From IMG/VR virus record IMGVR_UViG_3300020156_000008, positions 1 through 49,526 of that record: DNA of 49,526 nt, one strand, 5' to 3'. Shown piece by piece: positions 1 to 49,526 of the stretch. Every line of letters starts with the position of its first letter. Within the stretch, counting starts at the first letter, position 1. The notes beneath the pieces were generated by a model. The model had not been told where the DNA came from. It saw only the letters and a list, made by a program, of their open reading frames with translations, and searched no databases. The position numbers were made by a program, and so were the translations under genes. This DNA comes from a virus.

Positions 1-127
1 ATTGAATCAAATTTGTTTCCCATACCTGAATCAGGCTACAGCACCAGCGGGTTTTTCGATCCGCTGTTTCCGATCTCATTGTTTGCATTTCAGATTGGAA
101 TCACGTTGTCTTCAACCTCTCTGATTC
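1..127. repeat. Left copy of 127-bp exact terminal direct repeat
   Basis: Positions 1-127 are identical to 49400-49526. An exact overlap of 127 bases is what a de Bruijn assembler run at k=127 leaves when it closes a circle, so this is most likely an assembly overlap on a circular or circularly permuted genome and not a biological end. It contains a small dyad, CAGCGG ... CCGCTG, at about 44-65. Confidence 0.95.
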
Positions 128-861
128 CAGGTGAAAAAGCAAAAGGCTCCTATTTCTTCCGTAATGACTCCGTTCCACTTCCACGTCCTTGTACCTATCT
201 TGCTTGGAATCGTCTCTGCCGTCTCGGCAATGCAGAATCCACCCACTTCGTTATCCCCTTCCTGCCATCCCTACGTGAGGAAGATGAAGTCGGAATCGCC
301 ATCAGTGAACGAGGTAAACGAGTTTCATCCCTGAGTCGACGATCGCCACATCACGTTCGTGACTCACAAAAGAGGATAATCTGGGGCAATGTTTACACAG
401 CACACGCTCGACCTGAGTCCAATGTGGGTGACATTCTTGTCGGTTCTATTGATCGCAGCAATTTTGCTGAGTCACTGGTCACTCCGTCGGCGGCTCAAGA
501 CCCGGCAACGGCGCAAGAGCCGATTCGCTCTCGTTTTGAATTCATTGCCAGCCATGGTGTTCTTGGTCTCCATGCTGTTAATAGTGAGCTTGCTCTTCCA
601 CCGATAAAGCGGCTGCTATTTCAGTTCACGAGTCAGCAGTCCGCAGCCGAATGGGGAGTCGCTTATGCGGAGTGCCATTTTGCGATTCGACGAGACAAGG
701 GACTCATTGAAGCTGATTTCAGAGAAATGATTCACGAACACATTACCGCAAAGCAGGTTCGGCAACAGAATGAATCGCAAGAAATAGGGGCTGAACCAAG
801 CGGGAGAAAATCATCCTCAAAAATGAGCAGATTTGGGGATATTGATCTACTAAACCTATGA
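13..861 (+). CDS. Unknown protein ending in an RFGDID tail; start uncertain
   Basis: Open frame ending at 861. Its last residues are MSRFGDIDLLNL, which match the tail of the protein at 1234-2232 and an internal motif of the one at 5706-6491, so at least the 3' end is coding. The start is unclear. The frame has no ATG with a Shine-Dalgarno site near the left edge; TTG at 13 is the first usual start after the join, and the frame stays open across the join back to about 49,352. ATG at 727 overlaps a stop codon in another frame (ATGA) and would give only about 44 residues. Codon choice in the middle looks protein-like, but the 389-607 frame inside it also looks plausible and both cannot easily be right. 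No domain recognised. Confidence 0.5.
   Translation: MFPIPESGYSTSGFFDPLFPISLFAFQIGITLSSTSLIPGEKAKGSYFFRNDSVPLPRPCTYLAWNRLCRLGNAESTHFVIPFLPSLREEDEVGIAISERGKRVSSLSRRSPHHVRDSQKRIIWGNVYTAHARPESNVGDILVGSIDRSNFAESLVTPSAAQDPATAQEPIRSRFEFIASHGVLGLHAVNSELALPPIKRLLFQFTSQQSAAEWGVAYAECHFAIRRDKGLIEADFREMIHEHITAKQVRQQNESQEIGAEPSGRKSSSKMSRFGDIDLLNL
389..607 (+). CDS. Possible small two-helix membrane protein, alternative to the 13-861 frame
   Basis: A 72-residue frame with ATG at 389 and purine-rich sequence (AGAGGATAAT, then GGGG) upstream. It has two hydrophobic segments, roughly residues 12-28 and 50-70, separated by a strongly basic loop (RRRLKTRQRRKSR). That layout is seen in small phage membrane proteins such as class II holins. 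It lies wholly inside the 13-861 frame in another phase. A shifted reading of coding DNA can produce hydrophobic strings, so this is offered as an alternative. Confidence 0.35.
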   Translation: MFTQHTLDLSPMWVTFLSVLLIAAILLSHWSLRRRLKTRQRRKSRFALVLNSLPAMVFLVSMLLIVSLLFHR

Positions 862-902
862 GAAATGACAGGAAATTAGGAAAATTTTGCTCAAAATGGC
901 CA

Positions 903-940
903 TTGCTTAATTTCTTGTAATTCTTTATTCTAAAATGGCC
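903..940 (+). promoter_or_regulatory. Candidate sigma70-type promoter with AAAATGGCC repeat
   Basis: TTGCTT (903-908), a 17-bp spacer and TATTCT (926-931) lie in an AT-rich gap before the gene at 976. The 9-mer AAAATGGCC occurs at 893-901 and again at 932-940, one copy just upstream of the -35 and one just after the -10. This is an arrangement expected of operator sites. Confidence 0.45.
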
Positions 941-975
941 TAAAAATCAGGCAATCACGCAGAAGGAAAATCATC

Positions 976-1206
976 ATGGCAAACGGTTTTGAATCACTCG
1001 CGACGCTCCTACCTGCCAAGGGTGCTAATTTGCAACCCGTGACTCGCGAGCCTCTGGACGCAACAGTTGAGTTTCTGGACCCGACCGGAACCTTCAAGAC
1101 TCTGAAGTTCAATCTCGCAGAGCATGACGGCCGCGTCGGAATCAGCAAGCATATCATTTGGGCGATGAATAACAGCGTTGAGTTGAGAATCGTCCGCAAA
1201 TCTTAA
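976..1206 (+). CDS. Small protein of unknown function (76 aa)
   Basis: ATG at 976 follows AGAAGGA with good spacing. The 76-residue product is soluble-looking, with no membrane segment or motif I recognise. It is the first gene after the candidate promoter at 903 and is followed after 27 bases by the 332-aa gene, so the two are probably co-transcribed. Confidence 0.7.
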   Translation: MANGFESLATLLPAKGANLQPVTREPLDATVEFLDPTGTFKTLKFNLAEHDGRVGISKHIIWAMNNSVELRIVRKS

Positions 1207-1233
1207 TCACCTCGAATCACTAGGACAATCACA

Positions 1234-2232
1234 ATGACTCAAGAAATCACCTTCGACATTGACCTTGGCGCTGATGATGCATTGAATCGCGCTCTGGAAA
1301 TCGGCCTTCAATACGTTCGTTGTTCACTGACTGGTCAAATCGTATCGGTCGCAAGCAATGAAGCGATTCAGAAGGCTATCGCTTTTGAGCGTTTCCAGCG
1401 GCCATTCCAGCCAATTGAGCAGATCATTGATTCGCTTGAAACTCGCTGGCTGATTCAATCTTCCCGCCCTGCTCCTCACTTGACTGCCGCAAAGTCAAAG
1501 GATGGATTCCGATTTCTTCGTGAATTTTATCCTGTTGATCTTTTCGCGATTCTCGCCTCGCGTCTCGTATTTGAAAATATGGCGGCCGTTCGTGAACTGG
1601 AATCAACTGATTTGAAATTGCGCAAAATGCAATGGCTTGTCGAGTTTCAAAATTGGCAACGTGGTGAATCAGAGCAGTTGATGAAGCTACTCGACACGCT
1701 TATTCAGCTGGATGCGATTCACAATATTCGCCATGCCCTTTATTCCCTTGAAGTGCGTGACACTGTTAAATTGATTCGCGATAACGAATTCAATTTCGAC
1801 ACGTTCGCCGCCTTCGTTGACATGGTGGAAAACTGCGGATTCATCGCATTGTCCACCATGAAGAATCCGCCGAATGGCAACAGCATGGCCTTGTCGGCGG
1901 CGATTGCTCTCATTGACATGACTCCGGAGCAGTTGGTTTTAGAAGAAGAAAAAGACAGAAAGGTTGCCGCGAATCGCATGCTGGTCGCGTCTGCCAATGC
2001 TCGTAATTCTGGCAAGTCTGGTAAGGTGACAGTGAATCGCGGACTCAAGGCTGTTATCAGTCTCGCAGAGGTCCGCGATGTTCTGCCGCCGACTCTAGCT
2101 GCCAAATACGCAGAGCAGTTGGAAAAGCGCAGACCTAAAAAAGCGGCAACCACTGGTGATTCCAAACCGAAGTCAAGCAAAGCGGTCCTCAAGGCTGCCG
2201 AGCGTTTCGGCGATATCAATTTTGACTTCTAG
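1234..2232 (+). CDS. Unknown early protein with RFGDI C-terminal tail (332 aa)
   Basis: A 332-residue, mostly helical-looking protein with no family I recognise. The last third is basic and low in complexity (KKAATTGDSKPKSSK) and ends AERFGDINFDF. The same kind of tail ends the 13-861 frame (RFGDIDLLNL), and a related RFGNFDAIDF lies near the end of the 5706-6491 product. An acidic tail with a terminal aromatic residue after a flexible linker resembles the protein-docking tails of SSB proteins and T7 gp2.5; that role is inference. It is followed 11 bases later by the helicase gene, with AGGAG in the gap, so it belongs to the replication operon. Confidence 0.8.
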   Translation: MTQEITFDIDLGADDALNRALEIGLQYVRCSLTGQIVSVASNEAIQKAIAFERFQRPFQPIEQIIDSLETRWLIQSSRPAPHLTAAKSKDGFRFLREFYPVDLFAILASRLVFENMAAVRELESTDLKLRKMQWLVEFQNWQRGESEQLMKLLDTLIQLDAIHNIRHALYSLEVRDTVKLIRDNEFNFDTFAAFVDMVENCGFIALSTMKNPPNGNSMALSAAIALIDMTPEQLVLEEEKDRKVAANRMLVASANARNSGKSGKVTVNRGLKAVISLAEVRDVLPPTLAAKYAEQLEKRRPKKAATTGDSKPKSSKAVLKAAERFGDINFDF

Positions 2233-2243
2233 GAGATTGAGTC

Positions 2244-4250
2244 ATGAACAACCCACTCCCACGCACAAGCTTGCTCGCTCGCTCTCTCGCCAAGACTCCA
2301 ATGCAGCGAGCCGCCGAAATCGAAACGAAGCTGAATCCAAAAGAGGAAGCCAAGGCCAATGCCCTCGTTGCACAGATTCTTGAGTCAGCGGTTGAACGCA
2401 AGATTGACTCGGAAATCGAAGAAGAGCACTCGATCGAAAGCACATATGAGCCCGGCATTGACTACAAGCCAGCGACTCAATCCGCAACTCGTTTCCAGCT
2501 ACCGGCTGAAAGCGAATCTGGTCTGTGGAATCCGGATATTACGCTTGATGAATCACAGGTTGAAGCGGTAGCGGCACTGGCGAAGGTTCAATACGGTTGC
2601 CTCATTGGGGCGGCTGGTACGGGCAAAACGACGGTCCAGAAGTATCTGATTCACAAACTCGTTTACGGTGATTCTGCCGTGGAAGTAAAGCAGTTGTCAG
2701 ATGGCCAAGGACTCAACATTGCAATGGTCGCCTTTACTGGCATGGCCGTTCAAGTGATGAAGTCCAACTTGCCAAGCTGGATGCACCAGTGCTGCAAGAC
2801 GATTCATGGTCTGCTGGAGTTTGCGCCTGAACAGGTTGAATCAACAAAGTCGGGACAGATGACTCGTATCTTCGTTCCGCAGCGGCACAACCTTCGCAAG
2901 TTAGACCATGATATCATCATCATCGATGAAGCATCCATGGTCGGACTCGACTTGTGGAAGCAACTGCTCGCCGCCTGCAAGCGCGGGACTCGCATTTATA
3001 TGACGGGTGACTTGAATCAGCTTCCGCCTATCATTGGCCAGCCGATTTTCGCCTATGCATTGAGTCACTGGCATGTTAGTGAACTGACTAAGGTTCACCG
3101 GCAGAAGGAAGTGGGAGCGAATCGCATTGTCGAAGTTGCTCACCAAGTCTTGAATGGTAAGCAGCCGTCTTTCGACAATCAGAAGGGGAATCCCGACTGG
3201 CGAGTCATCTTCCAGGAACTGCCGGCGAGTCCGGTAGAAGCCAACAAGATGATTTTGAACATCTTGAATCAAATCAGAAAGCGTCAACTGAACCCTGCCG
3301 ACCCCAATTCCGCAATCATCTATGACCCCTATCGGGATCGCGTGATGACTGCCGGTAACGGATTCGATAACAACAAGACCTCCTCAATGGTTCAGCAAGC
3401 CCCGCTTAATGAGCAGTTGAGCATCTTGATTCAACCACCGGATGAAGCCCACCCTCGCTTCATCATTGATGCCGGTAGGGCGCAGAAGAAATTCGCAGTG
3501 AATCTGCGGGTAATGGCAACCAAGAATGAAGCACCGAGCACGCTTGATCGAGTCACCAATGGCATGACCGGCGTGATCACGGATATCGTTCGTAACGGAC
3601 ATTACAAGGGCAAGTATGACCTCTTTGGAATCGAATCTGAAGTTATGGCAGCAACACGGGCGCGCATTGCTGATTTGCGAAACCCCTTTGCTGGCGAGTC
3701 AAATCCTGCTTCTCTCGAAGAACTGGCCAACTTCAGTTTTGATTCGGATGAGGGGGAAGAGGATCTTTCTCTCGAATCGGGGGAGTCGCAAGAAGAAATC
3801 GAAGGTGGCGGTGCTGCATCTCACATCGTCCACGTGCGATTCGATAATGGCGCGGTTAGGCAGTTCGCTTCCAAGGCCAGTGTCGAGTCCTTGCAACTCG
3901 CTTACTGTTCAACGGTTGCCAAGTGCCAAGGCAGTCAGTTCGATTGCGCCGTTATCATTTGCCATCATGCCGAAAAGGCGCAGCTGAGTCGCGAATGGCT
4001 CTACACTGCGATCACTAGGGCGACGAAGCGAGTCATCATTTTGGGCACACCATATGCGATTCGTTATGCCATTAGCCGACAAAAGATCAAGGGAGCGACT
4101 CTCGCCGACAAGATCGAGCGGTATCGGGCAATGGCGCAGGAAGGGCTGGACGTCGGTTATGCTAAGTTTAGAGTCAACGTGCCATTGAGCATCGAGACTT
4201 ATGACCTAGCTGCTCCGGCAACTGTTTATTCGATGGAGCTTGAGTCATGA
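2244..4250 (+). CDS. SF1 DNA helicase, RecD/Dda-like
   Basis: A 668-residue superfamily 1 helicase. Visible motifs in order: Walker A GAAGTGKTT (122-130), Walker B IIIDEAS (Asp228-Glu229), motif III GDLNQLPP (from about 255), a motif V region with AKCQGSQFDCAVI, and motif VI YTAITRATKRV near the end. The C-terminal block is the UvrD_C_2 type found in RecD, TraA and T4 Dda, enzymes that unwind DNA 5' to 3'. Residues 1-95 are charged, with no recognised domain. An acidic insert (DSDEGEEDLSLESGE) splits the C-terminal part. AGGAG precedes the ATG. It probably works with the polymerase and the recombination genes downstream, either at forks or in strand annealing. Confidence 0.92.
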   Translation: MNNPLPRTSLLARSLAKTPMQRAAEIETKLNPKEEAKANALVAQILESAVERKIDSEIEEEHSIESTYEPGIDYKPATQSATRFQLPAESESGLWNPDITLDESQVEAVAALAKVQYGCLIGAAGTGKTTVQKYLIHKLVYGDSAVEVKQLSDGQGLNIAMVAFTGMAVQVMKSNLPSWMHQCCKTIHGLLEFAPEQVESTKSGQMTRIFVPQRHNLRKLDHDIIIIDEASMVGLDLWKQLLAACKRGTRIYMTGDLNQLPPIIGQPIFAYALSHWHVSELTKVHRQKEVGANRIVEVAHQVLNGKQPSFDNQKGNPDWRVIFQELPASPVEANKMILNILNQIRKRQLNPADPNSAIIYDPYRDRVMTAGNGFDNNKTSSMVQQAPLNEQLSILIQPPDEAHPRFIIDAGRAQKKFAVNLRVMATKNEAPSTLDRVTNGMTGVITDIVRNGHYKGKYDLFGIESEVMAATRARIADLRNPFAGESNPASLEELANFSFDSDEGEEDLSLESGESQEEIEGGGAASHIVHVRFDNGAVRQFASKASVESLQLAYCSTVAKCQGSQFDCAVIICHHAEKAQLSREWLYTAITRATKRVIILGTPYAIRYAISRQKIKGATLADKIERYRAMAQEGLDVGYAKFRVNVPLSIETYDLAAPATVYSMELES

Positions 4251-4453
4251 AAGTGTATCAACTGTTGGAATTTCTGCAAAATCAGAATTCAGAAGCTCAT
4301 GTCGAATTTCGTGACTCGACTTTCAATCGTCAATGCCCTTGCAATAGTGTGACTGTAACCAGACGAAAATCTGGCAGCAAGAAAAATGAATCAGGTGAAG
4401 CAGAAGACACCTTTACGCAGATTGTTCAGTTGTCAAACAGTTTCCCTCGGTAG
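4247..4453 (+). CDS. Small protein of unknown function (68 aa)
   Basis: The ATG overlaps the helicase stop as ATGA, the usual sign of translational coupling. The product starts MKVYQLLEFLQNQNSEAHV, a helix-rich opening, and has a Cys-x-Cys pair in the middle. No family recognised. Confidence 0.7.
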   Translation: MKVYQLLEFLQNQNSEAHVEFRDSTFNRQCPCNSVTVTRRKSGSKKNESGEAEDTFTQIVQLSNSFPR

Positions 4454-4459
4454 CGAGAA

Positions 4460-4663
4460 ATGCGAGTCATAACTTGCCTCTTCTGCCGGAATCCATCAGT
4501 GAATCAATTCGGCACCAGCCCTTTTAATCAAATGGGGCAGGTGTCGAAGTGGCCGACTATTTTCATGCATGATTCGTGCTGCAAGGAAGTCACTGATTCA
4601 CTACGAGAAATAGCAGGGGACGACAGTTCCTTGCTAATCCAATACATCAACAAGGTAACGTAA
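4460..4663 (+). CDS. Small cysteine-rich protein, possible zinc binder (67 aa)
   Basis: A 67-residue product with CLFC near the N-terminus and HDSCC near residue 40, which together could hold one zinc ion. Function unknown. It sits six bases after the previous gene and one base before the next. Confidence 0.65.
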   Translation: MRVITCLFCRNPSVNQFGTSPFNQMGQVSKWPTIFMHDSCCKEVTDSLREIAGDDSSLLIQYINKVT

Positions 4664-4664
4664 C

Positions 4665-4907
4665 ATGGCTCCGCGCAAGATCATCATCGATGGCGACTCG
4701 GTATTCATCTACGGCACAGTCATGTGCAAAGATGGAGTCAACAGGGATATTACCTTTGTGCATGAGTCAGATTTTTGGCCAATACTTCCAGTTTCGGTAA
4801 CTACCAGAGACGGTGTTTATCTTAATGTAATTGAGTCGCCGCGGCATTTCCAAAATTGGAGAAAACGTGGTGACATACAAGCCACAGAGGGGAGACCAAA
4901 GCCATGA
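4665..4907 (+). CDS. Small protein of unknown function (80 aa)
   Basis: Starts one base after the previous stop (TAACATG). The product has alternating hydrophobic residues suggestive of beta strands (KIIIDGDSVFIYGTV) and a basic end. Its stop overlaps the next start as ATGATGA. Confidence 0.65.
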   Translation: MAPRKIIIDGDSVFIYGTVMCKDGVNRDITFVHESDFWPILPVSVTTRDGVYLNVIESPRHFQNWRKRGDIQATEGRPKP

Positions 4908-5356
4908 TGATTCGTCATATTAAAGGTGCCCAGCATATCATCGGGCAGGACCAAGGATACCTCGGCTTGCCAGTCAAGTGGGTCCAAAAACTCACTATGG
5001 TTGATGGAGTCGAACGCATGGCTCCCTTCATGGAGACTGCCTGGGAACCTACTCCGGCTGAACTAGAACGAATCAATGCTGGCCACTCGATCATCATCTC
5101 AATAATGGGAGTCCAGCATCCTCCCATCATGCTTTCTGTGACTGACGAGAAAGTCGAGAGTGAATCACTCGATGCCAAAGCTAAGTTGGTCAAACAAGCC
5201 ATGGAAGCTCTTGAGTCATTAAAGATTCATCTTGGCAGCGTTCTGTATGCGAATCTTGGACGAGTCGTTGAGCCCTCAATAGCCGGGGATAAGTTGCAGT
5301 GGGATTACAATCGAGTGTGTAATGCGCTGCGAGAGGTCGAGAGGATTAACAAATGA
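4904..5356 (+). CDS. Unknown early protein (150 aa)
   Basis: A 150-residue protein, ATG at 4904 inside the end of the previous gene. The N-terminal half contains a WEPTPAELERINAG segment followed by a hydrophobic HPPIML stretch. The C-terminal half is helical and possibly coiled-coil (VKQAMEALESLKIHL). I do not recognise the family. It is coupled to the next gene by ATGA. Confidence 0.75.
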   Translation: MMIRHIKGAQHIIGQDQGYLGLPVKWVQKLTMVDGVERMAPFMETAWEPTPAELERINAGHSIIISIMGVQHPPIMLSVTDEKVESESLDAKAKLVKQAMEALESLKIHLGSVLYANLGRVVEPSIAGDKLQWDYNRVCNALREVERINK

Positions 5357-5709
5357 ATCACCGGATCATTGACTGCACGATTCACAAGCTGACCGGTCCG
5401 CAGGTGCTGGAGCAAGTGCTGCGACTATTCCGTCAGTCAAAGTCGGACCCGGTCGTGATCGAAACGGAGCGCGGCCAAGGTGAGGCTATGATTCAGAAGA
5501 TTCGAACTGAATTGAGTCGCACCCGTCGCCGATACCAGAAAGAAGGAATTGCCGTCAGTCAATTCGGATTCAAGGACGAACCTATGGGGGTACCGACTAT
5601 CCCCGGTGTTGTGCAGCATGAGTATCACATGATTCAGTTTCATGTGACGCCGCTCCAACAGATGAAGAACATGGCCGACAGACTTAGCGATTTGGAGATG
5701 CAACTGTGA
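5353..5709 (+). CDS. Unknown early protein (118 aa)
   Basis: ATG at 5353 overlaps the preceding stop (ATGA), and the stop overlaps the following GTG start (GTGA). It is therefore locked into a translationally coupled chain running from 4904 to 7495. No recognised motif. Confidence 0.72.
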   Translation: MNHRIIDCTIHKLTGPQVLEQVLRLFRQSKSDPVVIETERGQGEAMIQKIRTELSRTRRRYQKEGIAVSQFGFKDEPMGVPTIPGVVQHEYHMIQFHVTPLQQMKNMADRLSDLEMQL

Positions 5710-6491
5710 CTCAGAAGTTTTCAATCCTCGGTGCTTACAAGGCGAAGCAAGCAACGCCGGCACCTATTCAGAAGGAATCACTCGATGCCAACACCAGTGA
5801 ATCAATCTCAATCCCAATCACTTCCGCCGGGGACGTATCAGGCAATGCTGACAGCAGCGGAATTCAGAACGAATCAATCGTTGTTGAAGCGGCTGCTCAA
5901 GACAAGACGACTCGCACGTCACTACTGGGCAAGCGAATTCAGAGTGGAGCAACTGGTGCCGCTGTACAGTCAGGAAGCGATTCAAAGGCGAACGCTAATG
6001 TCGCTGGATCTGGAAGTCCAGGGACAAGTCTTGCGGCAAAACCTTCACTTCTAGCAGGGGTAGCCAAGGCGGCGCAGCGGAAAGAGGCACTGAGTCAAGA
6101 TCACTCATACCTCTTCGCTGAAATGCCAGAGGACTATAAAGAACTGGTCGATCGTTTCGATGCTATGCTCGTTCGCGATAATGGCATTGATTTCGTGAAT
6201 CTCGATCTCGCCCGTGCCTATGTGAAGAAAATCATGATAATGCTAAAAGAGCAACCGGAACTGGATGGACTCACCCAGGACCGCGACGTTCGCAACATCA
6301 TCATGTTCATTCGCTCTCTCAAGGAATCAGCCGTTGAGCAGGTTGCCGAGAAGAAAGTGAAGGGCGAGAAGCGCAAGGCGACTGCGGCTGCCAAGAAGGT
6401 GAATCGATTCGGCAATTTCGATGCCATCGACTTCAACAGCATGCCCGACACGCTGGATGCTTTCGCAGATATGAAGGACATTGAGCTATGA
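5706..6491 (+). CDS. Unknown early protein with low-complexity N-half and RFGNFD motif (261 aa)
   Basis: GTG start at 5706, overlapping the previous stop by four bases. Residues 1-125 are low in complexity (Ser, Ala, Thr, Gln, Gly) and probably disordered. Residues 130-215 look folded (YLFAEMPEDYKELVDRFDAM). A Lys/Ala-rich linker leads to VNRFGNFDAIDFNSMPDT near the end, the same motif that ends the proteins at 13-861 and 1234-2232. The arrangement suggests a scaffold or docking protein of the replication complex; this is inference. Confidence 0.75.
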   Translation: MTQKFSILGAYKAKQATPAPIQKESLDANTSESISIPITSAGDVSGNADSSGIQNESIVVEAAAQDKTTRTSLLGKRIQSGATGAAVQSGSDSKANANVAGSGSPGTSLAAKPSLLAGVAKAAQRKEALSQDHSYLFAEMPEDYKELVDRFDAMLVRDNGIDFVNLDLARAYVKKIMIMLKEQPELDGLTQDRDVRNIIMFIRSLKESAVEQVAEKKVKGEKRKATAAAKKVNRFGNFDAIDFNSMPDTLDAFADMKDIEL

Positions 6492-7495
6492 ATCAAGTAG
6501 CCATCGCCGACGATGTGGGTGGAACTCTCGAAGTTGATGGTCGTGAATTCATAGTCACGAGTCACAGCATCGACGGAACCTTTGAATCGTGTCCAAGACG
6601 CTTCGAGTTCCGCCACATCTACCAACAACTTCCCGTCAACGAGATCGTCGGCCTTGCCGCTGAAGTTGGCACTGCTCTGCACGAAGCGACTCAAGAGTGG
6701 ACGAAGGAACGCGACGATGACGCCAGTGACATTGCACTCCTCAAGTGGTGGCCGTGGATTCTCGAAGAGAAACGCCGTGATGCGGGACTGGTGGATTATA
6801 AGCGTACGCTCGAAAATGCTCTTATGCTGCTCGATCGAATCAGATCTGATCCATTTTGGGATGACTGGGAAGTGGCACGTCTCCCGAATGGTGAGCATGC
6901 TATCGAGTTACCGTGGCGAATCAACCATACGAGTCTCGGATCATTCCCACACCCAATTACCGGCAAGGCTGTATTTCTGGCGACTCAAGGTAAGATCGAC
7001 TGGATTCTACGTCATCGTCGTGAGCGGTGGCGGTATATGGTATGTGACCTTAAGACGACTATCCTTGGTGAACCTGCGCAACAAGCGAGCTTTCGATTCA
7101 GTGGACAAGCAGGACAATATGGTCTTGTGCTCAGTGCGGCCATTGGTCATGATTGGCAGACTAAGGGTATGGAAGTTACATACTTGGTGGCAGAATTCGG
7201 CGAGTATGGAGAGCCCGAAGTCAGACCAATGACTCACAAGCTTGAGCCGCTTGAGATCTGGGATGCTATCGAATCCAAGAATGAGCGGCTCGATCGAATG
7301 ATTCGCATGGGCAATAATGGGTTCTGGCCCAGGCGGAGCCATGGCTGTGCATTCTATGGGACTCCATGCGGGTTCTTAGACATTTGCCATCGGCGTGATC
7401 CGGAGTTCTTGGACAAGTGGTTCCGATTCGATCGGCCAGACGAGTTCAAGAAGGAATCACGCATCTATGAACCCTATTGGATTCTGGAGGCTTGA
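6488..7495 (+). CDS. RecB/Cas4-like PD-(D/E)XK nuclease with four-cysteine set
   Basis: A 335-residue nuclease of the PD-(D/E)XK superfamily (PDDEXK_1, as in RecB, AddB and Cas4). Visible features in order: SCPRRFEF with Cys35, GTALHE with His65, GKIDWI with Asp171, VCDLKTT with Asp187 and Lys189, and the GQAGQY helix near 206-211. Cys35 together with Cys287, Cys294 and Cys300 reproduces the one-plus-three cysteine pattern that holds an iron-sulphur cluster in AddB and Cas4. The ATG overlaps the previous stop (ATGA). With the Sak4-like ATPase and the RecD-like helicase it makes up a recombination and end-processing set. Confidence 0.88.
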   Translation: MNQVAIADDVGGTLEVDGREFIVTSHSIDGTFESCPRRFEFRHIYQQLPVNEIVGLAAEVGTALHEATQEWTKERDDDASDIALLKWWPWILEEKRRDAGLVDYKRTLENALMLLDRIRSDPFWDDWEVARLPNGEHAIELPWRINHTSLGSFPHPITGKAVFLATQGKIDWILRHRRERWRYMVCDLKTTILGEPAQQASFRFSGQAGQYGLVLSAAIGHDWQTKGMEVTYLVAEFGEYGEPEVRPMTHKLEPLEIWDAIESKNERLDRMIRMGNNGFWPRRSHGCAFYGTPCGFLDICHRRDPEFLDKWFRFDRPDEFKKESRIYEPYWILEA

Positions 7496-7564
7496 ATGGA
7501 AATCGTCATTGGAGCCATTCTGCTTGTTGTCTTTCTCTTCATCTGGCAGCAAGCCTATAAATAA
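7496..7564 (+). CDS. 22-residue membrane micropeptide
   Basis: ATG at 7496 directly after the nuclease stop, preceded by a strong GGAGG (TTCTGGAGGCTTGAATG). The product MEIVIGAILLVVFLFIWQQA plus YK is a single hydrophobic helix. The perfect ribosome site and tight spacing argue that it is translated. The role is unknown; such peptides are sometimes holin-like or act on host membrane proteins. Confidence 0.6.
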   Translation: MEIVIGAILLVVFLFIWQQAYK

Positions 7565-7577
7565 GGAAATATGAATC

Positions 7578-7985
7578 ATGGATGAAGGATACATCTTTTA
7601 CGTAGGGCCAATGTATCATGACATACTCAGAAGGAATGGAGGTAATTTTCCAGATTCAACTGATGATGAGATCATTGATTCTTTTTGTTGCTGGTACATT
7701 GCTAGGTGCTGCCATCTGGCGATTCTTGAGATACCTGCTCAGGTCACTCTGGAAGGTGACACTGACATTACGGTCAATCTCAGAAACATCATGGCTGGCT
7801 GCATCAAGGCGTATGGTCTTGATTCAGATGATGGAGAAATCCGAAATCGAATCATGAACTTGATGCCATTGGCGAGGCTACGTGCCTTTACGCAAGGTAT
7901 GACATGGAGTGATCGATTCCAGGCCTGGCTGGATAGCGGTGGGCATAGCTACAACGTAGTCACGCGGGAGCCTGACGCAATTTAA
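7578..7985 (+). CDS. Unknown protein (135 aa)
   Basis: AAGGAA precedes an ATG at 7571, and the in-frame start used here is ATG at 7578. The product is acidic, with a cysteine-rich stretch (DSFCCWYIARCCHL) near residue 35 and a Trp/Phe-rich end. No family recognised. A second frame, 7618-7857, overlaps it and would encode a membrane helix. Confidence 0.65.
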   Translation: MDEGYIFYVGPMYHDILRRNGGNFPDSTDDEIIDSFCCWYIARCCHLAILEIPAQVTLEGDTDITVNLRNIMAGCIKAYGLDSDDGEIRNRIMNLMPLARLRAFTQGMTWSDRFQAWLDSGGHSYNVVTREPDAI

Positions 7986-7997
7986 GGACTGATTCAA

Positions 7998-8201
7998 ATG
8001 TCATATCAAGGAAAAAAGCCAGAACCCGAGGGCACCGGTCCGATTCGTGCTATGTATCAGTTGATGCTAAGCATGGTTATATTCACCGGTCTCGTGCTGT
8101 TTGGCTATTTCCTTGCTATGATTCCGATCGGCATTCTCATGCTGCTGCGTAGCTTGACACAAGCCCTTAGCTGGGACGTGCCCTTCAACGAAGGACTCTG
8201 A
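7998..8201 (+). CDS. Small membrane protein (67 aa)
   Basis: ATG at 7998 with AAGGA upstream. A polar N-terminus is followed by two closely spaced hydrophobic segments (about 18-40 and 42-52; MLSMVIFTGLVLFGYFLAM is the core), ending in an acidic tail. Probably an inner-membrane protein, function unknown. Confidence 0.7.
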   Translation: MSYQGKKPEPEGTGPIRAMYQLMLSMVIFTGLVLFGYFLAMIPIGILMLLRSLTQALSWDVPFNEGL

Positions 8202-8256
8202 TTCAAAGTGGCGCACTGAATCAGTACCGACTATGCGCTCAAACCGGAGAAAGTGC

Positions 8257-8664
8257 ATGACAAAGATGATTGAACTGTATGCTTTCGTTCACTCGATCGA
8301 AAACGGAGTAGTGACATTGTCACCTGGTGACTCCGATGTTCGGCGTGAACGAATCTCGATTCTGGATGTGAACATCGTGCCGGACAGAACGATCGCCAGG
8401 AGGGCTCTGATTCAGATCCCCGAATACTTGGCGATCGGCAAAGGTCTGAAGAAAGCTGAGGAAGAAATTGTTCAGCTTTCCGATGAGGATCAACAACTGC
8501 TCGATGAATTGGTGAAGGAGGAGTCTTCACGGGTTGTGCGAATGCAACCGATTCGTCGACCGGCTCACCGTCAACAGAACATCTTGCTGGCTCACTCAGT
8601 GAAGTCAGCATTCGAGAAGTTCAAGGAGGAGATCGAATCCCTGGATGAAAATATCCAGATCTGA
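8257..8664 (+). CDS. Unknown early protein (135 aa)
   Basis: The frame opens at 8233, but GGAGAAAG stands just before the ATG at 8257 (MTKMIELYAF), which I take as the start. The first third looks beta-rich; the rest is charged and helical and could form a coiled coil (KKAEEEIVQLSDEDQQLLDE). No family recognised. It lies directly upstream of the Sak4-like gene. Confidence 0.72.
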   Translation: MTKMIELYAFVHSIENGVVTLSPGDSDVRRERISILDVNIVPDRTIARRALIQIPEYLAIGKGLKKAEEEIVQLSDEDQQLLDELVKEESSRVVRMQPIRRPAHRQQNILLAHSVKSAFEKFKEEIESLDENIQI

Positions 8665-8696
8665 TTCACTCGCTCGCGACAATAAGGAAACAAAGA

Positions 8697-9746
8697 ATGG
8701 CCACTCTTGCCGACAAACCAATGGATGAAATCAAGAATGCGATTCACTTGCTATTGGTGGGTCCAAGTAAGGTCGGCAAGACCGACTATGTTGCTGATGC
8801 TGTGAAGGATGGATTCACGGTGTTATACGTGGACAATGATAATGGGCTTAACACGCTGTTAAAGAAGATCGGAAACGATGAAGCGGCGAAGGCACGTTGT
8901 CACTACGTGAGCACTTTGAATCTGTGGGAGTTCACAGTTAATTTCTTTGCGAAGACTCGATTCCAATGGAATGAAACCAAGGATTCACTATTCAGTGCGT
9001 CATCGGCAGCCGATGAAGATGACATACTGGAAATTTATCCGAAGCAAATTCCATTCGGAGTCATCATTGTTCTCGATAGCTGGACTAGTCTCTGCTTGCA
9101 GTTGCTCAAGGATTCAGCCGAAAAGAACAATGTCGCCTTCGAGAACTTCAATGAAGCTGGGCAAGCAGCCTATGGTGATGCGAATCGGCGGGCTACTGTC
9201 GTTTGCTCAAACATTCAGGCTTTCCCCGGTCACGTCATTGTGCAGGCTCATCCTGAATTTTTCGAGAGGATGGAGAAGCCCAAGGGAGTCGCGAAGGACA
9301 TTAAAGCGAAGGACATGATTATCAAAGAGAACATCATGATTCCTTCGTCCGTCTCTCGTCCGCATGGTTACAACATGGCCAAGTACTTCAATGAAGTTGG
9401 CTGGATGCGAATCGGCGCAATGGGAGATTTTAAGCTTGACTTTCGCCAAATGTCTGATAGAATAGGCGGAGGTAGTGCTGGCAAAGATGGCGATCCGAAA
9501 AAGGATCTCCGATTCAGCCAGCTAGTACCAGTCAAGTCAGTTCCCGATGGGTGGATTCGTACCATCAAGGCAGCTGGCCTGAAAGAAGAAGCTCGAATCG
9601 CGGCTGAAGAAAAAGCCCGAATCGCTGCCGAAAAGGCGGAAGCCGCTAAGCTTGCCAAGCAGCAAGCCGGCGGGGCCGCTAACAAACCTGCGCAGGGAAT
9701 CACGACACCTGCGAAACCGGGTGGACTTTTGTCGGGAAAAAAGTAA
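8697..9746 (+). CDS. Sak4-like RecA-fold ATPase (phage AAA_24 type)
   Basis: A 349-residue P-loop protein. Walker A GPSKVGKTD lies at 22-30 and a Walker B strand IIVLDSWT has Asp127. The order and length fit the phage AAA_24 family that includes Sak4-type single-strand annealing and RecA-core ATPases. The C-terminal 55 residues are a Lys/Ala/Glu repeat (EEARIAAEEKARIAAEKAEA) followed by a Gly/Pro tail, probably a helix plus a flexible end. Context supports recombination: it lies between the nuclease at 6488 and the putative ssDNA-binding gene at 9797. AAGGAAAC precedes the ATG. Confidence 0.82.
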   Translation: MATLADKPMDEIKNAIHLLLVGPSKVGKTDYVADAVKDGFTVLYVDNDNGLNTLLKKIGNDEAAKARCHYVSTLNLWEFTVNFFAKTRFQWNETKDSLFSASSAADEDDILEIYPKQIPFGVIIVLDSWTSLCLQLLKDSAEKNNVAFENFNEAGQAAYGDANRRATVVCSNIQAFPGHVIVQAHPEFFERMEKPKGVAKDIKAKDMIIKENIMIPSSVSRPHGYNMAKYFNEVGWMRIGAMGDFKLDFRQMSDRIGGGSAGKDGDPKKDLRFSQLVPVKSVPDGWIRTIKAAGLKEEARIAAEEKARIAAEKAEAAKLAKQQAGGAANKPAQGITTPAKPGGLLSGKK

Positions 9747-9796
9747 ACTGAATCAACCAAACAACCAACCAAACAGACAAACCAAAGGAAACAGAC

Positions 9797-10396
9797 ATGC
9801 GTTCTTTCACTCAGACTCTTCTCGCTTCCGGCTCGCTCATGGCTTTCGCTGCTCGCGCTGCTGATGATTCCCTGGCCAGCATGACTCTTGCCGACTTCGC
9901 CGACATGGATACCGATGAGATCAAGGCTCTTGACTCATTGCTCTTTCCGGCAGGCGTCTACGGTGTGCGTATCACCCAGGCTCAACTCGGCATGAATGAG
10001 TCGGACCCGAACAAGATCGACGAGAAGACCGGCCTGCCCTACCCGCCGCTGTTCTACGTCGAATTCAAGTACGAAGTCCTCGAAGCCGAGCCGATCGATC
10101 GTTCGCTTGATGTTGATTCGCTGGTCGGCCGTGTGATCACGGATCGTCACACGTTCTGGCCGTCGAACTTCAAGGACCAGATCGGTCTGCTCAAGGGCAA
10201 GTACAAGAAGGCTGGACTCAGCATCGACGGCAAAGTTGGTGGCATGGAAGGTGGCGAACCTGGCTGGATCGATGGCGCCGTGGATCATATCATGGTCCTG
10301 CGAGTCAAGACCAGCAAGCCGAACTCCGAAGGCATGCAGCGCAACTTCTATGACTGGGCTCAGGTTCAGTCCGCAGAAGACGCTGAAGCGGCTTAA
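9797..10396 (+). CDS. Probable ssDNA-binding-like protein with a signal-peptide-like leader (199 aa)
   Basis: Placement after the Sak4-like gene and the body of the protein (FPAGVYGVRI, then VEFKYEVLE, then VGRVITDR) resemble phage OB-fold ssDNA-binding proteins of the DUF669 type; this is moderate inference. Oddly, the first 22 residues (MRSFTQTLLASGSLMAFAAR) read as a Sec-type signal peptide, and the strong AAAGGAAA site fixes this start. The same leader pattern followed by ADDS opens the protein at 45288. The upstream leader is almost free of G and T (CCAAACAACCAACCAAACAG) and so unstructured, and a UUCG-loop terminator follows the gene. Both suggest high expression. Confidence 0.72.
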   Translation: MRSFTQTLLASGSLMAFAARAADDSLASMTLADFADMDTDEIKALDSLLFPAGVYGVRITQAQLGMNESDPNKIDEKTGLPYPPLFYVEFKYEVLEAEPIDRSLDVDSLVGRVITDRHTFWPSNFKDQIGLLKGKYKKAGLSIDGKVGGMEGGEPGWIDGAVDHIMVLRVKTSKPNSEGMQRNFYDWAQVQSAEDAEAA

Positions 10397-10430
10397 CCGC
10401 CGGCTGGCTGACTCACAATTGAGTGAGGGT

Positions 10431-10458
10431 GGAAGGGGCTTCGGCTCCTTCCATTTTT
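10431..10458 (+). terminator. Rho-independent terminator with UUCG loop
   Basis: Stem GGAAGGGGC / GCTCCTTCC (10431-10439 with 10444-10452, one G-T pair), loop TTCG, then ATTTTTG. This ends the transcript of the 199-aa gene. Confidence 0.85.
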
Positions 10459-10486
10459 GTCTTGTACATTTTCAAAGGGAATCAAG

Positions 10487-10900
10487 ATGATTGAGGATAT
10501 GCGAATCGTCGATATCGATCAACGCTACAACCGGGCGATAGCCATTGGCCGGACTGGCAATGAGACTGTCTTCGGACTCGCAATCCGTAGGCAGGAGCGT
10601 GATCGTACCTATTGGTGCTTTTACATGTCTGTGACTCGCGCTCAGTTTGAAGTACTGAATCGTCACATGCACAGCGAAGAAGACCCTGGGTTCTCTTTCT
10701 TGGGAATCGGCAATCCGACCATTTCAGTACCGGAATTGCTGTGCGACAAGTTCTTATTGGAGCCGCCGGTACTTTGGACAGGGATTCACGTCGATCAGCA
10801 AGCCATCGGACTCGGTACTGGTGATGAAATCATCGCCTTTCTTGTTACGTTCTGTAACTCGATTCTTGAGATGGTGGAGAAATCACCGTGCCTATCGTAA
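10487..10900 (+). CDS. Unknown protein (137 aa)
   Basis: The frame opens at 10457, but AAAGGGAATC just before ATG 10487 (MIEDMRIVDI) gives the better start. It looks globular, with several aromatic residues (YWCFYMSVTRAQFEVL). No family recognised. It overlaps the next gene by 13 bases. Confidence 0.7.
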   Translation: MIEDMRIVDIDQRYNRAIAIGRTGNETVFGLAIRRQERDRTYWCFYMSVTRAQFEVLNRHMHSEEDPGFSFLGIGNPTISVPELLCDKFLLEPPVLWTGIHVDQQAIGLGTGDEIIAFLVTFCNSILEMVEKSPCLS

Positions 10901-11550
10901 ACAGAAGGATGCAACTCCTCGTATTTGAGGATGCAGTGGGAATCAGCGATGGATATAAAGGCATTTGGAAATCACTACTCGAACGATCCGGACTGGGAGA
11001 AGGAAGCGTTCGAGTCGTTATACGATCCGCGTATCGTACCTTTCCGAAGAACAAGTTGCTTGAATGGAGAAAGACTCGAAAGTCTCCAGGATTCAACTCA
11101 AGTGTCGGAATGCAGAATCAAATCCGAGCTTGGGTCCGCGATGCCATTGCATATCATAACGCTGATGGCGTGCTTTGCATGGACCCTTCACTGCTATTTC
11201 TACTTAATCCAGATTGGAATCAATGCACTCTGGACCGCCTCCGTGGTGGGGTGTATATTACTATGGGGATTCCTTGGGTGGTTAGTCTACCTGTCTCGGC
11301 GTGGCACAATAAGGCCAAGGCCAAGGACATAGCGAAGCTGAATGAAGGCTTCGTCGAGAAGGGAGACTTTGAAGAGTATCGTGAATCGCAAGAGGGCGAA
11401 GAGAACGACCTCGATGAGGACGAAGAACACTCGATGGAATGGCATGATCCGATCGTAGTGCCATATGGTCGAATCGTTTTGCAATTCGACATGGAGAAAA
11501 TGAGCCGGCTTCTGAGTCGCAAAGCTCAACAGGAGTTGATTCGTGGATAA
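10888..11550 (+). CDS. Unknown protein upstream of the polymerase (220 aa)
   Basis: GTG start at 10888; an internal ATG at 10909 is an alternative. Residues 1-140 look globular with a conserved-looking core (GVYITMGIPWVVSLPVSAW). A highly acidic patch near 165-185 (GEENDLDEDEEHS) separates it from a hydrophobic C-terminal segment. Its place next to the polymerase suggests a replication or nucleotide role, but I cannot name it. Confidence 0.7.
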   Translation: MPIVNRRMQLLVFEDAVGISDGYKGIWKSLLERSGLGEGSVRVVIRSAYRTFPKNKLLEWRKTRKSPGFNSSVGMQNQIRAWVRDAIAYHNADGVLCMDPSLLFLLNPDWNQCTLDRLRGGVYITMGIPWVVSLPVSAWHNKAKAKDIAKLNEGFVEKGDFEEYRESQEGEENDLDEDEEHSMEWHDPIVVPYGRIVLQFDMEKMSRLLSRKAQQELIRG

Positions 11551-11752
11551 GTTCTTCTACTATGAGCTTGATTTTGCCCGTCGCTGGATTCCAAAGTTAG
11601 AGCATTCGGAGCCGCTGCCAAAAAAGACAGTGACTCGCAGCCAGATCTGGAAAGTGAATGATTGTCCAGGAATGGATATTGATTCACTAGTGATTTTGCG
11701 ACCGGCCCCAGCTGTTCCACTTGAAGATTGGGAGACAATTGATGATAGGTGA
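11543..11752 (+). CDS. Small protein of unknown function (69 aa)
   Basis: GTG start at 11543 with AGGAG eight bases upstream, overlapping the previous gene by eight bases. The product is rich in aromatic residues at its start (FFYYELDFARRW). Unknown. Confidence 0.6.
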   Translation: MDKFFYYELDFARRWIPKLEHSEPLPKKTVTRSQIWKVNDCPGMDIDSLVILRPAPAVPLEDWETIDDR

Positions 11753-11876
11753 TCCGACATTCTGGGAACGAGTCATGATGTTCGCCATCATCTACGATGC
11801 ATTGGTGAATACCATTCTTATGGTTGCCTTCCTGACAGTTTGCTACGTCGCAAATACAAGACGAAATGGTGATTGA
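11742..11876 (+). CDS. 44-residue membrane micropeptide
   Basis: ATG at 11742 inside the end of the previous gene, with GGGAG upstream, and stop at 11874-11876 just before the polymerase start. The product begins MIGDPTFWERVMMFAIIYDA and continues as one membrane helix (VNTILMVAFLTVCYV) with a basic tail. It fits the habit of this genome of placing tiny membrane proteins between enzymes. Confidence 0.55.
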   Translation: MIGDPTFWERVMMFAIIYDALVNTILMVAFLTVCYVANTRRNGD

Positions 11877-11879
11877 GTC

Positions 11880-14024
11880 ATGCAGATTGAACGCTTCATT
11901 TGTTGGGATAAGCAGTATTGCAACTTTGCAAGACAATGGTTGAGTCAATGTGTCCTCATATCAGTTGACATTGAGACGATTCCATTCGACAAAAAGAAGC
12001 CAGGTGTCTTCTGCATTACCATCATCACCTATACTGGAATCACGCAAGATGGAATCATTAAATCATTCTGTTTGCCGCTCCAGAATGGCAAGAGTCCACT
12101 CGCTGGAGTACCAACCGAAATTGAATACATTGTAGAAACGATTCGCTATCTCAATGACCTGCCGATTCGCTTTACATTGCAGAATGGGGTTTACGATTGC
12201 GCGTGGTTTCTGTACTATGGTTGGCCTTTACGAAACTACGCTTATGATTCCATGTCACTTTGGTGGGCTCGCTATCCTGACCTTCCCAGACGACTCGATT
12301 TCATTTCGTCCGTTCTTCTAGACGACTATCAATATTGGAAGGGCGATCGCAAGTCAGAAGACTTCATCGAATACTGTAACTATGGTATGCAGGACACTGA
12401 GTCGACTCTCCGCAACACCATCAAACTGCTGAAGATGGCAGAGCATGATGAACGGATGCGAGTCAACTTCTTCCATGCCCATCTTCGCAGTCTCGCCGGA
12501 CTGGAAATGTCAGCGCAGGGTATCGCCGTTGATGAATCAGTCATGAAACAAATCGGAGAATCCCTTAATGTTGAAGCTACTAAAGCACTTGATTCGCTGC
12601 GTTATCTCGTCGGAGATGAAGGATTCAATCCCAACTCCCCACCCCAAAAGAAACACCTTATATACGAGATACTTGGCGCACCCAAGCGAAATGCGAAAGG
12701 GCGTTTTGTTAAGCGACTCGCTGACGCTTCAACAGGAGCAATCGCTTTACGAGCAATGCGCGCTGACCATCCAATCTTCCGGCGAGTCGCCAATGCTCTC
12801 ATTGACGCTCTCACCCCAGCTAAGCAGATCAGTAATGTCGTTGGCCTTGCGAGATTTCCAGGGGGATCAACGGGCTCTCGATTCCTTACGAGTTATGATG
12901 GCGTCGGGACAACCACCAGCCGATTCAGTAGTCGTGGTTCCGCGTTCGGTCATGGTGGCAATGCTCAGAATGTTCGTAAGAATTACCGTCGATTCGGAAG
13001 AGCTGATCTTGGACACTTCCTTGTCGAGATCGACTTCTCTGCTGCAGACGATGTATTCGTCGCATTTGAATCAAGAGAGCCAAAGAAGATCGAACTCGTC
13101 CGCAGCGGCAAAGACACACACGCAACCAACGCCCTAATCTTTTTCAGTAATTGGACGTATGATGAAATCATTAAGGGTAAGAAGGCTAGTGACCCACGAG
13201 TCGTTCACCCTATTACCGGCGTTCGGCAGATCACGAAGAAGGTTGTGCATGGGACTCACTATCTCATGGCAGGGTTGACTCTGCTCAATTCTGCAGGGCG
13301 TGAAGCAATCGTCGCAGCAGCACTAGAGAATGGACATGAAGATGCAGGTAGATGGACTCAGCAGGAACTCGTTCACTTCTGTGATGCTCTATCACATCGC
13401 TTTCGATTGCACTATCCTCGATTCCAGCTCGAGTCCGATAGTATTGATTCTTGGTATCGCGAACTTCGACGCGAAGTCGTTAAAACTGGGGGCTTCTACA
13501 CGCCTTTCAGATATTTTCAGCGATTCAGTGCTGATCCAAATGATGACTCAACACTCCGCGCCGTGGCTGCAACTGCTGGACAGGCTGGTACCGCCGGCCG
13601 AATCAATATGGTCGTGGATGAATTGTGTCATGGATTTATCCCCTCTCGATTCAGAGATGGCGACAATCCACATAGAGACGCACGACCCAATCGCATTAGT
13701 CCACAACTTAACGGGATATCGATCCGACTACAGACTCACGACTCGATCACCTTCGATGTTAATCCCGAACATCCACGTTGGCTGGAAGGACTCGAAGGTG
13801 TGTTCGAAACCTTCCGTCGCCCAGTCATTGTCTATGATGAGGAAGTACAAGTCGGAATTGAGGCAGACGCGTCGATTCACTGGGCAGGAAAAGAGGGAAT
13901 CACTATCGATAATCCGATCGATCTCCTCAAACCTTTCCTGAGAAAAGACAAAGAAGGCAATGTTCTTGAGGGTGAGGTTGAGTCATCATGGCTTGAGAAA
14001 ATGTCTTTGAAAAACGCCGCCTGA
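11880..14024 (+). CDS. Family A DNA polymerase (T7/Pol I type) with 3'-5' exonuclease
   Basis: A 714-residue replicative polymerase. Exonuclease motifs are intact: Exo I VDIET (Asp30, Glu32), Exo II NGVYD (Asp106), Exo III YGMQD (Tyr168, Asp172). Polymerase motif A is EIDFSAADDV with Asp385. Motif B is RQITKKVVHGTHY, with Arg449, Lys453/454 and Tyr461 at the template-fingers positions. Motif C is THDSIT with His620-Asp621. The usual HDE of motif C is HDS here, and motif A lacks the common SxIELR form. Length is close to T7 DNA polymerase (704 aa). It follows the 44-aa gene by three bases. GANTC sites are frequent throughout the gene. Confidence 0.95.
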   Translation: MQIERFICWDKQYCNFARQWLSQCVLISVDIETIPFDKKKPGVFCITIITYTGITQDGIIKSFCLPLQNGKSPLAGVPTEIEYIVETIRYLNDLPIRFTLQNGVYDCAWFLYYGWPLRNYAYDSMSLWWARYPDLPRRLDFISSVLLDDYQYWKGDRKSEDFIEYCNYGMQDTESTLRNTIKLLKMAEHDERMRVNFFHAHLRSLAGLEMSAQGIAVDESVMKQIGESLNVEATKALDSLRYLVGDEGFNPNSPPQKKHLIYEILGAPKRNAKGRFVKRLADASTGAIALRAMRADHPIFRRVANALIDALTPAKQISNVVGLARFPGGSTGSRFLTSYDGVGTTTSRFSSRGSAFGHGGNAQNVRKNYRRFGRADLGHFLVEIDFSAADDVFVAFESREPKKIELVRSGKDTHATNALIFFSNWTYDEIIKGKKASDPRVVHPITGVRQITKKVVHGTHYLMAGLTLLNSAGREAIVAAALENGHEDAGRWTQQELVHFCDALSHRFRLHYPRFQLESDSIDSWYRELRREVVKTGGFYTPFRYFQRFSADPNDDSTLRAVAATAGQAGTAGRINMVVDELCHGFIPSRFRDGDNPHRDARPNRISPQLNGISIRLQTHDSITFDVNPEHPRWLEGLEGVFETFRRPVIVYDEEVQVGIEADASIHWAGKEGITIDNPIDLLKPFLRKDKEGNVLEGEVESSWLEKMSLKNAA

Positions 14025-14028
14025 CCAC

Positions 14029-14064
14029 TTGCATGTAATTCTCGACTCCCTCATACTATGAGGG
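14029..14064 (+). promoter_or_regulatory. Candidate promoter with a dyad over its -10
   Basis: TTGCAT (14029-14034), a 17-bp spacer and CATACT (14052-14057) precede the gene at 14113. The -10 lies inside a perfect inverted repeat CCCTCAT-ACT-ATGAGGG (14048-14064), so the site could be an operator or a 5' hairpin. Confidence 0.35.
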
Positions 14065-14112
14065 TTGACAATCAACAAAGGCCCAGAGTGGCTTCAAACG
14101 AAAGGATGACTC

Positions 14113-14349
14113 ATGTCTCGTGTAAACCCGAACATGGCCGCTCTTGCTAGTGGTCTTACGAATCCCATCGACGTCACGACGCCGGCAACGAACAAGCTGA
14201 AGATTCGAGCAGTGCGTGATGCGCTAACGTCCGAAGAGTCGAATCAGAGTGAGCTGCGCCTCTTCACTGACAAGATGGACCCTGCTGCTCGACTCGGCCT
14301 GTACGTGATCCTGACTGCCCTAGAAAACGCGGTCGCGAACGAAGCCTGA
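14113..14349 (+). CDS. Small unknown protein (78 aa)
   Basis: ATG at 14113 after AAAGGATGACTC. A 78-residue Ala/Thr/Asn-rich product with an amphipathic C-terminal helix (GLYVILTALENAVANEA). It is isolated from the genes on both sides by untranslated sequence with dyads, so it may be separately controlled. Unknown function. Confidence 0.7.
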   Translation: MSRVNPNMAALASGLTNPIDVTTPATNKLKIRAVRDALTSEESNQSELRLFTDKMDPAARLGLYVILTALENAVANEA

Positions 14350-14358
14350 TCGACGAGA

Positions 14359-14521
14359 TTGGTTGTTGAGTCTCTGGTCCTCCCGAGATTCCGACCAACG
14401 GGGGAGGGGATTTATGGCGAGTGGGTCCCCTCCCCTACGAATACTGACGGTGTCCTCTAGTCCCGTCAGTCGGTGAGTCACAGACTAGCGATGGTGCTCT
14501 TCAGGATGTCTGTGACTCACC
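14359..14521 (+). ncRNA. Candidate structured RNA: four consecutive stem-loops
   Basis: The gap between 14350 and 14545 holds four back-to-back inverted repeats. SL1: TTGGT / ACCAA (14359-14363 with 14394-14398) continued by GAGTCTC / GAGATTC (68-74 with 85-91, one G-T pair). SL2: GGGGAGGGGA / TCCCCTCCCC (14401-14410 with 14426-14435, perfect). SL3: ACTGACGG / CCGTCAGT (14443-14450 with 14463-14470, perfect). SL4: GGTGAGTCACAGAC / GTCTGTGACTCACC (14472-14485 with 14508-14521, perfect). None has a clear U-tract, so they are not ordinary terminators. It could be a 5' regulatory RNA for the kinase gene, a free RNA, or an origin-type DNA structure. Confidence 0.5.
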
Positions 14522-14545
14522 ACCTTTTCAACCGGGAGCAAGCGC

Positions 14546-15142
14546 ATGAAAATCAGAATAGTTACCTTCAATGGACCGATGAAATGTGGTAAAAGTTGGG
14601 TATGCGATCGACTTCCAGAACGCTTCCCCAATACGCGATTCGAGAGGGTTTCCTTCCAGGATGCACTCGCTCGTGGGACACTGGCACTGCTCGGACTCAG
14701 TCCTGCCATTTATGGAACAGACGCTTATGCTGAGTTCAAAGAGACTCAGTACTACGGGCGCACTGGTCGGGAATGGATGATTTTCTTCAGTGAATCAGCT
14801 AAGGTCGGCAACCCGACCATTGACATGGCTGACGAGCATCCAAACATTTGGACTGATGTGATGCTAGACTCGATTCGTCGTCAGCATTTCACTCACCGCA
14901 GCGGTACTGTCTATCTCGCTGATTCCAATGGCTTCGGCGACGAACTGGACTACCTGAGAGGACGCGAAGATGTCGATGTGCTTGCTTGCTCAATTGAGCC
15001 TCCTGATTCGCCTGTCCGTGGTAGCACATACCCTAATGACAGCCGATTCAATCTCGCACATAAATGTGCTGTTGTTGCAGAAGATTCCAACCTACTGCTC
15101 GACCGCGTCAGTGCCGCACTCCAAAGAAGGAACTGGGTATAA
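14546..15142 (+). CDS. Deoxynucleoside monophosphate kinase-like protein
   Basis: A 198-residue P-loop protein: GPMKCGKSW at 10-18, then SFQDALARG and a YYGRTGREWMIFFSE segment typical of phage dNMP kinases (T4 gene 1 type). It would phosphorylate dNMPs to feed phage DNA synthesis. GGGAGCAAG precedes the ATG. It is the first gene after the stem-loop array, and its stop overlaps the next start by one base (TAATG). Confidence 0.78.
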   Translation: MKIRIVTFNGPMKCGKSWVCDRLPERFPNTRFERVSFQDALARGTLALLGLSPAIYGTDAYAEFKETQYYGRTGREWMIFFSESAKVGNPTIDMADEHPNIWTDVMLDSIRRQHFTHRSGTVYLADSNGFGDELDYLRGREDVDVLACSIEPPDSPVRGSTYPNDSRFNLAHKCAVVAEDSNLLLDRVSAALQRRNWV

Positions 15143-16596
15143 TGAATCAACAGCCGGCCTCCCCATATAATGAATGGCACGAGTTGCTGGCTGATGCTCG
15201 ATTCTCTCCTTCTTCAGAAGCATTGCAAGATTACCTGAAACTGTGTGAGGGGTTGGAATCACCAACCCCTTATCACATTTGGAGCTTTATCAGCCTGATG
15301 GCTGCGCTCTGTGGTGATAACATTGCATTGACTCACGGTCCTATGGGCCGCGAACGTCTGAATCTTGGAATCGTACTCACCGGCATACCTGCGATTCGCA
15401 AATCAACCGCACTGACTGTGATGCAAAAATTCGCCGAAGGACTCCCAATCGCATACGGCCCCACGGATACGGCTGGTCAGCGACAGGGAATCATGAGCGC
15501 GATGATGCCACGGTGGCAGAAGGACCAGATCGATGAAACCTCGCCGACGGATATCAGCGTTACGACGCTTGAGGAACTTGCTCAATTCGATTCGGACTCG
15601 ATTGTCGCCAAACTCCCCAATCCGCTGGACCGGCGATCGTCTGAGATTTATTTCGTTGCGAAGGAACTTGGCCGACTCATCGCCTCTTCCTCGCGTGAGT
15701 TATTCGATTTCTTCACCGACGGAATGGACGGCGAAACCTTTCATTATCAACTGAAGAATCAAGTCACCAAAATCCACAATCCCTTGATGAACTTGTTGGG
15801 AGCAACGACTCCGACTTCATTGGGAACGATGCTGCCAAAAGGCGGTGAATCGCATGGATTTCTCAGCCGACTCATTTTCGTGCACGCTCCTCACATTGAT
15901 AAGATTGTTCCGATTCCAAAGCAATGGGGCGATCGTGAGCAGCATATTCGCAAGACGTTGCACGAACGAATCCTTCAGGTACTCGCCAATAGTCAGGAAG
16001 AAATAGGGCTGAGTCAAGGGGCTCGGGAGACCTATGAAGACTTGTATGTCTATCAACCTGCTACGTCTGACATACGCCTTCAGGCATATATGGGTAGACG
16101 GGCAAAGCATCTGCTCAAGATTGCCGCTATCCTCGCGTTGCTTCGCTGTGATGCCTCTGTGTCGGTCATAGCGGCTGACCTGCGGCTTTCTCACGCCTTG
16201 CTGGTACTGACAGAGCGGACGATGGATCGCGCGTTCTATGGCCTTGATATGGGCCTTTATTCGCGGGTCTTATGCGCCGTCACGGAATTAGCGGAGGGTT
16301 CACCGGAAGGGAGGGTATCGGTCAATGAGATTCAACAGTATGCCGGACACCTTGCTCCTAAGCATACGTTGAATGAGTTACTTGAATCACTTGTTATCCA
16401 AGGCAAGCTGAAAGCAGTGAGCCAGCGAGCGGATCATGCCGAGTGGACACTGAATACTGAAATGTTTGACTTAGGTACTAGTCGACTCCGCAATGCCTTC
16501 AAGGCAGGAGGCGAAGGTTTGCCGAAGGCAGATGAATTCAGGACTCACAAAGTTGGCGTCCAAGCCGTAGTCACAAAAAAGGGGAACGCTGGTTGA
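15142..16596 (+). CDS. DUF3987-like primase/helicase candidate (484 aa)
   Basis: The frame opens at 15064, but ATG at 15142 (MNQQPASPYN) overlaps the kinase stop and has AAGAAGGAAC upstream, so I use it. The N-terminal part has a P-loop-like GIPAIRKST (81-89), and the overall order resembles DUF3987 proteins, which are often annotated as the primase/helicase of phage and plasmid replicons. The middle contains FFTDGMDGE and LLGATTPTSL segments typical of that family. The C-terminal 120 residues look like a winged-helix region. No other primase is visible, so this is the best candidate. Confidence 0.65.
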   Translation: MNQQPASPYNEWHELLADARFSPSSEALQDYLKLCEGLESPTPYHIWSFISLMAALCGDNIALTHGPMGRERLNLGIVLTGIPAIRKSTALTVMQKFAEGLPIAYGPTDTAGQRQGIMSAMMPRWQKDQIDETSPTDISVTTLEELAQFDSDSIVAKLPNPLDRRSSEIYFVAKELGRLIASSSRELFDFFTDGMDGETFHYQLKNQVTKIHNPLMNLLGATTPTSLGTMLPKGGESHGFLSRLIFVHAPHIDKIVPIPKQWGDREQHIRKTLHERILQVLANSQEEIGLSQGARETYEDLYVYQPATSDIRLQAYMGRRAKHLLKIAAILALLRCDASVSVIAADLRLSHALLVLTERTMDRAFYGLDMGLYSRVLCAVTELAEGSPEGRVSVNEIQQYAGHLAPKHTLNELLESLVIQGKLKAVSQRADHAEWTLNTEMFDLGTSRLRNAFKAGGEGLPKADEFRTHKVGVQAVVTKKGNAG

Positions 16597-16615
16597 ATCC
16601 GGCGCTCCCCTTTTT
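16576..16615. terminator. Bidirectional terminator between convergent arms
   Basis: AAAAAGGGGAACGCTGG, loop TTGAAT, CCGGCGCTCCCCTTTTT: a 17-bp stem with two G-T pairs flanked by A and T runs, so it can stop transcription from both sides. It overlaps the last codons of the gene ending at 16596 and lies 12 bases before the end of the leftward arm. Confidence 0.9.
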
Positions 16616-16626
16616 ATTTGTCTAGA

Positions 16627-19600
16627 CTACTGGCGCATTTCGTAACGCCAGGCTTCCATCTGTGTGTTCGGACTCTTTAGTGAATCAACCAATTGCCGCA
16701 TCCCGCGACTATCGGAAGCCACTTTCATCTGATCCTGAATCCAAGTCTTGAAATGACTCGGAGCTCCGCCCTTCTCAACATACTTGTTGAAAATGGTCAT
16801 CGGATCAAATGGCTTTCCACTACGAATCAAGGCCCTTGTCTCCTCACGGAGTCCTTCCATGCGGCTCGCCAGACGACGACGCATTGCCTGATTCGCATAG
16901 TAAGCTTCAACTTCTCCTTGCTGCCTGCCTGAACGAAGACCGCTGAGTCTCAATCCAGTTTCCAACCAAGTTTGAGTCTCGGAGACGATTTGCCCACTAG
17001 CATCAACCTCCTGGCCTCCATTCATTAACACAGTCATCGCGCCTTTGATGGCCCGATTCGGCATGTTCCTAGCAAGAGTTTCACTAACGTAGCGCCACGT
17101 TAATGTGGAGTCCTCACTGGTTGCCGCTCCAATGGACTTAGAAGCCAACTCCCAAGTCCCTTCAGCGATGCTCGCCACAACATTGAGTCCAGCCATCAAC
17201 CTTGTAGGGTCGAGAGTCGGAGCTCTGAAGTTCGCATCACCTCTGGTATAGAGTGCGACACTCTCGTCGAATCCAAAGACCCTTGGCAATTCCTGAATCC
17301 CTCCATGCGCCACAGCAGCACCAACTTTTGGTCCAAACTTAGCATAGATGGCATCCGTGAGAGTCGCTTCTGGGTTGTCACCTGGGTTGATTCCCAGTTG
17401 TTGGAAGAGCCATTCAAGGCCGTTGTAGCCAGGAACAGAGGAAACACCAAAGAGAGTGCTTTGCATTGCCAACTGTCTGCCGATGCTCGCATAGTCCTTG
17501 ACCTCTGCCCAGCGGAAGAGTCGCTGATTGTATTGCTGCATGTAACTGGCAAACAGCCCAAACATCGAACCGATCGAAGTCTGGAATATTTCCGGCTTAT
17601 TCAGCGGATTGTAGTTGGCAATAGCCTGATTCGCTACGTTTCGCGCAAATGAATGACGAGCTTCTTTACCTACGATTCCATTCATGTCCGCAAGACGCAA
17701 GCCTACAAAGTGTGCCCAAGTTCTAGACATTGACTCAGTAGTATCAGTAGCCAGAGAGACGAGTCCATCGACTCCCTTATATTTCAACCAATCACTCAAC
17801 TCCTTTCCAGACTTTGGCGCTTTGCCAGGCTTTACCTGAATCGTCTTGTCACCCATCATGACTCGCTGCCAAGTAGACTTCGAGTCAACAAGCGACAACT
17901 GCTTGTTCAATTCCGCAACCGACTGACTGGTATCACCGTTCTTCACCATATAATCCCAGTCAGCATGACTCGTCGGACTAAGCATGTCCTTGAAGCCGCC
18001 GGCAAGAATCTTGTGTGAATCAACTACTCCAATCTTCACCCCCTTTGCTGAAGTCAAAGACCCAATGAGTGGAGTGTTTGGGCTGCGCAGAATCGAAGGC
18101 ATATTCGTTACGATTCCAAGCATATTCATGGCCGCATTGGGGAACTCAAGCCAACGCAGAAGCATGCTTGCCGTGAATCGATTTACACCAGCGGCAATGT
18201 CCTTAACCTCCGGTGGAACACTGACTCGCATATTCGCTTCCACGAAATCGAGAGTGTTCTTATACGGAGTATGCGGACCTAGTTGAGTAGCCAATTCATC
18301 GAAGGTCCTGAAACCCTTGACTCTTGAAATACCCATCCTATGCGCCAGATCTTCAATCCACTTGGAAGTCTGAGTCGCACCTATGGCCCTAGCTAGAGGC
18401 CAACCACTGTTGATAACCGACTGAGCAAGTTCTTCGGCCGCCCGGATGACTTTGGTTCCAGAGCCCGGCTTGACTGAAGTGAGTGGTTTACCAAGCACCG
18501 TGGCTTCCCATTCGTCATAGATAGTCCGACGATCCGCCCCAGATACGGCTGATTCAGCAGCTGATCGAGCGCGTGCAATTGCAAGTTGCTGGTCGTAGAT
18601 GCTCCTGACTGTGCCATTGGTAACTGCCCTTATCTTGTCAGTGACCCACTGCAGTGATTCCTCCATGGCATTCGGGTTGACTCGATCGCCAAAGATAGAA
18701 CCGGTCTGACTTGCCTTCTTCGCTCCAATGAATCCAGGATCAACCCATCCCATCTCACTGAGGTCCCAAAGGTCATCACTGGCCTCGATTTCGCTCTGGG
18801 AGTAGAACCGATGGCCTTTGCCTTCAGCCTCAAGCTGACTCAACTTGGCTCTGCGAAGTTGATCGAACTCCTCCTGACTCGATGCCACAATGGCCCCACC
18901 TGGAACAGTCTTGCCATTTGCATCAATAGTGAATCCAATAATTTTTCCACGAGTTGATGGAGGCGGAGCATACCATTCCTTAGATTCCAGAGGAGTCATT
19001 CCCCGACTCGCACGAACAGCATTGGTGTCTCGAAGGAGCTGTTGTGCTCCAAGCTGAAAACGCTGAACGTAGTCGAGTCCAGCGTCATCCAGCACAACGG
19101 CACGTCCAGTAGCAGGATTAGTAAGAACGTCATCGGGTCGAACTGCTCGTCCGAGTCGTTGTGCATTCTTTGCCGTATCAGCAAGCTGGAAGCTGTAGTA
19201 GCCGTCCCCTCCATGCGTCACACCTTTCTTCAAGTCCCAGCCGCCGGCGAAAGAGAACCATTGATTCACTAGCGTTTTGCTTCCGGCATTAGGCGCACTT
19301 GCTAGCCTATTCTGGCTACCTTCGAAGACTCTGGTAATGAATCGATTCGTATATTCCTCCGCTGCCCTGTCTACCATTTCACGAACTCGGAACGCAGCCA
19401 ACATTGCCTTGGAATCACGGTAACGCATAGTGCGAGTCACAAATGTACCAAGGCCTTGATCCAGTGCGCCACGAGCCCCAGTCACTTGATCCCGAGCCAG
19501 CCCACGAATGCTTAGTGATTCCATGAATTCAGGCGATCGAGTCAGCGTAGTTGTTAATTCACTCGATAGAATACCTTTGCTCAATTGCTGAATCCTGAAT

Positions 19601-21681
19601 GCCTTATTCTCAGCAGTCATTCTTACTAGCTGCTCACGGGTGCCGAGAAGTTCCGGAGTCAGTTTCGGAGTACTTCCGAATCCTAATACAACTGGTCTCC
19701 ACTCGCCTCCCTGCGCTCCTCGATTGAATTCAAACATGTTTCCGGAAACTTCCGGAGCTTCCTGTTTGATTCCAGTCCTGAGATCACTCATTTCCAGAAG
19801 CTGTTTCCTGATCTCTTTCACTTCCTTCATGGTAATATTCGGCTGACTCTCGACTCCTTGCAGCACTCGAAGCATAGCCTCGCTAGTACCATCATGGATT
19901 CGCTCGAGTGAGTTTGGCAATGCGAGATTCAGCCTGGCCCTGTCCCAGAAATCGAGTGAGCCCTTGGCCAGGGCAGTCTTAGCTTTCTGCTTTAGTGACT
20001 CGATCTCGATCTGCTCTACATCTTTCAAAGAAGTCTGAGCGAAATCAAGCTTGCCACCCTTCTTTTTGAATTGCAAAGCAAAATCAAGCTGAAGCCAGCT
20101 AGCATTCTTGGGTATGACATACTGCTGATTCGCTTTGATCATGCGTCCAGCAACTTGATTCAGGCCCTCATAGACTCGAAGCTGGTCGGTAATGCCCATG
20201 GACTCAAAGCCCTTGACATTACCGCCCTCATTGATAGTCAGCTTCCTGCCATCCTTGAGGTCCAACTTGAATTCAAAGTTACCGGCCGCTTTCGTCGTTG
20301 GAGTCAGCTTGATCTGTCCAGGTTGATACTCGGAGAGTTCTCTCAGTTGTTTCGAGTCAGGCATCCAGCTGCCATTCACGAGGCCGAGAAATTCCTGCTC
20401 TTCAAGAGCCTGAGCCTGACGAATCGACTTCGTGTCACCAGCATCACGCAGCGCTTGAATGTGGAGCTTTCGTGCTTCTAGCGTCCGAGTCACATTGCCA
20501 AGACCAAGTGAATCAATTCCAAGCATGACAGTGGGATCTGCATGCATAGCCTCGGTCAAATGAGCACCAGCTGCACGAGTAGTCGGGGCATCCAGCGTGA
20601 AACTGGTATTCGAAGCCCCAGGAATCCCTTTCGAAGTGATCTTCTGGAGACTCCTCTGCGCTTGAATCTCAGCTTGCTTCGCCTCCGCCTCAACCAGTGC
20701 TCGCATATTCGGAGTCGCCGATTCATCAGCTAGACCTCTGGCAGTCATCATGAGTCCTACCGTATTGGTTGACTCCTTGAATGCCACGCCAGCACCTAGC
20801 TTCGCTACTTCCTCCGGCGTTGGCTGAGTCTCACGTAGAGACGTCCAGCCATATGCATCGGTTGCAGCTTGCCTAGTCTGAATCAGCTCATCACTATTCG
20901 CAATGGCCCTCATCTCATACCTTGCACCAACAGTGGCAAGCCCGCCACCGATTCCAAGACCCATGGCAATGAAAGCCAAATTGGTGCTGGCATCATCACT
21001 CCACATTTCCTGATTGGAGTGAGTCACTGCTGCAACGGCAGCCTCCTGCACACCTGCGCGCGCAACGCCTTCAGCAACTCGAGCCTTCAGCAAAGCCCTG
21101 CCACCTGCCGTGCCAAACACAGTCGCCAATTCACCATTGAGGGCAGCGCCGATAGCTGAATCAGTGGCAGCTGCTTTCGCGCCGCCCATTGCCCGCTCAC
21201 CCCACTGCCAGAGCTTAGTGCCAGTGAGGGCGCTCGAAGACGCGAGTCGAGTAGCCATTGCTGGCACTAGAAATGCATCCGCAATCCCAGCTGTGGCGAC
21301 AGCAGCAACGAGTCCACTAGTGATCTCAACACCGCTGCGGTTTCGCTCGGCAAAGTTCGCCAATGAATCAAGACCCATATCACGAGCTTGATTCCAAACG
21401 TCGCCACGTTCGACTCCAGGAACAAGTGAGCCGGCGACCATGTCCGCCATGTCAACACCAGCTGAGCCAAGAAACTTAGCCGTGCGCAATGCAAGGCCAT
21501 CATCCCCTTCCCCATACTGAGTCTTCATGAGACTCTGAGTCATTGACTCACGCCTGAGAACATTTTCGGGAGTATCCGCCGTCAGGACAGACGACGTCCT
21601 GCCCCCAGGAGTCATTCCAATCCTGGGGGTAATGAAATTCGTAGACTTGATGCCCTCAACGGCGAATCCAAGATCCGGCAT
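16627..21681 (-). CDS. Giant internal virion / DNA ejection protein (1684 aa)
   Basis: The largest gene, last of the leftward arm. Its position after two other internal-type proteins, its size and its alternation of helical and hydrophobic segments match the large ejection proteins of podoviruses (T7 gp16 type). Hydrophobic stretches are visible near residues 120-150 (VAAVATAGIADAFLVPAMA), around 230-250 (LAFIAMGLGIGGGLATVGA) and in the last third (WLEFPNAAMNMLGIV). Such proteins leave the capsid and form a channel across the cell envelope. I see no clear lytic transglycosylase motif here; that activity is in the 595-aa protein. ATG overlaps the previous stop (TAATG). Confidence 0.8.
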   Translation of the reverse strand: MPDLGFAVEGIKSTNFITPRIGMTPGGRTSSVLTADTPENVLRRESMTQSLMKTQYGEGDDGLALRTAKFLGSAGVDMADMVAGSLVPGVERGDVWNQARDMGLDSLANFAERNRSGVEITSGLVAAVATAGIADAFLVPAMATRLASSSALTGTKLWQWGERAMGGAKAAATDSAIGAALNGELATVFGTAGGRALLKARVAEGVARAGVQEAAVAAVTHSNQEMWSDDASTNLAFIAMGLGIGGGLATVGARYEMRAIANSDELIQTRQAATDAYGWTSLRETQPTPEEVAKLGAGVAFKESTNTVGLMMTARGLADESATPNMRALVEAEAKQAEIQAQRSLQKITSKGIPGASNTSFTLDAPTTRAAGAHLTEAMHADPTVMLGIDSLGLGNVTRTLEARKLHIQALRDAGDTKSIRQAQALEEQEFLGLVNGSWMPDSKQLRELSEYQPGQIKLTPTTKAAGNFEFKLDLKDGRKLTINEGGNVKGFESMGITDQLRVYEGLNQVAGRMIKANQQYVIPKNASWLQLDFALQFKKKGGKLDFAQTSLKDVEQIEIESLKQKAKTALAKGSLDFWDRARLNLALPNSLERIHDGTSEAMLRVLQGVESQPNITMKEVKEIRKQLLEMSDLRTGIKQEAPEVSGNMFEFNRGAQGGEWRPVVLGFGSTPKLTPELLGTREQLVRMTAENKAFRIQQLSKGILSSELTTTLTRSPEFMESLSIRGLARDQVTGARGALDQGLGTFVTRTMRYRDSKAMLAAFRVREMVDRAAEEYTNRFITRVFEGSQNRLASAPNAGSKTLVNQWFSFAGGWDLKKGVTHGGDGYYSFQLADTAKNAQRLGRAVRPDDVLTNPATGRAVVLDDAGLDYVQRFQLGAQQLLRDTNAVRASRGMTPLESKEWYAPPPSTRGKIIGFTIDANGKTVPGGAIVASSQEEFDQLRRAKLSQLEAEGKGHRFYSQSEIEASDDLWDLSEMGWVDPGFIGAKKASQTGSIFGDRVNPNAMEESLQWVTDKIRAVTNGTVRSIYDQQLAIARARSAAESAVSGADRRTIYDEWEATVLGKPLTSVKPGSGTKVIRAAEELAQSVINSGWPLARAIGATQTSKWIEDLAHRMGISRVKGFRTFDELATQLGPHTPYKNTLDFVEANMRVSVPPEVKDIAAGVNRFTASMLLRWLEFPNAAMNMLGIVTNMPSILRSPNTPLIGSLTSAKGVKIGVVDSHKILAGGFKDMLSPTSHADWDYMVKNGDTSQSVAELNKQLSLVDSKSTWQRVMMGDKTIQVKPGKAPKSGKELSDWLKYKGVDGLVSLATDTTESMSRTWAHFVGLRLADMNGIVGKEARHSFARNVANQAIANYNPLNKPEIFQTSIGSMFGLFASYMQQYNQRLFRWAEVKDYASIGRQLAMQSTLFGVSSVPGYNGLEWLFQQLGINPGDNPEATLTDAIYAKFGPKVGAAVAHGGIQELPRVFGFDESVALYTRGDANFRAPTLDPTRLMAGLNVVASIAEGTWELASKSIGAATSEDSTLTWRYVSETLARNMPNRAIKGAMTVLMNGGQEVDASGQIVSETQTWLETGLRLSGLRSGRQQGEVEAYYANQAMRRRLASRMEGLREETRALIRSGKPFDPMTIFNKYVEKGGAPSHFKTWIQDQMKVASDSRGMRQLVDSLKSPNTQMEAWRYEMRQ

Positions 21682-24074
21682 TACTGACTCTCCAATGCAT
21701 CCTTATACCACTGGTAACCACGAGCACCTTGATTCCCATAGGGACCCTGCCCGCCTCCCAGCAATTCATTCAACTTCGCACCACCCGGCGCCGCCTTGCG
21801 AGCATAGCGCCAGAATGGATTTGTCATTGTTGACTCGACATTCTCAATAATTTTGACTCGATTCTTGGCCACTTTCTTGAGAATTTTCGCCACTTCTGGA
21901 TCGGGAGCGACATTCGCATCAATGGCCTGCTCAATAATTTTATTGACCTCATCATACTCGAGTCCCTTATCTTGCCCCTCTTTAATAAGTGGCAACAGGA
22001 ACCCACGCATGAAGGTTGAGCGTTCGCTATCCGTTAGTGAATCATCAAACTGCAATAGTGCGGCCTGACGGTTCTCTGGCTGGAAGTCGAAACTGACCAT
22101 GTCATTGAATCGCTTTTCCTTAGCACTGTCGAGTCCATCAGCAGCTGCACTAAGCAACTGCATGTAAGCAGACCCTTGTTCCAGTTCCATCGGCGAAGCG
22201 AATGAGTCAACAGCTGCTCCTTGAATCCCAACAGCGCCGGCCTTCGAAGTCCGCTCCTGCTGCAATTTCAAGAGATAATCATTGCCATTCTTGGTCCACC
22301 AGTCGGCATACTTCTTGCCGAGTCCAGGACCATAAGCATCGAGTCTCAGGAGCAATTCCTGCGTTTGAATCACTGTCAAATTGGCAGCGTCAGCCGCAGT
22401 CACTTTCCCAGGAATGGTCTCACCAGCCAGGAATCTAGCCATCTCCTCATCATCCAAGCCATAATTTTGCTTGAACGTCTGAATCCCTCTTTGATCCGCT
22501 TCGGCAACCAGACCAATCATTTGATTCGCATCAACTTGACCTGCCAATGGATGCCCAGGCATCGAGACCTGCGCTTGGAAGAATTCCTGAGTCCTACCGG
22601 TTACCGTCTCCTTGACTCCTTGGTCAATTGCTTCGCGCATCGCCTGGGCCTTTAAATCCTTATCGGCGACTCCACCAAGGGGATTCAAAGCATTTTCTTT
22701 TTTGAGAGTCTGGTATCGAGTGTTATACGCATCCCTGACGGCCTTAGCCGTTTCCGGCAGGAAAATATCGTCAAGGGGCAAATTCGATTCAAGCCTTTCA
22801 GTAATTGCTGACTCAACGGATGCACGAGGAACAGGATTCCCTCGATAGAATTCCGTATAGGCATCCAACAGGTTTTTGTCGCCCTTGGACTTCAGTTTCG
22901 CTTCAGCGGCGACTGCCTTGTCAATATCTTCCCGACCTGCCCGAATAACCTCCGAAGCCGCCGCAGCCACTTCTGGCGGAATCGGTTTTCCTGCCTGGCG
23001 ATAGGAATCAAGCATTCCCAATGTCCCAGACACAACCGTGCGGAATCCATTCACCGAATTGCCAAGAGGCGAATTCTTCGGAATCACTCGATCCATACGC
23101 TCAATATCTTGAATCACTGGAACGAACAGCGTATTCCCAATATCCTGATAAGTGAGCATTTGACGAGTCCGAGTCATCTCCTCTGTCAATGCTGCATTCT
23201 TGATGTTATAAACATCTTGAATGTCTTCAATAGCGAATCGCTCGGAACCACTCGAAAGCAAAGGACGAAGTTCCTCGAGATTCATAGTCTCAAGTTCCTT
23301 CCTAGACATCTTTCTGACAAGCTCTTGCTTATTCGCAGCACGAGCCAATTCAGTCGACTCCATAGCCAAAGCTCTGTCATCCAGAGCCTGGATTCTCGCT
23401 TCCATTGTGCCGGGGTCAATCATGACTCCACCGACGTCAATAGGCTTTCCACCTGCTTTGGCCACGAGTGCTCGCGTTTCGTCGGCAGACATAATAGCGA
23501 GTCGCTGTTCAGCCAAGGCTCGATTCGCTACTAAAGATTGTGCGAGAGTCTGCGTCCTCGTCACTTCTGCCTGAATGCGTTCATTGCCCTGAGTCTCAAG
23601 CAATGCCGCCATTGCCAACTGGCCACCACTGGCATCATAGTCCGCCTTCACAACCTGCATGAGGTCCTGCATGGCTCCTTGGGCAAGCGCAGCCTGTTGA
23701 GTCTTAGCGTTAACAATCTGATTCACTTCAGCAGACGTTTTCGCCCTCCCAGCCTGCGTGTACACACCGGGTTCCATGATTTGATTCCCGATGTAACTCA
23801 GAAAGTCCCCAGGATTGCCACTTGCACGAAGCTGCTCTTGTTCTTGACGACCTTTTTCGACTCGATCGAGTGTAGCCATAGCCGGCCCCAAATCGACCAT
23901 GAGTCCTTGACTCACTTCCGCAGACCGTTTCGCAATGCGAGCCAATTCCCCAGTCATGGCTTGCTGACGCTGCTGCTGTTCAAGCTGGGCAGCTTGGCGA
24001 TCCGCAGTCAGTTTTGTCTGTGAATCAAGCGACTCTGTCAACCCGTCCAGTCCAAAATTGAAATCACTAGCCAT
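21681..24074 (-). CDS. Internal virion protein (797 aa)
   Basis: A 797-residue, highly helical, Gln/Glu/Ala-rich protein with a coiled-coil start (QAAQLEQQQRQQAMTGELAR). Position between the 274-aa and 1684-aa proteins matches the middle member of a three-protein ejection set (T7 gp14-gp15-gp16 order). GAGGTGATTC precedes the ATG. No enzymatic motif seen. Confidence 0.75.
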   Translation of the reverse strand: MASDFNFGLDGLTESLDSQTKLTADRQAAQLEQQQRQQAMTGELARIAKRSAEVSQGLMVDLGPAMATLDRVEKGRQEQEQLRASGNPGDFLSYIGNQIMEPGVYTQAGRAKTSAEVNQIVNAKTQQAALAQGAMQDLMQVVKADYDASGGQLAMAALLETQGNERIQAEVTRTQTLAQSLVANRALAEQRLAIMSADETRALVAKAGGKPIDVGGVMIDPGTMEARIQALDDRALAMESTELARAANKQELVRKMSRKELETMNLEELRPLLSSGSERFAIEDIQDVYNIKNAALTEEMTRTRQMLTYQDIGNTLFVPVIQDIERMDRVIPKNSPLGNSVNGFRTVVSGTLGMLDSYRQAGKPIPPEVAAAASEVIRAGREDIDKAVAAEAKLKSKGDKNLLDAYTEFYRGNPVPRASVESAITERLESNLPLDDIFLPETAKAVRDAYNTRYQTLKKENALNPLGGVADKDLKAQAMREAIDQGVKETVTGRTQEFFQAQVSMPGHPLAGQVDANQMIGLVAEADQRGIQTFKQNYGLDDEEMARFLAGETIPGKVTAADAANLTVIQTQELLLRLDAYGPGLGKKYADWWTKNGNDYLLKLQQERTSKAGAVGIQGAAVDSFASPMELEQGSAYMQLLSAAADGLDSAKEKRFNDMVSFDFQPENRQAALLQFDDSLTDSERSTFMRGFLLPLIKEGQDKGLEYDEVNKIIEQAIDANVAPDPEVAKILKKVAKNRVKIIENVESTMTNPFWRYARKAAPGGAKLNELLGGGQGPYGNQGARGYQWYKDALESQ

Positions 24075-24082
24075 GAATCACC

Positions 24083-24907
24083 TCACTCGATTCCCGAGAA
24101 AATACCACCAATGGCCTTGGCCCAATTGAATCCTTCACTGGCCTTGCTCTTGGTTGAATTCGTTGTGTCCTGCTGGGCGACTGCATTTTGCTGGCTAGTT
24201 GCCTGGCCGCTTGTCGTCTGAGTCCCAGTTGTGACATTTGTATCCTGAACAGATTGTGCAGTTTCACCGCCTTTCAAGGCATTGAGCAGAGTAGCGAGTC
24301 CAGCATCCATCGCTGTCGTGACTCCACTCAATTGTTCAGTGCGGCTCCTGCTTAATTCACTGGCAAGTTGCTGGCCGGTGGCAGTTGCGCTGGCGCGGAC
24401 TCCAGCTACGCTATTTGCGGCATCGGTGCGCAAGCGATTCGCTAGTAAAGCTGCTTGCGAGTTGCCACTGGTGGAACCACCAACAGCGGACATAGTCTGA
24501 TTTACATCTGACTCAAGTTTGCCACTGATTGCCGATTCAGCTCCTCGCACCGTATCTCTGACGAATGCATTCGGATCAAAACTGATGGGAGTCTCGCTAA
24601 TGCGACCCACTTCGCCAGCCATAGCTGCTCGATTGAGATTGCTCCCGCTAAGAGCGCCAAGAGCGACTGACTCAAGATTCTTGAGAAACGCATCAGAGAA
24701 CTCTTGCCGAGTTCCTGTGCTGACTCCAGTCTCTTTCTGAGTCGTATTCGTCGTCTCTTTCGTATTCGCGACTGACTGTTCACTGCCGACTGATTTCGTC
24801 GACGAAGAGCCAGAGGTGCTGCCACTCTGCGACGAGCCTGCTCCGGCACCCATGAAATTCGAAAGTAGCTTCGCACCCCCTAGGATGCCACTGAGCAAGC
24901 TCGCCAT
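24083..24907 (-). CDS. Small internal virion protein (274 aa)
   Basis: Starts MASLLSGILGGAKLLSNFMG, a hydrophobic Gly-rich helix typical of the smallest podovirus ejection protein. It then has a Ser/Thr/Gln low-complexity stretch, an Asn/Ala-rich helical middle (AALLANRLRTDAANSVAG) and another Thr/Gln-rich region. CAGGAG precedes GTGAATCAATG. It probably forms the first ring of the ejection channel with the two larger proteins downstream. Confidence 0.72.
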   Translation of the reverse strand: MASLLSGILGGAKLLSNFMGAGAGSSQSGSTSGSSSTKSVGSEQSVANTKETTNTTQKETGVSTGTRQEFSDAFLKNLESVALGALSGSNLNRAAMAGEVGRISETPISFDPNAFVRDTVRGAESAISGKLESDVNQTMSAVGGSTSGNSQAALLANRLRTDAANSVAGVRASATATGQQLASELSRSRTEQLSGVTTAMDAGLATLLNALKGGETAQSVQDTNVTTGTQTTSGQATSQQNAVAQQDTTNSTKSKASEGFNWAKAIGGIFSGIE

Positions 24908-24911
24908 TGAT

Positions 24912-25220
24912 TCACTCCTGTTCTTCCGGTTCAGCCCAGGTCAACTTGTCCGAAGGCGCCACTGTGATCGATTCGATCTTCGTCGTAAGAATCGCAACTG
25001 TGTCAGTCGCCTCACGAATCGGAGCATCTGTGAAATTGCAACCGATAACACCGGCCGCATTTTCAATCCCAACCCACCACCAGAACGGTGAACCAGCCGG
25101 CACTGCCGCTTTCACGACAAGTGCTTGATTCGAAGGAGCAGTCGTCAGTACAATGAGACGCTGTTCTCCGAACACATCCTTCTCAAAAACAAGTTTGGCC
25201 ACGTTGTTCTCCTCAGCCAT
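24912..25220 (-). CDS. Unknown small virion-region protein (102 aa)
   Basis: A 102-residue beta-rich looking product with a Trp-rich spot (PFWWWVGIENAAGVIGC). It lies between the tail fibre genes and the internal proteins, so it is probably a structural or decoration protein. No family recognised. Confidence 0.62.
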   Translation of the reverse strand: MAEENNVAKLVFEKDVFGEQRLIVLTTAPSNQALVVKAAVPAGSPFWWWVGIENAAGVIGCNFTDAPIREATDTVAILTTKIESITVAPSDKLTWAEPEEQE

Positions 25221-25224
25221 TGAA

Positions 25225-25695
25225 TCACATCCTCATCACAAAAATGGTCATGCATGCCGGGAGCGCAGCATTCCCCTGCAGGTCCTGGCTATTCACAATG
25301 AATCCATATTGGTCTTTTTCTTCTGGATTCACATAGCAATGAGAACCTCCGCAATCGAAGAAAATCGAATACGGCTCTGTGATTTCCATTGCGAAAATCA
25401 CATAAATCTGGTTCTCACTGATTGGGAAAGCCCCGGCGAATCCGCCGGAACCGTGAATTGTCGTAACCTCTCCGTTCTCGATTTTCAGAGTCGTGAGAGT
25501 ATAAGCAGAAGGAGCAGCTATTGCTGGCAGAAGATCCTCTTCTTCGTAAGGAGGAATCACATTGCCTGCAGCTTCCCACTCAGCAATCAACTGTCGATCT
25601 CGATTCGAGAGATCATCAGGAACAATGCTTTCGATATCACTTCCATCAAAAATGATTCGAATAGCCCCATTCTTGTTATACCCAATGATGTTCAT
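25225..25695 (-). CDS. Probable tail-fibre-associated protein or fibre chaperone (156 aa)
   Basis: The frame extends to 25773, but ATG at 25695 (MNIIGYNKNG) sits just after the stop of the fibre gene and is the natural start. The segment NRDRQLIAEWEAAGNVIPPY resembles the W...AAGN..P pattern of phage tail fibre assembly proteins, and the position directly behind the fibre gene supports this. Similarity is weak. Confidence 0.55.
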   Translation of the reverse strand: MNIIGYNKNGAIRIIFDGSDIESIVPDDLSNRDRQLIAEWEAAGNVIPPYEEEDLLPAIAAPSAYTLTTLKIENGEVTTIHGSGGFAGAFPISENQIYVIFAMEITEPYSIFFDCGGSHCYVNPEEKDQYGFIVNSQDLQGNAALPACMTIFVMRM

Positions 25696-25696
25696 G

Positions 25697-27358
25697 TCAA
25701 AGCTCCGAATCCGCAGTAGCGCCAGGTACAATTGCGGTAGCTGGATCAGTTGGACTAAGTGCAAATCGCACACCGTCTAGCTCAGCAGCTGACTCGTTTA
25801 GACTACCACCTGTTGCTGATGCTGTGATAGTTGGAATCGAACGTTTTCGTGTCTTGAAAAACCACATGGCAACTGCCGTAGTCTGCCAACCAGTTGGTGC
25901 TGCTCGTGGTGACGTGATGATGGAGATAGTTTTCATTTTTTCAAAAAACCGAAAACACAGTGATTCCTCTTGATCCGTCGACCTCATTCCAAATGGATCA
26001 TCCTCTTTGCTGGCATCGCCTATGACAAGACTGACTCTGGTCATATCAAAGGTACCAGATTGCTGGCCAAGATTCAATGTATCAGCATTGAGATTTGAGC
26101 CAGCATCAAACCAAAAAGTCAAACCCAAATAGTGATCATTATTAGTTCCAAGCGTCTTGTCTGCGATTCCAGGAACATCGATAACCGCTGTGAATTTCTG
26201 CCATTCCGTCGAAAGCGTGAATCTCTGCGCACCAATAAGAGTCACAGCAGCGGATGGAGAACCTCCAGTTCCAAAACTCTGTGCCAGATTCATGGCAATA
26301 TCTTTTACTGAGTCAGCTTTCGCATAAAAAGTCACTGTAACCTTTTTACCCGCAAGTATTCGAACATCTTCGATTCGTTGCTGGCGATAAACAGTATTCG
26401 CTGCACCAGCTACACTAACAACAACTGTTCTTGAATAGAAAGGTGTATTCTTCAGTGCAGCTAAATCATTCAGAGGAGTGGCAATGATTGAATGAGTCTT
26501 CGTTGAGCCGAAATGAGCGTTGCGCCAACGATCGTCACTTCCGTAACCACTGGTTGTTTGTGAATCTGCACGTTGCCGCACTCTGGAATCACCATTGATA
26601 ATATAATTCCATCGACCTAGGGAGGCTCCATTCAAATCAAATGCGTCTGTAATCGAATTCCCATCCATGTCAACATCGCCAGTGATAGTTCCACCAGCTT
26701 TATCGAATTTCTGATTCAAGTCGGCCGTTGTGACACCTGTGGAAAGAATCCAATCTTCCCACACAGTGTCCACTTTAGCTCTGGTATAAATCTTTCCAGA
26801 ACCGTCTCGGTCGTAGAGCACTTGAATCAAGTTATCAATGCTTTGTGCATTGACGATGATCGACACATTACGATTCGTACCAGTGTCAATATCGGCTGGC
26901 AGATTCCCAGCTGTGGACGGGTCAGCCGTATAGAACCCATTGTAGATGGCATCATTCAAATCATTCACATTCAAAGCTGCAGCCTTGAGTCGATCCTGAT
27001 GTGCGCCATCTTTGAGTCGCCATGTGCCAGCAACAGTCGTGTCCGCTAACTTCTGAAAGATAGCAAGCAGCACGGATGCTTTCCAGACAGCGACCTGCTC
27101 ATCACCCTCGAGTCCATCATCGCCGATTTCAACCATGGTCTTCGTGCCTTGCAGCAAGATATTTGAATCCTGAAGCAAGTCATGCAAATGCCCAACCATG
27201 ACCACCTTGTGACCACCGGCTGTCGTGCCATCCATGATATGAATCGACCAATCGGTCGTATTGATGATTAACTGGCGTGCCGCACCAATGGTAACAGCGA
27301 TAACCCCTTCAGTCCCACCGGCCTGCTGCGCGACTTTATAATTGCTCGGAAACGTCAT
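25697..27358 (-). CDS. Tail fibre / receptor-binding protein (553 aa)
   Basis: The N-terminus (TTDWSIHIMDGTTAGGHKVV) is the 'element in the DGTTxGG' type seen at the virion-attachment end of phage fibres. The middle has a GTITGDVDMDGNSIT repeat typical of fibre shafts. The C-terminal 300 residues, starting at WNYIINGDSRVRQRADSQ, look like a carbohydrate-binding jelly-roll fold (VTVTFYAKADS; YLGLTFWFDAGS). It probably recognises the host surface. AGGAGAATCAG precedes the ATG. Confidence 0.78.
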   Translation of the reverse strand: MTFPSNYKVAQQAGGTEGVIAVTIGAARQLIINTTDWSIHIMDGTTAGGHKVVMVGHLHDLLQDSNILLQGTKTMVEIGDDGLEGDEQVAVWKASVLLAIFQKLADTTVAGTWRLKDGAHQDRLKAAALNVNDLNDAIYNGFYTADPSTAGNLPADIDTGTNRNVSIIVNAQSIDNLIQVLYDRDGSGKIYTRAKVDTVWEDWILSTGVTTADLNQKFDKAGGTITGDVDMDGNSITDAFDLNGASLGRWNYIINGDSRVRQRADSQTTSGYGSDDRWRNAHFGSTKTHSIIATPLNDLAALKNTPFYSRTVVVSVAGAANTVYRQQRIEDVRILAGKKVTVTFYAKADSVKDIAMNLAQSFGTGGSPSAAVTLIGAQRFTLSTEWQKFTAVIDVPGIADKTLGTNNDHYLGLTFWFDAGSNLNADTLNLGQQSGTFDMTRVSLVIGDASKEDDPFGMRSTDQEESLCFRFFEKMKTISIITSPRAAPTGWQTTAVAMWFFKTRKRSIPTITASATGGSLNESAAELDGVRFALSPTDPATAIVPGATADSEL

Positions 27359-27370
27359 CTGATTCTCCTA

Positions 27371-27979
27371 TCAGGCCCAAGAACCCCACACGCCAGCCGC
27401 TTTCCGCCTCGTGTAGACAGTATTAGTTGAAGTTGTCAGCGAAATAACTCGCTGAATCACGAACTCTTCATCGCTAGTATTCTTACCAGCAATGACCCAA
27501 AGTGCCCCGTCAGCAACTCCAGCTAGAGCAGCAGGCATTGCATTCGCATTGCGGTCAGTCGCATACTGACCCGACTCCGTAGCTGCATCAAGATCATCAA
27601 TGAACGTCAGTGTCCCTGACAATCGAGCAGCCGTTCGAATCGTAATATCACCCGCTTGTCCGTTCGGATTATCGATGATGATTCCATCACCGGGAATCAA
27701 TTTGCGAAGTCGAAATGTCTTGTCAGCGACTCGCACCATGATTCCCAGTAAATCCGAAGCAAACTTGATTTGCCCCAGTTCTGAATCAGCTCGAACAAAC
27801 AATTGCTTAAGCTGATCCAGATTCGGAATACGGAATCCACCTCGCTTCTTGCCATTATGCAAGCGAAGTTCACTACGCTGTGAATCAACAGTCACCTGCC
27901 CCGGCGGCCCAACGTAATCATCGTTGACAGCCGTTGTGTTGCGCGGAAACTGGACTCGCTTGTTCGATGCATCAACCAT
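27371..27979 (-). CDS. Short tail fibre or fibre adaptor (202 aa)
   Basis: Contains PPGQVTVDSQRSELRLHNGK, the same attachment-type repeat as the fibre downstream, then a beta-rich middle and an end (YTRRKAAGVWGSWA) typical of the 'W..W' closing motif of fibre repeats. Probably a fibre subunit or an adaptor that anchors the 553-aa fibre. Confidence 0.7.
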   Translation of the reverse strand: MVDASNKRVQFPRNTTAVNDDYVGPPGQVTVDSQRSELRLHNGKKRGGFRIPNLDQLKQLFVRADSELGQIKFASDLLGIMVRVADKTFRLRKLIPGDGIIIDNPNGQAGDITIRTAARLSGTLTFIDDLDAATESGQYATDRNANAMPAALAGVADGALWVIAGKNTSDEEFVIQRVISLTTSTNTVYTRRKAAGVWGSWA

Positions 27980-27991
27980 TGGTATCTGCCC

Positions 27992-29824
27992 TTAACCCTG
28001 TTGTCCTGCATAATGTAACGTAATTTCCAACGACCTCATGTGATATTTTTCACCTGATTGAGTCGCAGAGAAAGTGAGTCGGTGATTGTGCCCGTGCGTG
28101 AAACAAGTCCACATGTCCATGTCGATGCGTCGAGTAGCTAGGACCGGCGTCACTTCGAGTTCTGATTCATAACCATCGAGGTTACTCGTGAGTCGCAAGC
28201 CATATTCATAGGCATTCAAGAACGACTGTTCCTTGTACCAGTCCTCATCGCCATTCAGTTTCAGATTCCAATCTTCGAGAGGAATCACATCATAGCTGCC
28301 TTCTGGCGTGTCATTGTAATCCTCAGCCGGACCCCAATCATTGAAATCAATCGAAACCGGCCCGATGACGTCCATATTCATGTCGACTGAATCACTGAAC
28401 AACATCAAGTTGTAATCCTCGACGCCTTCCATGAAATTGTAATCGTCCTTGTAGTCATTCAAACCGTATGCATTGTAATCGTCATTGACATTGACGAATC
28501 CAGTATTCCAGTTAATGAATGACTCATCTCCATTCCAATCTTCTTCAATGACAGCTGTGTCCGTCAATCTCGGTCCATTGGACGTGAGGACTTCCTGAAT
28601 CTCAAAATTGCCATCAGCAGTCTGAACTTGGCTGGGACGAATGTAACCCAGGATGATTTCCGAGTCGAGTCCTGCTTGCTGACCATCCACTGATTCCACA
28701 ACACCAGAAGCGTCAAATAGATGAGGAAAGCCCTCCAAATCAATCCAACCATAATCGTCGATTTCATTACTGAACCTTACGATTCCATGATGATCAGTTG
28801 AAAAGATTCCCCATTTGTCCAACTTGACACTGAGGACGTATGTGTGATTGAAGTGATTCGTTCCGTCCATGATCTGCACATAGAGATGATCCATCTCCTG
28901 AATGTACGAGAGGCGGAACACAATATCCTCTGATTCACGAATGAATTCTCTCAGATACTCATTGAATATCGGAGTCAACTCTTGGAATCCAGCTTGTGCC
29001 GTAGACCTCATGAGTCCTTGTTTAGTCATGATGACGATCGAACCATCTTGCATGTTCGACCAGGCTGCTCCGCCAATGAGCAGCTGATCGGTGTTGACTC
29101 GATCGAAACGAAATACTGATTCACCACCCACATATTCGCCGATGAGTACTCCCCCATCAGTCCACAACAAGAATCCACCCTCAAACGTCGTGAGCGTGAT
29201 CGGATTCCCAGGCACCAATTCTGCCGTGACTTGGAAACCGGCGCCACCGAGAGTTGGAGTGAAGTCATCACCATCAAACGGAGCCGAATAGGCCAGAGTG
29301 AAGCGAGTCAACACTACCAGTCGGCCATTCGTCTCCACAATGGCGATCGGATCTTCAGGGATTCCAGGACCTGTATGCGGCTCTAATGAATCACTAAGCA
29401 CTTTAAAAGTGCCCCTCTGCGGATGACAAACATAGTACGCATACCCAACATATGCGCTCGTCCATTTCTGATTCTTCACATCTCTGGCATACAGTGATTC
29501 AAACTCAGCCACCGTATTCCAATACTCATATGCTTCGCCCTCGAGAGTGACTGGTTCTAGTCCTGTCCACCTACGATCGAGTGCCTTTGTTTCTGTGAAG
29601 AGAATCGTGCGGTCTGCAAAGCTAATTGATTCAGTAACAAAACCACCTGCGCTGATAGCCCCACCGGGCAACACGCTGCTTCCGAATCCAGACTTCGGTC
29701 CTTTGGAATCAAAATAGTAATTCCGACCGTTTAATACAAAAAGACTCCCGTTCTCGACAGCTTTCGCCTCGACAGCGGGAGTCCAAGACTGAACCTCAGG
29801 AAATGCAACTCTAGTCGAGGGCAT
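27992..29824 (-). CDS. Tail nozzle / hub protein with D-Y/W-N repeats (610 aa)
   Basis: A 610-residue, beta-rich protein in the place where podoviruses keep the tail nozzle or DNA-stabilisation protein (T7 gp12 / P22 gp10 role); the assignment is by position and composition. The first 400 residues read like a beta-propeller (repeated WTDGGVLIGEY-type strands). About residues 425-530 hold an unusual acidic stretch with many DYN, DWN and NDY triplets (DDYNAYGLNDYKDDYNFMEG is part). GGAGG lies before the ATG. Confidence 0.68.
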   Translation of the reverse strand: MPSTRVAFPEVQSWTPAVEAKAVENGSLFVLNGRNYYFDSKGPKSGFGSSVLPGGAISAGGFVTESISFADRTILFTETKALDRRWTGLEPVTLEGEAYEYWNTVAEFESLYARDVKNQKWTSAYVGYAYYVCHPQRGTFKVLSDSLEPHTGPGIPEDPIAIVETNGRLVVLTRFTLAYSAPFDGDDFTPTLGGAGFQVTAELVPGNPITLTTFEGGFLLWTDGGVLIGEYVGGESVFRFDRVNTDQLLIGGAAWSNMQDGSIVIMTKQGLMRSTAQAGFQELTPIFNEYLREFIRESEDIVFRLSYIQEMDHLYVQIMDGTNHFNHTYVLSVKLDKWGIFSTDHHGIVRFSNEIDDYGWIDLEGFPHLFDASGVVESVDGQQAGLDSEIILGYIRPSQVQTADGNFEIQEVLTSNGPRLTDTAVIEEDWNGDESFINWNTGFVNVNDDYNAYGLNDYKDDYNFMEGVEDYNLMLFSDSVDMNMDVIGPVSIDFNDWGPAEDYNDTPEGSYDVIPLEDWNLKLNGDEDWYKEQSFLNAYEYGLRLTSNLDGYESELEVTPVLATRRIDMDMWTCFTHGHNHRLTFSATQSGEKYHMRSLEITLHYAGQQG

Positions 29825-29825
29825 A

Positions 29826-29975
29826 CTAACCTCCGTTTTCCAATTGCTTGACTCTCTCCTTGAGAGTCTCTATTTCTTTTCGCAACTCGGATTCCAGGTC
29901 ACGACAATCCTTAATGAGCTTTTCTATGCTCAATGTGTCTTTGCCATAACGCTGGAATCGAGTGCTTTGACTCAT
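29826..29975 (-). CDS. 49-residue coiled-coil protein
   Basis: A short frame between the lysozyme and nozzle genes. Its ATG overlaps the stop of the 595-aa gene (ATGA) and its TAG is one base before the next start. The product begins MSQSTRFQRYGKDTLSIEKL and ends in a clear heptad pattern (LRKEIETLKERVKQLENGG). Tight coupling on both sides supports expression. It may be a small tail assembly protein. Confidence 0.65.
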   Translation of the reverse strand: MSQSTRFQRYGKDTLSIEKLIKDCRDLESELRKEIETLKERVKQLENGG

Positions 29976-31759
29976 GATATCGTACTCCACTGATAAGGCT
30001 TACGAGTCGTTTTCGGCAACGAAATGTCAATTGCCAATGGTTGAATCATCTCCAGATTCGGCAACGTGAATTGTGGAATTTTGATCCCGAAATCATCCGA
30101 GCCTGCGCTTCCACTATCATCACTTGATGCCATCTCTTTTGACTCACCCTTCCCACTCTTATTGTCACCGCGCTGATACGCGAATCCACCGAGTCCAGTT
30201 TTATCCGTCGTATCTGCGCTGCCATCGAATAGATTCCCAAGGAATCCAGCCAGCCCTTTCGGCGCATCCGGATCAGGTTCACCTTCAGGCCCTGGATTAT
30301 TCATCCGAGGACTGTTTGTGATTGAATCAACGATGGTATCGAGTACGAATCCAACTGGATCTCGAATTACTCTCGTCGCCTCAATAGCCGCCTTAACCGG
30401 CTTCTGGTCATCGAGCAACTGGCTGACTCTAGCTGCTCCCTGCCTCTTCGTATCCGCAATTTGCGGAACTCCTGGCTCTGGCTCACCACGAGCAATTCGA
30501 CCAGCTGGAGTCGATATCCTGTCAACATAGGCACCAGCGACAGTTTGCCCAACTTGAGACTTCTCTGCCTCGTCACCGGCAAAGAATCCGCCTGCCATTT
30601 GAGCGAGTCCGCCCAATCCCAACTCACTGCCAATCGTGTCGGCCAAGTCTCTGGCAAATGAGCCAAGTGGATTCGATGCTGTTTGAGTCGCGGTCGAAGA
30701 CTTACCAGCCGGCGTCTGTACACCAGAGGTCACTTCCGAAATGGCAGCCTGAGCAGGACTCTGGTCAGCTGAAGCAGTCTGACTCCCAGACATTGCCGAC
30801 ATAAGACCGCGAGCATTATCCACCGTATTGGTGAAGCCATGTCCAGCTGTTGGATTCGAGGCTGTATAACCCTGTGGCCGCTCATAATGCATCATGCCAA
30901 TAGCGGCTTCTTCTTCCGTCTTAGCATTAGTCAGTGCTTGTAATGCCCTAGCCTCATCCGGGTTATTCCTGATCTCATGATCGAAGAATCGAGCTTGTGC
31001 CTCAACATCATTCCAGTCCATGCCAATGCTCTCAGCATATGCCCTGCCTGCTTCAAGCCTCTCACGATTCCATTGACCAATACCAACAGAATGAAGACCT
31101 GGACCTGCATCATTCAATCGAGTGGCATTCGGGTCAAGGTGGTCATATGACTCTTGCTGAAAACGACCAACGATTCCAGCAATATGATGAGGCTGCCAGC
31201 CTAATTCAGCTAGCGTGTTCGCAACGATTCCAACATTGCCAGTCAAGCCAGCAAAAGCTGTCGTCGGTGTAACTGGAGTCCCAGCAATAGTCGAAGCAAG
31301 CGCATTCAGCGCAGAACCAACAGTACTGCTGGTTCTCGTTTCCATGCGATCAAAGAATCCACTAATAGCACTACCAATGGAATTCAAAGCATCGCGAGTC
31401 GAATTCATCGCATCTTGCGTAGCACGACTTCCGCTTTGCGTACCACTGGGATTCGATCCACCATTACTACCAGAGAATCCACTAGATGAACGTCCACTGT
31501 TACTACCACGACTGCTACCACCATTGCTGCCACTGAATCCACCACTGGAACTACCATTACGGCCACCGCCGCCATAGCTAACACCACTAGTGGAAGTCTG
31601 ATTCCCAGAACGGCTCTGAGAACCAGACTCCTGTCGTCCAGAAGACGGACCGGTTGAGCGACCGCTAGTTGTATTACCAGTGGACCCACGTCCGCCAGGA
31701 GATGCAGAGTTAGGACTGCTAGCGCCACGGCTTGCATTTTCGTCGCTAGTCATACCCAT
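29972..31759 (-). CDS. Virion-associated lysozyme/transglycosylase with Gly/Ser-rich head (595 aa)
   Basis: Residues 1-115 are almost pure Gly, Ser, Asn, Arg and Thr and contain FSGSNGGS twice. Residues 170-330 match the phage tail lysozyme family (Phage_lysozyme2): HHIAGIVGRFQQESYDHL with Glu203 as the likely catalytic residue, then RLNDAGPGLHSVGIGQWNRE. The last 250 residues are low-complexity and Pro/Gly-rich, with no recognised domain. It probably opens peptidoglycan when DNA enters. AGGGAG precedes the ATG. Confidence 0.8.
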   Translation of the reverse strand: MGMTSDENASRGASSPNSASPGGRGSTGNTTSGRSTGPSSGRQESGSQSRSGNQTSTSGVSYGGGGRNGSSSGGFSGSNGGSSRGSNSGRSSSGFSGSNGGSNPSGTQSGSRATQDAMNSTRDALNSIGSAISGFFDRMETRTSSTVGSALNALASTIAGTPVTPTTAFAGLTGNVGIVANTLAELGWQPHHIAGIVGRFQQESYDHLDPNATRLNDAGPGLHSVGIGQWNRERLEAGRAYAESIGMDWNDVEAQARFFDHEIRNNPDEARALQALTNAKTEEEAAIGMMHYERPQGYTASNPTAGHGFTNTVDNARGLMSAMSGSQTASADQSPAQAAISEVTSGVQTPAGKSSTATQTASNPLGSFARDLADTIGSELGLGGLAQMAGGFFAGDEAEKSQVGQTVAGAYVDRISTPAGRIARGEPEPGVPQIADTKRQGAARVSQLLDDQKPVKAAIEATRVIRDPVGFVLDTIVDSITNSPRMNNPGPEGEPDPDAPKGLAGFLGNLFDGSADTTDKTGLGGFAYQRGDNKSGKGESKEMASSDDSGSAGSDDFGIKIPQFTLPNLEMIQPLAIDISLPKTTRKPYQWSTIS

Positions 31760-31762
31760 GAG

Positions 31763-32101
31763 TCAGATCTCCCTGCTGTCCGCCAACTGCTGCATACACT
31801 TCACTAACTTGCGAAGCTCATCCGTAATGTCTTCCATCATCTCTTGAGTCCGACGTTCGCGTCGTATCGAATCATCATGCATATCACCCATGCGGTCAAC
31901 TGCATGATCAATCGTCTCAATCAGGCTCTTGATGGCCCTATTATCCACGGCGCTGGCGATTACTTCAACTTGATTCTCAGGTTGCACATTCGAACCTTTC
32001 GCCCAACCCATCTTAGTCGCCACCCCAACCACTACAGCTACTGCGAATCCAACTAACCATTGGGTCCACTCACTAATAACCTGCGCGTGTTCTCCTGCCA
32101 T
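31763..32101 (-). CDS. Membrane protein with coiled coil, holin candidate (112 aa)
   Basis: The frame runs to 32119; ATG at 32101 (MAGEHAQVISEW) is the more natural start. One membrane helix (WLVGFAVAVVVGVATKMGWA, about 13-32) is followed by a long charged coiled coil. It lies in the lysis cluster, so it may be a holin or a holin regulator; membership of a holin family is not proven. Confidence 0.6.
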   Translation of the reverse strand: MAGEHAQVISEWTQWLVGFAVAVVVGVATKMGWAKGSNVQPENQVEVIASAVDNRAIKSLIETIDHAVDRMGDMHDDSIRRERRTQEMMEDITDELRKLVKCMQQLADSREI

Positions 32102-32576
32102 TACGATAGACCCTCGCATCTATGATTGCCGTATAGATCGCTGCGACCTCGAAGGATGCAGAAGGTAAATACATCGCGATTCCAGTTGATGGAGGGTTCC
32201 CATAAACTAACCACGATATGAACATACTGGTTGCAATCATGCTGAAGGCAATACAGCCTAGCACAGCCCTCCCGACTCGTATCCAAGGAGTTACCGACTC
32301 CATAGAACCGTTAATCACGAGTCCAATGAGACCGGATGCTCCAATCATCATCAGAAACCAGCCCCAGGACTCCTCCTGGCCCCATGTTGCCATAGCCAAA
32401 AAAGCCCCGGAGGTACTAAATGTTGGGGCGGAATCAAGGAGAATCCACCCTAACAGAAACATTTGAATCGAAGCAAGCCACTCAATGTTTCGCTGTCGAA
32501 ACTTATGTTTGACTCGCAGCACCATTCGATGCTGGGACGCTTCCGTCAGGACTTCCTGTTTCTGTATTCTGTCCAT
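32073..32576 (-). CDS. Four-helix membrane protein in lysis cluster (167 aa)
   Basis: The frame begins at 32762, but GGGAG just before ATG 32576 (MDRIQKQEVLTEASQHRM) gives the start. Hydrophobic segments lie near residues 35-55, 70-92, 105-127 and 138-155. It overlaps the lipoprotein gene upstream by 74 bases and the next gene by 29. It could be a holin; unproven. Confidence 0.6.
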   Translation of the reverse strand: MDRIQKQEVLTEASQHRMVLRVKHKFRQRNIEWLASIQMFLLGWILLDSAPTFSTSGAFLAMATWGQEESWGWFLMMIGASGLIGLVINGSMESVTPWIRVGRAVLGCIAFSMIATSMFISWLVYGNPPSTGIAMYLPSASFEVAAIYTAIIDARVYRNGRRTRAGY

Positions 32577-32796
32577 TTGGACTCCCACACTTGTAGATGT
32601 TGAATCTGCCTCGGTGACGAGCAAGTCCTCGCGCAGCCGGTTTGTCGTTTTCGACCAGATACGCATTTGTTGCGCGACTCGTGGGGATATCGACGAGGAC
32701 GTCACAGGGTTTGACTCCCGATGTGGTTTCACAGCCCTTAGCACCCGCCAAGAATACTGCACAGAGCGGAATCATCAGCATTACTGATTTTCTCAT
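32503..32796 (-). CDS. Probable outer-membrane spanin lipoprotein (Rz1-like, 97 aa)
   Basis: ATG at 32796 follows GAAGGAAAGAAG. It has a signal sequence (MRKSVMLMIPLCAVFLAG) ending in AKGC, so Cys22 is the likely lipidated residue, although the lipobox is imperfect. The rest is polar and Pro/Gly/Ser-rich. The gene starts inside the putative inner spanin in another frame, the classic overlapping Rz/Rz1 layout, directly after the endolysin. Confidence 0.6.
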   Translation of the reverse strand: MRKSVMLMIPLCAVFLAGAKGCETTSGVKPCDVLVDIPTSRATNAYLVENDKPAARGLARHRGRFNIYKCGSPNGQNTETGSPDGSVPASNGAASQT

Positions 32797-32950
32797 CGAT
32801 CTTCTTTCCTTCTTCCAGAGTGATAACACGGTCTTTGAGGCCCTGAGTCAAGACTTCTTGTCGACCGACGGACTTACCCTTGAGATACCCACCCCCGAAG
32901 CCGAGGGTGAGTCCCGCCAAGACGCCAATGACGACGTAGAAAATCTTCAA
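32738..32950 (-). CDS. Probable inner-membrane spanin (Rz-like, 70 aa)
   Basis: GGGAGGATAAC precedes a TTG at 32950, two bases after the endolysin stop; I take TTG as the start because an upstream ATG would lie inside the endolysin gene. One membrane helix (IFYVVIGVLAGLTLGFGGGY) is followed by a charged periplasmic part. It is short for an i-spanin, which lowers confidence. Confidence 0.55.
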   Translation of the reverse strand: MKIFYVVIGVLAGLTLGFGGGYLKGKSVGRQEVLTQGLKDRVITLEEGKKIDEKISNADDSALCSILGGC

Positions 32951-32951
32951 G

Positions 32952-33800
32952 TTATCCTCCCATTCTGATTCGGCGAACGAAATAGTATCCGCCGACGAGA
33001 GAACCGACAATCAGAACCGCAACTGCTCCGTACTGAAGCACTGGATTCCCAGAAAGGATACCGCCAATGGCAGTTATCACAGCCGGCGCCGATGTGAGAA
33101 TCTCCTTGTTCTGGAGAATTTTCGGCAGACCTATTGATTCAGAAGTTGCTTTGGTCTCAGCCTGGACTGCCACTTCAGCTGGAATCGCAACTGGCTCAAG
33201 CTTGACTTTGCTCTCACGCATCATTGCGAGAGCATGCCCAATGACTCCAGGTTGATCCTTCCACTGGCCTTTGGGATCCTTACCAGTGACTCGAATGGTC
33301 CAACCACGGCCATTAGCAGAGAAGCCCTGCCGGCCCTTGAGTCCACGAAGGAACGACATGCGCTCCTCGCAATAGGCCTTCATCAGAGCTTCGAGTCCAC
33401 CTGGATAATTATTGACTCCATCAATGGTGCCAACACCAATCCAACCATCGATCTTGCCAGTGTAAACACCAGCACGCTGAAGAACTTGCTGAAGCTCTTT
33501 AACAGCACGATTCGGTCCCGAATTGACTCCGAAGTCGAAAGCCATGTAATCGAGTCCGATCGGTAACTGATCGCCACCAGATTGAACCCAGTAGTTCTTC
33601 CGATAGATAGCCTCAGCCTCTGTCAGAGTCAAGGCTTTCACCTCAGCTGCCGACACAGACGGCACACCGCGATAGGCAGCTAGTGTCTTGTGCGTGATTC
33701 CGTACTTGGTCGGTCCGCCAGCGTCTGTGGCAGCATTCACATAGCCACCCTCATGGCCAAACATCAGCTTGAGGGCACGCTTTAGCGTTTCTCTTGCCAT
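32952..33800 (-). CDS. Endolysin, GH108-type muramidase with C-terminal membrane helices
   Basis: HEGGYVNAATDAGGPTKYGI (from residue 16) is the signature of GH108 lysozymes, with Glu17 catalytic. The central part matches the peptidoglycan-binding half of the family (VNSGPNRAVKELQQVLQRAG). Unlike the common form of about 180 residues, it has about 100 extra residues ending in two hydrophobic segments (APAVITAIGGILSG and YGAVAVLIVGSLVGGYYFV) and a basic tail, so it is probably membrane-anchored. AAAGGAACC precedes the ATG. It heads the lysis cluster. Confidence 0.88.
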   Translation of the reverse strand: MARETLKRALKLMFGHEGGYVNAATDAGGPTKYGITHKTLAAYRGVPSVSAAEVKALTLTEAEAIYRKNYWVQSGGDQLPIGLDYMAFDFGVNSGPNRAVKELQQVLQRAGVYTGKIDGWIGVGTIDGVNNYPGGLEALMKAYCEERMSFLRGLKGRQGFSANGRGWTIRVTGKDPKGQWKDQPGVIGHALAMMRESKVKLEPVAIPAEVAVQAETKATSESIGLPKILQNKEILTSAPAVITAIGGILSGNPVLQYGAVAVLIVGSLVGGYYFVRRIRMGG

Positions 33801-33827
33801 TTTCCCGGTTCCTTTCTGAATCAGGTT

Positions 33828-34550
33828 CTACCTTGCATAGCTTGCTGTCATTTCGACTGATTCTGCATTCTGCATACCAGTCCGCATAGCCTGAAACTGG
33901 CTATAAGCCGTACTGGCTCGGAATTGGTCATCCATGCGTTTGTAGGCTTTGGCTCTGATTCCTTCTTTGAGGACTTCAGCATGCCTCTGTAAGAGCCAAT
34001 TGGTTGATAGATTCATGGCCTCTTCAAGAGAGATGGTCGCGCCTTGCGGCTGTGCATACTCCATCGTCTCTTCATTGTAGGTCAGAGGACGAGTCGACCC
34101 AGGAAGATAATACCTGAGACTCCTGGGATAGGCGAACCAACTGATTCGCACAGTTTTCCCATCGCCGCCAGTCCCAGCCATAGCAATTTGCGGACCGCTT
34201 CGATACCAATAGTATCCACCATTGGGATCGGAAAGATCGTTGAGTCGCGCAACTTGCGGACTCTTCTGCTTTGCATAGCGATTCCCATAGCCATAGTTAA
34301 TTGCTTCAATTGCCTGAAGCAATGCCATGTTGGGTATGTCCCACAAAAATGTGCCGTCGTTGCTATCAGCTTGACTCACTGTCACTAAAGCTTCATTTCG
34401 ATTATCATCGAAAAAAACCGGCATATTCGTCTGGGCATGCATATGCATTTCACGAATCGTCTGGTTGAGGAAGCCAGGAATCATTGTAATCATGTCAGGA
34501 CGGACGATCTCTAGAGTCATCTCGTCTACAACTTGGCTAAATGTCGTCAT
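33828..34550 (-). CDS. Probable head-tail adaptor / tail tube protein (240 aa)
   Basis: The frame opens at 34577, but GAGGAAG stands before ATG 34550 (MTTFSQVVDEMTLEIVRPDM). Length, position two genes after the capsid and a helical N-terminus followed by beta-rich sequence fit a T7 gp11-like adaptor (tail tubular A). No decisive motif. Confidence 0.62.
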   Translation of the reverse strand: MTTFSQVVDEMTLEIVRPDMITMIPGFLNQTIREMHMHAQTNMPVFFDDNRNEALVTVSQADSNDGTFLWDIPNMALLQAIEAINYGYGNRYAKQKSPQVARLNDLSDPNGGYYWYRSGPQIAMAGTGGDGKTVRISWFAYPRSLRYYLPGSTRPLTYNEETMEYAQPQGATISLEEAMNLSTNWLLQRHAEVLKEGIRAKAYKRMDDQFRASTAYSQFQAMRTGMQNAESVEMTASYAR

Positions 34551-34580
34551 GGCTTCCTCACGTTTAGTTGGAATCAAGGA

Positions 34581-35261
34581 TTAGGTGTTAACCTTGGGAT
34601 CCTTGATACTGCGGGCAGACAAGGCGCCACGAATGGCTCGCTGCGCATCGACAGGGGATTCAACGGAAGCTGCCTTCCGCCAATCGTACTTGACGATCTG
34701 TGTCTTGTCAGTCGAATCCAGACCTTTGTACAGCTGCAGGAAGTCATCATTGTCTTCCTCAGTATACAGATAGAGCAACCCATCCTTGAAGACATGCCGG
34801 CCAACCTTGAATCGCGAAATGCGTCGATGCTTGTAAGCAGCAACGGGCTCACGATCCAGTTCTTCGACTGGCATTTCATCTTCGAATCCGGGTTCATCAC
34901 GGAAATTGTAGTCCATACGGGCCACATTTTCCGTATTGATGGCTTCGGCAGCCTTCTGAGTCGCATCGACAATTGCATCCGAAGCAGCCTTGCGCGCTTC
35001 ACCAACTTCTGTCGGACCTGGCTGATTCTCAGGAATGTCCGCCGTGACCGTCGTTGCAATCGTATTGTCCGAACCAGTCGTCACGACCGGAACAATTTCC
35101 GGTTCCTGTGATCCGTGGTCGGGATTCGGTGTCGCTGCCGAAGTTCCAGTTGTCGTCGATGCAGTGTTCTCACCTCGCTCCGAAGTCGGAGCCGAATTTG
35201 CCGGCTGAGAGGTCGAAGACTCAGTCTTGCCTTTGCCGGGAATCATTGTGGTCATGACCAT
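34581..35261 (-). CDS. Unknown structural protein (226 aa)
   Basis: The N-terminal 110 residues are low in complexity (Thr, Ser, Pro, Gly, Glu) and probably disordered. The C-terminal half looks folded (FKVGRHVFKDGLLYLYTEED). Its place between the capsid and adaptor genes suggests a virion or head-completion protein. AAAGGT precedes the ATG. Confidence 0.65.
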   Translation of the reverse strand: MVMTTMIPGKGKTESSTSQPANSAPTSERGENTASTTTGTSAATPNPDHGSQEPEIVPVVTTGSDNTIATTVTADIPENQPGPTEVGEARKAASDAIVDATQKAAEAINTENVARMDYNFRDEPGFEDEMPVEELDREPVAAYKHRRISRFKVGRHVFKDGLLYLYTEEDNDDFLQLYKGLDSTDKTQIVKYDWRKAASVESPVDAQRAIRGALSARSIKDPKVNT

Positions 35262-35288
35262 ACCTTTCGAGTTGTTGAATGGGGAGAA

Positions 35289-35360
35289 CCGGCGGGAAGC
35301 AGAAGGGCACTCCCCGCCGGACTTGAGTCTGAGGGAACCGGGAGACCCTCAGTGACTCAA
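35289..35360 (-). other. Two tandem strong hairpins after the capsid gene
   Basis: Directly behind the capsid stop lie TTGAGTC+TGAGGG paired with CCCTCA+GACTCAA (35323-35335 with 35346-35360, a two-base bulge) and CCGGCGGG paired with CCCGCCGG (35289-35296 with 35313-35320). Neither has a good U-tract. They may partly terminate transcription or protect the 3' end of the capsid mRNA. Confidence 0.6.
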
Positions 35361-35361
35361 C

Positions 35362-36564
35362 TTAGGTCGAAGCAACACTTGTCTGGATATTTTTCATGAT
35401 TCCAGACAGCTCAGCACCCTTGACTTCCAGGCCCATTTCGTCACCGATATAGCCTTCTTCGGCATCGATTCCCTGGTTGTTGGAACGCTGCGGGCCGAAT
35501 TCCTCAGTCCAGGTCTCGCGAAGCTTCCGCTTGCGAATCAATCCGGGATGGAACACGATCAGCATCTTGCTCCACAGGGAGTTTTCGCTCATCAGCGGAT
35601 GAGTCAGAATCTTCAGTCTGTTGCCGACGAAAGAAAGTGTCGTGACATCGAATCCAAATTCGCTGTCCTTCACAGTCACTTCGTACTGAGTGTCCTTGCG
35701 GACCATCTTCTGCAGCAGATTCAGAATCTGAATGCTACCGAATGCGACTCGTTCGTTGGGCAAGCCCTTCGCATTCTTCTGGAAAATGGGCATCATGAAG
35801 TCCTGGATGCCATCCGTAGACATGGCGCCGGTCACCGAGCCATAGGCGGCTGATTCAACCGTGCCGCCGAAGTCTTCGATCTGGGGAACCAGGCCATGAG
35901 TCGTACGCAGTTCCTTGTTGTTCAGAGTCGAGACCGACTTCCGACCGAACAGGAACGAACGTTCGATATCCTCAGCATGATACTGAGTGGCCTGTTCACG
36001 CGACTCGGCGAGCTTGTTGCCCGTCAGATACTGAACAGCCTTGGCTGTGCCAGTGATGGCCCAACCATTCTTGAAGATCTGCACGAAGTTGGTGAACGAA
36101 TCACCACCCTGCATGACCGGAGTCGGCTTGCCGCCACCTTCTTCAAACGCCGTGCCAAGAAGCTGCAAGGAACCACTGGCCGGAATCGTAGTTGGCGTCG
36201 TTCCTTGGAATCCGCGACGAACCGTAATCGAGGTATTCGACGGCACCGTCAGAATGAGCATGTGCTCACCGGTCGCCTCGACCATGAGAACCGAATTCGG
36301 AGTCCAGATGCCGGCATCGACAACAGTCAGCGTCGTTGCCGAATCAGTTGCACCGCCAGCACCGACATTGCCGTTACCAGAAATGTGCGAATCCTCGATC
36401 CAGGACCACGAAGTGTCCGAGACCTTGTCTTCCTTCATGCCGGCCGACAGAGCGAGAAGTGGCGCACTGCCGCCCCAACCCTTTTTGAGCACTCGGCCAG
36501 AGAGGGTATTGACTCGGTCCCCTACAATGCTCGAGTGAGAAGCAAATACACCACGTACTGCCAT
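35362..36564 (-). CDS. Major capsid protein (DUF5309-like, 400 aa)
   Basis: AGAGGAATGAATCA precedes ATG 36564 (MAVRGVFASH); the longer frame to 36594 lacks a better site. Length and features match HK97-fold capsid proteins of the DUF5309 type: an early SWSWIEDS region, the HAEDIERSFLFGRKS helix, and a C-terminal HPLMSENSLWSKMLIVFHPG strand. It follows the putative scaffold and is itself followed by hairpins, as expected for the most expressed structural gene. Confidence 0.82.
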   Translation of the reverse strand: MAVRGVFASHSSIVGDRVNTLSGRVLKKGWGGSAPLLALSAGMKEDKVSDTSWSWIEDSHISGNGNVGAGGATDSATTLTVVDAGIWTPNSVLMVEATGEHMLILTVPSNTSITVRRGFQGTTPTTIPASGSLQLLGTAFEEGGGKPTPVMQGGDSFTNFVQIFKNGWAITGTAKAVQYLTGNKLAESREQATQYHAEDIERSFLFGRKSVSTLNNKELRTTHGLVPQIEDFGGTVESAAYGSVTGAMSTDGIQDFMMPIFQKNAKGLPNERVAFGSIQILNLLQKMVRKDTQYEVTVKDSEFGFDVTTLSFVGNRLKILTHPLMSENSLWSKMLIVFHPGLIRKRKLRETWTEEFGPQRSNNQGIDAEEGYIGDEMGLEVKGAELSGIMKNIQTSVAST

Positions 36565-36645
36565 TGATTCATTCCTCTCGTTGAAATAGGCCACTCATCT
36601 CACTTGAATCCGGAGACGAATGGCCTTTCGCTCGTTTCCGGATGT

Positions 36646-37419
36646 TCACTCGCCGAAGATGGACCTCAGAGCGTCATCGCCCTCAAGCCTTGATTCAGGC
36701 TGTTTACCAGACCGTCCTCGGCTGTTTCCGTTTCCCGCCGGACCCTTCGACGTCTTACCCAAAGCTTCCATTGCCTTGGACGTTGCGCGAGCGGCCTTCT
36801 CAGGAGTCATCTTGCTTTCGCGAATCGCTCTCTCGTAGATCGATTTCGCGAAAGCCTTGTCTGCACCTTGATAACCCAGGTCATTAAAAGCCTGAGTCGC
36901 TGAACTCTTGCGAGACTGTCCGCCTACAGCGGAGTCGATTCGTTTTTCCAGACGAGGGACGAGAATGCCGAGAGCGTGATTCAGAATCTTCGGCACTAAG
37001 GAAAGAGCTCCTTGAGCAGCTGCCTGTTGATTCTTTGCCATCAAGCCAGCGATTTGTTTTTTGTCATTCCAGTCGAAGTCGTCCGGAATCTGACTCTCGT
37101 CGAAATTCATCTTGCCGATGAGCTGTTTGATCTCATTACCCAGAGCGGCACCGGCTTCTTTCTGCTCTTGAGTCAACTCCTCATCGCCGCCACCTTCGTC
37201 GTCGCCGAGATCGAGTTCTTCTTCTGATTCAGCGTTCAGCAAAGCGTCAATGTCGATATCATCATCGTCATCACCGCTTTTCTGTTGTTGCTGCTGATTC
37301 GCATTGTTATTGGAGTCAGATCCGCCTGGACCTCCTGACATATTGGGGTCATCTGGCGGCGCAGACAAGAACCCTGTTCGTGTAATTTTTCCAAGGTATC
37401 GATTCAAAAGAGTATGCAT
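36646..37419 (-). CDS. Probable scaffolding protein (257 aa)
   Basis: Acidic and low in complexity at the front (NNNANQQQQQKSGDDDDDID, then ESEEELDLGDDEGGGDEE), helical in the middle, and basic near the end (GKTSKGPAGNGNSRGRSGK). This charge layout and the position between portal and capsid genes are typical of scaffolding proteins. AAGGGAAAC precedes the ATG. Confidence 0.75.
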   Translation of the reverse strand: MHTLLNRYLGKITRTGFLSAPPDDPNMSGGPGGSDSNNNANQQQQQKSGDDDDDIDIDALLNAESEEELDLGDDEGGGDEELTQEQKEAGAALGNEIKQLIGKMNFDESQIPDDFDWNDKKQIAGLMAKNQQAAAQGALSLVPKILNHALGILVPRLEKRIDSAVGGQSRKSSATQAFNDLGYQGADKAFAKSIYERAIRESKMTPEKAARATSKAMEALGKTSKGPAGNGNSRGRSGKQPESRLEGDDALRSIFGE

Positions 37420-37440
37420 TCCTAGTTTCCCTTCCGTGGG

Positions 37441-37653
37441 TTAAGCTTCAAGTTTCTGTGCAACAGTTTCGAAGATTGTGTGAATCAATCGATATTTCAC
37501 AGCAATTTCGAAAGCCTGCTCTGGAGTCGTTGCACTATTCAACTCCTGAGCAGTTGAGGTCATCAGCTCATTTTTCACTTGTTCCCAAGTTCCATTTTGC
37601 TGAATCGTATTGAAAAGTTTACGCACTTCTGAACGTGTAATTGAGTCATTCAT
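37441..37653 (-). CDS. Small unknown protein in head cluster (70 aa)
   Basis: AAGGAGC stands before ATG 37653 (MNDSITRSEVRKLFN). Helical throughout. No family recognised. Placed between portal and scaffold genes. Confidence 0.65.
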   Translation of the reverse strand: MNDSITRSEVRKLFNTIQQNGTWEQVKNELMTSTAQELNSATTPEQAFEIAVKYRLIHTIFETVAQKLEA

Positions 37654-37669
37654 GGCTTGCTCCTTCGCG

Positions 37670-37864
37670 TCAATCCCATCGCTTATTATCTGAGTCCTGA
37701 CGCTTCCTGGCTTGAATAGCCTTATTTTTGAAGTGAGTCTCAGAGGCGACTTTCTTCGCATCCGCCTCTGCCTTCAGCTTCTTTCGTCTTTGTTTACCGT
37801 AAAAAGACTTAGCGATTCGCTCTCTTTCACCCGGCTTCACATACTCATTGATGTTTTTGATCAT
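37670..37864 (-). CDS. Small basic protein (64 aa)
   Basis: The open frame reaches 38071, but AAAGGA before ATG 37864 (MIKNINEYVKPGERERIA) marks the start. The product is very rich in Lys and Arg (GKQRRKKLKAEADAKK), so it may bind nucleic acid. Unknown function. Confidence 0.65.
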   Translation of the reverse strand: MIKNINEYVKPGERERIAKSFYGKQRRKKLKAEADAKKVASETHFKNKAIQARKRQDSDNKRWD

Positions 37865-38139
37865 AGCTGAATCCTTTAGCTGCACGACCCCTCTGAGCCG
37901 TGGGTTCCCCTGCGCCATTCCCACTCGACTACTCCGTCCCCGCCCTTTGCTCCGCTTCGCTCCGCTGCGGGGACTCCGCTTAACGTCGAGCGTGAACCTT
38001 GGCTCTGGTGACATGCGCTCCGGGAAGAATCGCTGACGCTCGCTAGTTGGCCTTGGGTACCCCAAGGCCAACTCGCAAGCTAGCTTATCTACCCGTCACT
38101 CCTGTCAACCCACTAGTCTCAACCGGGGCCGCCGTTGAT
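37865..38139. other. Untranslated gap with a strong hairpin
   Basis: 275 bases between the portal stop and the small basic gene. It holds a perfect 11-bp stem GTTGGCCTTGG / CCAAGGCCAAC with loop GTACC (38046-38072) and a longer-range CCCCGC ... GCGGGG pair. GC-rich, with no promoter I can defend. Possibly a processing site or terminator inside the late transcript. Confidence 0.5.
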
Positions 38140-40047
38140 TTACTGAATGATTCCAGCCATTCCAGCAGGCATCGATTCCGTAGAAGCTCCTGTGGCGGCT
38201 CCTGTTGTGGGATCAACTGCGGTCTGTTCGTTGGAGAGAGTTGGTTGAATCATGAATTGACCAAGATCAGTTCCGATGTTGAGGAGCAGACTGTAGAGAG
38301 TCCACAGTCCCATCATGTCAATTCCCTTGGCTGCGTCTGGATTCTGAATCAGTGCGAAGATCAACGATCGAATCTGCTCGGCTGCGGCTTCGCGCGTGAT
38401 TTGGCCTAGGCCGCTGTTCAGCAAGTCTGCGACTTCTTCGTCGGTCACAGCGGTGAACTGACTCTTCTCCTTGTCGTACTTAGCAATGTTTCGATACTGC
38501 GCCATTCTGGTTGGCAACATCAGTGATGAATCAAGCATACGCACGAACATATGAAGTTTACGCATGCTGCCTTGCATGACAGCTGAGACCTGACTCGTGA
38601 TTGCTCTGTCCATGCCGGCAATCTGAGCAGGCAAAGATTGATTCGGGAAGAACTGCTTCATCAGATCCAGAACGCTGCCGGCGTCGGCCATGTTCTGTCT
38701 GGAATCAAGATTGTTATCAAGCTTTACGAGTCCGCTACGCACATCACGACCACCGATCTTTGAAACCAGTAGACCTGAGGTTTCACCATTCTGAATCTTG
38801 CTGACGTCGAACATGGTAGGGTCAACGCCTTTCAAGCCCCAGATTTGTGAACGAATCCCTTCAATGTGGGTATTGATGAGGAAGCTCATGAATCGTTGGA
38901 ATGGCTTAATGTGTTCAGCGATACTGCGGGCTGCTTCTTTTAGTTCATCCACATTGAGTCGTGCCATGTAAATAGGAAGTTCGGTCGCTTCTTCCATTTT
39001 ATCCATGGCAACGATCCAACGACCATCCACAAGTGTGAATCGATATAGCTGAATCGGTGATTCCTCGTTGTCTTCGTCATACAGATCGAACTGCTTTTCA
39101 TTGATCCAGCAGTACATGAGGATCACTTCATGGCCATCGATGTCAACAACGGAATCAGCATCTGTCCCGAGACCATACTTGGCCCAGTCAACATTACTGA
39201 CTCCATTACCAGACTTCGTGTCACCGCCATCTGATTCAATATTTGTCTGACTCGGAGGATATCGATAATATGATGCCTTACCGAACTCGTACGAATTCGA
39301 CCCATCGCCAGGACGCTCACTGAAGATTTTGTCGAGATTGATGAGTCCATTTTGCTCAGCCTGTCGAATCAACCACAGACGATTACGAACTCCGGCAATA
39401 GCTGCCCACTCGCCATCCTTGTGCAACTTCTGCATGTCGACAACTGACGGATCGTACATGAAATTGTAGACGTCAATTGATTCACACTTGTTACCTTCTG
39501 ACTCATCGAGCTTATTACCCGGAGTCCAGGTGATATGAAAACCACCGAGGTTATACTTGTGCAGTGCCCGCATGGCGCAGGTAATATTGAAATAGTAATT
39601 GTTGATCTTGGTGTCTTGATTCATCTTGGCCGTCAACTTCTTGACAGCTTCGGTCTTGCTGCGCTGACCTGGATCAGCATAGAAGTTGCCACCCAAGGGT
39701 GCAAAGACCTCTGAGAAGAATGCAACAGCGTCATCGATATGCGCTTGCGCTACCGGCAGATTCACAGGAATAGCCTGCGACTTGCCAGTCATATCTTCTC
39801 GTGAATCACGCATGGAATCTTCTTCGCTAAGTCTCTGCCAAGTCGACACCATTTGGTCGATACGAGCGAAACGCTGAATGCGATTCCCGCGTTTAGGTCT
39901 TTCCTTGTCCAACTTGGACTTCAGGTAATCCACTAGCTGCGTGTGTTGCTCGTCGGAGAGCATTGATTCATCAACAGCCTCACCAGAAGGCTGCGCCACA
40001 TCCTTGTCAGGATCGAACTGCATGCGTGCGTCATCTTTGTCGTACAT
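38140..40047 (-). CDS. Portal protein (635 aa)
   Basis: Placed directly after TerL in the transcript, length typical of podovirus portals. Features: YKQ-like acidic start, a TGKSQAIPVNLPVAQAHID segment that occurs in portals before the clip region, a long helix-rich centre, and a C-terminal helical tail ending in a Gly/Thr-rich end. The dodecameric ring is where the terminase docks. AGGAGAGAATCAT precedes the ATG. Confidence 0.82.
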   Translation of the reverse strand: MYDKDDARMQFDPDKDVAQPSGEAVDESMLSDEQHTQLVDYLKSKLDKERPKRGNRIQRFARIDQMVSTWQRLSEEDSMRDSREDMTGKSQAIPVNLPVAQAHIDDAVAFFSEVFAPLGGNFYADPGQRSKTEAVKKLTAKMNQDTKINNYYFNITCAMRALHKYNLGGFHITWTPGNKLDESEGNKCESIDVYNFMYDPSVVDMQKLHKDGEWAAIAGVRNRLWLIRQAEQNGLINLDKIFSERPGDGSNSYEFGKASYYRYPPSQTNIESDGGDTKSGNGVSNVDWAKYGLGTDADSVVDIDGHEVILMYCWINEKQFDLYDEDNEESPIQLYRFTLVDGRWIVAMDKMEEATELPIYMARLNVDELKEAARSIAEHIKPFQRFMSFLINTHIEGIRSQIWGLKGVDPTMFDVSKIQNGETSGLLVSKIGGRDVRSGLVKLDNNLDSRQNMADAGSVLDLMKQFFPNQSLPAQIAGMDRAITSQVSAVMQGSMRKLHMFVRMLDSSLMLPTRMAQYRNIAKYDKEKSQFTAVTDEEVADLLNSGLGQITREAAAEQIRSLIFALIQNPDAAKGIDMMGLWTLYSLLLNIGTDLGQFMIQPTLSNEQTAVDPTTGAATGASTESMPAGMAGIIQ

Positions 40048-40058
40048 ATGATTCTCTC

Positions 40059-41597
40059 CTAGTAAGGAACGTATTGAGATTGATGTACTGACTCAGCCAT
40101 TACTTGTTGCTGAATCAGCTGAAGTTTCTCTTTCAGGAATCCACCTTCCTGAATTTGCTCACCTGCTTGCGCCCAGGCTATGACACCGTAGGCGGCTGCA
40201 TCAGGAATGTCTTCGTGATCGGTTGAATCAGGATCATAGAGACTAATTTCAGTCAATAGCTCTTCTTCCTCGATTGCGACTCCATAATTGCCCGATGCAA
40301 TCGAATTAATCATCGCAAGAATGCGACTCGCCTTGGCAACACCACCGGACGGAAGCCCAATCATGGTGAATAGCTGCTCTGGAATCTGCCTTTCCTTTAA
40401 CTTTGCCTTGAAAAGACTAATCAAAAGTCGTTGAGCAGCTACTGACTCGATTCCCCAGGTTGAAATATTCCAGTAATAACTCAATTCAATAAGCGTATCC
40501 AGCATTTGATCCTCGGACATGCGTCCTTTACGTGAATCAACGATGAATGGGATCACTCGCTCCTTAATTTTCACGTGAACCACTATGCCTGTGGGATCAT
40601 GCCAACTTTTTTGTCCGAATGCAGGGTCAACTGTGATGATTCCAGCAACGACTTCGTCTGGATTCGGTCTTGGAATGCGAACAGCCTGGCTGAGATCAAT
40701 TTTGAAGATTGAATCAGCAGTCATATTCATCATTTCATAGACCCAGACGTGTCCAACACCCTTGGATCGATAGTTTTTGTAGTCCTCTAGCAGTTCTTCT
40801 AGCGTGTAGAGTCCAGACCAGAGAGCTTTCAACTCGCCAGTGGTCTTATCTCTGATGATTGCACCGTATACAGTTGGATTCCAAGCTGGATCCTTGCTGA
40901 ATCGATACAACATTGTCCTCGAATTGATCATGTTACCAAGCATAATGCGAACAGAACGTCTCGCAGTTGCCTTTAGCAGGTTACCCATGAGCCAAGTATC
41001 AAGATTTGCCTGTGATTCATCACTCGCTGCCGTTCTGTTGTCTTCACAGTCGTCGATAACCAGCAATTCAGGGCGCTTATTGTCAACCAGAGTACCACGA
41101 ACCTGCTGATCAGAGCCAATAGCTTTCAACAAAACAGTTTTTCTGCCTCGATTCGGCGTTCCAATCTCTAGAATCCACAACTGTTCAGCCTCATTGGACT
41201 TAATAACCGTCGTATGGCCAAAAACATGCTGGTCATGGTCAGTCCGAAGCCAGTTCACTATGTCTCGACACGCCGCTTTCGCGATACCTGCCGTCAGTGA
41301 GGCATAGACCGCAAAGCTGATTCGCGAATAACGAAAGAAAAGAATGATTGCCAACTTTGTGAGAGTCGATTTCGCATGACCACGAGGTACACAAAAGAGT
41401 TTCTGTAAGTGCCCACGCCAGTCATCGAGATTCACAGCGTTCACAATATTAACAAACTCGTCCCAAATCTCCTCATGCAGCTGTGGAACATCGAGAGTCA
41501 GCTCATCTTGAAGATAAAAACTCAAGAAAGCAACGCAATCAGTGCGCATTGCCTCCTTGAGTTCTTCAATATCGAGTTCAACTAGCTGCGAATCCAT
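40059..41597 (-). CDS. terL: Terminase large subunit
   Basis: A 512-residue packaging motor. Walker A-like PRGHAKST at 71-78, Walker B LLVIDDCED with Asp182-Asp183, and the RNase H-like nuclease motif IITVDPAFGQK with Asp324, followed by a C-terminal conserved DPTGIVVHVKI strand. This combination identifies TerL. The ATG overlaps the stop of the preceding gene (TAATG), with GGAGAGAC upstream. Confidence 0.93.
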   Translation of the reverse strand: MDSQLVELDIEELKEAMRTDCVAFLSFYLQDELTLDVPQLHEEIWDEFVNIVNAVNLDDWRGHLQKLFCVPRGHAKSTLTKLAIILFFRYSRISFAVYASLTAGIAKAACRDIVNWLRTDHDQHVFGHTTVIKSNEAEQLWILEIGTPNRGRKTVLLKAIGSDQQVRGTLVDNKRPELLVIDDCEDNRTAASDESQANLDTWLMGNLLKATARRSVRIMLGNMINSRTMLYRFSKDPAWNPTVYGAIIRDKTTGELKALWSGLYTLEELLEDYKNYRSKGVGHVWVYEMMNMTADSIFKIDLSQAVRIPRPNPDEVVAGIITVDPAFGQKSWHDPTGIVVHVKIKERVIPFIVDSRKGRMSEDQMLDTLIELSYYWNISTWGIESVAAQRLLISLFKAKLKERQIPEQLFTMIGLPSGGVAKASRILAMINSIASGNYGVAIEEEELLTEISLYDPDSTDHEDIPDAAAYGVIAWAQAGEQIQEGGFLKEKLQLIQQQVMAESVHQSQYVPY

Positions 41598-42475
41598 TAT
41601 GTCTCTCCATCAGCCAGCTTGCTCAGTTGTGGAATATCGGTCGACGTCAGCATTTCTGCTGAATCAGCCAGTCTCACAACCTCCCCTTCGATCGTTTTTG
41701 GTTTTGAAAGTTGATTCATGGTCCTCTGAGAGAGGCTGAGAGTCACTCTTCCGATCGATCCGGGCCCTGGCAGCCCGCCATCTGACTCGATAGGCTGTCC
41801 ATATTGATTCAATTGCACATTAACCTGTGTGCCAGGAGCATGCGGCTTACCGTCCATGATCTCACCTCCTGGACCTCGACGAGTCGCTGCATTCGCCACC
41901 CTGGCAATCTGCAAGTACTCCCCGGTGGTTAAGTTTTTCTTCTCAACGAGTCCGATGATTTTCGCCAAAGCAGCGTTTTCGACTCGATCCCAATTGAATC
42001 CACGTTTCCGTAGTGATTCAAGCTCTAGCAATTTCTCCAATCGACGAGCTTGTACTTGATCCGGATTCGAAATCTGAATGCAATGCTGAAGCTCACCTAC
42101 CTCACAGCGAAGCCTCTTCGACAAAGCAGCAACTTCCGGTCCATCCCACTCGTCTTCATCCTGAATCAAAGCCTCTAGAATATTCTCCTGCAACTCCCCC
42201 CACTTCAGCCAACCCTCAGGAGGCATCTCGGATGGAATCAACTCTGATTCAGCAGATACCCCCGGGGTTGACTCACTGATTAACTCAACGTCGGCACCAA
42301 TCTCCAACTCAACTTCAAATTCCTCTTCCACTGCCGAGGCCGATACCTCTTCAGCTAGTGATTCACTAATCACTTTCCTCGGCCTCCCGCCTAAATTCCT
42401 TTCCTTCGCCCCATAAAGGGAATCCGGCCCTAGCCCCTCTACTAGCGAATCACTATCTTCAAACCCTATTTCCAT
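41597..42475 (-). CDS. Terminase small subunit candidate (292 aa)
   Basis: It overlaps the TerL start and stands where TerS usually is. AGGAGG precedes the ATG. It is acidic at the front (VEEEFEVELEIGADVELISE). A helical middle contains GRPRK and a long helix (ARRLEKLLELESLRKRG), and the rest is Gly/Pro-rich. It is longer than usual for TerS and no clear helix-turn-helix is visible, so the call rests on position. Confidence 0.55.
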   Translation of the reverse strand: MEIGFEDSDSLVEGLGPDSLYGAKERNLGGRPRKVISESLAEEVSASAVEEEFEVELEIGADVELISESTPGVSAESELIPSEMPPEGWLKWGELQENILEALIQDEDEWDGPEVAALSKRLRCEVGELQHCIQISNPDQVQARRLEKLLELESLRKRGFNWDRVENAALAKIIGLVEKKNLTTGEYLQIARVANAATRRGPGGEIMDGKPHAPGTQVNVQLNQYGQPIESDGGLPGPGSIGRVTLSLSQRTMNQLSKPKTIEGEVVRLADSAEMLTSTDIPQLSKLADGET

Positions 42476-42887
42476 TCCAGCCTCCTATAAAGTGCCGAAT
42501 CTGTCCACCCCCACGCGGGATAGGGGTGGTCTTATTAACGGGCCGACTCCCGGCTGCGGAAGGGGGGCTCTACCCCCCGGCATTCGGATTCGGAGCAGTA
42601 GGGGGGAGGCCCTTTCTTGCTCGAAGCGGTTGTGTTAGCGTGCGAGTCGCAGACGAGCCATGAGCCGAAGGCGAATCAAGCATGCGTCGCAGACTCCGCT
42701 CTTGCGAGCCAACGGCGAGCCAAGCAAATAAGTAGTGAGCGTAAGCGAACGCCGCTTCCGATTCGGAGCGAGCGCAGCGAGCGGAGAAAATTTCCGAGAT
42801 TCAATCTTGAACCTTTGAGTCAAGATTGAATCTCGGCAGTGATTCAGAGTTAAGGAAGGTTTCGGACCCTGCGGGAGTCCACGCTGT
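42476..42887. other. Structured untranslated gap upstream of the terminase genes
   Basis: About 410 bases with no gene I trust. It holds CCACCCC / GGGGTGG (42505-42511 with 42523-42529), GGGGGG-CTCTA-CCCCCC (42562-42578) and the 17-bp hairpin listed separately. GC-rich, with short repeated words (GATTCGGAG, GCGAGC). It may contain late control signals; no promoter found. Confidence 0.5.
42794..42836 (-). terminator. Perfect 17-bp hairpin, probable terminator
   Basis: CCGAGATTCAATCTTGA and its exact reverse complement flank a 9-base loop. Reading leftward it is followed by AAATTTTC, a weak U-tract. It would separate the small genes at 42888-43787 from the packaging genes. Confidence 0.55.
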
Positions 42888-43157
42888 TCAGAATCTGCTG
42901 GCAAGCCATGATTCGGCAAGCCATGCGACGGGTTGAATCGCTAACGCGGCTATCAGCGGCCACGCAATCAAGCACACAACCATTTCCACCTCGCTGCCGC
43001 CCTTCACCCAGCGTTCCACACCTTCCCAGCCGCTGCCGCTGCCACTGGCCTTGGCCTTGCTCTGCTCTTTGACTCGACGAGAGAGTGACCATGTGAGAGT
43101 CAATCGGCCAAGTTTGACGAAATGAAGTCCACCCACTTTGAAAACGCGCTTCCTCAT
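42888..43157 (-). CDS. Small protein with C-terminal membrane helix (89 aa)
   Basis: GGAGG lies before ATG 43157 (MRKRVFKVGG). A basic front and Gly/Ser linker end in a hydrophobic segment (VVCLIAWPLIAALAIQPVAW). Probably tail-anchored in the inner membrane. Unknown function. Confidence 0.58.
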   Translation of the reverse strand: MRKRVFKVGGLHFVKLGRLTLTWSLSRRVKEQSKAKASGSGSGWEGVERWVKGGSEVEMVVCLIAWPLIAALAIQPVAWLAESWLASRF

Positions 43158-43162
43158 TGGAG

Positions 43163-43498
43163 TCAAGCCTCCTCAATGAGCGCGGCGAAGGCGATTAGCT
43201 GGGCCAAGGCTTGGCGAGTCGCTTCGATCTGCTGGGCAAGCATGGGGCCATGTGAGGCACGAGTGACTTCGGCATGCATTGCCATCTTGCGCAAGTGTTG
43301 CACCGAGTCATTGGTGTTTTCAAGGTAGGCAGTGATTGTGCCAAGCGTAGGGGCTTGCCATGCTCCGGGCTTGGCTTCTTGCTTGCGAGTCATCAGGCGC
43401 AAATAGCTTTGCAAGTCGCTTTGCAAGAGCGGGGCTTGCTCCAAGGCAGAGGTGGCGGCGATGGAATCGAGTGTGTCGGGAGAGATCGAGTGTGTCAT
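43163..43498 (-). CDS. Unknown helical protein (111 aa)
   Basis: The frame opens at 43573, but CAAGGAATCAACATC stands before ATG 43498 (MTHSISPDTL). Ala/Gln/Leu-rich, helical. CACTCGAT repeats fall on both sides of its start. It is part of a three-gene leftward unit with 42888 and 43542. Confidence 0.65.
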   Translation of the reverse strand: MTHSISPDTLDSIAATSALEQAPLLQSDLQSYLRLMTRKQEAKPGAWQAPTLGTITAYLENTNDSVQHLRKMAMHAEVTRASHGPMLAQQIEATRQALAQLIAFAALIEEA

Positions 43499-43541
43499 GA
43501 TGTTGATTCCTTGGTTGCGAGTGAGTGAGAATCGAGTGATA

Positions 43542-43787
43542 TCAGTGAAAACCACGGTCGGCAATGCCAGCAAGCTCCGCCTTTAAAGCGTCCAGAGCCT
43601 TCTGGTGCGAGGCAACGAGTTGCTCCTGCATCTGAATGTGGCTTTCCATGATGCTACGAGCAATGTCTATTGGATTCACCATTCCCTGCTTTGCAAAGTT
43701 GCTAACTAGTGCCCTCTCATATCCGCTCAAGTCGCGGGCGAGAACGGTTTCGACTTCTTTGCGGATCTGAATCGAGTGAGTGGCCAT
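43542..43787 (-). CDS. Unknown helical protein (81 aa)
   Basis: AGGAG precedes ATG 43787 (MATHSIQIRKEVETVLA). The C-terminal half is a likely coiled coil (QEQLVASHQKALDALKAELA). First gene of the unit driven by the promoter at 43827-43855. Confidence 0.68.
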   Translation of the reverse strand: MATHSIQIRKEVETVLARDLSGYERALVSNFAKQGMVNPIDIARSIMESHIQMQEQLVASHQKALDALKAELAGIADRGFH

Positions 43788-43802
43788 TTCCAAAAACTCC
43801 TA

Positions 43803-43855
43803 TGAGGCGTAATTGCCTATGGACTCAATATACGCCTCAAACCTTAACAATTCAA
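43803..43855 (-). promoter_or_regulatory. Promoter with overlapping dyad for the 43787 unit
   Basis: On the - strand: TTGAAT (43855-43850), 17-bp spacer, TATATT (43832-43827). A perfect 9-bp inverted repeat, TGAGGCGTA ... TACGCCTCA (43803-43811 with 43831-43839), spans the -10 and the start of the transcript, as an operator or 5' hairpin would. Confidence 0.6.
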
Positions 43856-43979
43856 TACCTTCATCCAATTAATTCTCCTTGGAATCGAGTGCCTAACACT
43901 CTTGCGAGTGGGCAAGTGCAAGGCGGAATCGAGTGTCCTAGAGAGTGATCGAGTGAAGCAGGGTTGTCGCAATCGAGTG

Positions 43980-44188
43980 AATGACGAGTGCCGCAAACCC
44001 TTTTGACTGTGATTCAGCCCATACCCTCACAATCGGCCACAGAAGGCCACACAGAGGCTTTTGACTCTCGCCAGTATAACCACATAGGCAACCATGCTGG
44101 ACGCGCTCTGTGGCGATTTAGGAATTGATTCCTAGAAACAATGGTGCGCGATTGTTCGCAATTAGTAAACAGTCCTCATAGAACGCAA
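43980..44188. other. Untranslated gap in control region
   Basis: No gene seen. It contains TAGGAAT-TG-ATTCCTA, a 7-bp dyad near 44120-44136, and two GGCCACA words near 44035-44055. Possible regulatory sites; nothing firmer. Confidence 0.4.
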
Positions 44189-44221
44189 AAAGGCCGCAAC
44201 CCTTTCGGAATTGCGGCCTTT
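44189..44221 (-). terminator. Rho-independent terminator of the 45288 gene
   Basis: AAAGGCCGCAA / TTGCGGCCTTT (11 bp) with an 11-base loop, followed leftward by TTTTTGCG. It lies 24 bases behind the stop of the leader-bearing gene. Confidence 0.88.
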
Positions 44222-44244
44222 GGAGTCAGTCGGGTTTGAGTCGA

Positions 44245-45288
44245 TTAGAACTCAATGCCAACGAGGTCGGATGCATTGACGGTCGGTTCGCTATAACCGA
44301 GGTTCAGGCTCTCGCGGTTGTCGATCCAGTCTTGAACAGTGGACATGTCAACTGGCGTTGGCTTGCCGTCGGCGTCCTTCATCTGCGGTCCGGCCTGAAT
44401 CATCGCCTTCGCGATCTTCACGAAAAGTCCGGCTTCTTCAAGAACCGTGCACTTCGGGTTGGCCTTGGCATAGCTGGCCGAACGAATCGACTTGATGATG
44501 TCGGGCTTGGTTGGCAGTGCTGCTTCAACCTTCGGCATCTTCTTACGCAGGACTCCAATGCGGAATGGCATCCACACAGCGTCGAAGGCGTCGGTGTCAA
44601 GGCCGCTGGATTCACGCGACGTGGTCACGATATCGCCGACCGTGGCAGGAATGCCCACAACAGCCGTTTCAAGATCGGAAAGCGATTCCGCCGCACGGAG
44701 ACCTTGGAACGCAACATCGGTTGCCTCGCGTTCAATCAGCTTGGCAACCCAGTTGACGGCGGCCTCTGATTCATCGGTCTTGAAGTCATCGATTGCGGGC
44801 GCCTCAAAAGCAACGATTGCCTTCAAGCCATTCGTCGAAGTGGCCTTGTCGCGGACTCCCACAGTTGCAACGCAAATGCGTTTCGCGTCGGTGATGTGGG
44901 CCGATTCGCTGCCTTCACGAGTCAACAACGGCAGACCATAAAAAGAGTCGGTCTTGCCGCTGGCTTCTTCAATAGCCTTGCTGGCCTTGTCGAAAGCGCT
45001 ATTGCCTTCGCCTTCTTCCGAGTCATAGAAGACACGGTCGCCACCAAGTGCGGCTTTCACAGCCTTCACCTTGTCCTTGTCCATCAGTGGGACAAGCTTG
45101 TCGGAAGTCGGTGCGGATTCACCAGTGCCGTTGTCTGCGTCGCCGTCGCCTTCGTTGTTGACGGCCTGACCTTCTGCGGGAGCAGCACCGGCAGTAGTAG
45201 GAGCAGCGGCAGCAGAGCCGGAGTCATCAGCCTTCGCAAAGGCGATTCCGGCAGTGGATGCAAGTGCAAGTGCAATAATCGTGCGCAT
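44245..45288 (-). CDS. Leader-bearing protein of unknown function (347 aa)
   Basis: AGAAGG precedes ATG 45288. The first 18 residues (MRTIIALALASTAGIAFA) are a textbook Sec signal peptide followed by KADDS. The leader of the 199-aa protein at 9797 follows the same pattern (MR....L.AS....AFA, then AADDS). Next comes a disordered Ala/Gly/Glu/Asp stretch to about residue 70, then a folded-looking domain with no family I recognise, ending SDLVGIEF. It has its own promoter and terminator and clean GC-rich codons, so it is probably well expressed. Whether it is really exported is unknown; its body has few cysteines and no membrane segment. Confidence 0.78.
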   Translation of the reverse strand: MRTIIALALASTAGIAFAKADDSGSAAAAPTTAGAAPAEGQAVNNEGDGDADNGTGESAPTSDKLVPLMDKDKVKAVKAALGGDRVFYDSEEGEGNSAFDKASKAIEEASGKTDSFYGLPLLTREGSESAHITDAKRICVATVGVRDKATSTNGLKAIVAFEAPAIDDFKTDESEAAVNWVAKLIEREATDVAFQGLRAAESLSDLETAVVGIPATVGDIVTTSRESSGLDTDAFDAVWMPFRIGVLRKKMPKVEAALPTKPDIIKSIRSASYAKANPKCTVLEEAGLFVKIAKAMIQAGPQMKDADGKPTPVDMSTVQDWIDNRESLNLGYSEPTVNASDLVGIEF

Positions 45289-45370
45289 GTTCGTAAACCC
45301 TTCTAGGTTCAAGTGGGTGGCGAGTCGCTAACCCGGTTTCAATCAACCGTTATTGGTTGATCTGTCTCTA

Positions 45371-45399
45371 AGTATGGAGCCAATCGATGACATGTTCAA
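45371..45399 (-). promoter_or_regulatory. Candidate promoter for the 347-aa gene
   Basis: On the - strand: TTGAAC (45399-45394), 17-bp spacer, CATACT (45376-45371). A dyad ATCAACC-GTTATT-GGTTGAT lies just downstream, near 45342-45362. The same -10 form, CATACT, is used in the candidate at 14029. Confidence 0.5.
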
Positions 45400-45499
45400 G
45401 CCCCCTTTCTGAAAATTCTTCGCCGGTCATTCACCTGCCAGCAGGAGGCACGCGCCACGCGCAACGCTCATGCATGCGTCATGCGCGGCCACCCGCTAG

Positions 45500-45519
45500 G
45501 GGCTCGCGCGCGCGAGCCC
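45500..45519 (-). terminator. Perfect 20-bp GC palindrome
   Basis: GGGCTCGCGCGCGCGAGCCC, immediately behind the stop of the gene at 45525. No T-tract, so it is a terminator only if GC stability suffices; it could also be a protein-binding palindrome. The bases between 45400 and 45500 are GC-rich with no gene. Confidence 0.45.
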
Positions 45520-45524
45520 GACCG

Positions 45525-46181
45525 CTACGCTTTCTTCCCGACTCTGTCCAACTCATATAATCTGCGCTTTGATTCATTAATGATCTGCAAGCATGTCTTC
45601 GCTTTACTCTCCCGACTCCGTATCTCTTCACGGTGACTCGCTAGCAATTGTCGTTGACGTTCAATTGTCGATTCGATTCTCTCTCGTTCAGCTTGCTCCT
45701 CCTTAGCTGCACGTTCACTCTCTTTCTGTGCCCGTTTTTGTTCAGCCTCTGATTCAGCCTTCTGGTACTTCCACGCGAGTCCATCTGCTCGATTCACTGC
45801 CCATCCTTTTACAGCGAAAAGAGCTTCAATGACACTGAGCCTTCGCTGAATCAGCCTGGCTTCGAGTATTTGATATTTCCCGCTTGCCGCACTCGATCCT
45901 ATTTCATACACTTGTTCGATTCGCTCAAATGTCAACCCATGCACATTAACTTTACTCCGAATCAATAGCTTCGCCATATCTAGCAATGCATCCACGTCAT
46001 TTGGATATTGCTTCAAATTCACAGCAAGAAAATCAAAATGAGTCATTGAAAGCTTGCGCATGTGCTCTTCGTAAGTTTCAAGGAATCGAGTAGCGGAGCC
46101 AAAGCAACGCAATGGGATCGCGCCATTCTTCTCGAATGATTCAAAGAACATAGAAGGACTTGAGTCAGTAATTTTGGGCAT
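45525..46181 (-). CDS. Unknown coiled-coil protein (218 aa)
   Basis: GGAGAAAC precedes ATG 46181. Residues 1-125 look globular and helical (HFDFLAVNLKQYPNDVDALL). Residues 135-215 are a long charged coiled coil (RAQKESERAAKEEQAERERI). It is the first leftward gene from the divergent control region, so it is probably an early regulator or replication accessory. No family recognised. Confidence 0.7.
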   Translation of the reverse strand: MPKITDSSPSMFFESFEKNGAIPLRCFGSATRFLETYEEHMRKLSMTHFDFLAVNLKQYPNDVDALLDMAKLLIRSKVNVHGLTFERIEQVYEIGSSAASGKYQILEARLIQRRLSVIEALFAVKGWAVNRADGLAWKYQKAESEAEQKRAQKESERAAKEEQAERERIESTIERQRQLLASHREEIRSRESKAKTCLQIINESKRRLYELDRVGKKA

Positions 46182-46500
46182 AGGGGTTTCTCCGGTTTAG
46201 TTGAGGGTTGGACCTAGCAAGGAACGGCCACGCTATGGCCGCTAGGAAGGCCATAGACACGCATGCGCAATGAGAATGAGTGATTGCCTGTCTGTGAAGG
46301 AACGCGCGTCTGTGAGCCGCTAGAAAGAACGCGCGTGCGCACGCGAGGGAAAAACCCGACACGGCGTAAGTAAATTTTCATTCAGTTCTCCGGAAAATAC
46401 AAGCGCCCCGGTAACTATTTTATTTACGCCGGGCTATAATTTTTCGTCCATCTCTCGCGGAAATTAGGGCGAAATGAATCAACCCCTATTTTTGGCCTTT
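46182..46500. other. Divergent control region, left part
   Basis: No gene I trust. It contains GAACGCGCGT twice (about 46300 and 46328), a perfect palindrome CGCGTGCGCACGCG (46332-46345), and a 13-bp inverted repeat with one G-T pair, CGGCGTAAGTAAA / TTTATTTACGCCG (46362-46374 with 46419-46431), in AT-rich DNA. Together with the repeat cluster to the right this is the best candidate for a replication origin or master regulatory region. Confidence 0.5.
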
Positions 46501-46917
46501 CACTCGATTTCCACTACTCACATTGACGACTCGACAGTGAAATCACACTCGATTCATTAAAGAAATGTGCGAAGCGCAAATGCAAGCACTCGATAGCTAT
46601 TGAATCACTCACTCAATTACCAAGCATCCACGCACTCGATTGCAAAGCAAGGCTGATTCAATCACTCGATAGACACTCGATTGCCAAGTTGCTAAGCAAC
46701 ACTCGATCGAGTCAACTTCGTATAGGCATGGGTGGAACTATCGAGTGTTGGCAGAGGCGCTCCCGATGCTATCTATCGAGTGAATCAAGCAAAACAAAAA
46801 ATTACATAAAGATTTTCTTGCCTCTCCATGCCTGTCATTATATAATATACGCATGTTGTCCCAAATTTGGAGATTCACTCGATGGCAAAGCCTCCACTCG
46901 ATTCCCAGGCACTCGAT
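46501..46917 (+). repeat. CACTCGAT repeat cluster B (12 copies)
   Basis: CACTCGAT at 46501, 46546, 46587, 46633, 46663, 46674, 46700, 46876, 46895 and 46910, and in reverse at 46740 and 46775. The last three run through the start codon region and first codons of the regulator at 46882, where CACTCGATTCCCA repeats at 15-bp spacing. They lie both upstream of and beyond the promoter at 46818, as expected of operator sites or origin iterons. Confidence 0.88.
46818..46846 (+). promoter_or_regulatory. Strong sigma70-type promoter of the rightward arm
   Basis: TTGCCT (46818-46823), 17-bp spacer, perfect TATAAT (46841-46846). The transcript would start near 46853, about 30 bases before the regulator start codon. 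CACTCGAT copies flank it. Confidence 0.75.
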
Positions 46918-47388
46918 TCCCAATCCGCCATACAAAAAGACTCACTCAATTCCCAGCTTAATGAGTCAGGCCCAACTAAGATTAGAATCACTCAAGCGCA
47001 ATATGATGCTTATATCGGCAGAGCCAAGCTGGAACCGCCTTCGGCGATAGCCGAATCAAGTGGCCAGGCGCACGGTCTTCAGCAAACTCTGCCTGGAATC
47101 AATCTGTCTTTGGATGAACGAATCATTATCGGGATTAAGGCCGGAACCGCTCCGAAACGCCTCGCTGCTCACCTCGGAATCGACCGTGACAAGATCTATC
47201 GAGTCTGTGAAAAGTATGGAGTGACTCCTAAGGATTATCGAGTCGTCAAGCCACGGCATGCTGTGAACACTCTGATTCCAGAAGAAAACCTAGCCAAGCT
47301 AGATGCTCTCGCTTCCCTTTGGAATCTGAATCGCACAGCCGCCATCAACCGAATGATCGAGGAATGTTATGCCGAGTACAACTGGTGA
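46882..47388 (+). CDS. Regulator with HTH and ribbon-helix-helix domains (168 aa)
   Basis: GGAG stands nine bases before ATG 46882 (MAKPPLDSQALDSQ); a TTG at 46867 is less likely. Residues 1-70 are low in complexity, partly because the DNA is repeat-derived. Residues 78-120 form a helix-turn-helix (DERIIIGIKAGTAPKRLAAH followed by LGIDRDKIYRVCEKYG). Residues 126-165 fit a CopG/Arc-type ribbon-helix-helix (NTLIPEENLAKLDALASLWN, then RTAAINRMIEE). It is probably a DNA-binding regulator that binds the repeats around its own promoter; that target is inference. Confidence 0.78.
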   Translation: MAKPPLDSQALDSQSAIQKDSLNSQLNESGPTKIRITQAQYDAYIGRAKLEPPSAIAESSGQAHGLQQTLPGINLSLDERIIIGIKAGTAPKRLAAHLGIDRDKIYRVCEKYGVTPKDYRVVKPRHAVNTLIPEENLAKLDALASLWNLNRTAAINRMIEECYAEYNW

Positions 47389-47707
47389 GAAATGGCTGCC
47401 GAGTCAGGAAGACAAGCTTCGCGAAATGTGGAAAGCGGGCAAGCCTGATTCCGAAATAGCCGCTACTCTGCGAATGTCACTTTCACGAGTAGGCAGGAAG
47501 CGGCGGAAAATCGGCCTATTATCGAATCACTACATGAAAGACTTTGAATCACTAACACAAACGCTGACGCTCTCATTGCCAACTCCGCTTTACAAGACTT
47601 TCTCGGCTTACGCTTTGACTCGCCATTTGAGCCGCAGCCGAGTCTGTCAGTTGGCCATTCAACAATATATGAAAGCCAACCCACTTCAAGAGGAATCCAA
47701 AATATGA
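47369..47707 (+). CDS. GcrA/Myb-like HTH plus ribbon-helix-helix regulator (112 aa)
   Basis: GAGGAATGTT precedes ATG 47369, which overlaps the previous gene by 20 bases. Residues 8-50 (KWLPSQEDKLREMWKAGKPD, then SEIAATLRMSLSRVGRKRR) have the W...E..L..MW..G....IA..L form of the SANT/Myb-like fold that includes GcrA, the alphaproteobacterial regulator that works with GANTC methylation. Residues 62-105 resemble a second ribbon-helix-helix (TLTLSLPTPLYKTFSAYALT). The similarity to GcrA is at fold level; identity is not claimed. Its neighbour has the same two-part design. Confidence 0.72.
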   Translation: MPSTTGEKWLPSQEDKLREMWKAGKPDSEIAATLRMSLSRVGRKRRKIGLLSNHYMKDFESLTQTLTLSLPTPLYKTFSAYALTRHLSRSRVCQLAIQQYMKANPLQEESKI

Positions 47708-48354
47708 CTCGCTATCGAATGAAAGTGAATCACACACTCACAAACGACTTCATACCAAGCGAGGACATGGAGAATATGATGATTCGTTTGAGTGGTCGTC
47801 AGCCAGGTGAACCGCAGTCTAAAAATCTGCGAGTCTATTGGCCGATGGACGAATTCGATCGAGTGTGGGAAGAGGTTCCTGAATCAAAGCCTCTTCGCTT
47901 GCAACCAATAAGAAAGGAAGAAGTTGACGCTCTCGATAATTATTTCAATAGAAGTATGATTAATCATGAAACGCATACTCTCATCAAACAATTACTCTGC
48001 AAACTTCTGGCCCAAACAGATGGCGACAAGGAATCACAAGATGACAGACGATCAAATCGAGAAGAAACGGTTGGCTCCGAAGTTCAGCACTCTGGAATCA
48101 CTGAGTCAGATGAACACGGATTCAATACCGAGCCACGAATCAGGTTCGGAGACAAAGAACCAGTCTTTTTCGGTGACCGAGTCATCCTTGAATGGAACGA
48201 ACAGCTCGAAAGCTTCGACATCCTCCGAGAAGGGCATATCCAATATCACACGAGAGTCAAGCGAGTTCATGCGCACATCGTTAGAGACAGTGGCGAAGGC
48301 CTCGCGATTCAAATGCGTGATGCTCGAAAAGAACCTGAAAGTCGCCAAGACTAA
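47704..48354 (+). CDS. Unknown early protein (216 aa)
   Basis: ATG overlaps the previous stop (ATGA). Charged throughout; the middle (residues 100-145) is polar and probably disordered. The C-terminal part looks folded (PVFFGDRVILEWNEQLESFD). No family recognised. The next gene overlaps its end. Confidence 0.68.
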   Translation: MTRYRMKVNHTLTNDFIPSEDMENMMIRLSGRQPGEPQSKNLRVYWPMDEFDRVWEEVPESKPLRLQPIRKEEVDALDNYFNRSMINHETHTLIKQLLCKLLAQTDGDKESQDDRRSNREETVGSEVQHSGITESDEHGFNTEPRIRFGDKEPVFFGDRVILEWNEQLESFDILREGHIQYHTRVKRVHAHIVRDSGEGLAIQMRDARKEPESRQD

Positions 48355-48457
48355 ATGCAATCGCTGCGCCGGTCAATGGATCGGCAGACTGAGTCCACAT
48401 AACGGCCACCTGTTTGCGAAGTGCGATGGCACTTGCGGCACTGTTTACATGGAGTGA
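48269..48457 (+). CDS. Small zinc-ribbon-like protein (62 aa), start uncertain
   Basis: The frame ends with KTKCNRCAGQWIGRLSPHNG and then FAKCDGTCGTVY, i.e. CxxC ... CxxxC, a zinc-ribbon pattern. It overlaps the 216-aa gene in another phase. ATG 48269 and 48320 are possible starts; an ATG at 48041 has AAGGAATC upstream but would make a Ser-rich stretch that looks like a shifted reading. Confidence 0.5.
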   Translation: MRTSLETVAKASRFKCVMLEKNLKVAKTKCNRCAGQWIGRLSPHNGHLFAKCDGTCGTVYME

Positions 48458-48463
48458 ATCAAC

Positions 48464-48688
48464 ATGGCTAGAATACTGCAAGACGTCTACATTGTTCTCA
48501 TGGATGTGGATGAAGTAGACGTGATTCAAGAAGGTATCGTAACCTTCGAAGGTCCGGGCACTGACACTTTCATTGAATGGAATGGACGAATCTTCGAAAA
48601 TGAGACGATGCACGAAGATCGAGTCATCTATGTGGAGCGGCACGCGCAACCAATCGCATTCGCACATGAGTTGCCAGATAGGGAGTGA
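48464..48688 (+). CDS. Small acidic protein (74 aa)
   Basis: GGAGTGAATCAACATG gives a clear start. Beta-rich and acidic (VYIVLMDVDEVDVIQEGIVT). Unknown function; small early proteins in this position often target host factors. Confidence 0.7.
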   Translation: MARILQDVYIVLMDVDEVDVIQEGIVTFEGPGTDTFIEWNGRIFENETMHEDRVIYVERHAQPIAFAHELPDRE

Positions 48689-48693
48689 ATCAC

Positions 48694-48993
48694 ATGAAAA
48701 CCTTCGAATACGTCCGTAACGGTCACAACATCGTCGTCGAAGCCTACCAGTTCCGTGAATCAGAAGAGGGCCACACTTGTGTCTTTCCGCGCTGGTTCAT
48801 GGAAGCATTAGCCGGTGGCCGAATCGAGAAAAACATCCACACACAGTCATGGCATCTCGATCGCAAGCGAGTCATCAATGACGGCGAATGGCTTGTCTGG
48901 ACCGCCGAGATTGGAATCTTTGAATTTCCGTTCACTGATTCCGAATTCCATGATGCATTCACGAAAGTGAGTGAGCAGAGAGGGCATTGCTGA
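48694..48993 (+). CDS. Unknown early protein (99 aa)
   Basis: The frame opens with a GTG at 48685, but GGGAGTGAATCACATG marks ATG 48694 (MKTFEYVRNG). Aromatic-rich and probably alpha/beta (VFPRWFMEALAGGRIEKNIH). It has the look of small phage proteins annotated only as hypothetical. Confidence 0.7.
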   Translation: MKTFEYVRNGHNIVVEAYQFRESEEGHTCVFPRWFMEALAGGRIEKNIHTQSWHLDRKRVINDGEWLVWTAEIGIFEFPFTDSEFHDAFTKVSEQRGHC

Positions 48994-49205
48994 TGAATAG
49001 TCTTGCACTCGATCGAATCATCAATACCCTAGAATGGTATGCACTTGAAGCAGAAGCCCTTCAGCGGAATCTAGAAGCCAAGAACAATGAAGCGATTCTA
49101 GCGAGTGTCACAGTCTTGGCACTCGATGGCGGCAGCAGGGCCAAGGATGCAATTGCTATTCTGAGTCTGGCAAAGCAAGCAAAAGCGAGGAACCCCAGTG
49201 GCTAG
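48993..49205 (+). CDS. Small helical protein (70 aa)
   Basis: The ATG at 48993 shares one base with the previous stop (TGATG), with AGAGGG upstream. Entirely helical (LEWYALEAEALQRNLEAKNN). Two CACTCGAT copies (49006, 49120) lie in its coding DNA. Unknown function. Confidence 0.68.
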   Translation: MNSLALDRIINTLEWYALEAEALQRNLEAKNNEAILASVTVLALDGGSRAKDAIAILSLAKQAKARNPSG

Positions 49206-49398
49206 TACTCAATTTTATGAAAAAGATGGAATCATATATGAATGGACCATCGAATCAGATTGCGTCTGCATAGTCGATTGGTGGCAAGAGCCAACTGGCA
49301 TAAAGCCGCATAAACAGCAATGTGAACTTGAGGCTATTGAATCAGAGATAGCCGCAAGACCAGAAACATGGGAAGTGGATTACGACTTTGGCGATTGA
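49198..49398 (+). CDS. Small protein, last gene before the join (66 aa)
   Basis: GTG at 49198 with GAGGA upstream, overlapping the previous gene by eight bases. Rich in Trp and acidic residues (YEWTIESDCVCIVDWWQEPT). Unknown. On the circle it leads straight into the frame at position 13. Confidence 0.62.
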   Translation: MASTQFYEKDGIIYEWTIESDCVCIVDWWQEPTGIKPHKQQCELEAIESEIAARPETWEVDYDFGD

Positions 49399-49399
49399 G

Positions 49400-49526
49400 A
49401 TTGAATCAAATTTGTTTCCCATACCTGAATCAGGCTACAGCACCAGCGGGTTTTTCGATCCGCTGTTTCCGATCTCATTGTTTGCATTTCAGATTGGAAT
49501 CACGTTGTCTTCAACCTCTCTGATTC
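49400..49526. repeat. Right copy of 127-bp exact terminal direct repeat
   Basis: Identical to positions 1-127; see that entry. Its presence means the last gene and the first frame are neighbours. Confidence 0.95.

What the first reader, a model, noticed from the sequence alone, without database searches (positions are those of the whole stretch)
14359..14521. Four consecutive stem-loops in an untranslated gap: candidate new structured RNA
Three of the four stems are perfect (10, 8 and 14 bp) and the fourth has one wobble pair and a small internal loop; together they fill 163 bases with little spacing. There is no U-tract and no coding frame. It sits between a small gene and the dNMP kinase, inside the replication module. 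Options are a leader RNA sensing nucleotides, a stable free RNA, a packaging-type RNA, or a cruciform-forming origin. The second stem also has G-runs that could form a quadruplex.
Basis: partly seen in the sequence, partly recalled or inferred. Interest (0 to 1): 0.68.

Follow-up and report, generated by a model that had tools for sequence, protein, structure and literature searches.

The report
Phage hairpin array ending a gene
Four strong RNA hairpins lie right after a small conserved phage gene and just before a nucleotide-kinase gene; related phages keep hairpins there, several as ordinary transcription terminators, so this looks like an unusually elaborate mRNA end or attenuator rather than a new sensing RNA.

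Summary
Four stem-loops fill 14359-14521. This is the most stable 163-nt stretch of the window on either strand, and three clustered perfect stems appear in 0 of 200 whole-window shuffles. G-U pairs favour the + strand transcript.

Seven related phage contigs keep the order DNA polymerase, ~75-aa gene, gap, kinase, primase-helicase (the L014 small gene only marginally). The gap sequence is not conserved (identity no better than shuffled). Its position and hairpin content mostly are. L011 has four tandem hairpins of unrelated sequence with almost the same offsets. In seven of eight phages the last strong hairpin ends 23-34 nt before the kinase start. In L011 and L093, and roughly in L013 and L014, it is followed by a U-rich run like an intrinsic terminator. 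In L011/L093/L013 this hairpin shows two double-sided pair changes. In the window the U-tract is degenerate (ACC-UUUU-C).

Best reading: a 3'-end/attenuator element of the small gene's mRNA that stabilises it and reduces or uncouples expression of the kinase-primase genes. A riboswitch, packaging RNA or origin is not supported. Weak, below-threshold Rfam matches and CCUCC loops leave open an anti-Shine-Dalgarno RNA released from this 3' UTR. No transcript data exist.

The parts
14113..14349 (+). small conserved gene (78 aa), unknown family; hairpins start 10 nt after its stop
   Evidence: clear relatives in 6 contigs (E 5e-18 or better), marginal in L014 (E 0.0013); no Pfam/PHROG family; AlphaFold2 predicts four helices, pLDDT 69
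14029..14059 (+). weak promoter-like TTGCAT-19-TACTAT before the small gene
   Evidence: read from sequence; stronger equivalents at the same place in L011 (TTGACA-17-CATTAT), L107 (TTGACA-16-TACACT), L101; the window itself is not significant
14359..14398 (+). hairpin 1, loop contains CCUCC
   Evidence: -18.1 kcal/mol; CCUCC at 14379
14400..14436 (+). hairpin 2, 16 pairs including G-U pairs
   Evidence: -28.3 kcal/mol
14443..14470 (+). hairpin 3, 8 bp perfect stem
   Evidence: -11.6 kcal/mol
14472..14521 (+). hairpin 4 (terminal), 14 bp perfect stem, 22-nt loop
   Evidence: -26.4 kcal/mol; pattern search, 1 match, 0 expected
14522..14529 (+). degenerate U-tract ACCUUUUC
   Evidence: aligned with the L011 terminator U-tract by sequence alone
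14534..14538 (+). Shine-Dalgarno-like GGGAG of the kinase
   Evidence: sequence
14546..15142 (+). deoxynucleoside monophosphate kinase gene
   Evidence: phrog_139, E 3.6e-11; about 47% identity to Rhizobium phage proteins
15142..16596 (+). DUF3987 primase-helicase gene
   Evidence: phrog_14296 and PF13148; relatives

Best explanation
The four hairpins are the 3' untranslated end of the small gene's mRNA and an intercistronic control element. Shown: they are predicted stable in the + transcript and sit just after the stop codon, and relatives keep hairpins there in place of sequence, the last one 23-34 nt before the kinase start in seven of eight phages. Inferred: the small gene is transcribed at a high level. 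RNA polymerase partly terminates, or ribonucleases stop, at the terminal hairpin, leaving a small-gene mRNA capped at its 3' end by hairpins that block 3' exonucleases, while a fraction reads through into kinase and primase-helicase. In L011, L093, L013 and L014 the terminal hairpin resembles an intrinsic terminator. In the window it has a poor U-tract, so stabilisation, processing and partial attenuation probably outweigh full termination.
For: Architecture conserved without sequence: L011 (71% polymerase identity) has four hairpins at +9..+40, +41..+69, +74..+111, +112..+166 from the stop, against +10..+49, +51..+87, +94..+121, +123..+172 in the window; MFE z -6.9. Gap identity 0.60 against 0.58 for shuffled gaps. 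U count in the 8 nt after the terminal hairpin: L011 5, L093 5, L013 5, L014 4, window 4. Terminal hairpin of L011/L093/L013: 11 of 11 pairs kept in all, two double-sided changes, slid controls 23-55% paired. Promoter-like sites before the small gene: L011, L101 and L107 score above every polymerase-CDS window. + strand MFE is lower than - in 7 of 7 gaps. Known precedents: terminator hairpins of -28 to -22 kcal/mol with 14-nt stems raise upstream mRNA levels (PMC11696848); intercistronic stem-loops set operon stoichiometry by processing (PMC10311766).
Against: No transcript data. The window's own promoter-like site is not significant. The U-tract after hairpin 4 is short and 3 nt away, and the loop is long for an intrinsic terminator. 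L107 has only a weak hairpin; L012 and L101 have no U-tract; the L012 gap taken strictly has z +0.2 though -2.3 with its flanks. The L014 small gene is only a marginal match (E 0.0013). One terminator would suffice, so four hairpins are not fully explained.
Confidence: 0.58

Rival explanations
1. RNase III-type processing site, as in T7-like early operons: a long transcript is cut within the coaxially stacked stems, giving separate stable mRNAs for the small gene and for kinase-primase.
For: Hairpins 1-2 and 3-4 abut with one nt between them (0 in L011), so stacked helices could exceed 20 bp; poor U-tract in the window.
Against: Single stems are 8-16 bp, short for RNase III; L011 and L093 have terminator-like ends; no cleavage data.
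Confidence: 0.15
2. The array is released as a 3'-UTR-derived trans-acting RNA whose CCUCC loops bind Shine-Dalgarno sequences, as in alphaproteobacterial alpha-r14/CcsR RNAs.
For: Best weak Rfam matches are CcsR1 and BjrC80 in the window (E 0.017, 0.054) and ar14 and CcsR1 in L011 (E 0.0054, 0.02). CCUCC in hairpin loops: 3 observed, 0.32 expected, P 0.004; L011 count reached by 0.3% of control windows, window count by 4.8%. CcsR1-4 come from the 3' UTR of a small-protein gene (PMC8625941); alpha-r14 keeps aSD loops while its stems vary (PMC10746234).
Against: All Rfam scores are far below gathering; a control structured region gives E 0.058 to an unrelated family. No CCUCC loop in the other six relatives. 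The full CCUCCUCCC motif is absent. The motif test was post hoc. Host unknown.
Confidence: 0.12
3. Cis-acting leader (riboswitch-like or translational switch) of the kinase gene, possibly through loops pairing with its GGGAG ribosome site.
For: Directly upstream of the kinase; CUCCC of loop 1 is complementary to GGGAG (sequence).
Against: No conserved core, no alternative fold shown, gap shrinks to one hairpin in L013/L014.
Confidence: 0.06
4. DNA-level element, such as a cruciform replication origin.
For: Palindromic arms; next to replication genes.
Against: Folds use G-U pairs and are stronger on one strand; most relatives have fewer or shorter palindromes.
Confidence: 0.03

Closest known systems
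Intrinsic (Rho-independent) terminators acting also as mRNA 3' stabilisers
   Same: Strong GC-rich hairpin after a stop codon, terminal hairpin -26 kcal/mol with 14 bp; relatives carry U-rich runs
   Different: Four tandem hairpins; long loops; degenerate U-tract in the window
Selective RNA processing and stabilisation stem-loops in operons (cip-cel, PMC10311766); T7 RNase III sites (own knowledge)
   Same: Stem-loops between co-oriented genes of different presumed expression need
   Different: No processing shown; stems shorter than classic RNase III substrates
Alphaproteobacterial anti-SD sRNAs alpha-r14 (NfeR1) and CcsR1-4 (PMC10746234, PMC8625941)
   Same: Tandem hairpins with variable stems, some CCUCC loops, downstream of a small-protein gene, terminator at the end in L011
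   Different: Below Rfam threshold, no CCUCCUCCC motif, not conserved in six relatives; the small protein was not identified as DUF1127 (no Pfam match)

Membership tests
Intrinsic terminator | stable GC-rich hairpin | tested here: met
   hairpin 4 -26.4 kcal/mol, 14 bp
Intrinsic terminator | U-rich tract immediately 3' of the stem | tested here: inconclusive
   window ACCUUUUC, three nt off the stem; met in L011 and L093, partly in L013 and L014
Intrinsic terminator | transcript 3' ends at the site | not testable with these tools
   no RNA data
Known Rfam family | score at or above gathering threshold | tested here: not met
   no match in the window or in seven relatives
alpha-r14 / CcsR anti-SD sRNA | CCUCCUCCC motif in hairpin loops | tested here: not met
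   only CCUCC in one window loop and two L011 loops
alpha-r14 / CcsR anti-SD sRNA | Rfam model score | tested here: not met
   18.6-24.7 bits against gathering 58.8-65.3
New conserved structured RNA family (riboswitch-like) | conserved sequence core plus covarying stems across relatives | tested here: not met
   gap identity equals shuffled; structure varies from 4 hairpins to 1
RNase III processing site | cleavage in a duplex of about two turns | not testable with these tools
   longest single stem 16 pairs with G-U

The most novel reading that the evidence does not exclude
The array is a phage-encoded, 3'-UTR-derived small RNA that carries anti-Shine-Dalgarno loops and acts in trans on host or phage mRNAs, copying the logic of alphaproteobacterial alpha-r14/CcsR RNAs.
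Probability: 0.1. Interest if true: 0.75.

Novelty: new variant of a known kind. Interest (0 to 1): 0.36.

Why it matters
It shows a clade of uncultivated phages in which one intercistronic place keeps its hairpins while the sequence drifts freely, ranging from one terminator-like hairpin to a tandem array of four. That is a clean natural series for testing what extra hairpins add to a phage mRNA end, and a warning that lack of sequence covariation does not mean lack of a selected RNA structure.

Tried and rejected
Rfam at gathering threshold, tRNA/tmRNA search: nothing. DNA similarity in phages and plasmids: nothing significant. Rhizobium phages with the nearest reference kinase have no gap upstream of it, so they give no test. 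EBPR podovirus 3 gap: probably coding (a cysteine-rich open frame read from the sequence) rather than structured RNA. Structure search of the small protein: model pLDDT 69, no significant hit. The extra domain of the L013 copy has no phage hit. Weak CcsR1/ar14 matches kept only as a rival, because a control region gives similar E-values. Quadruplex rejected: too few unpaired G-runs. Formal covariation of all four hairpins is not possible: only L011 shares the layout and no sequence alignment puts the stems in register.

Full report
Observation. The window is a 49,526-base virus record. Between the 78-aa gene 14113-14349 and the dNMP kinase 14546-15142 lie four stem-loops that fill 14359-14521. 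The fold of 14340-14540 is -94.4 kcal/mol on the + strand, z -4.9, with one of 200 shuffles as good. The reverse strand folds at -82.6. Among 4938 windows of 163 nt over both strands this place is the most stable, and also the most extreme after correction for GC. The whole window has 41 perfect stems of at least 8 bp with short loops, against 17 in shuffles; a cluster of three totalling 32 bp never arose in 200 shuffles. The feature is real.

Relatives. DNA searches found nothing. Protein profiles found contigs that share the module: L011 (71% polymerase identity), L012 (68%), L093 (65%), L101 (56%), L013 (58%, partial polymerase), then L107 (49% in its best tblastn segment) and L014 (35%). 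Gene tables of these loci show polymerase, a small gene, a gap, a kinase and a DUF3987 primase-helicase in the same order and strand. The small gene is clearly homologous in six contigs (E 5e-18 or better) and marginal in L014 (E 0.0013).

The gap. Its length runs 196, 193, 159, 112, 110, 69, 71 and 57 nt in the stretches analysed. Its sequence is not conserved: identity with the window is 0.55-0.61, equal to shuffled gaps at 0.58-0.64, while flanking genes keep 0.60-0.65. Yet L011 has four tandem hairpins with nearly the same offsets from the stop codon and the same spacing pattern, two abutting pairs separated by 4-6 nt, at z -6.9. L093 has two main hairpins, L101 two, L013 and L014 one, and L012 a hairpin over the stop codon plus a long branched stem. 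L107 has only a weak one. The last strong hairpin (-21 to -34 kcal/mol) ends 24, 26, 31, 34, 24, 24 and 23 nt before the kinase start in window, L011, L012, L093, L101, L013 and L014. I chose the hairpin boundaries in L012 and L014 by hand from the folds.

Terminator character. In L011 and L093 the terminal stem runs into UUUUUC; L013 has UUUCAUUU and L014 UUUCU. The L011, L093 and L013 stems share GCGGCC..GGCCGC. Eleven pairs are kept in all three, with two pairs changed on both sides and two on one side; slid controls keep 23-55%. The shuffle control reaches the observed value in 50 of 500, as three sequences give little power, and the arms were aligned by structure. In the window a sequence-only alignment sets CCUUUUC against the L011 U-tract. 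So the window's fourth hairpin probably occupies the terminator position, with a weaker U-tract. A standard bidirectional terminator does exist elsewhere in the window, at 16576-16615.

Transcription unit. A promoter-like site lies before the small gene in several relatives; L011, L101 and L107 score above all 100-nt windows of their own polymerase genes, L012, L093 and L013 are at 4-6%, and the window and L014 are not significant. This suggests, but does not show, that the small gene has its own promoter and an own 3' end. The small protein has no known family and no informative fold match, so why it would need a special mRNA end is unknown.

Strand. The + fold is stronger than the - fold in seven of seven gaps, and uses more G-U pairs in six of seven. 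This points to RNA rather than a DNA cruciform.

Mechanism. I infer partial termination or 3'-end processing at the array, with hairpins shielding the small-gene mRNA, and reduced flow into kinase and primase-helicase. Precedents: strong terminator hairpins of -28 to -22 kcal/mol with 14-nt stems raise upstream transcript levels (PMC11696848); intercistronic stem-loops set stoichiometry by processing and stabilisation (PMC10311766).

An open alternative. At a permissive threshold the array matches CcsR1 (E 0.017) and BjrC80 (0.054), and the L011 array matches ar14 (0.0054) and CcsR1 (0.02), all alphaproteobacterial sRNAs, all far below gathering scores. CCUCC occurs in hairpin loops three times against 0.32 expected, but only in the window and L011; control windows reach the window's count in 4.8% and that of L011 in 0.3%. 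CcsR1-4 are cut from the 3' UTR of a small-protein mRNA (PMC8625941), and alpha-r14 RNAs keep anti-SD loops while stems vary (PMC10746234). The parallel is attractive, was found after the fact, and rests on two phages; a control region gave E 0.058 to an unrelated family.

Verdict. Real structure, probably an elaborate form of an ordinary 3'-end/attenuator element. Not shown: any transcript, termination, processing or regulation.

Noticed in passing
window 37936-38080, - strand: Second most stable region by energy: a 20-nt-arm hairpin (38038-38080, 90% complementary) and a GUCCCCGC..GCGGGGAC hairpin after the 635-aa gene 38140-40047, without a U-tract.
   Followed up: partly
window 42476-43100, + strand: Apparently non-coding stretch with a 17-bp perfect hairpin (42794-42836) and repeated AGCGGAGCGA-like low-complexity sequence.
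   Followed up: no
window 16576-16615: Classic bidirectional terminator AAAAAGGGGAACGC..GCGCTCCCCTTTTT between the convergent primase and the 1684-aa gene.
   Followed up: no
L013 1511-2464: The small gene is duplicated in tandem; the second copy (225 aa) carries an extra C-terminal part of about 140 residues with no family or phage hit.
   Followed up: partly
window 27661-27860, - strand: Second strongest GC-corrected folding signal, inside coding sequence (27371-27979).
   Followed up: no
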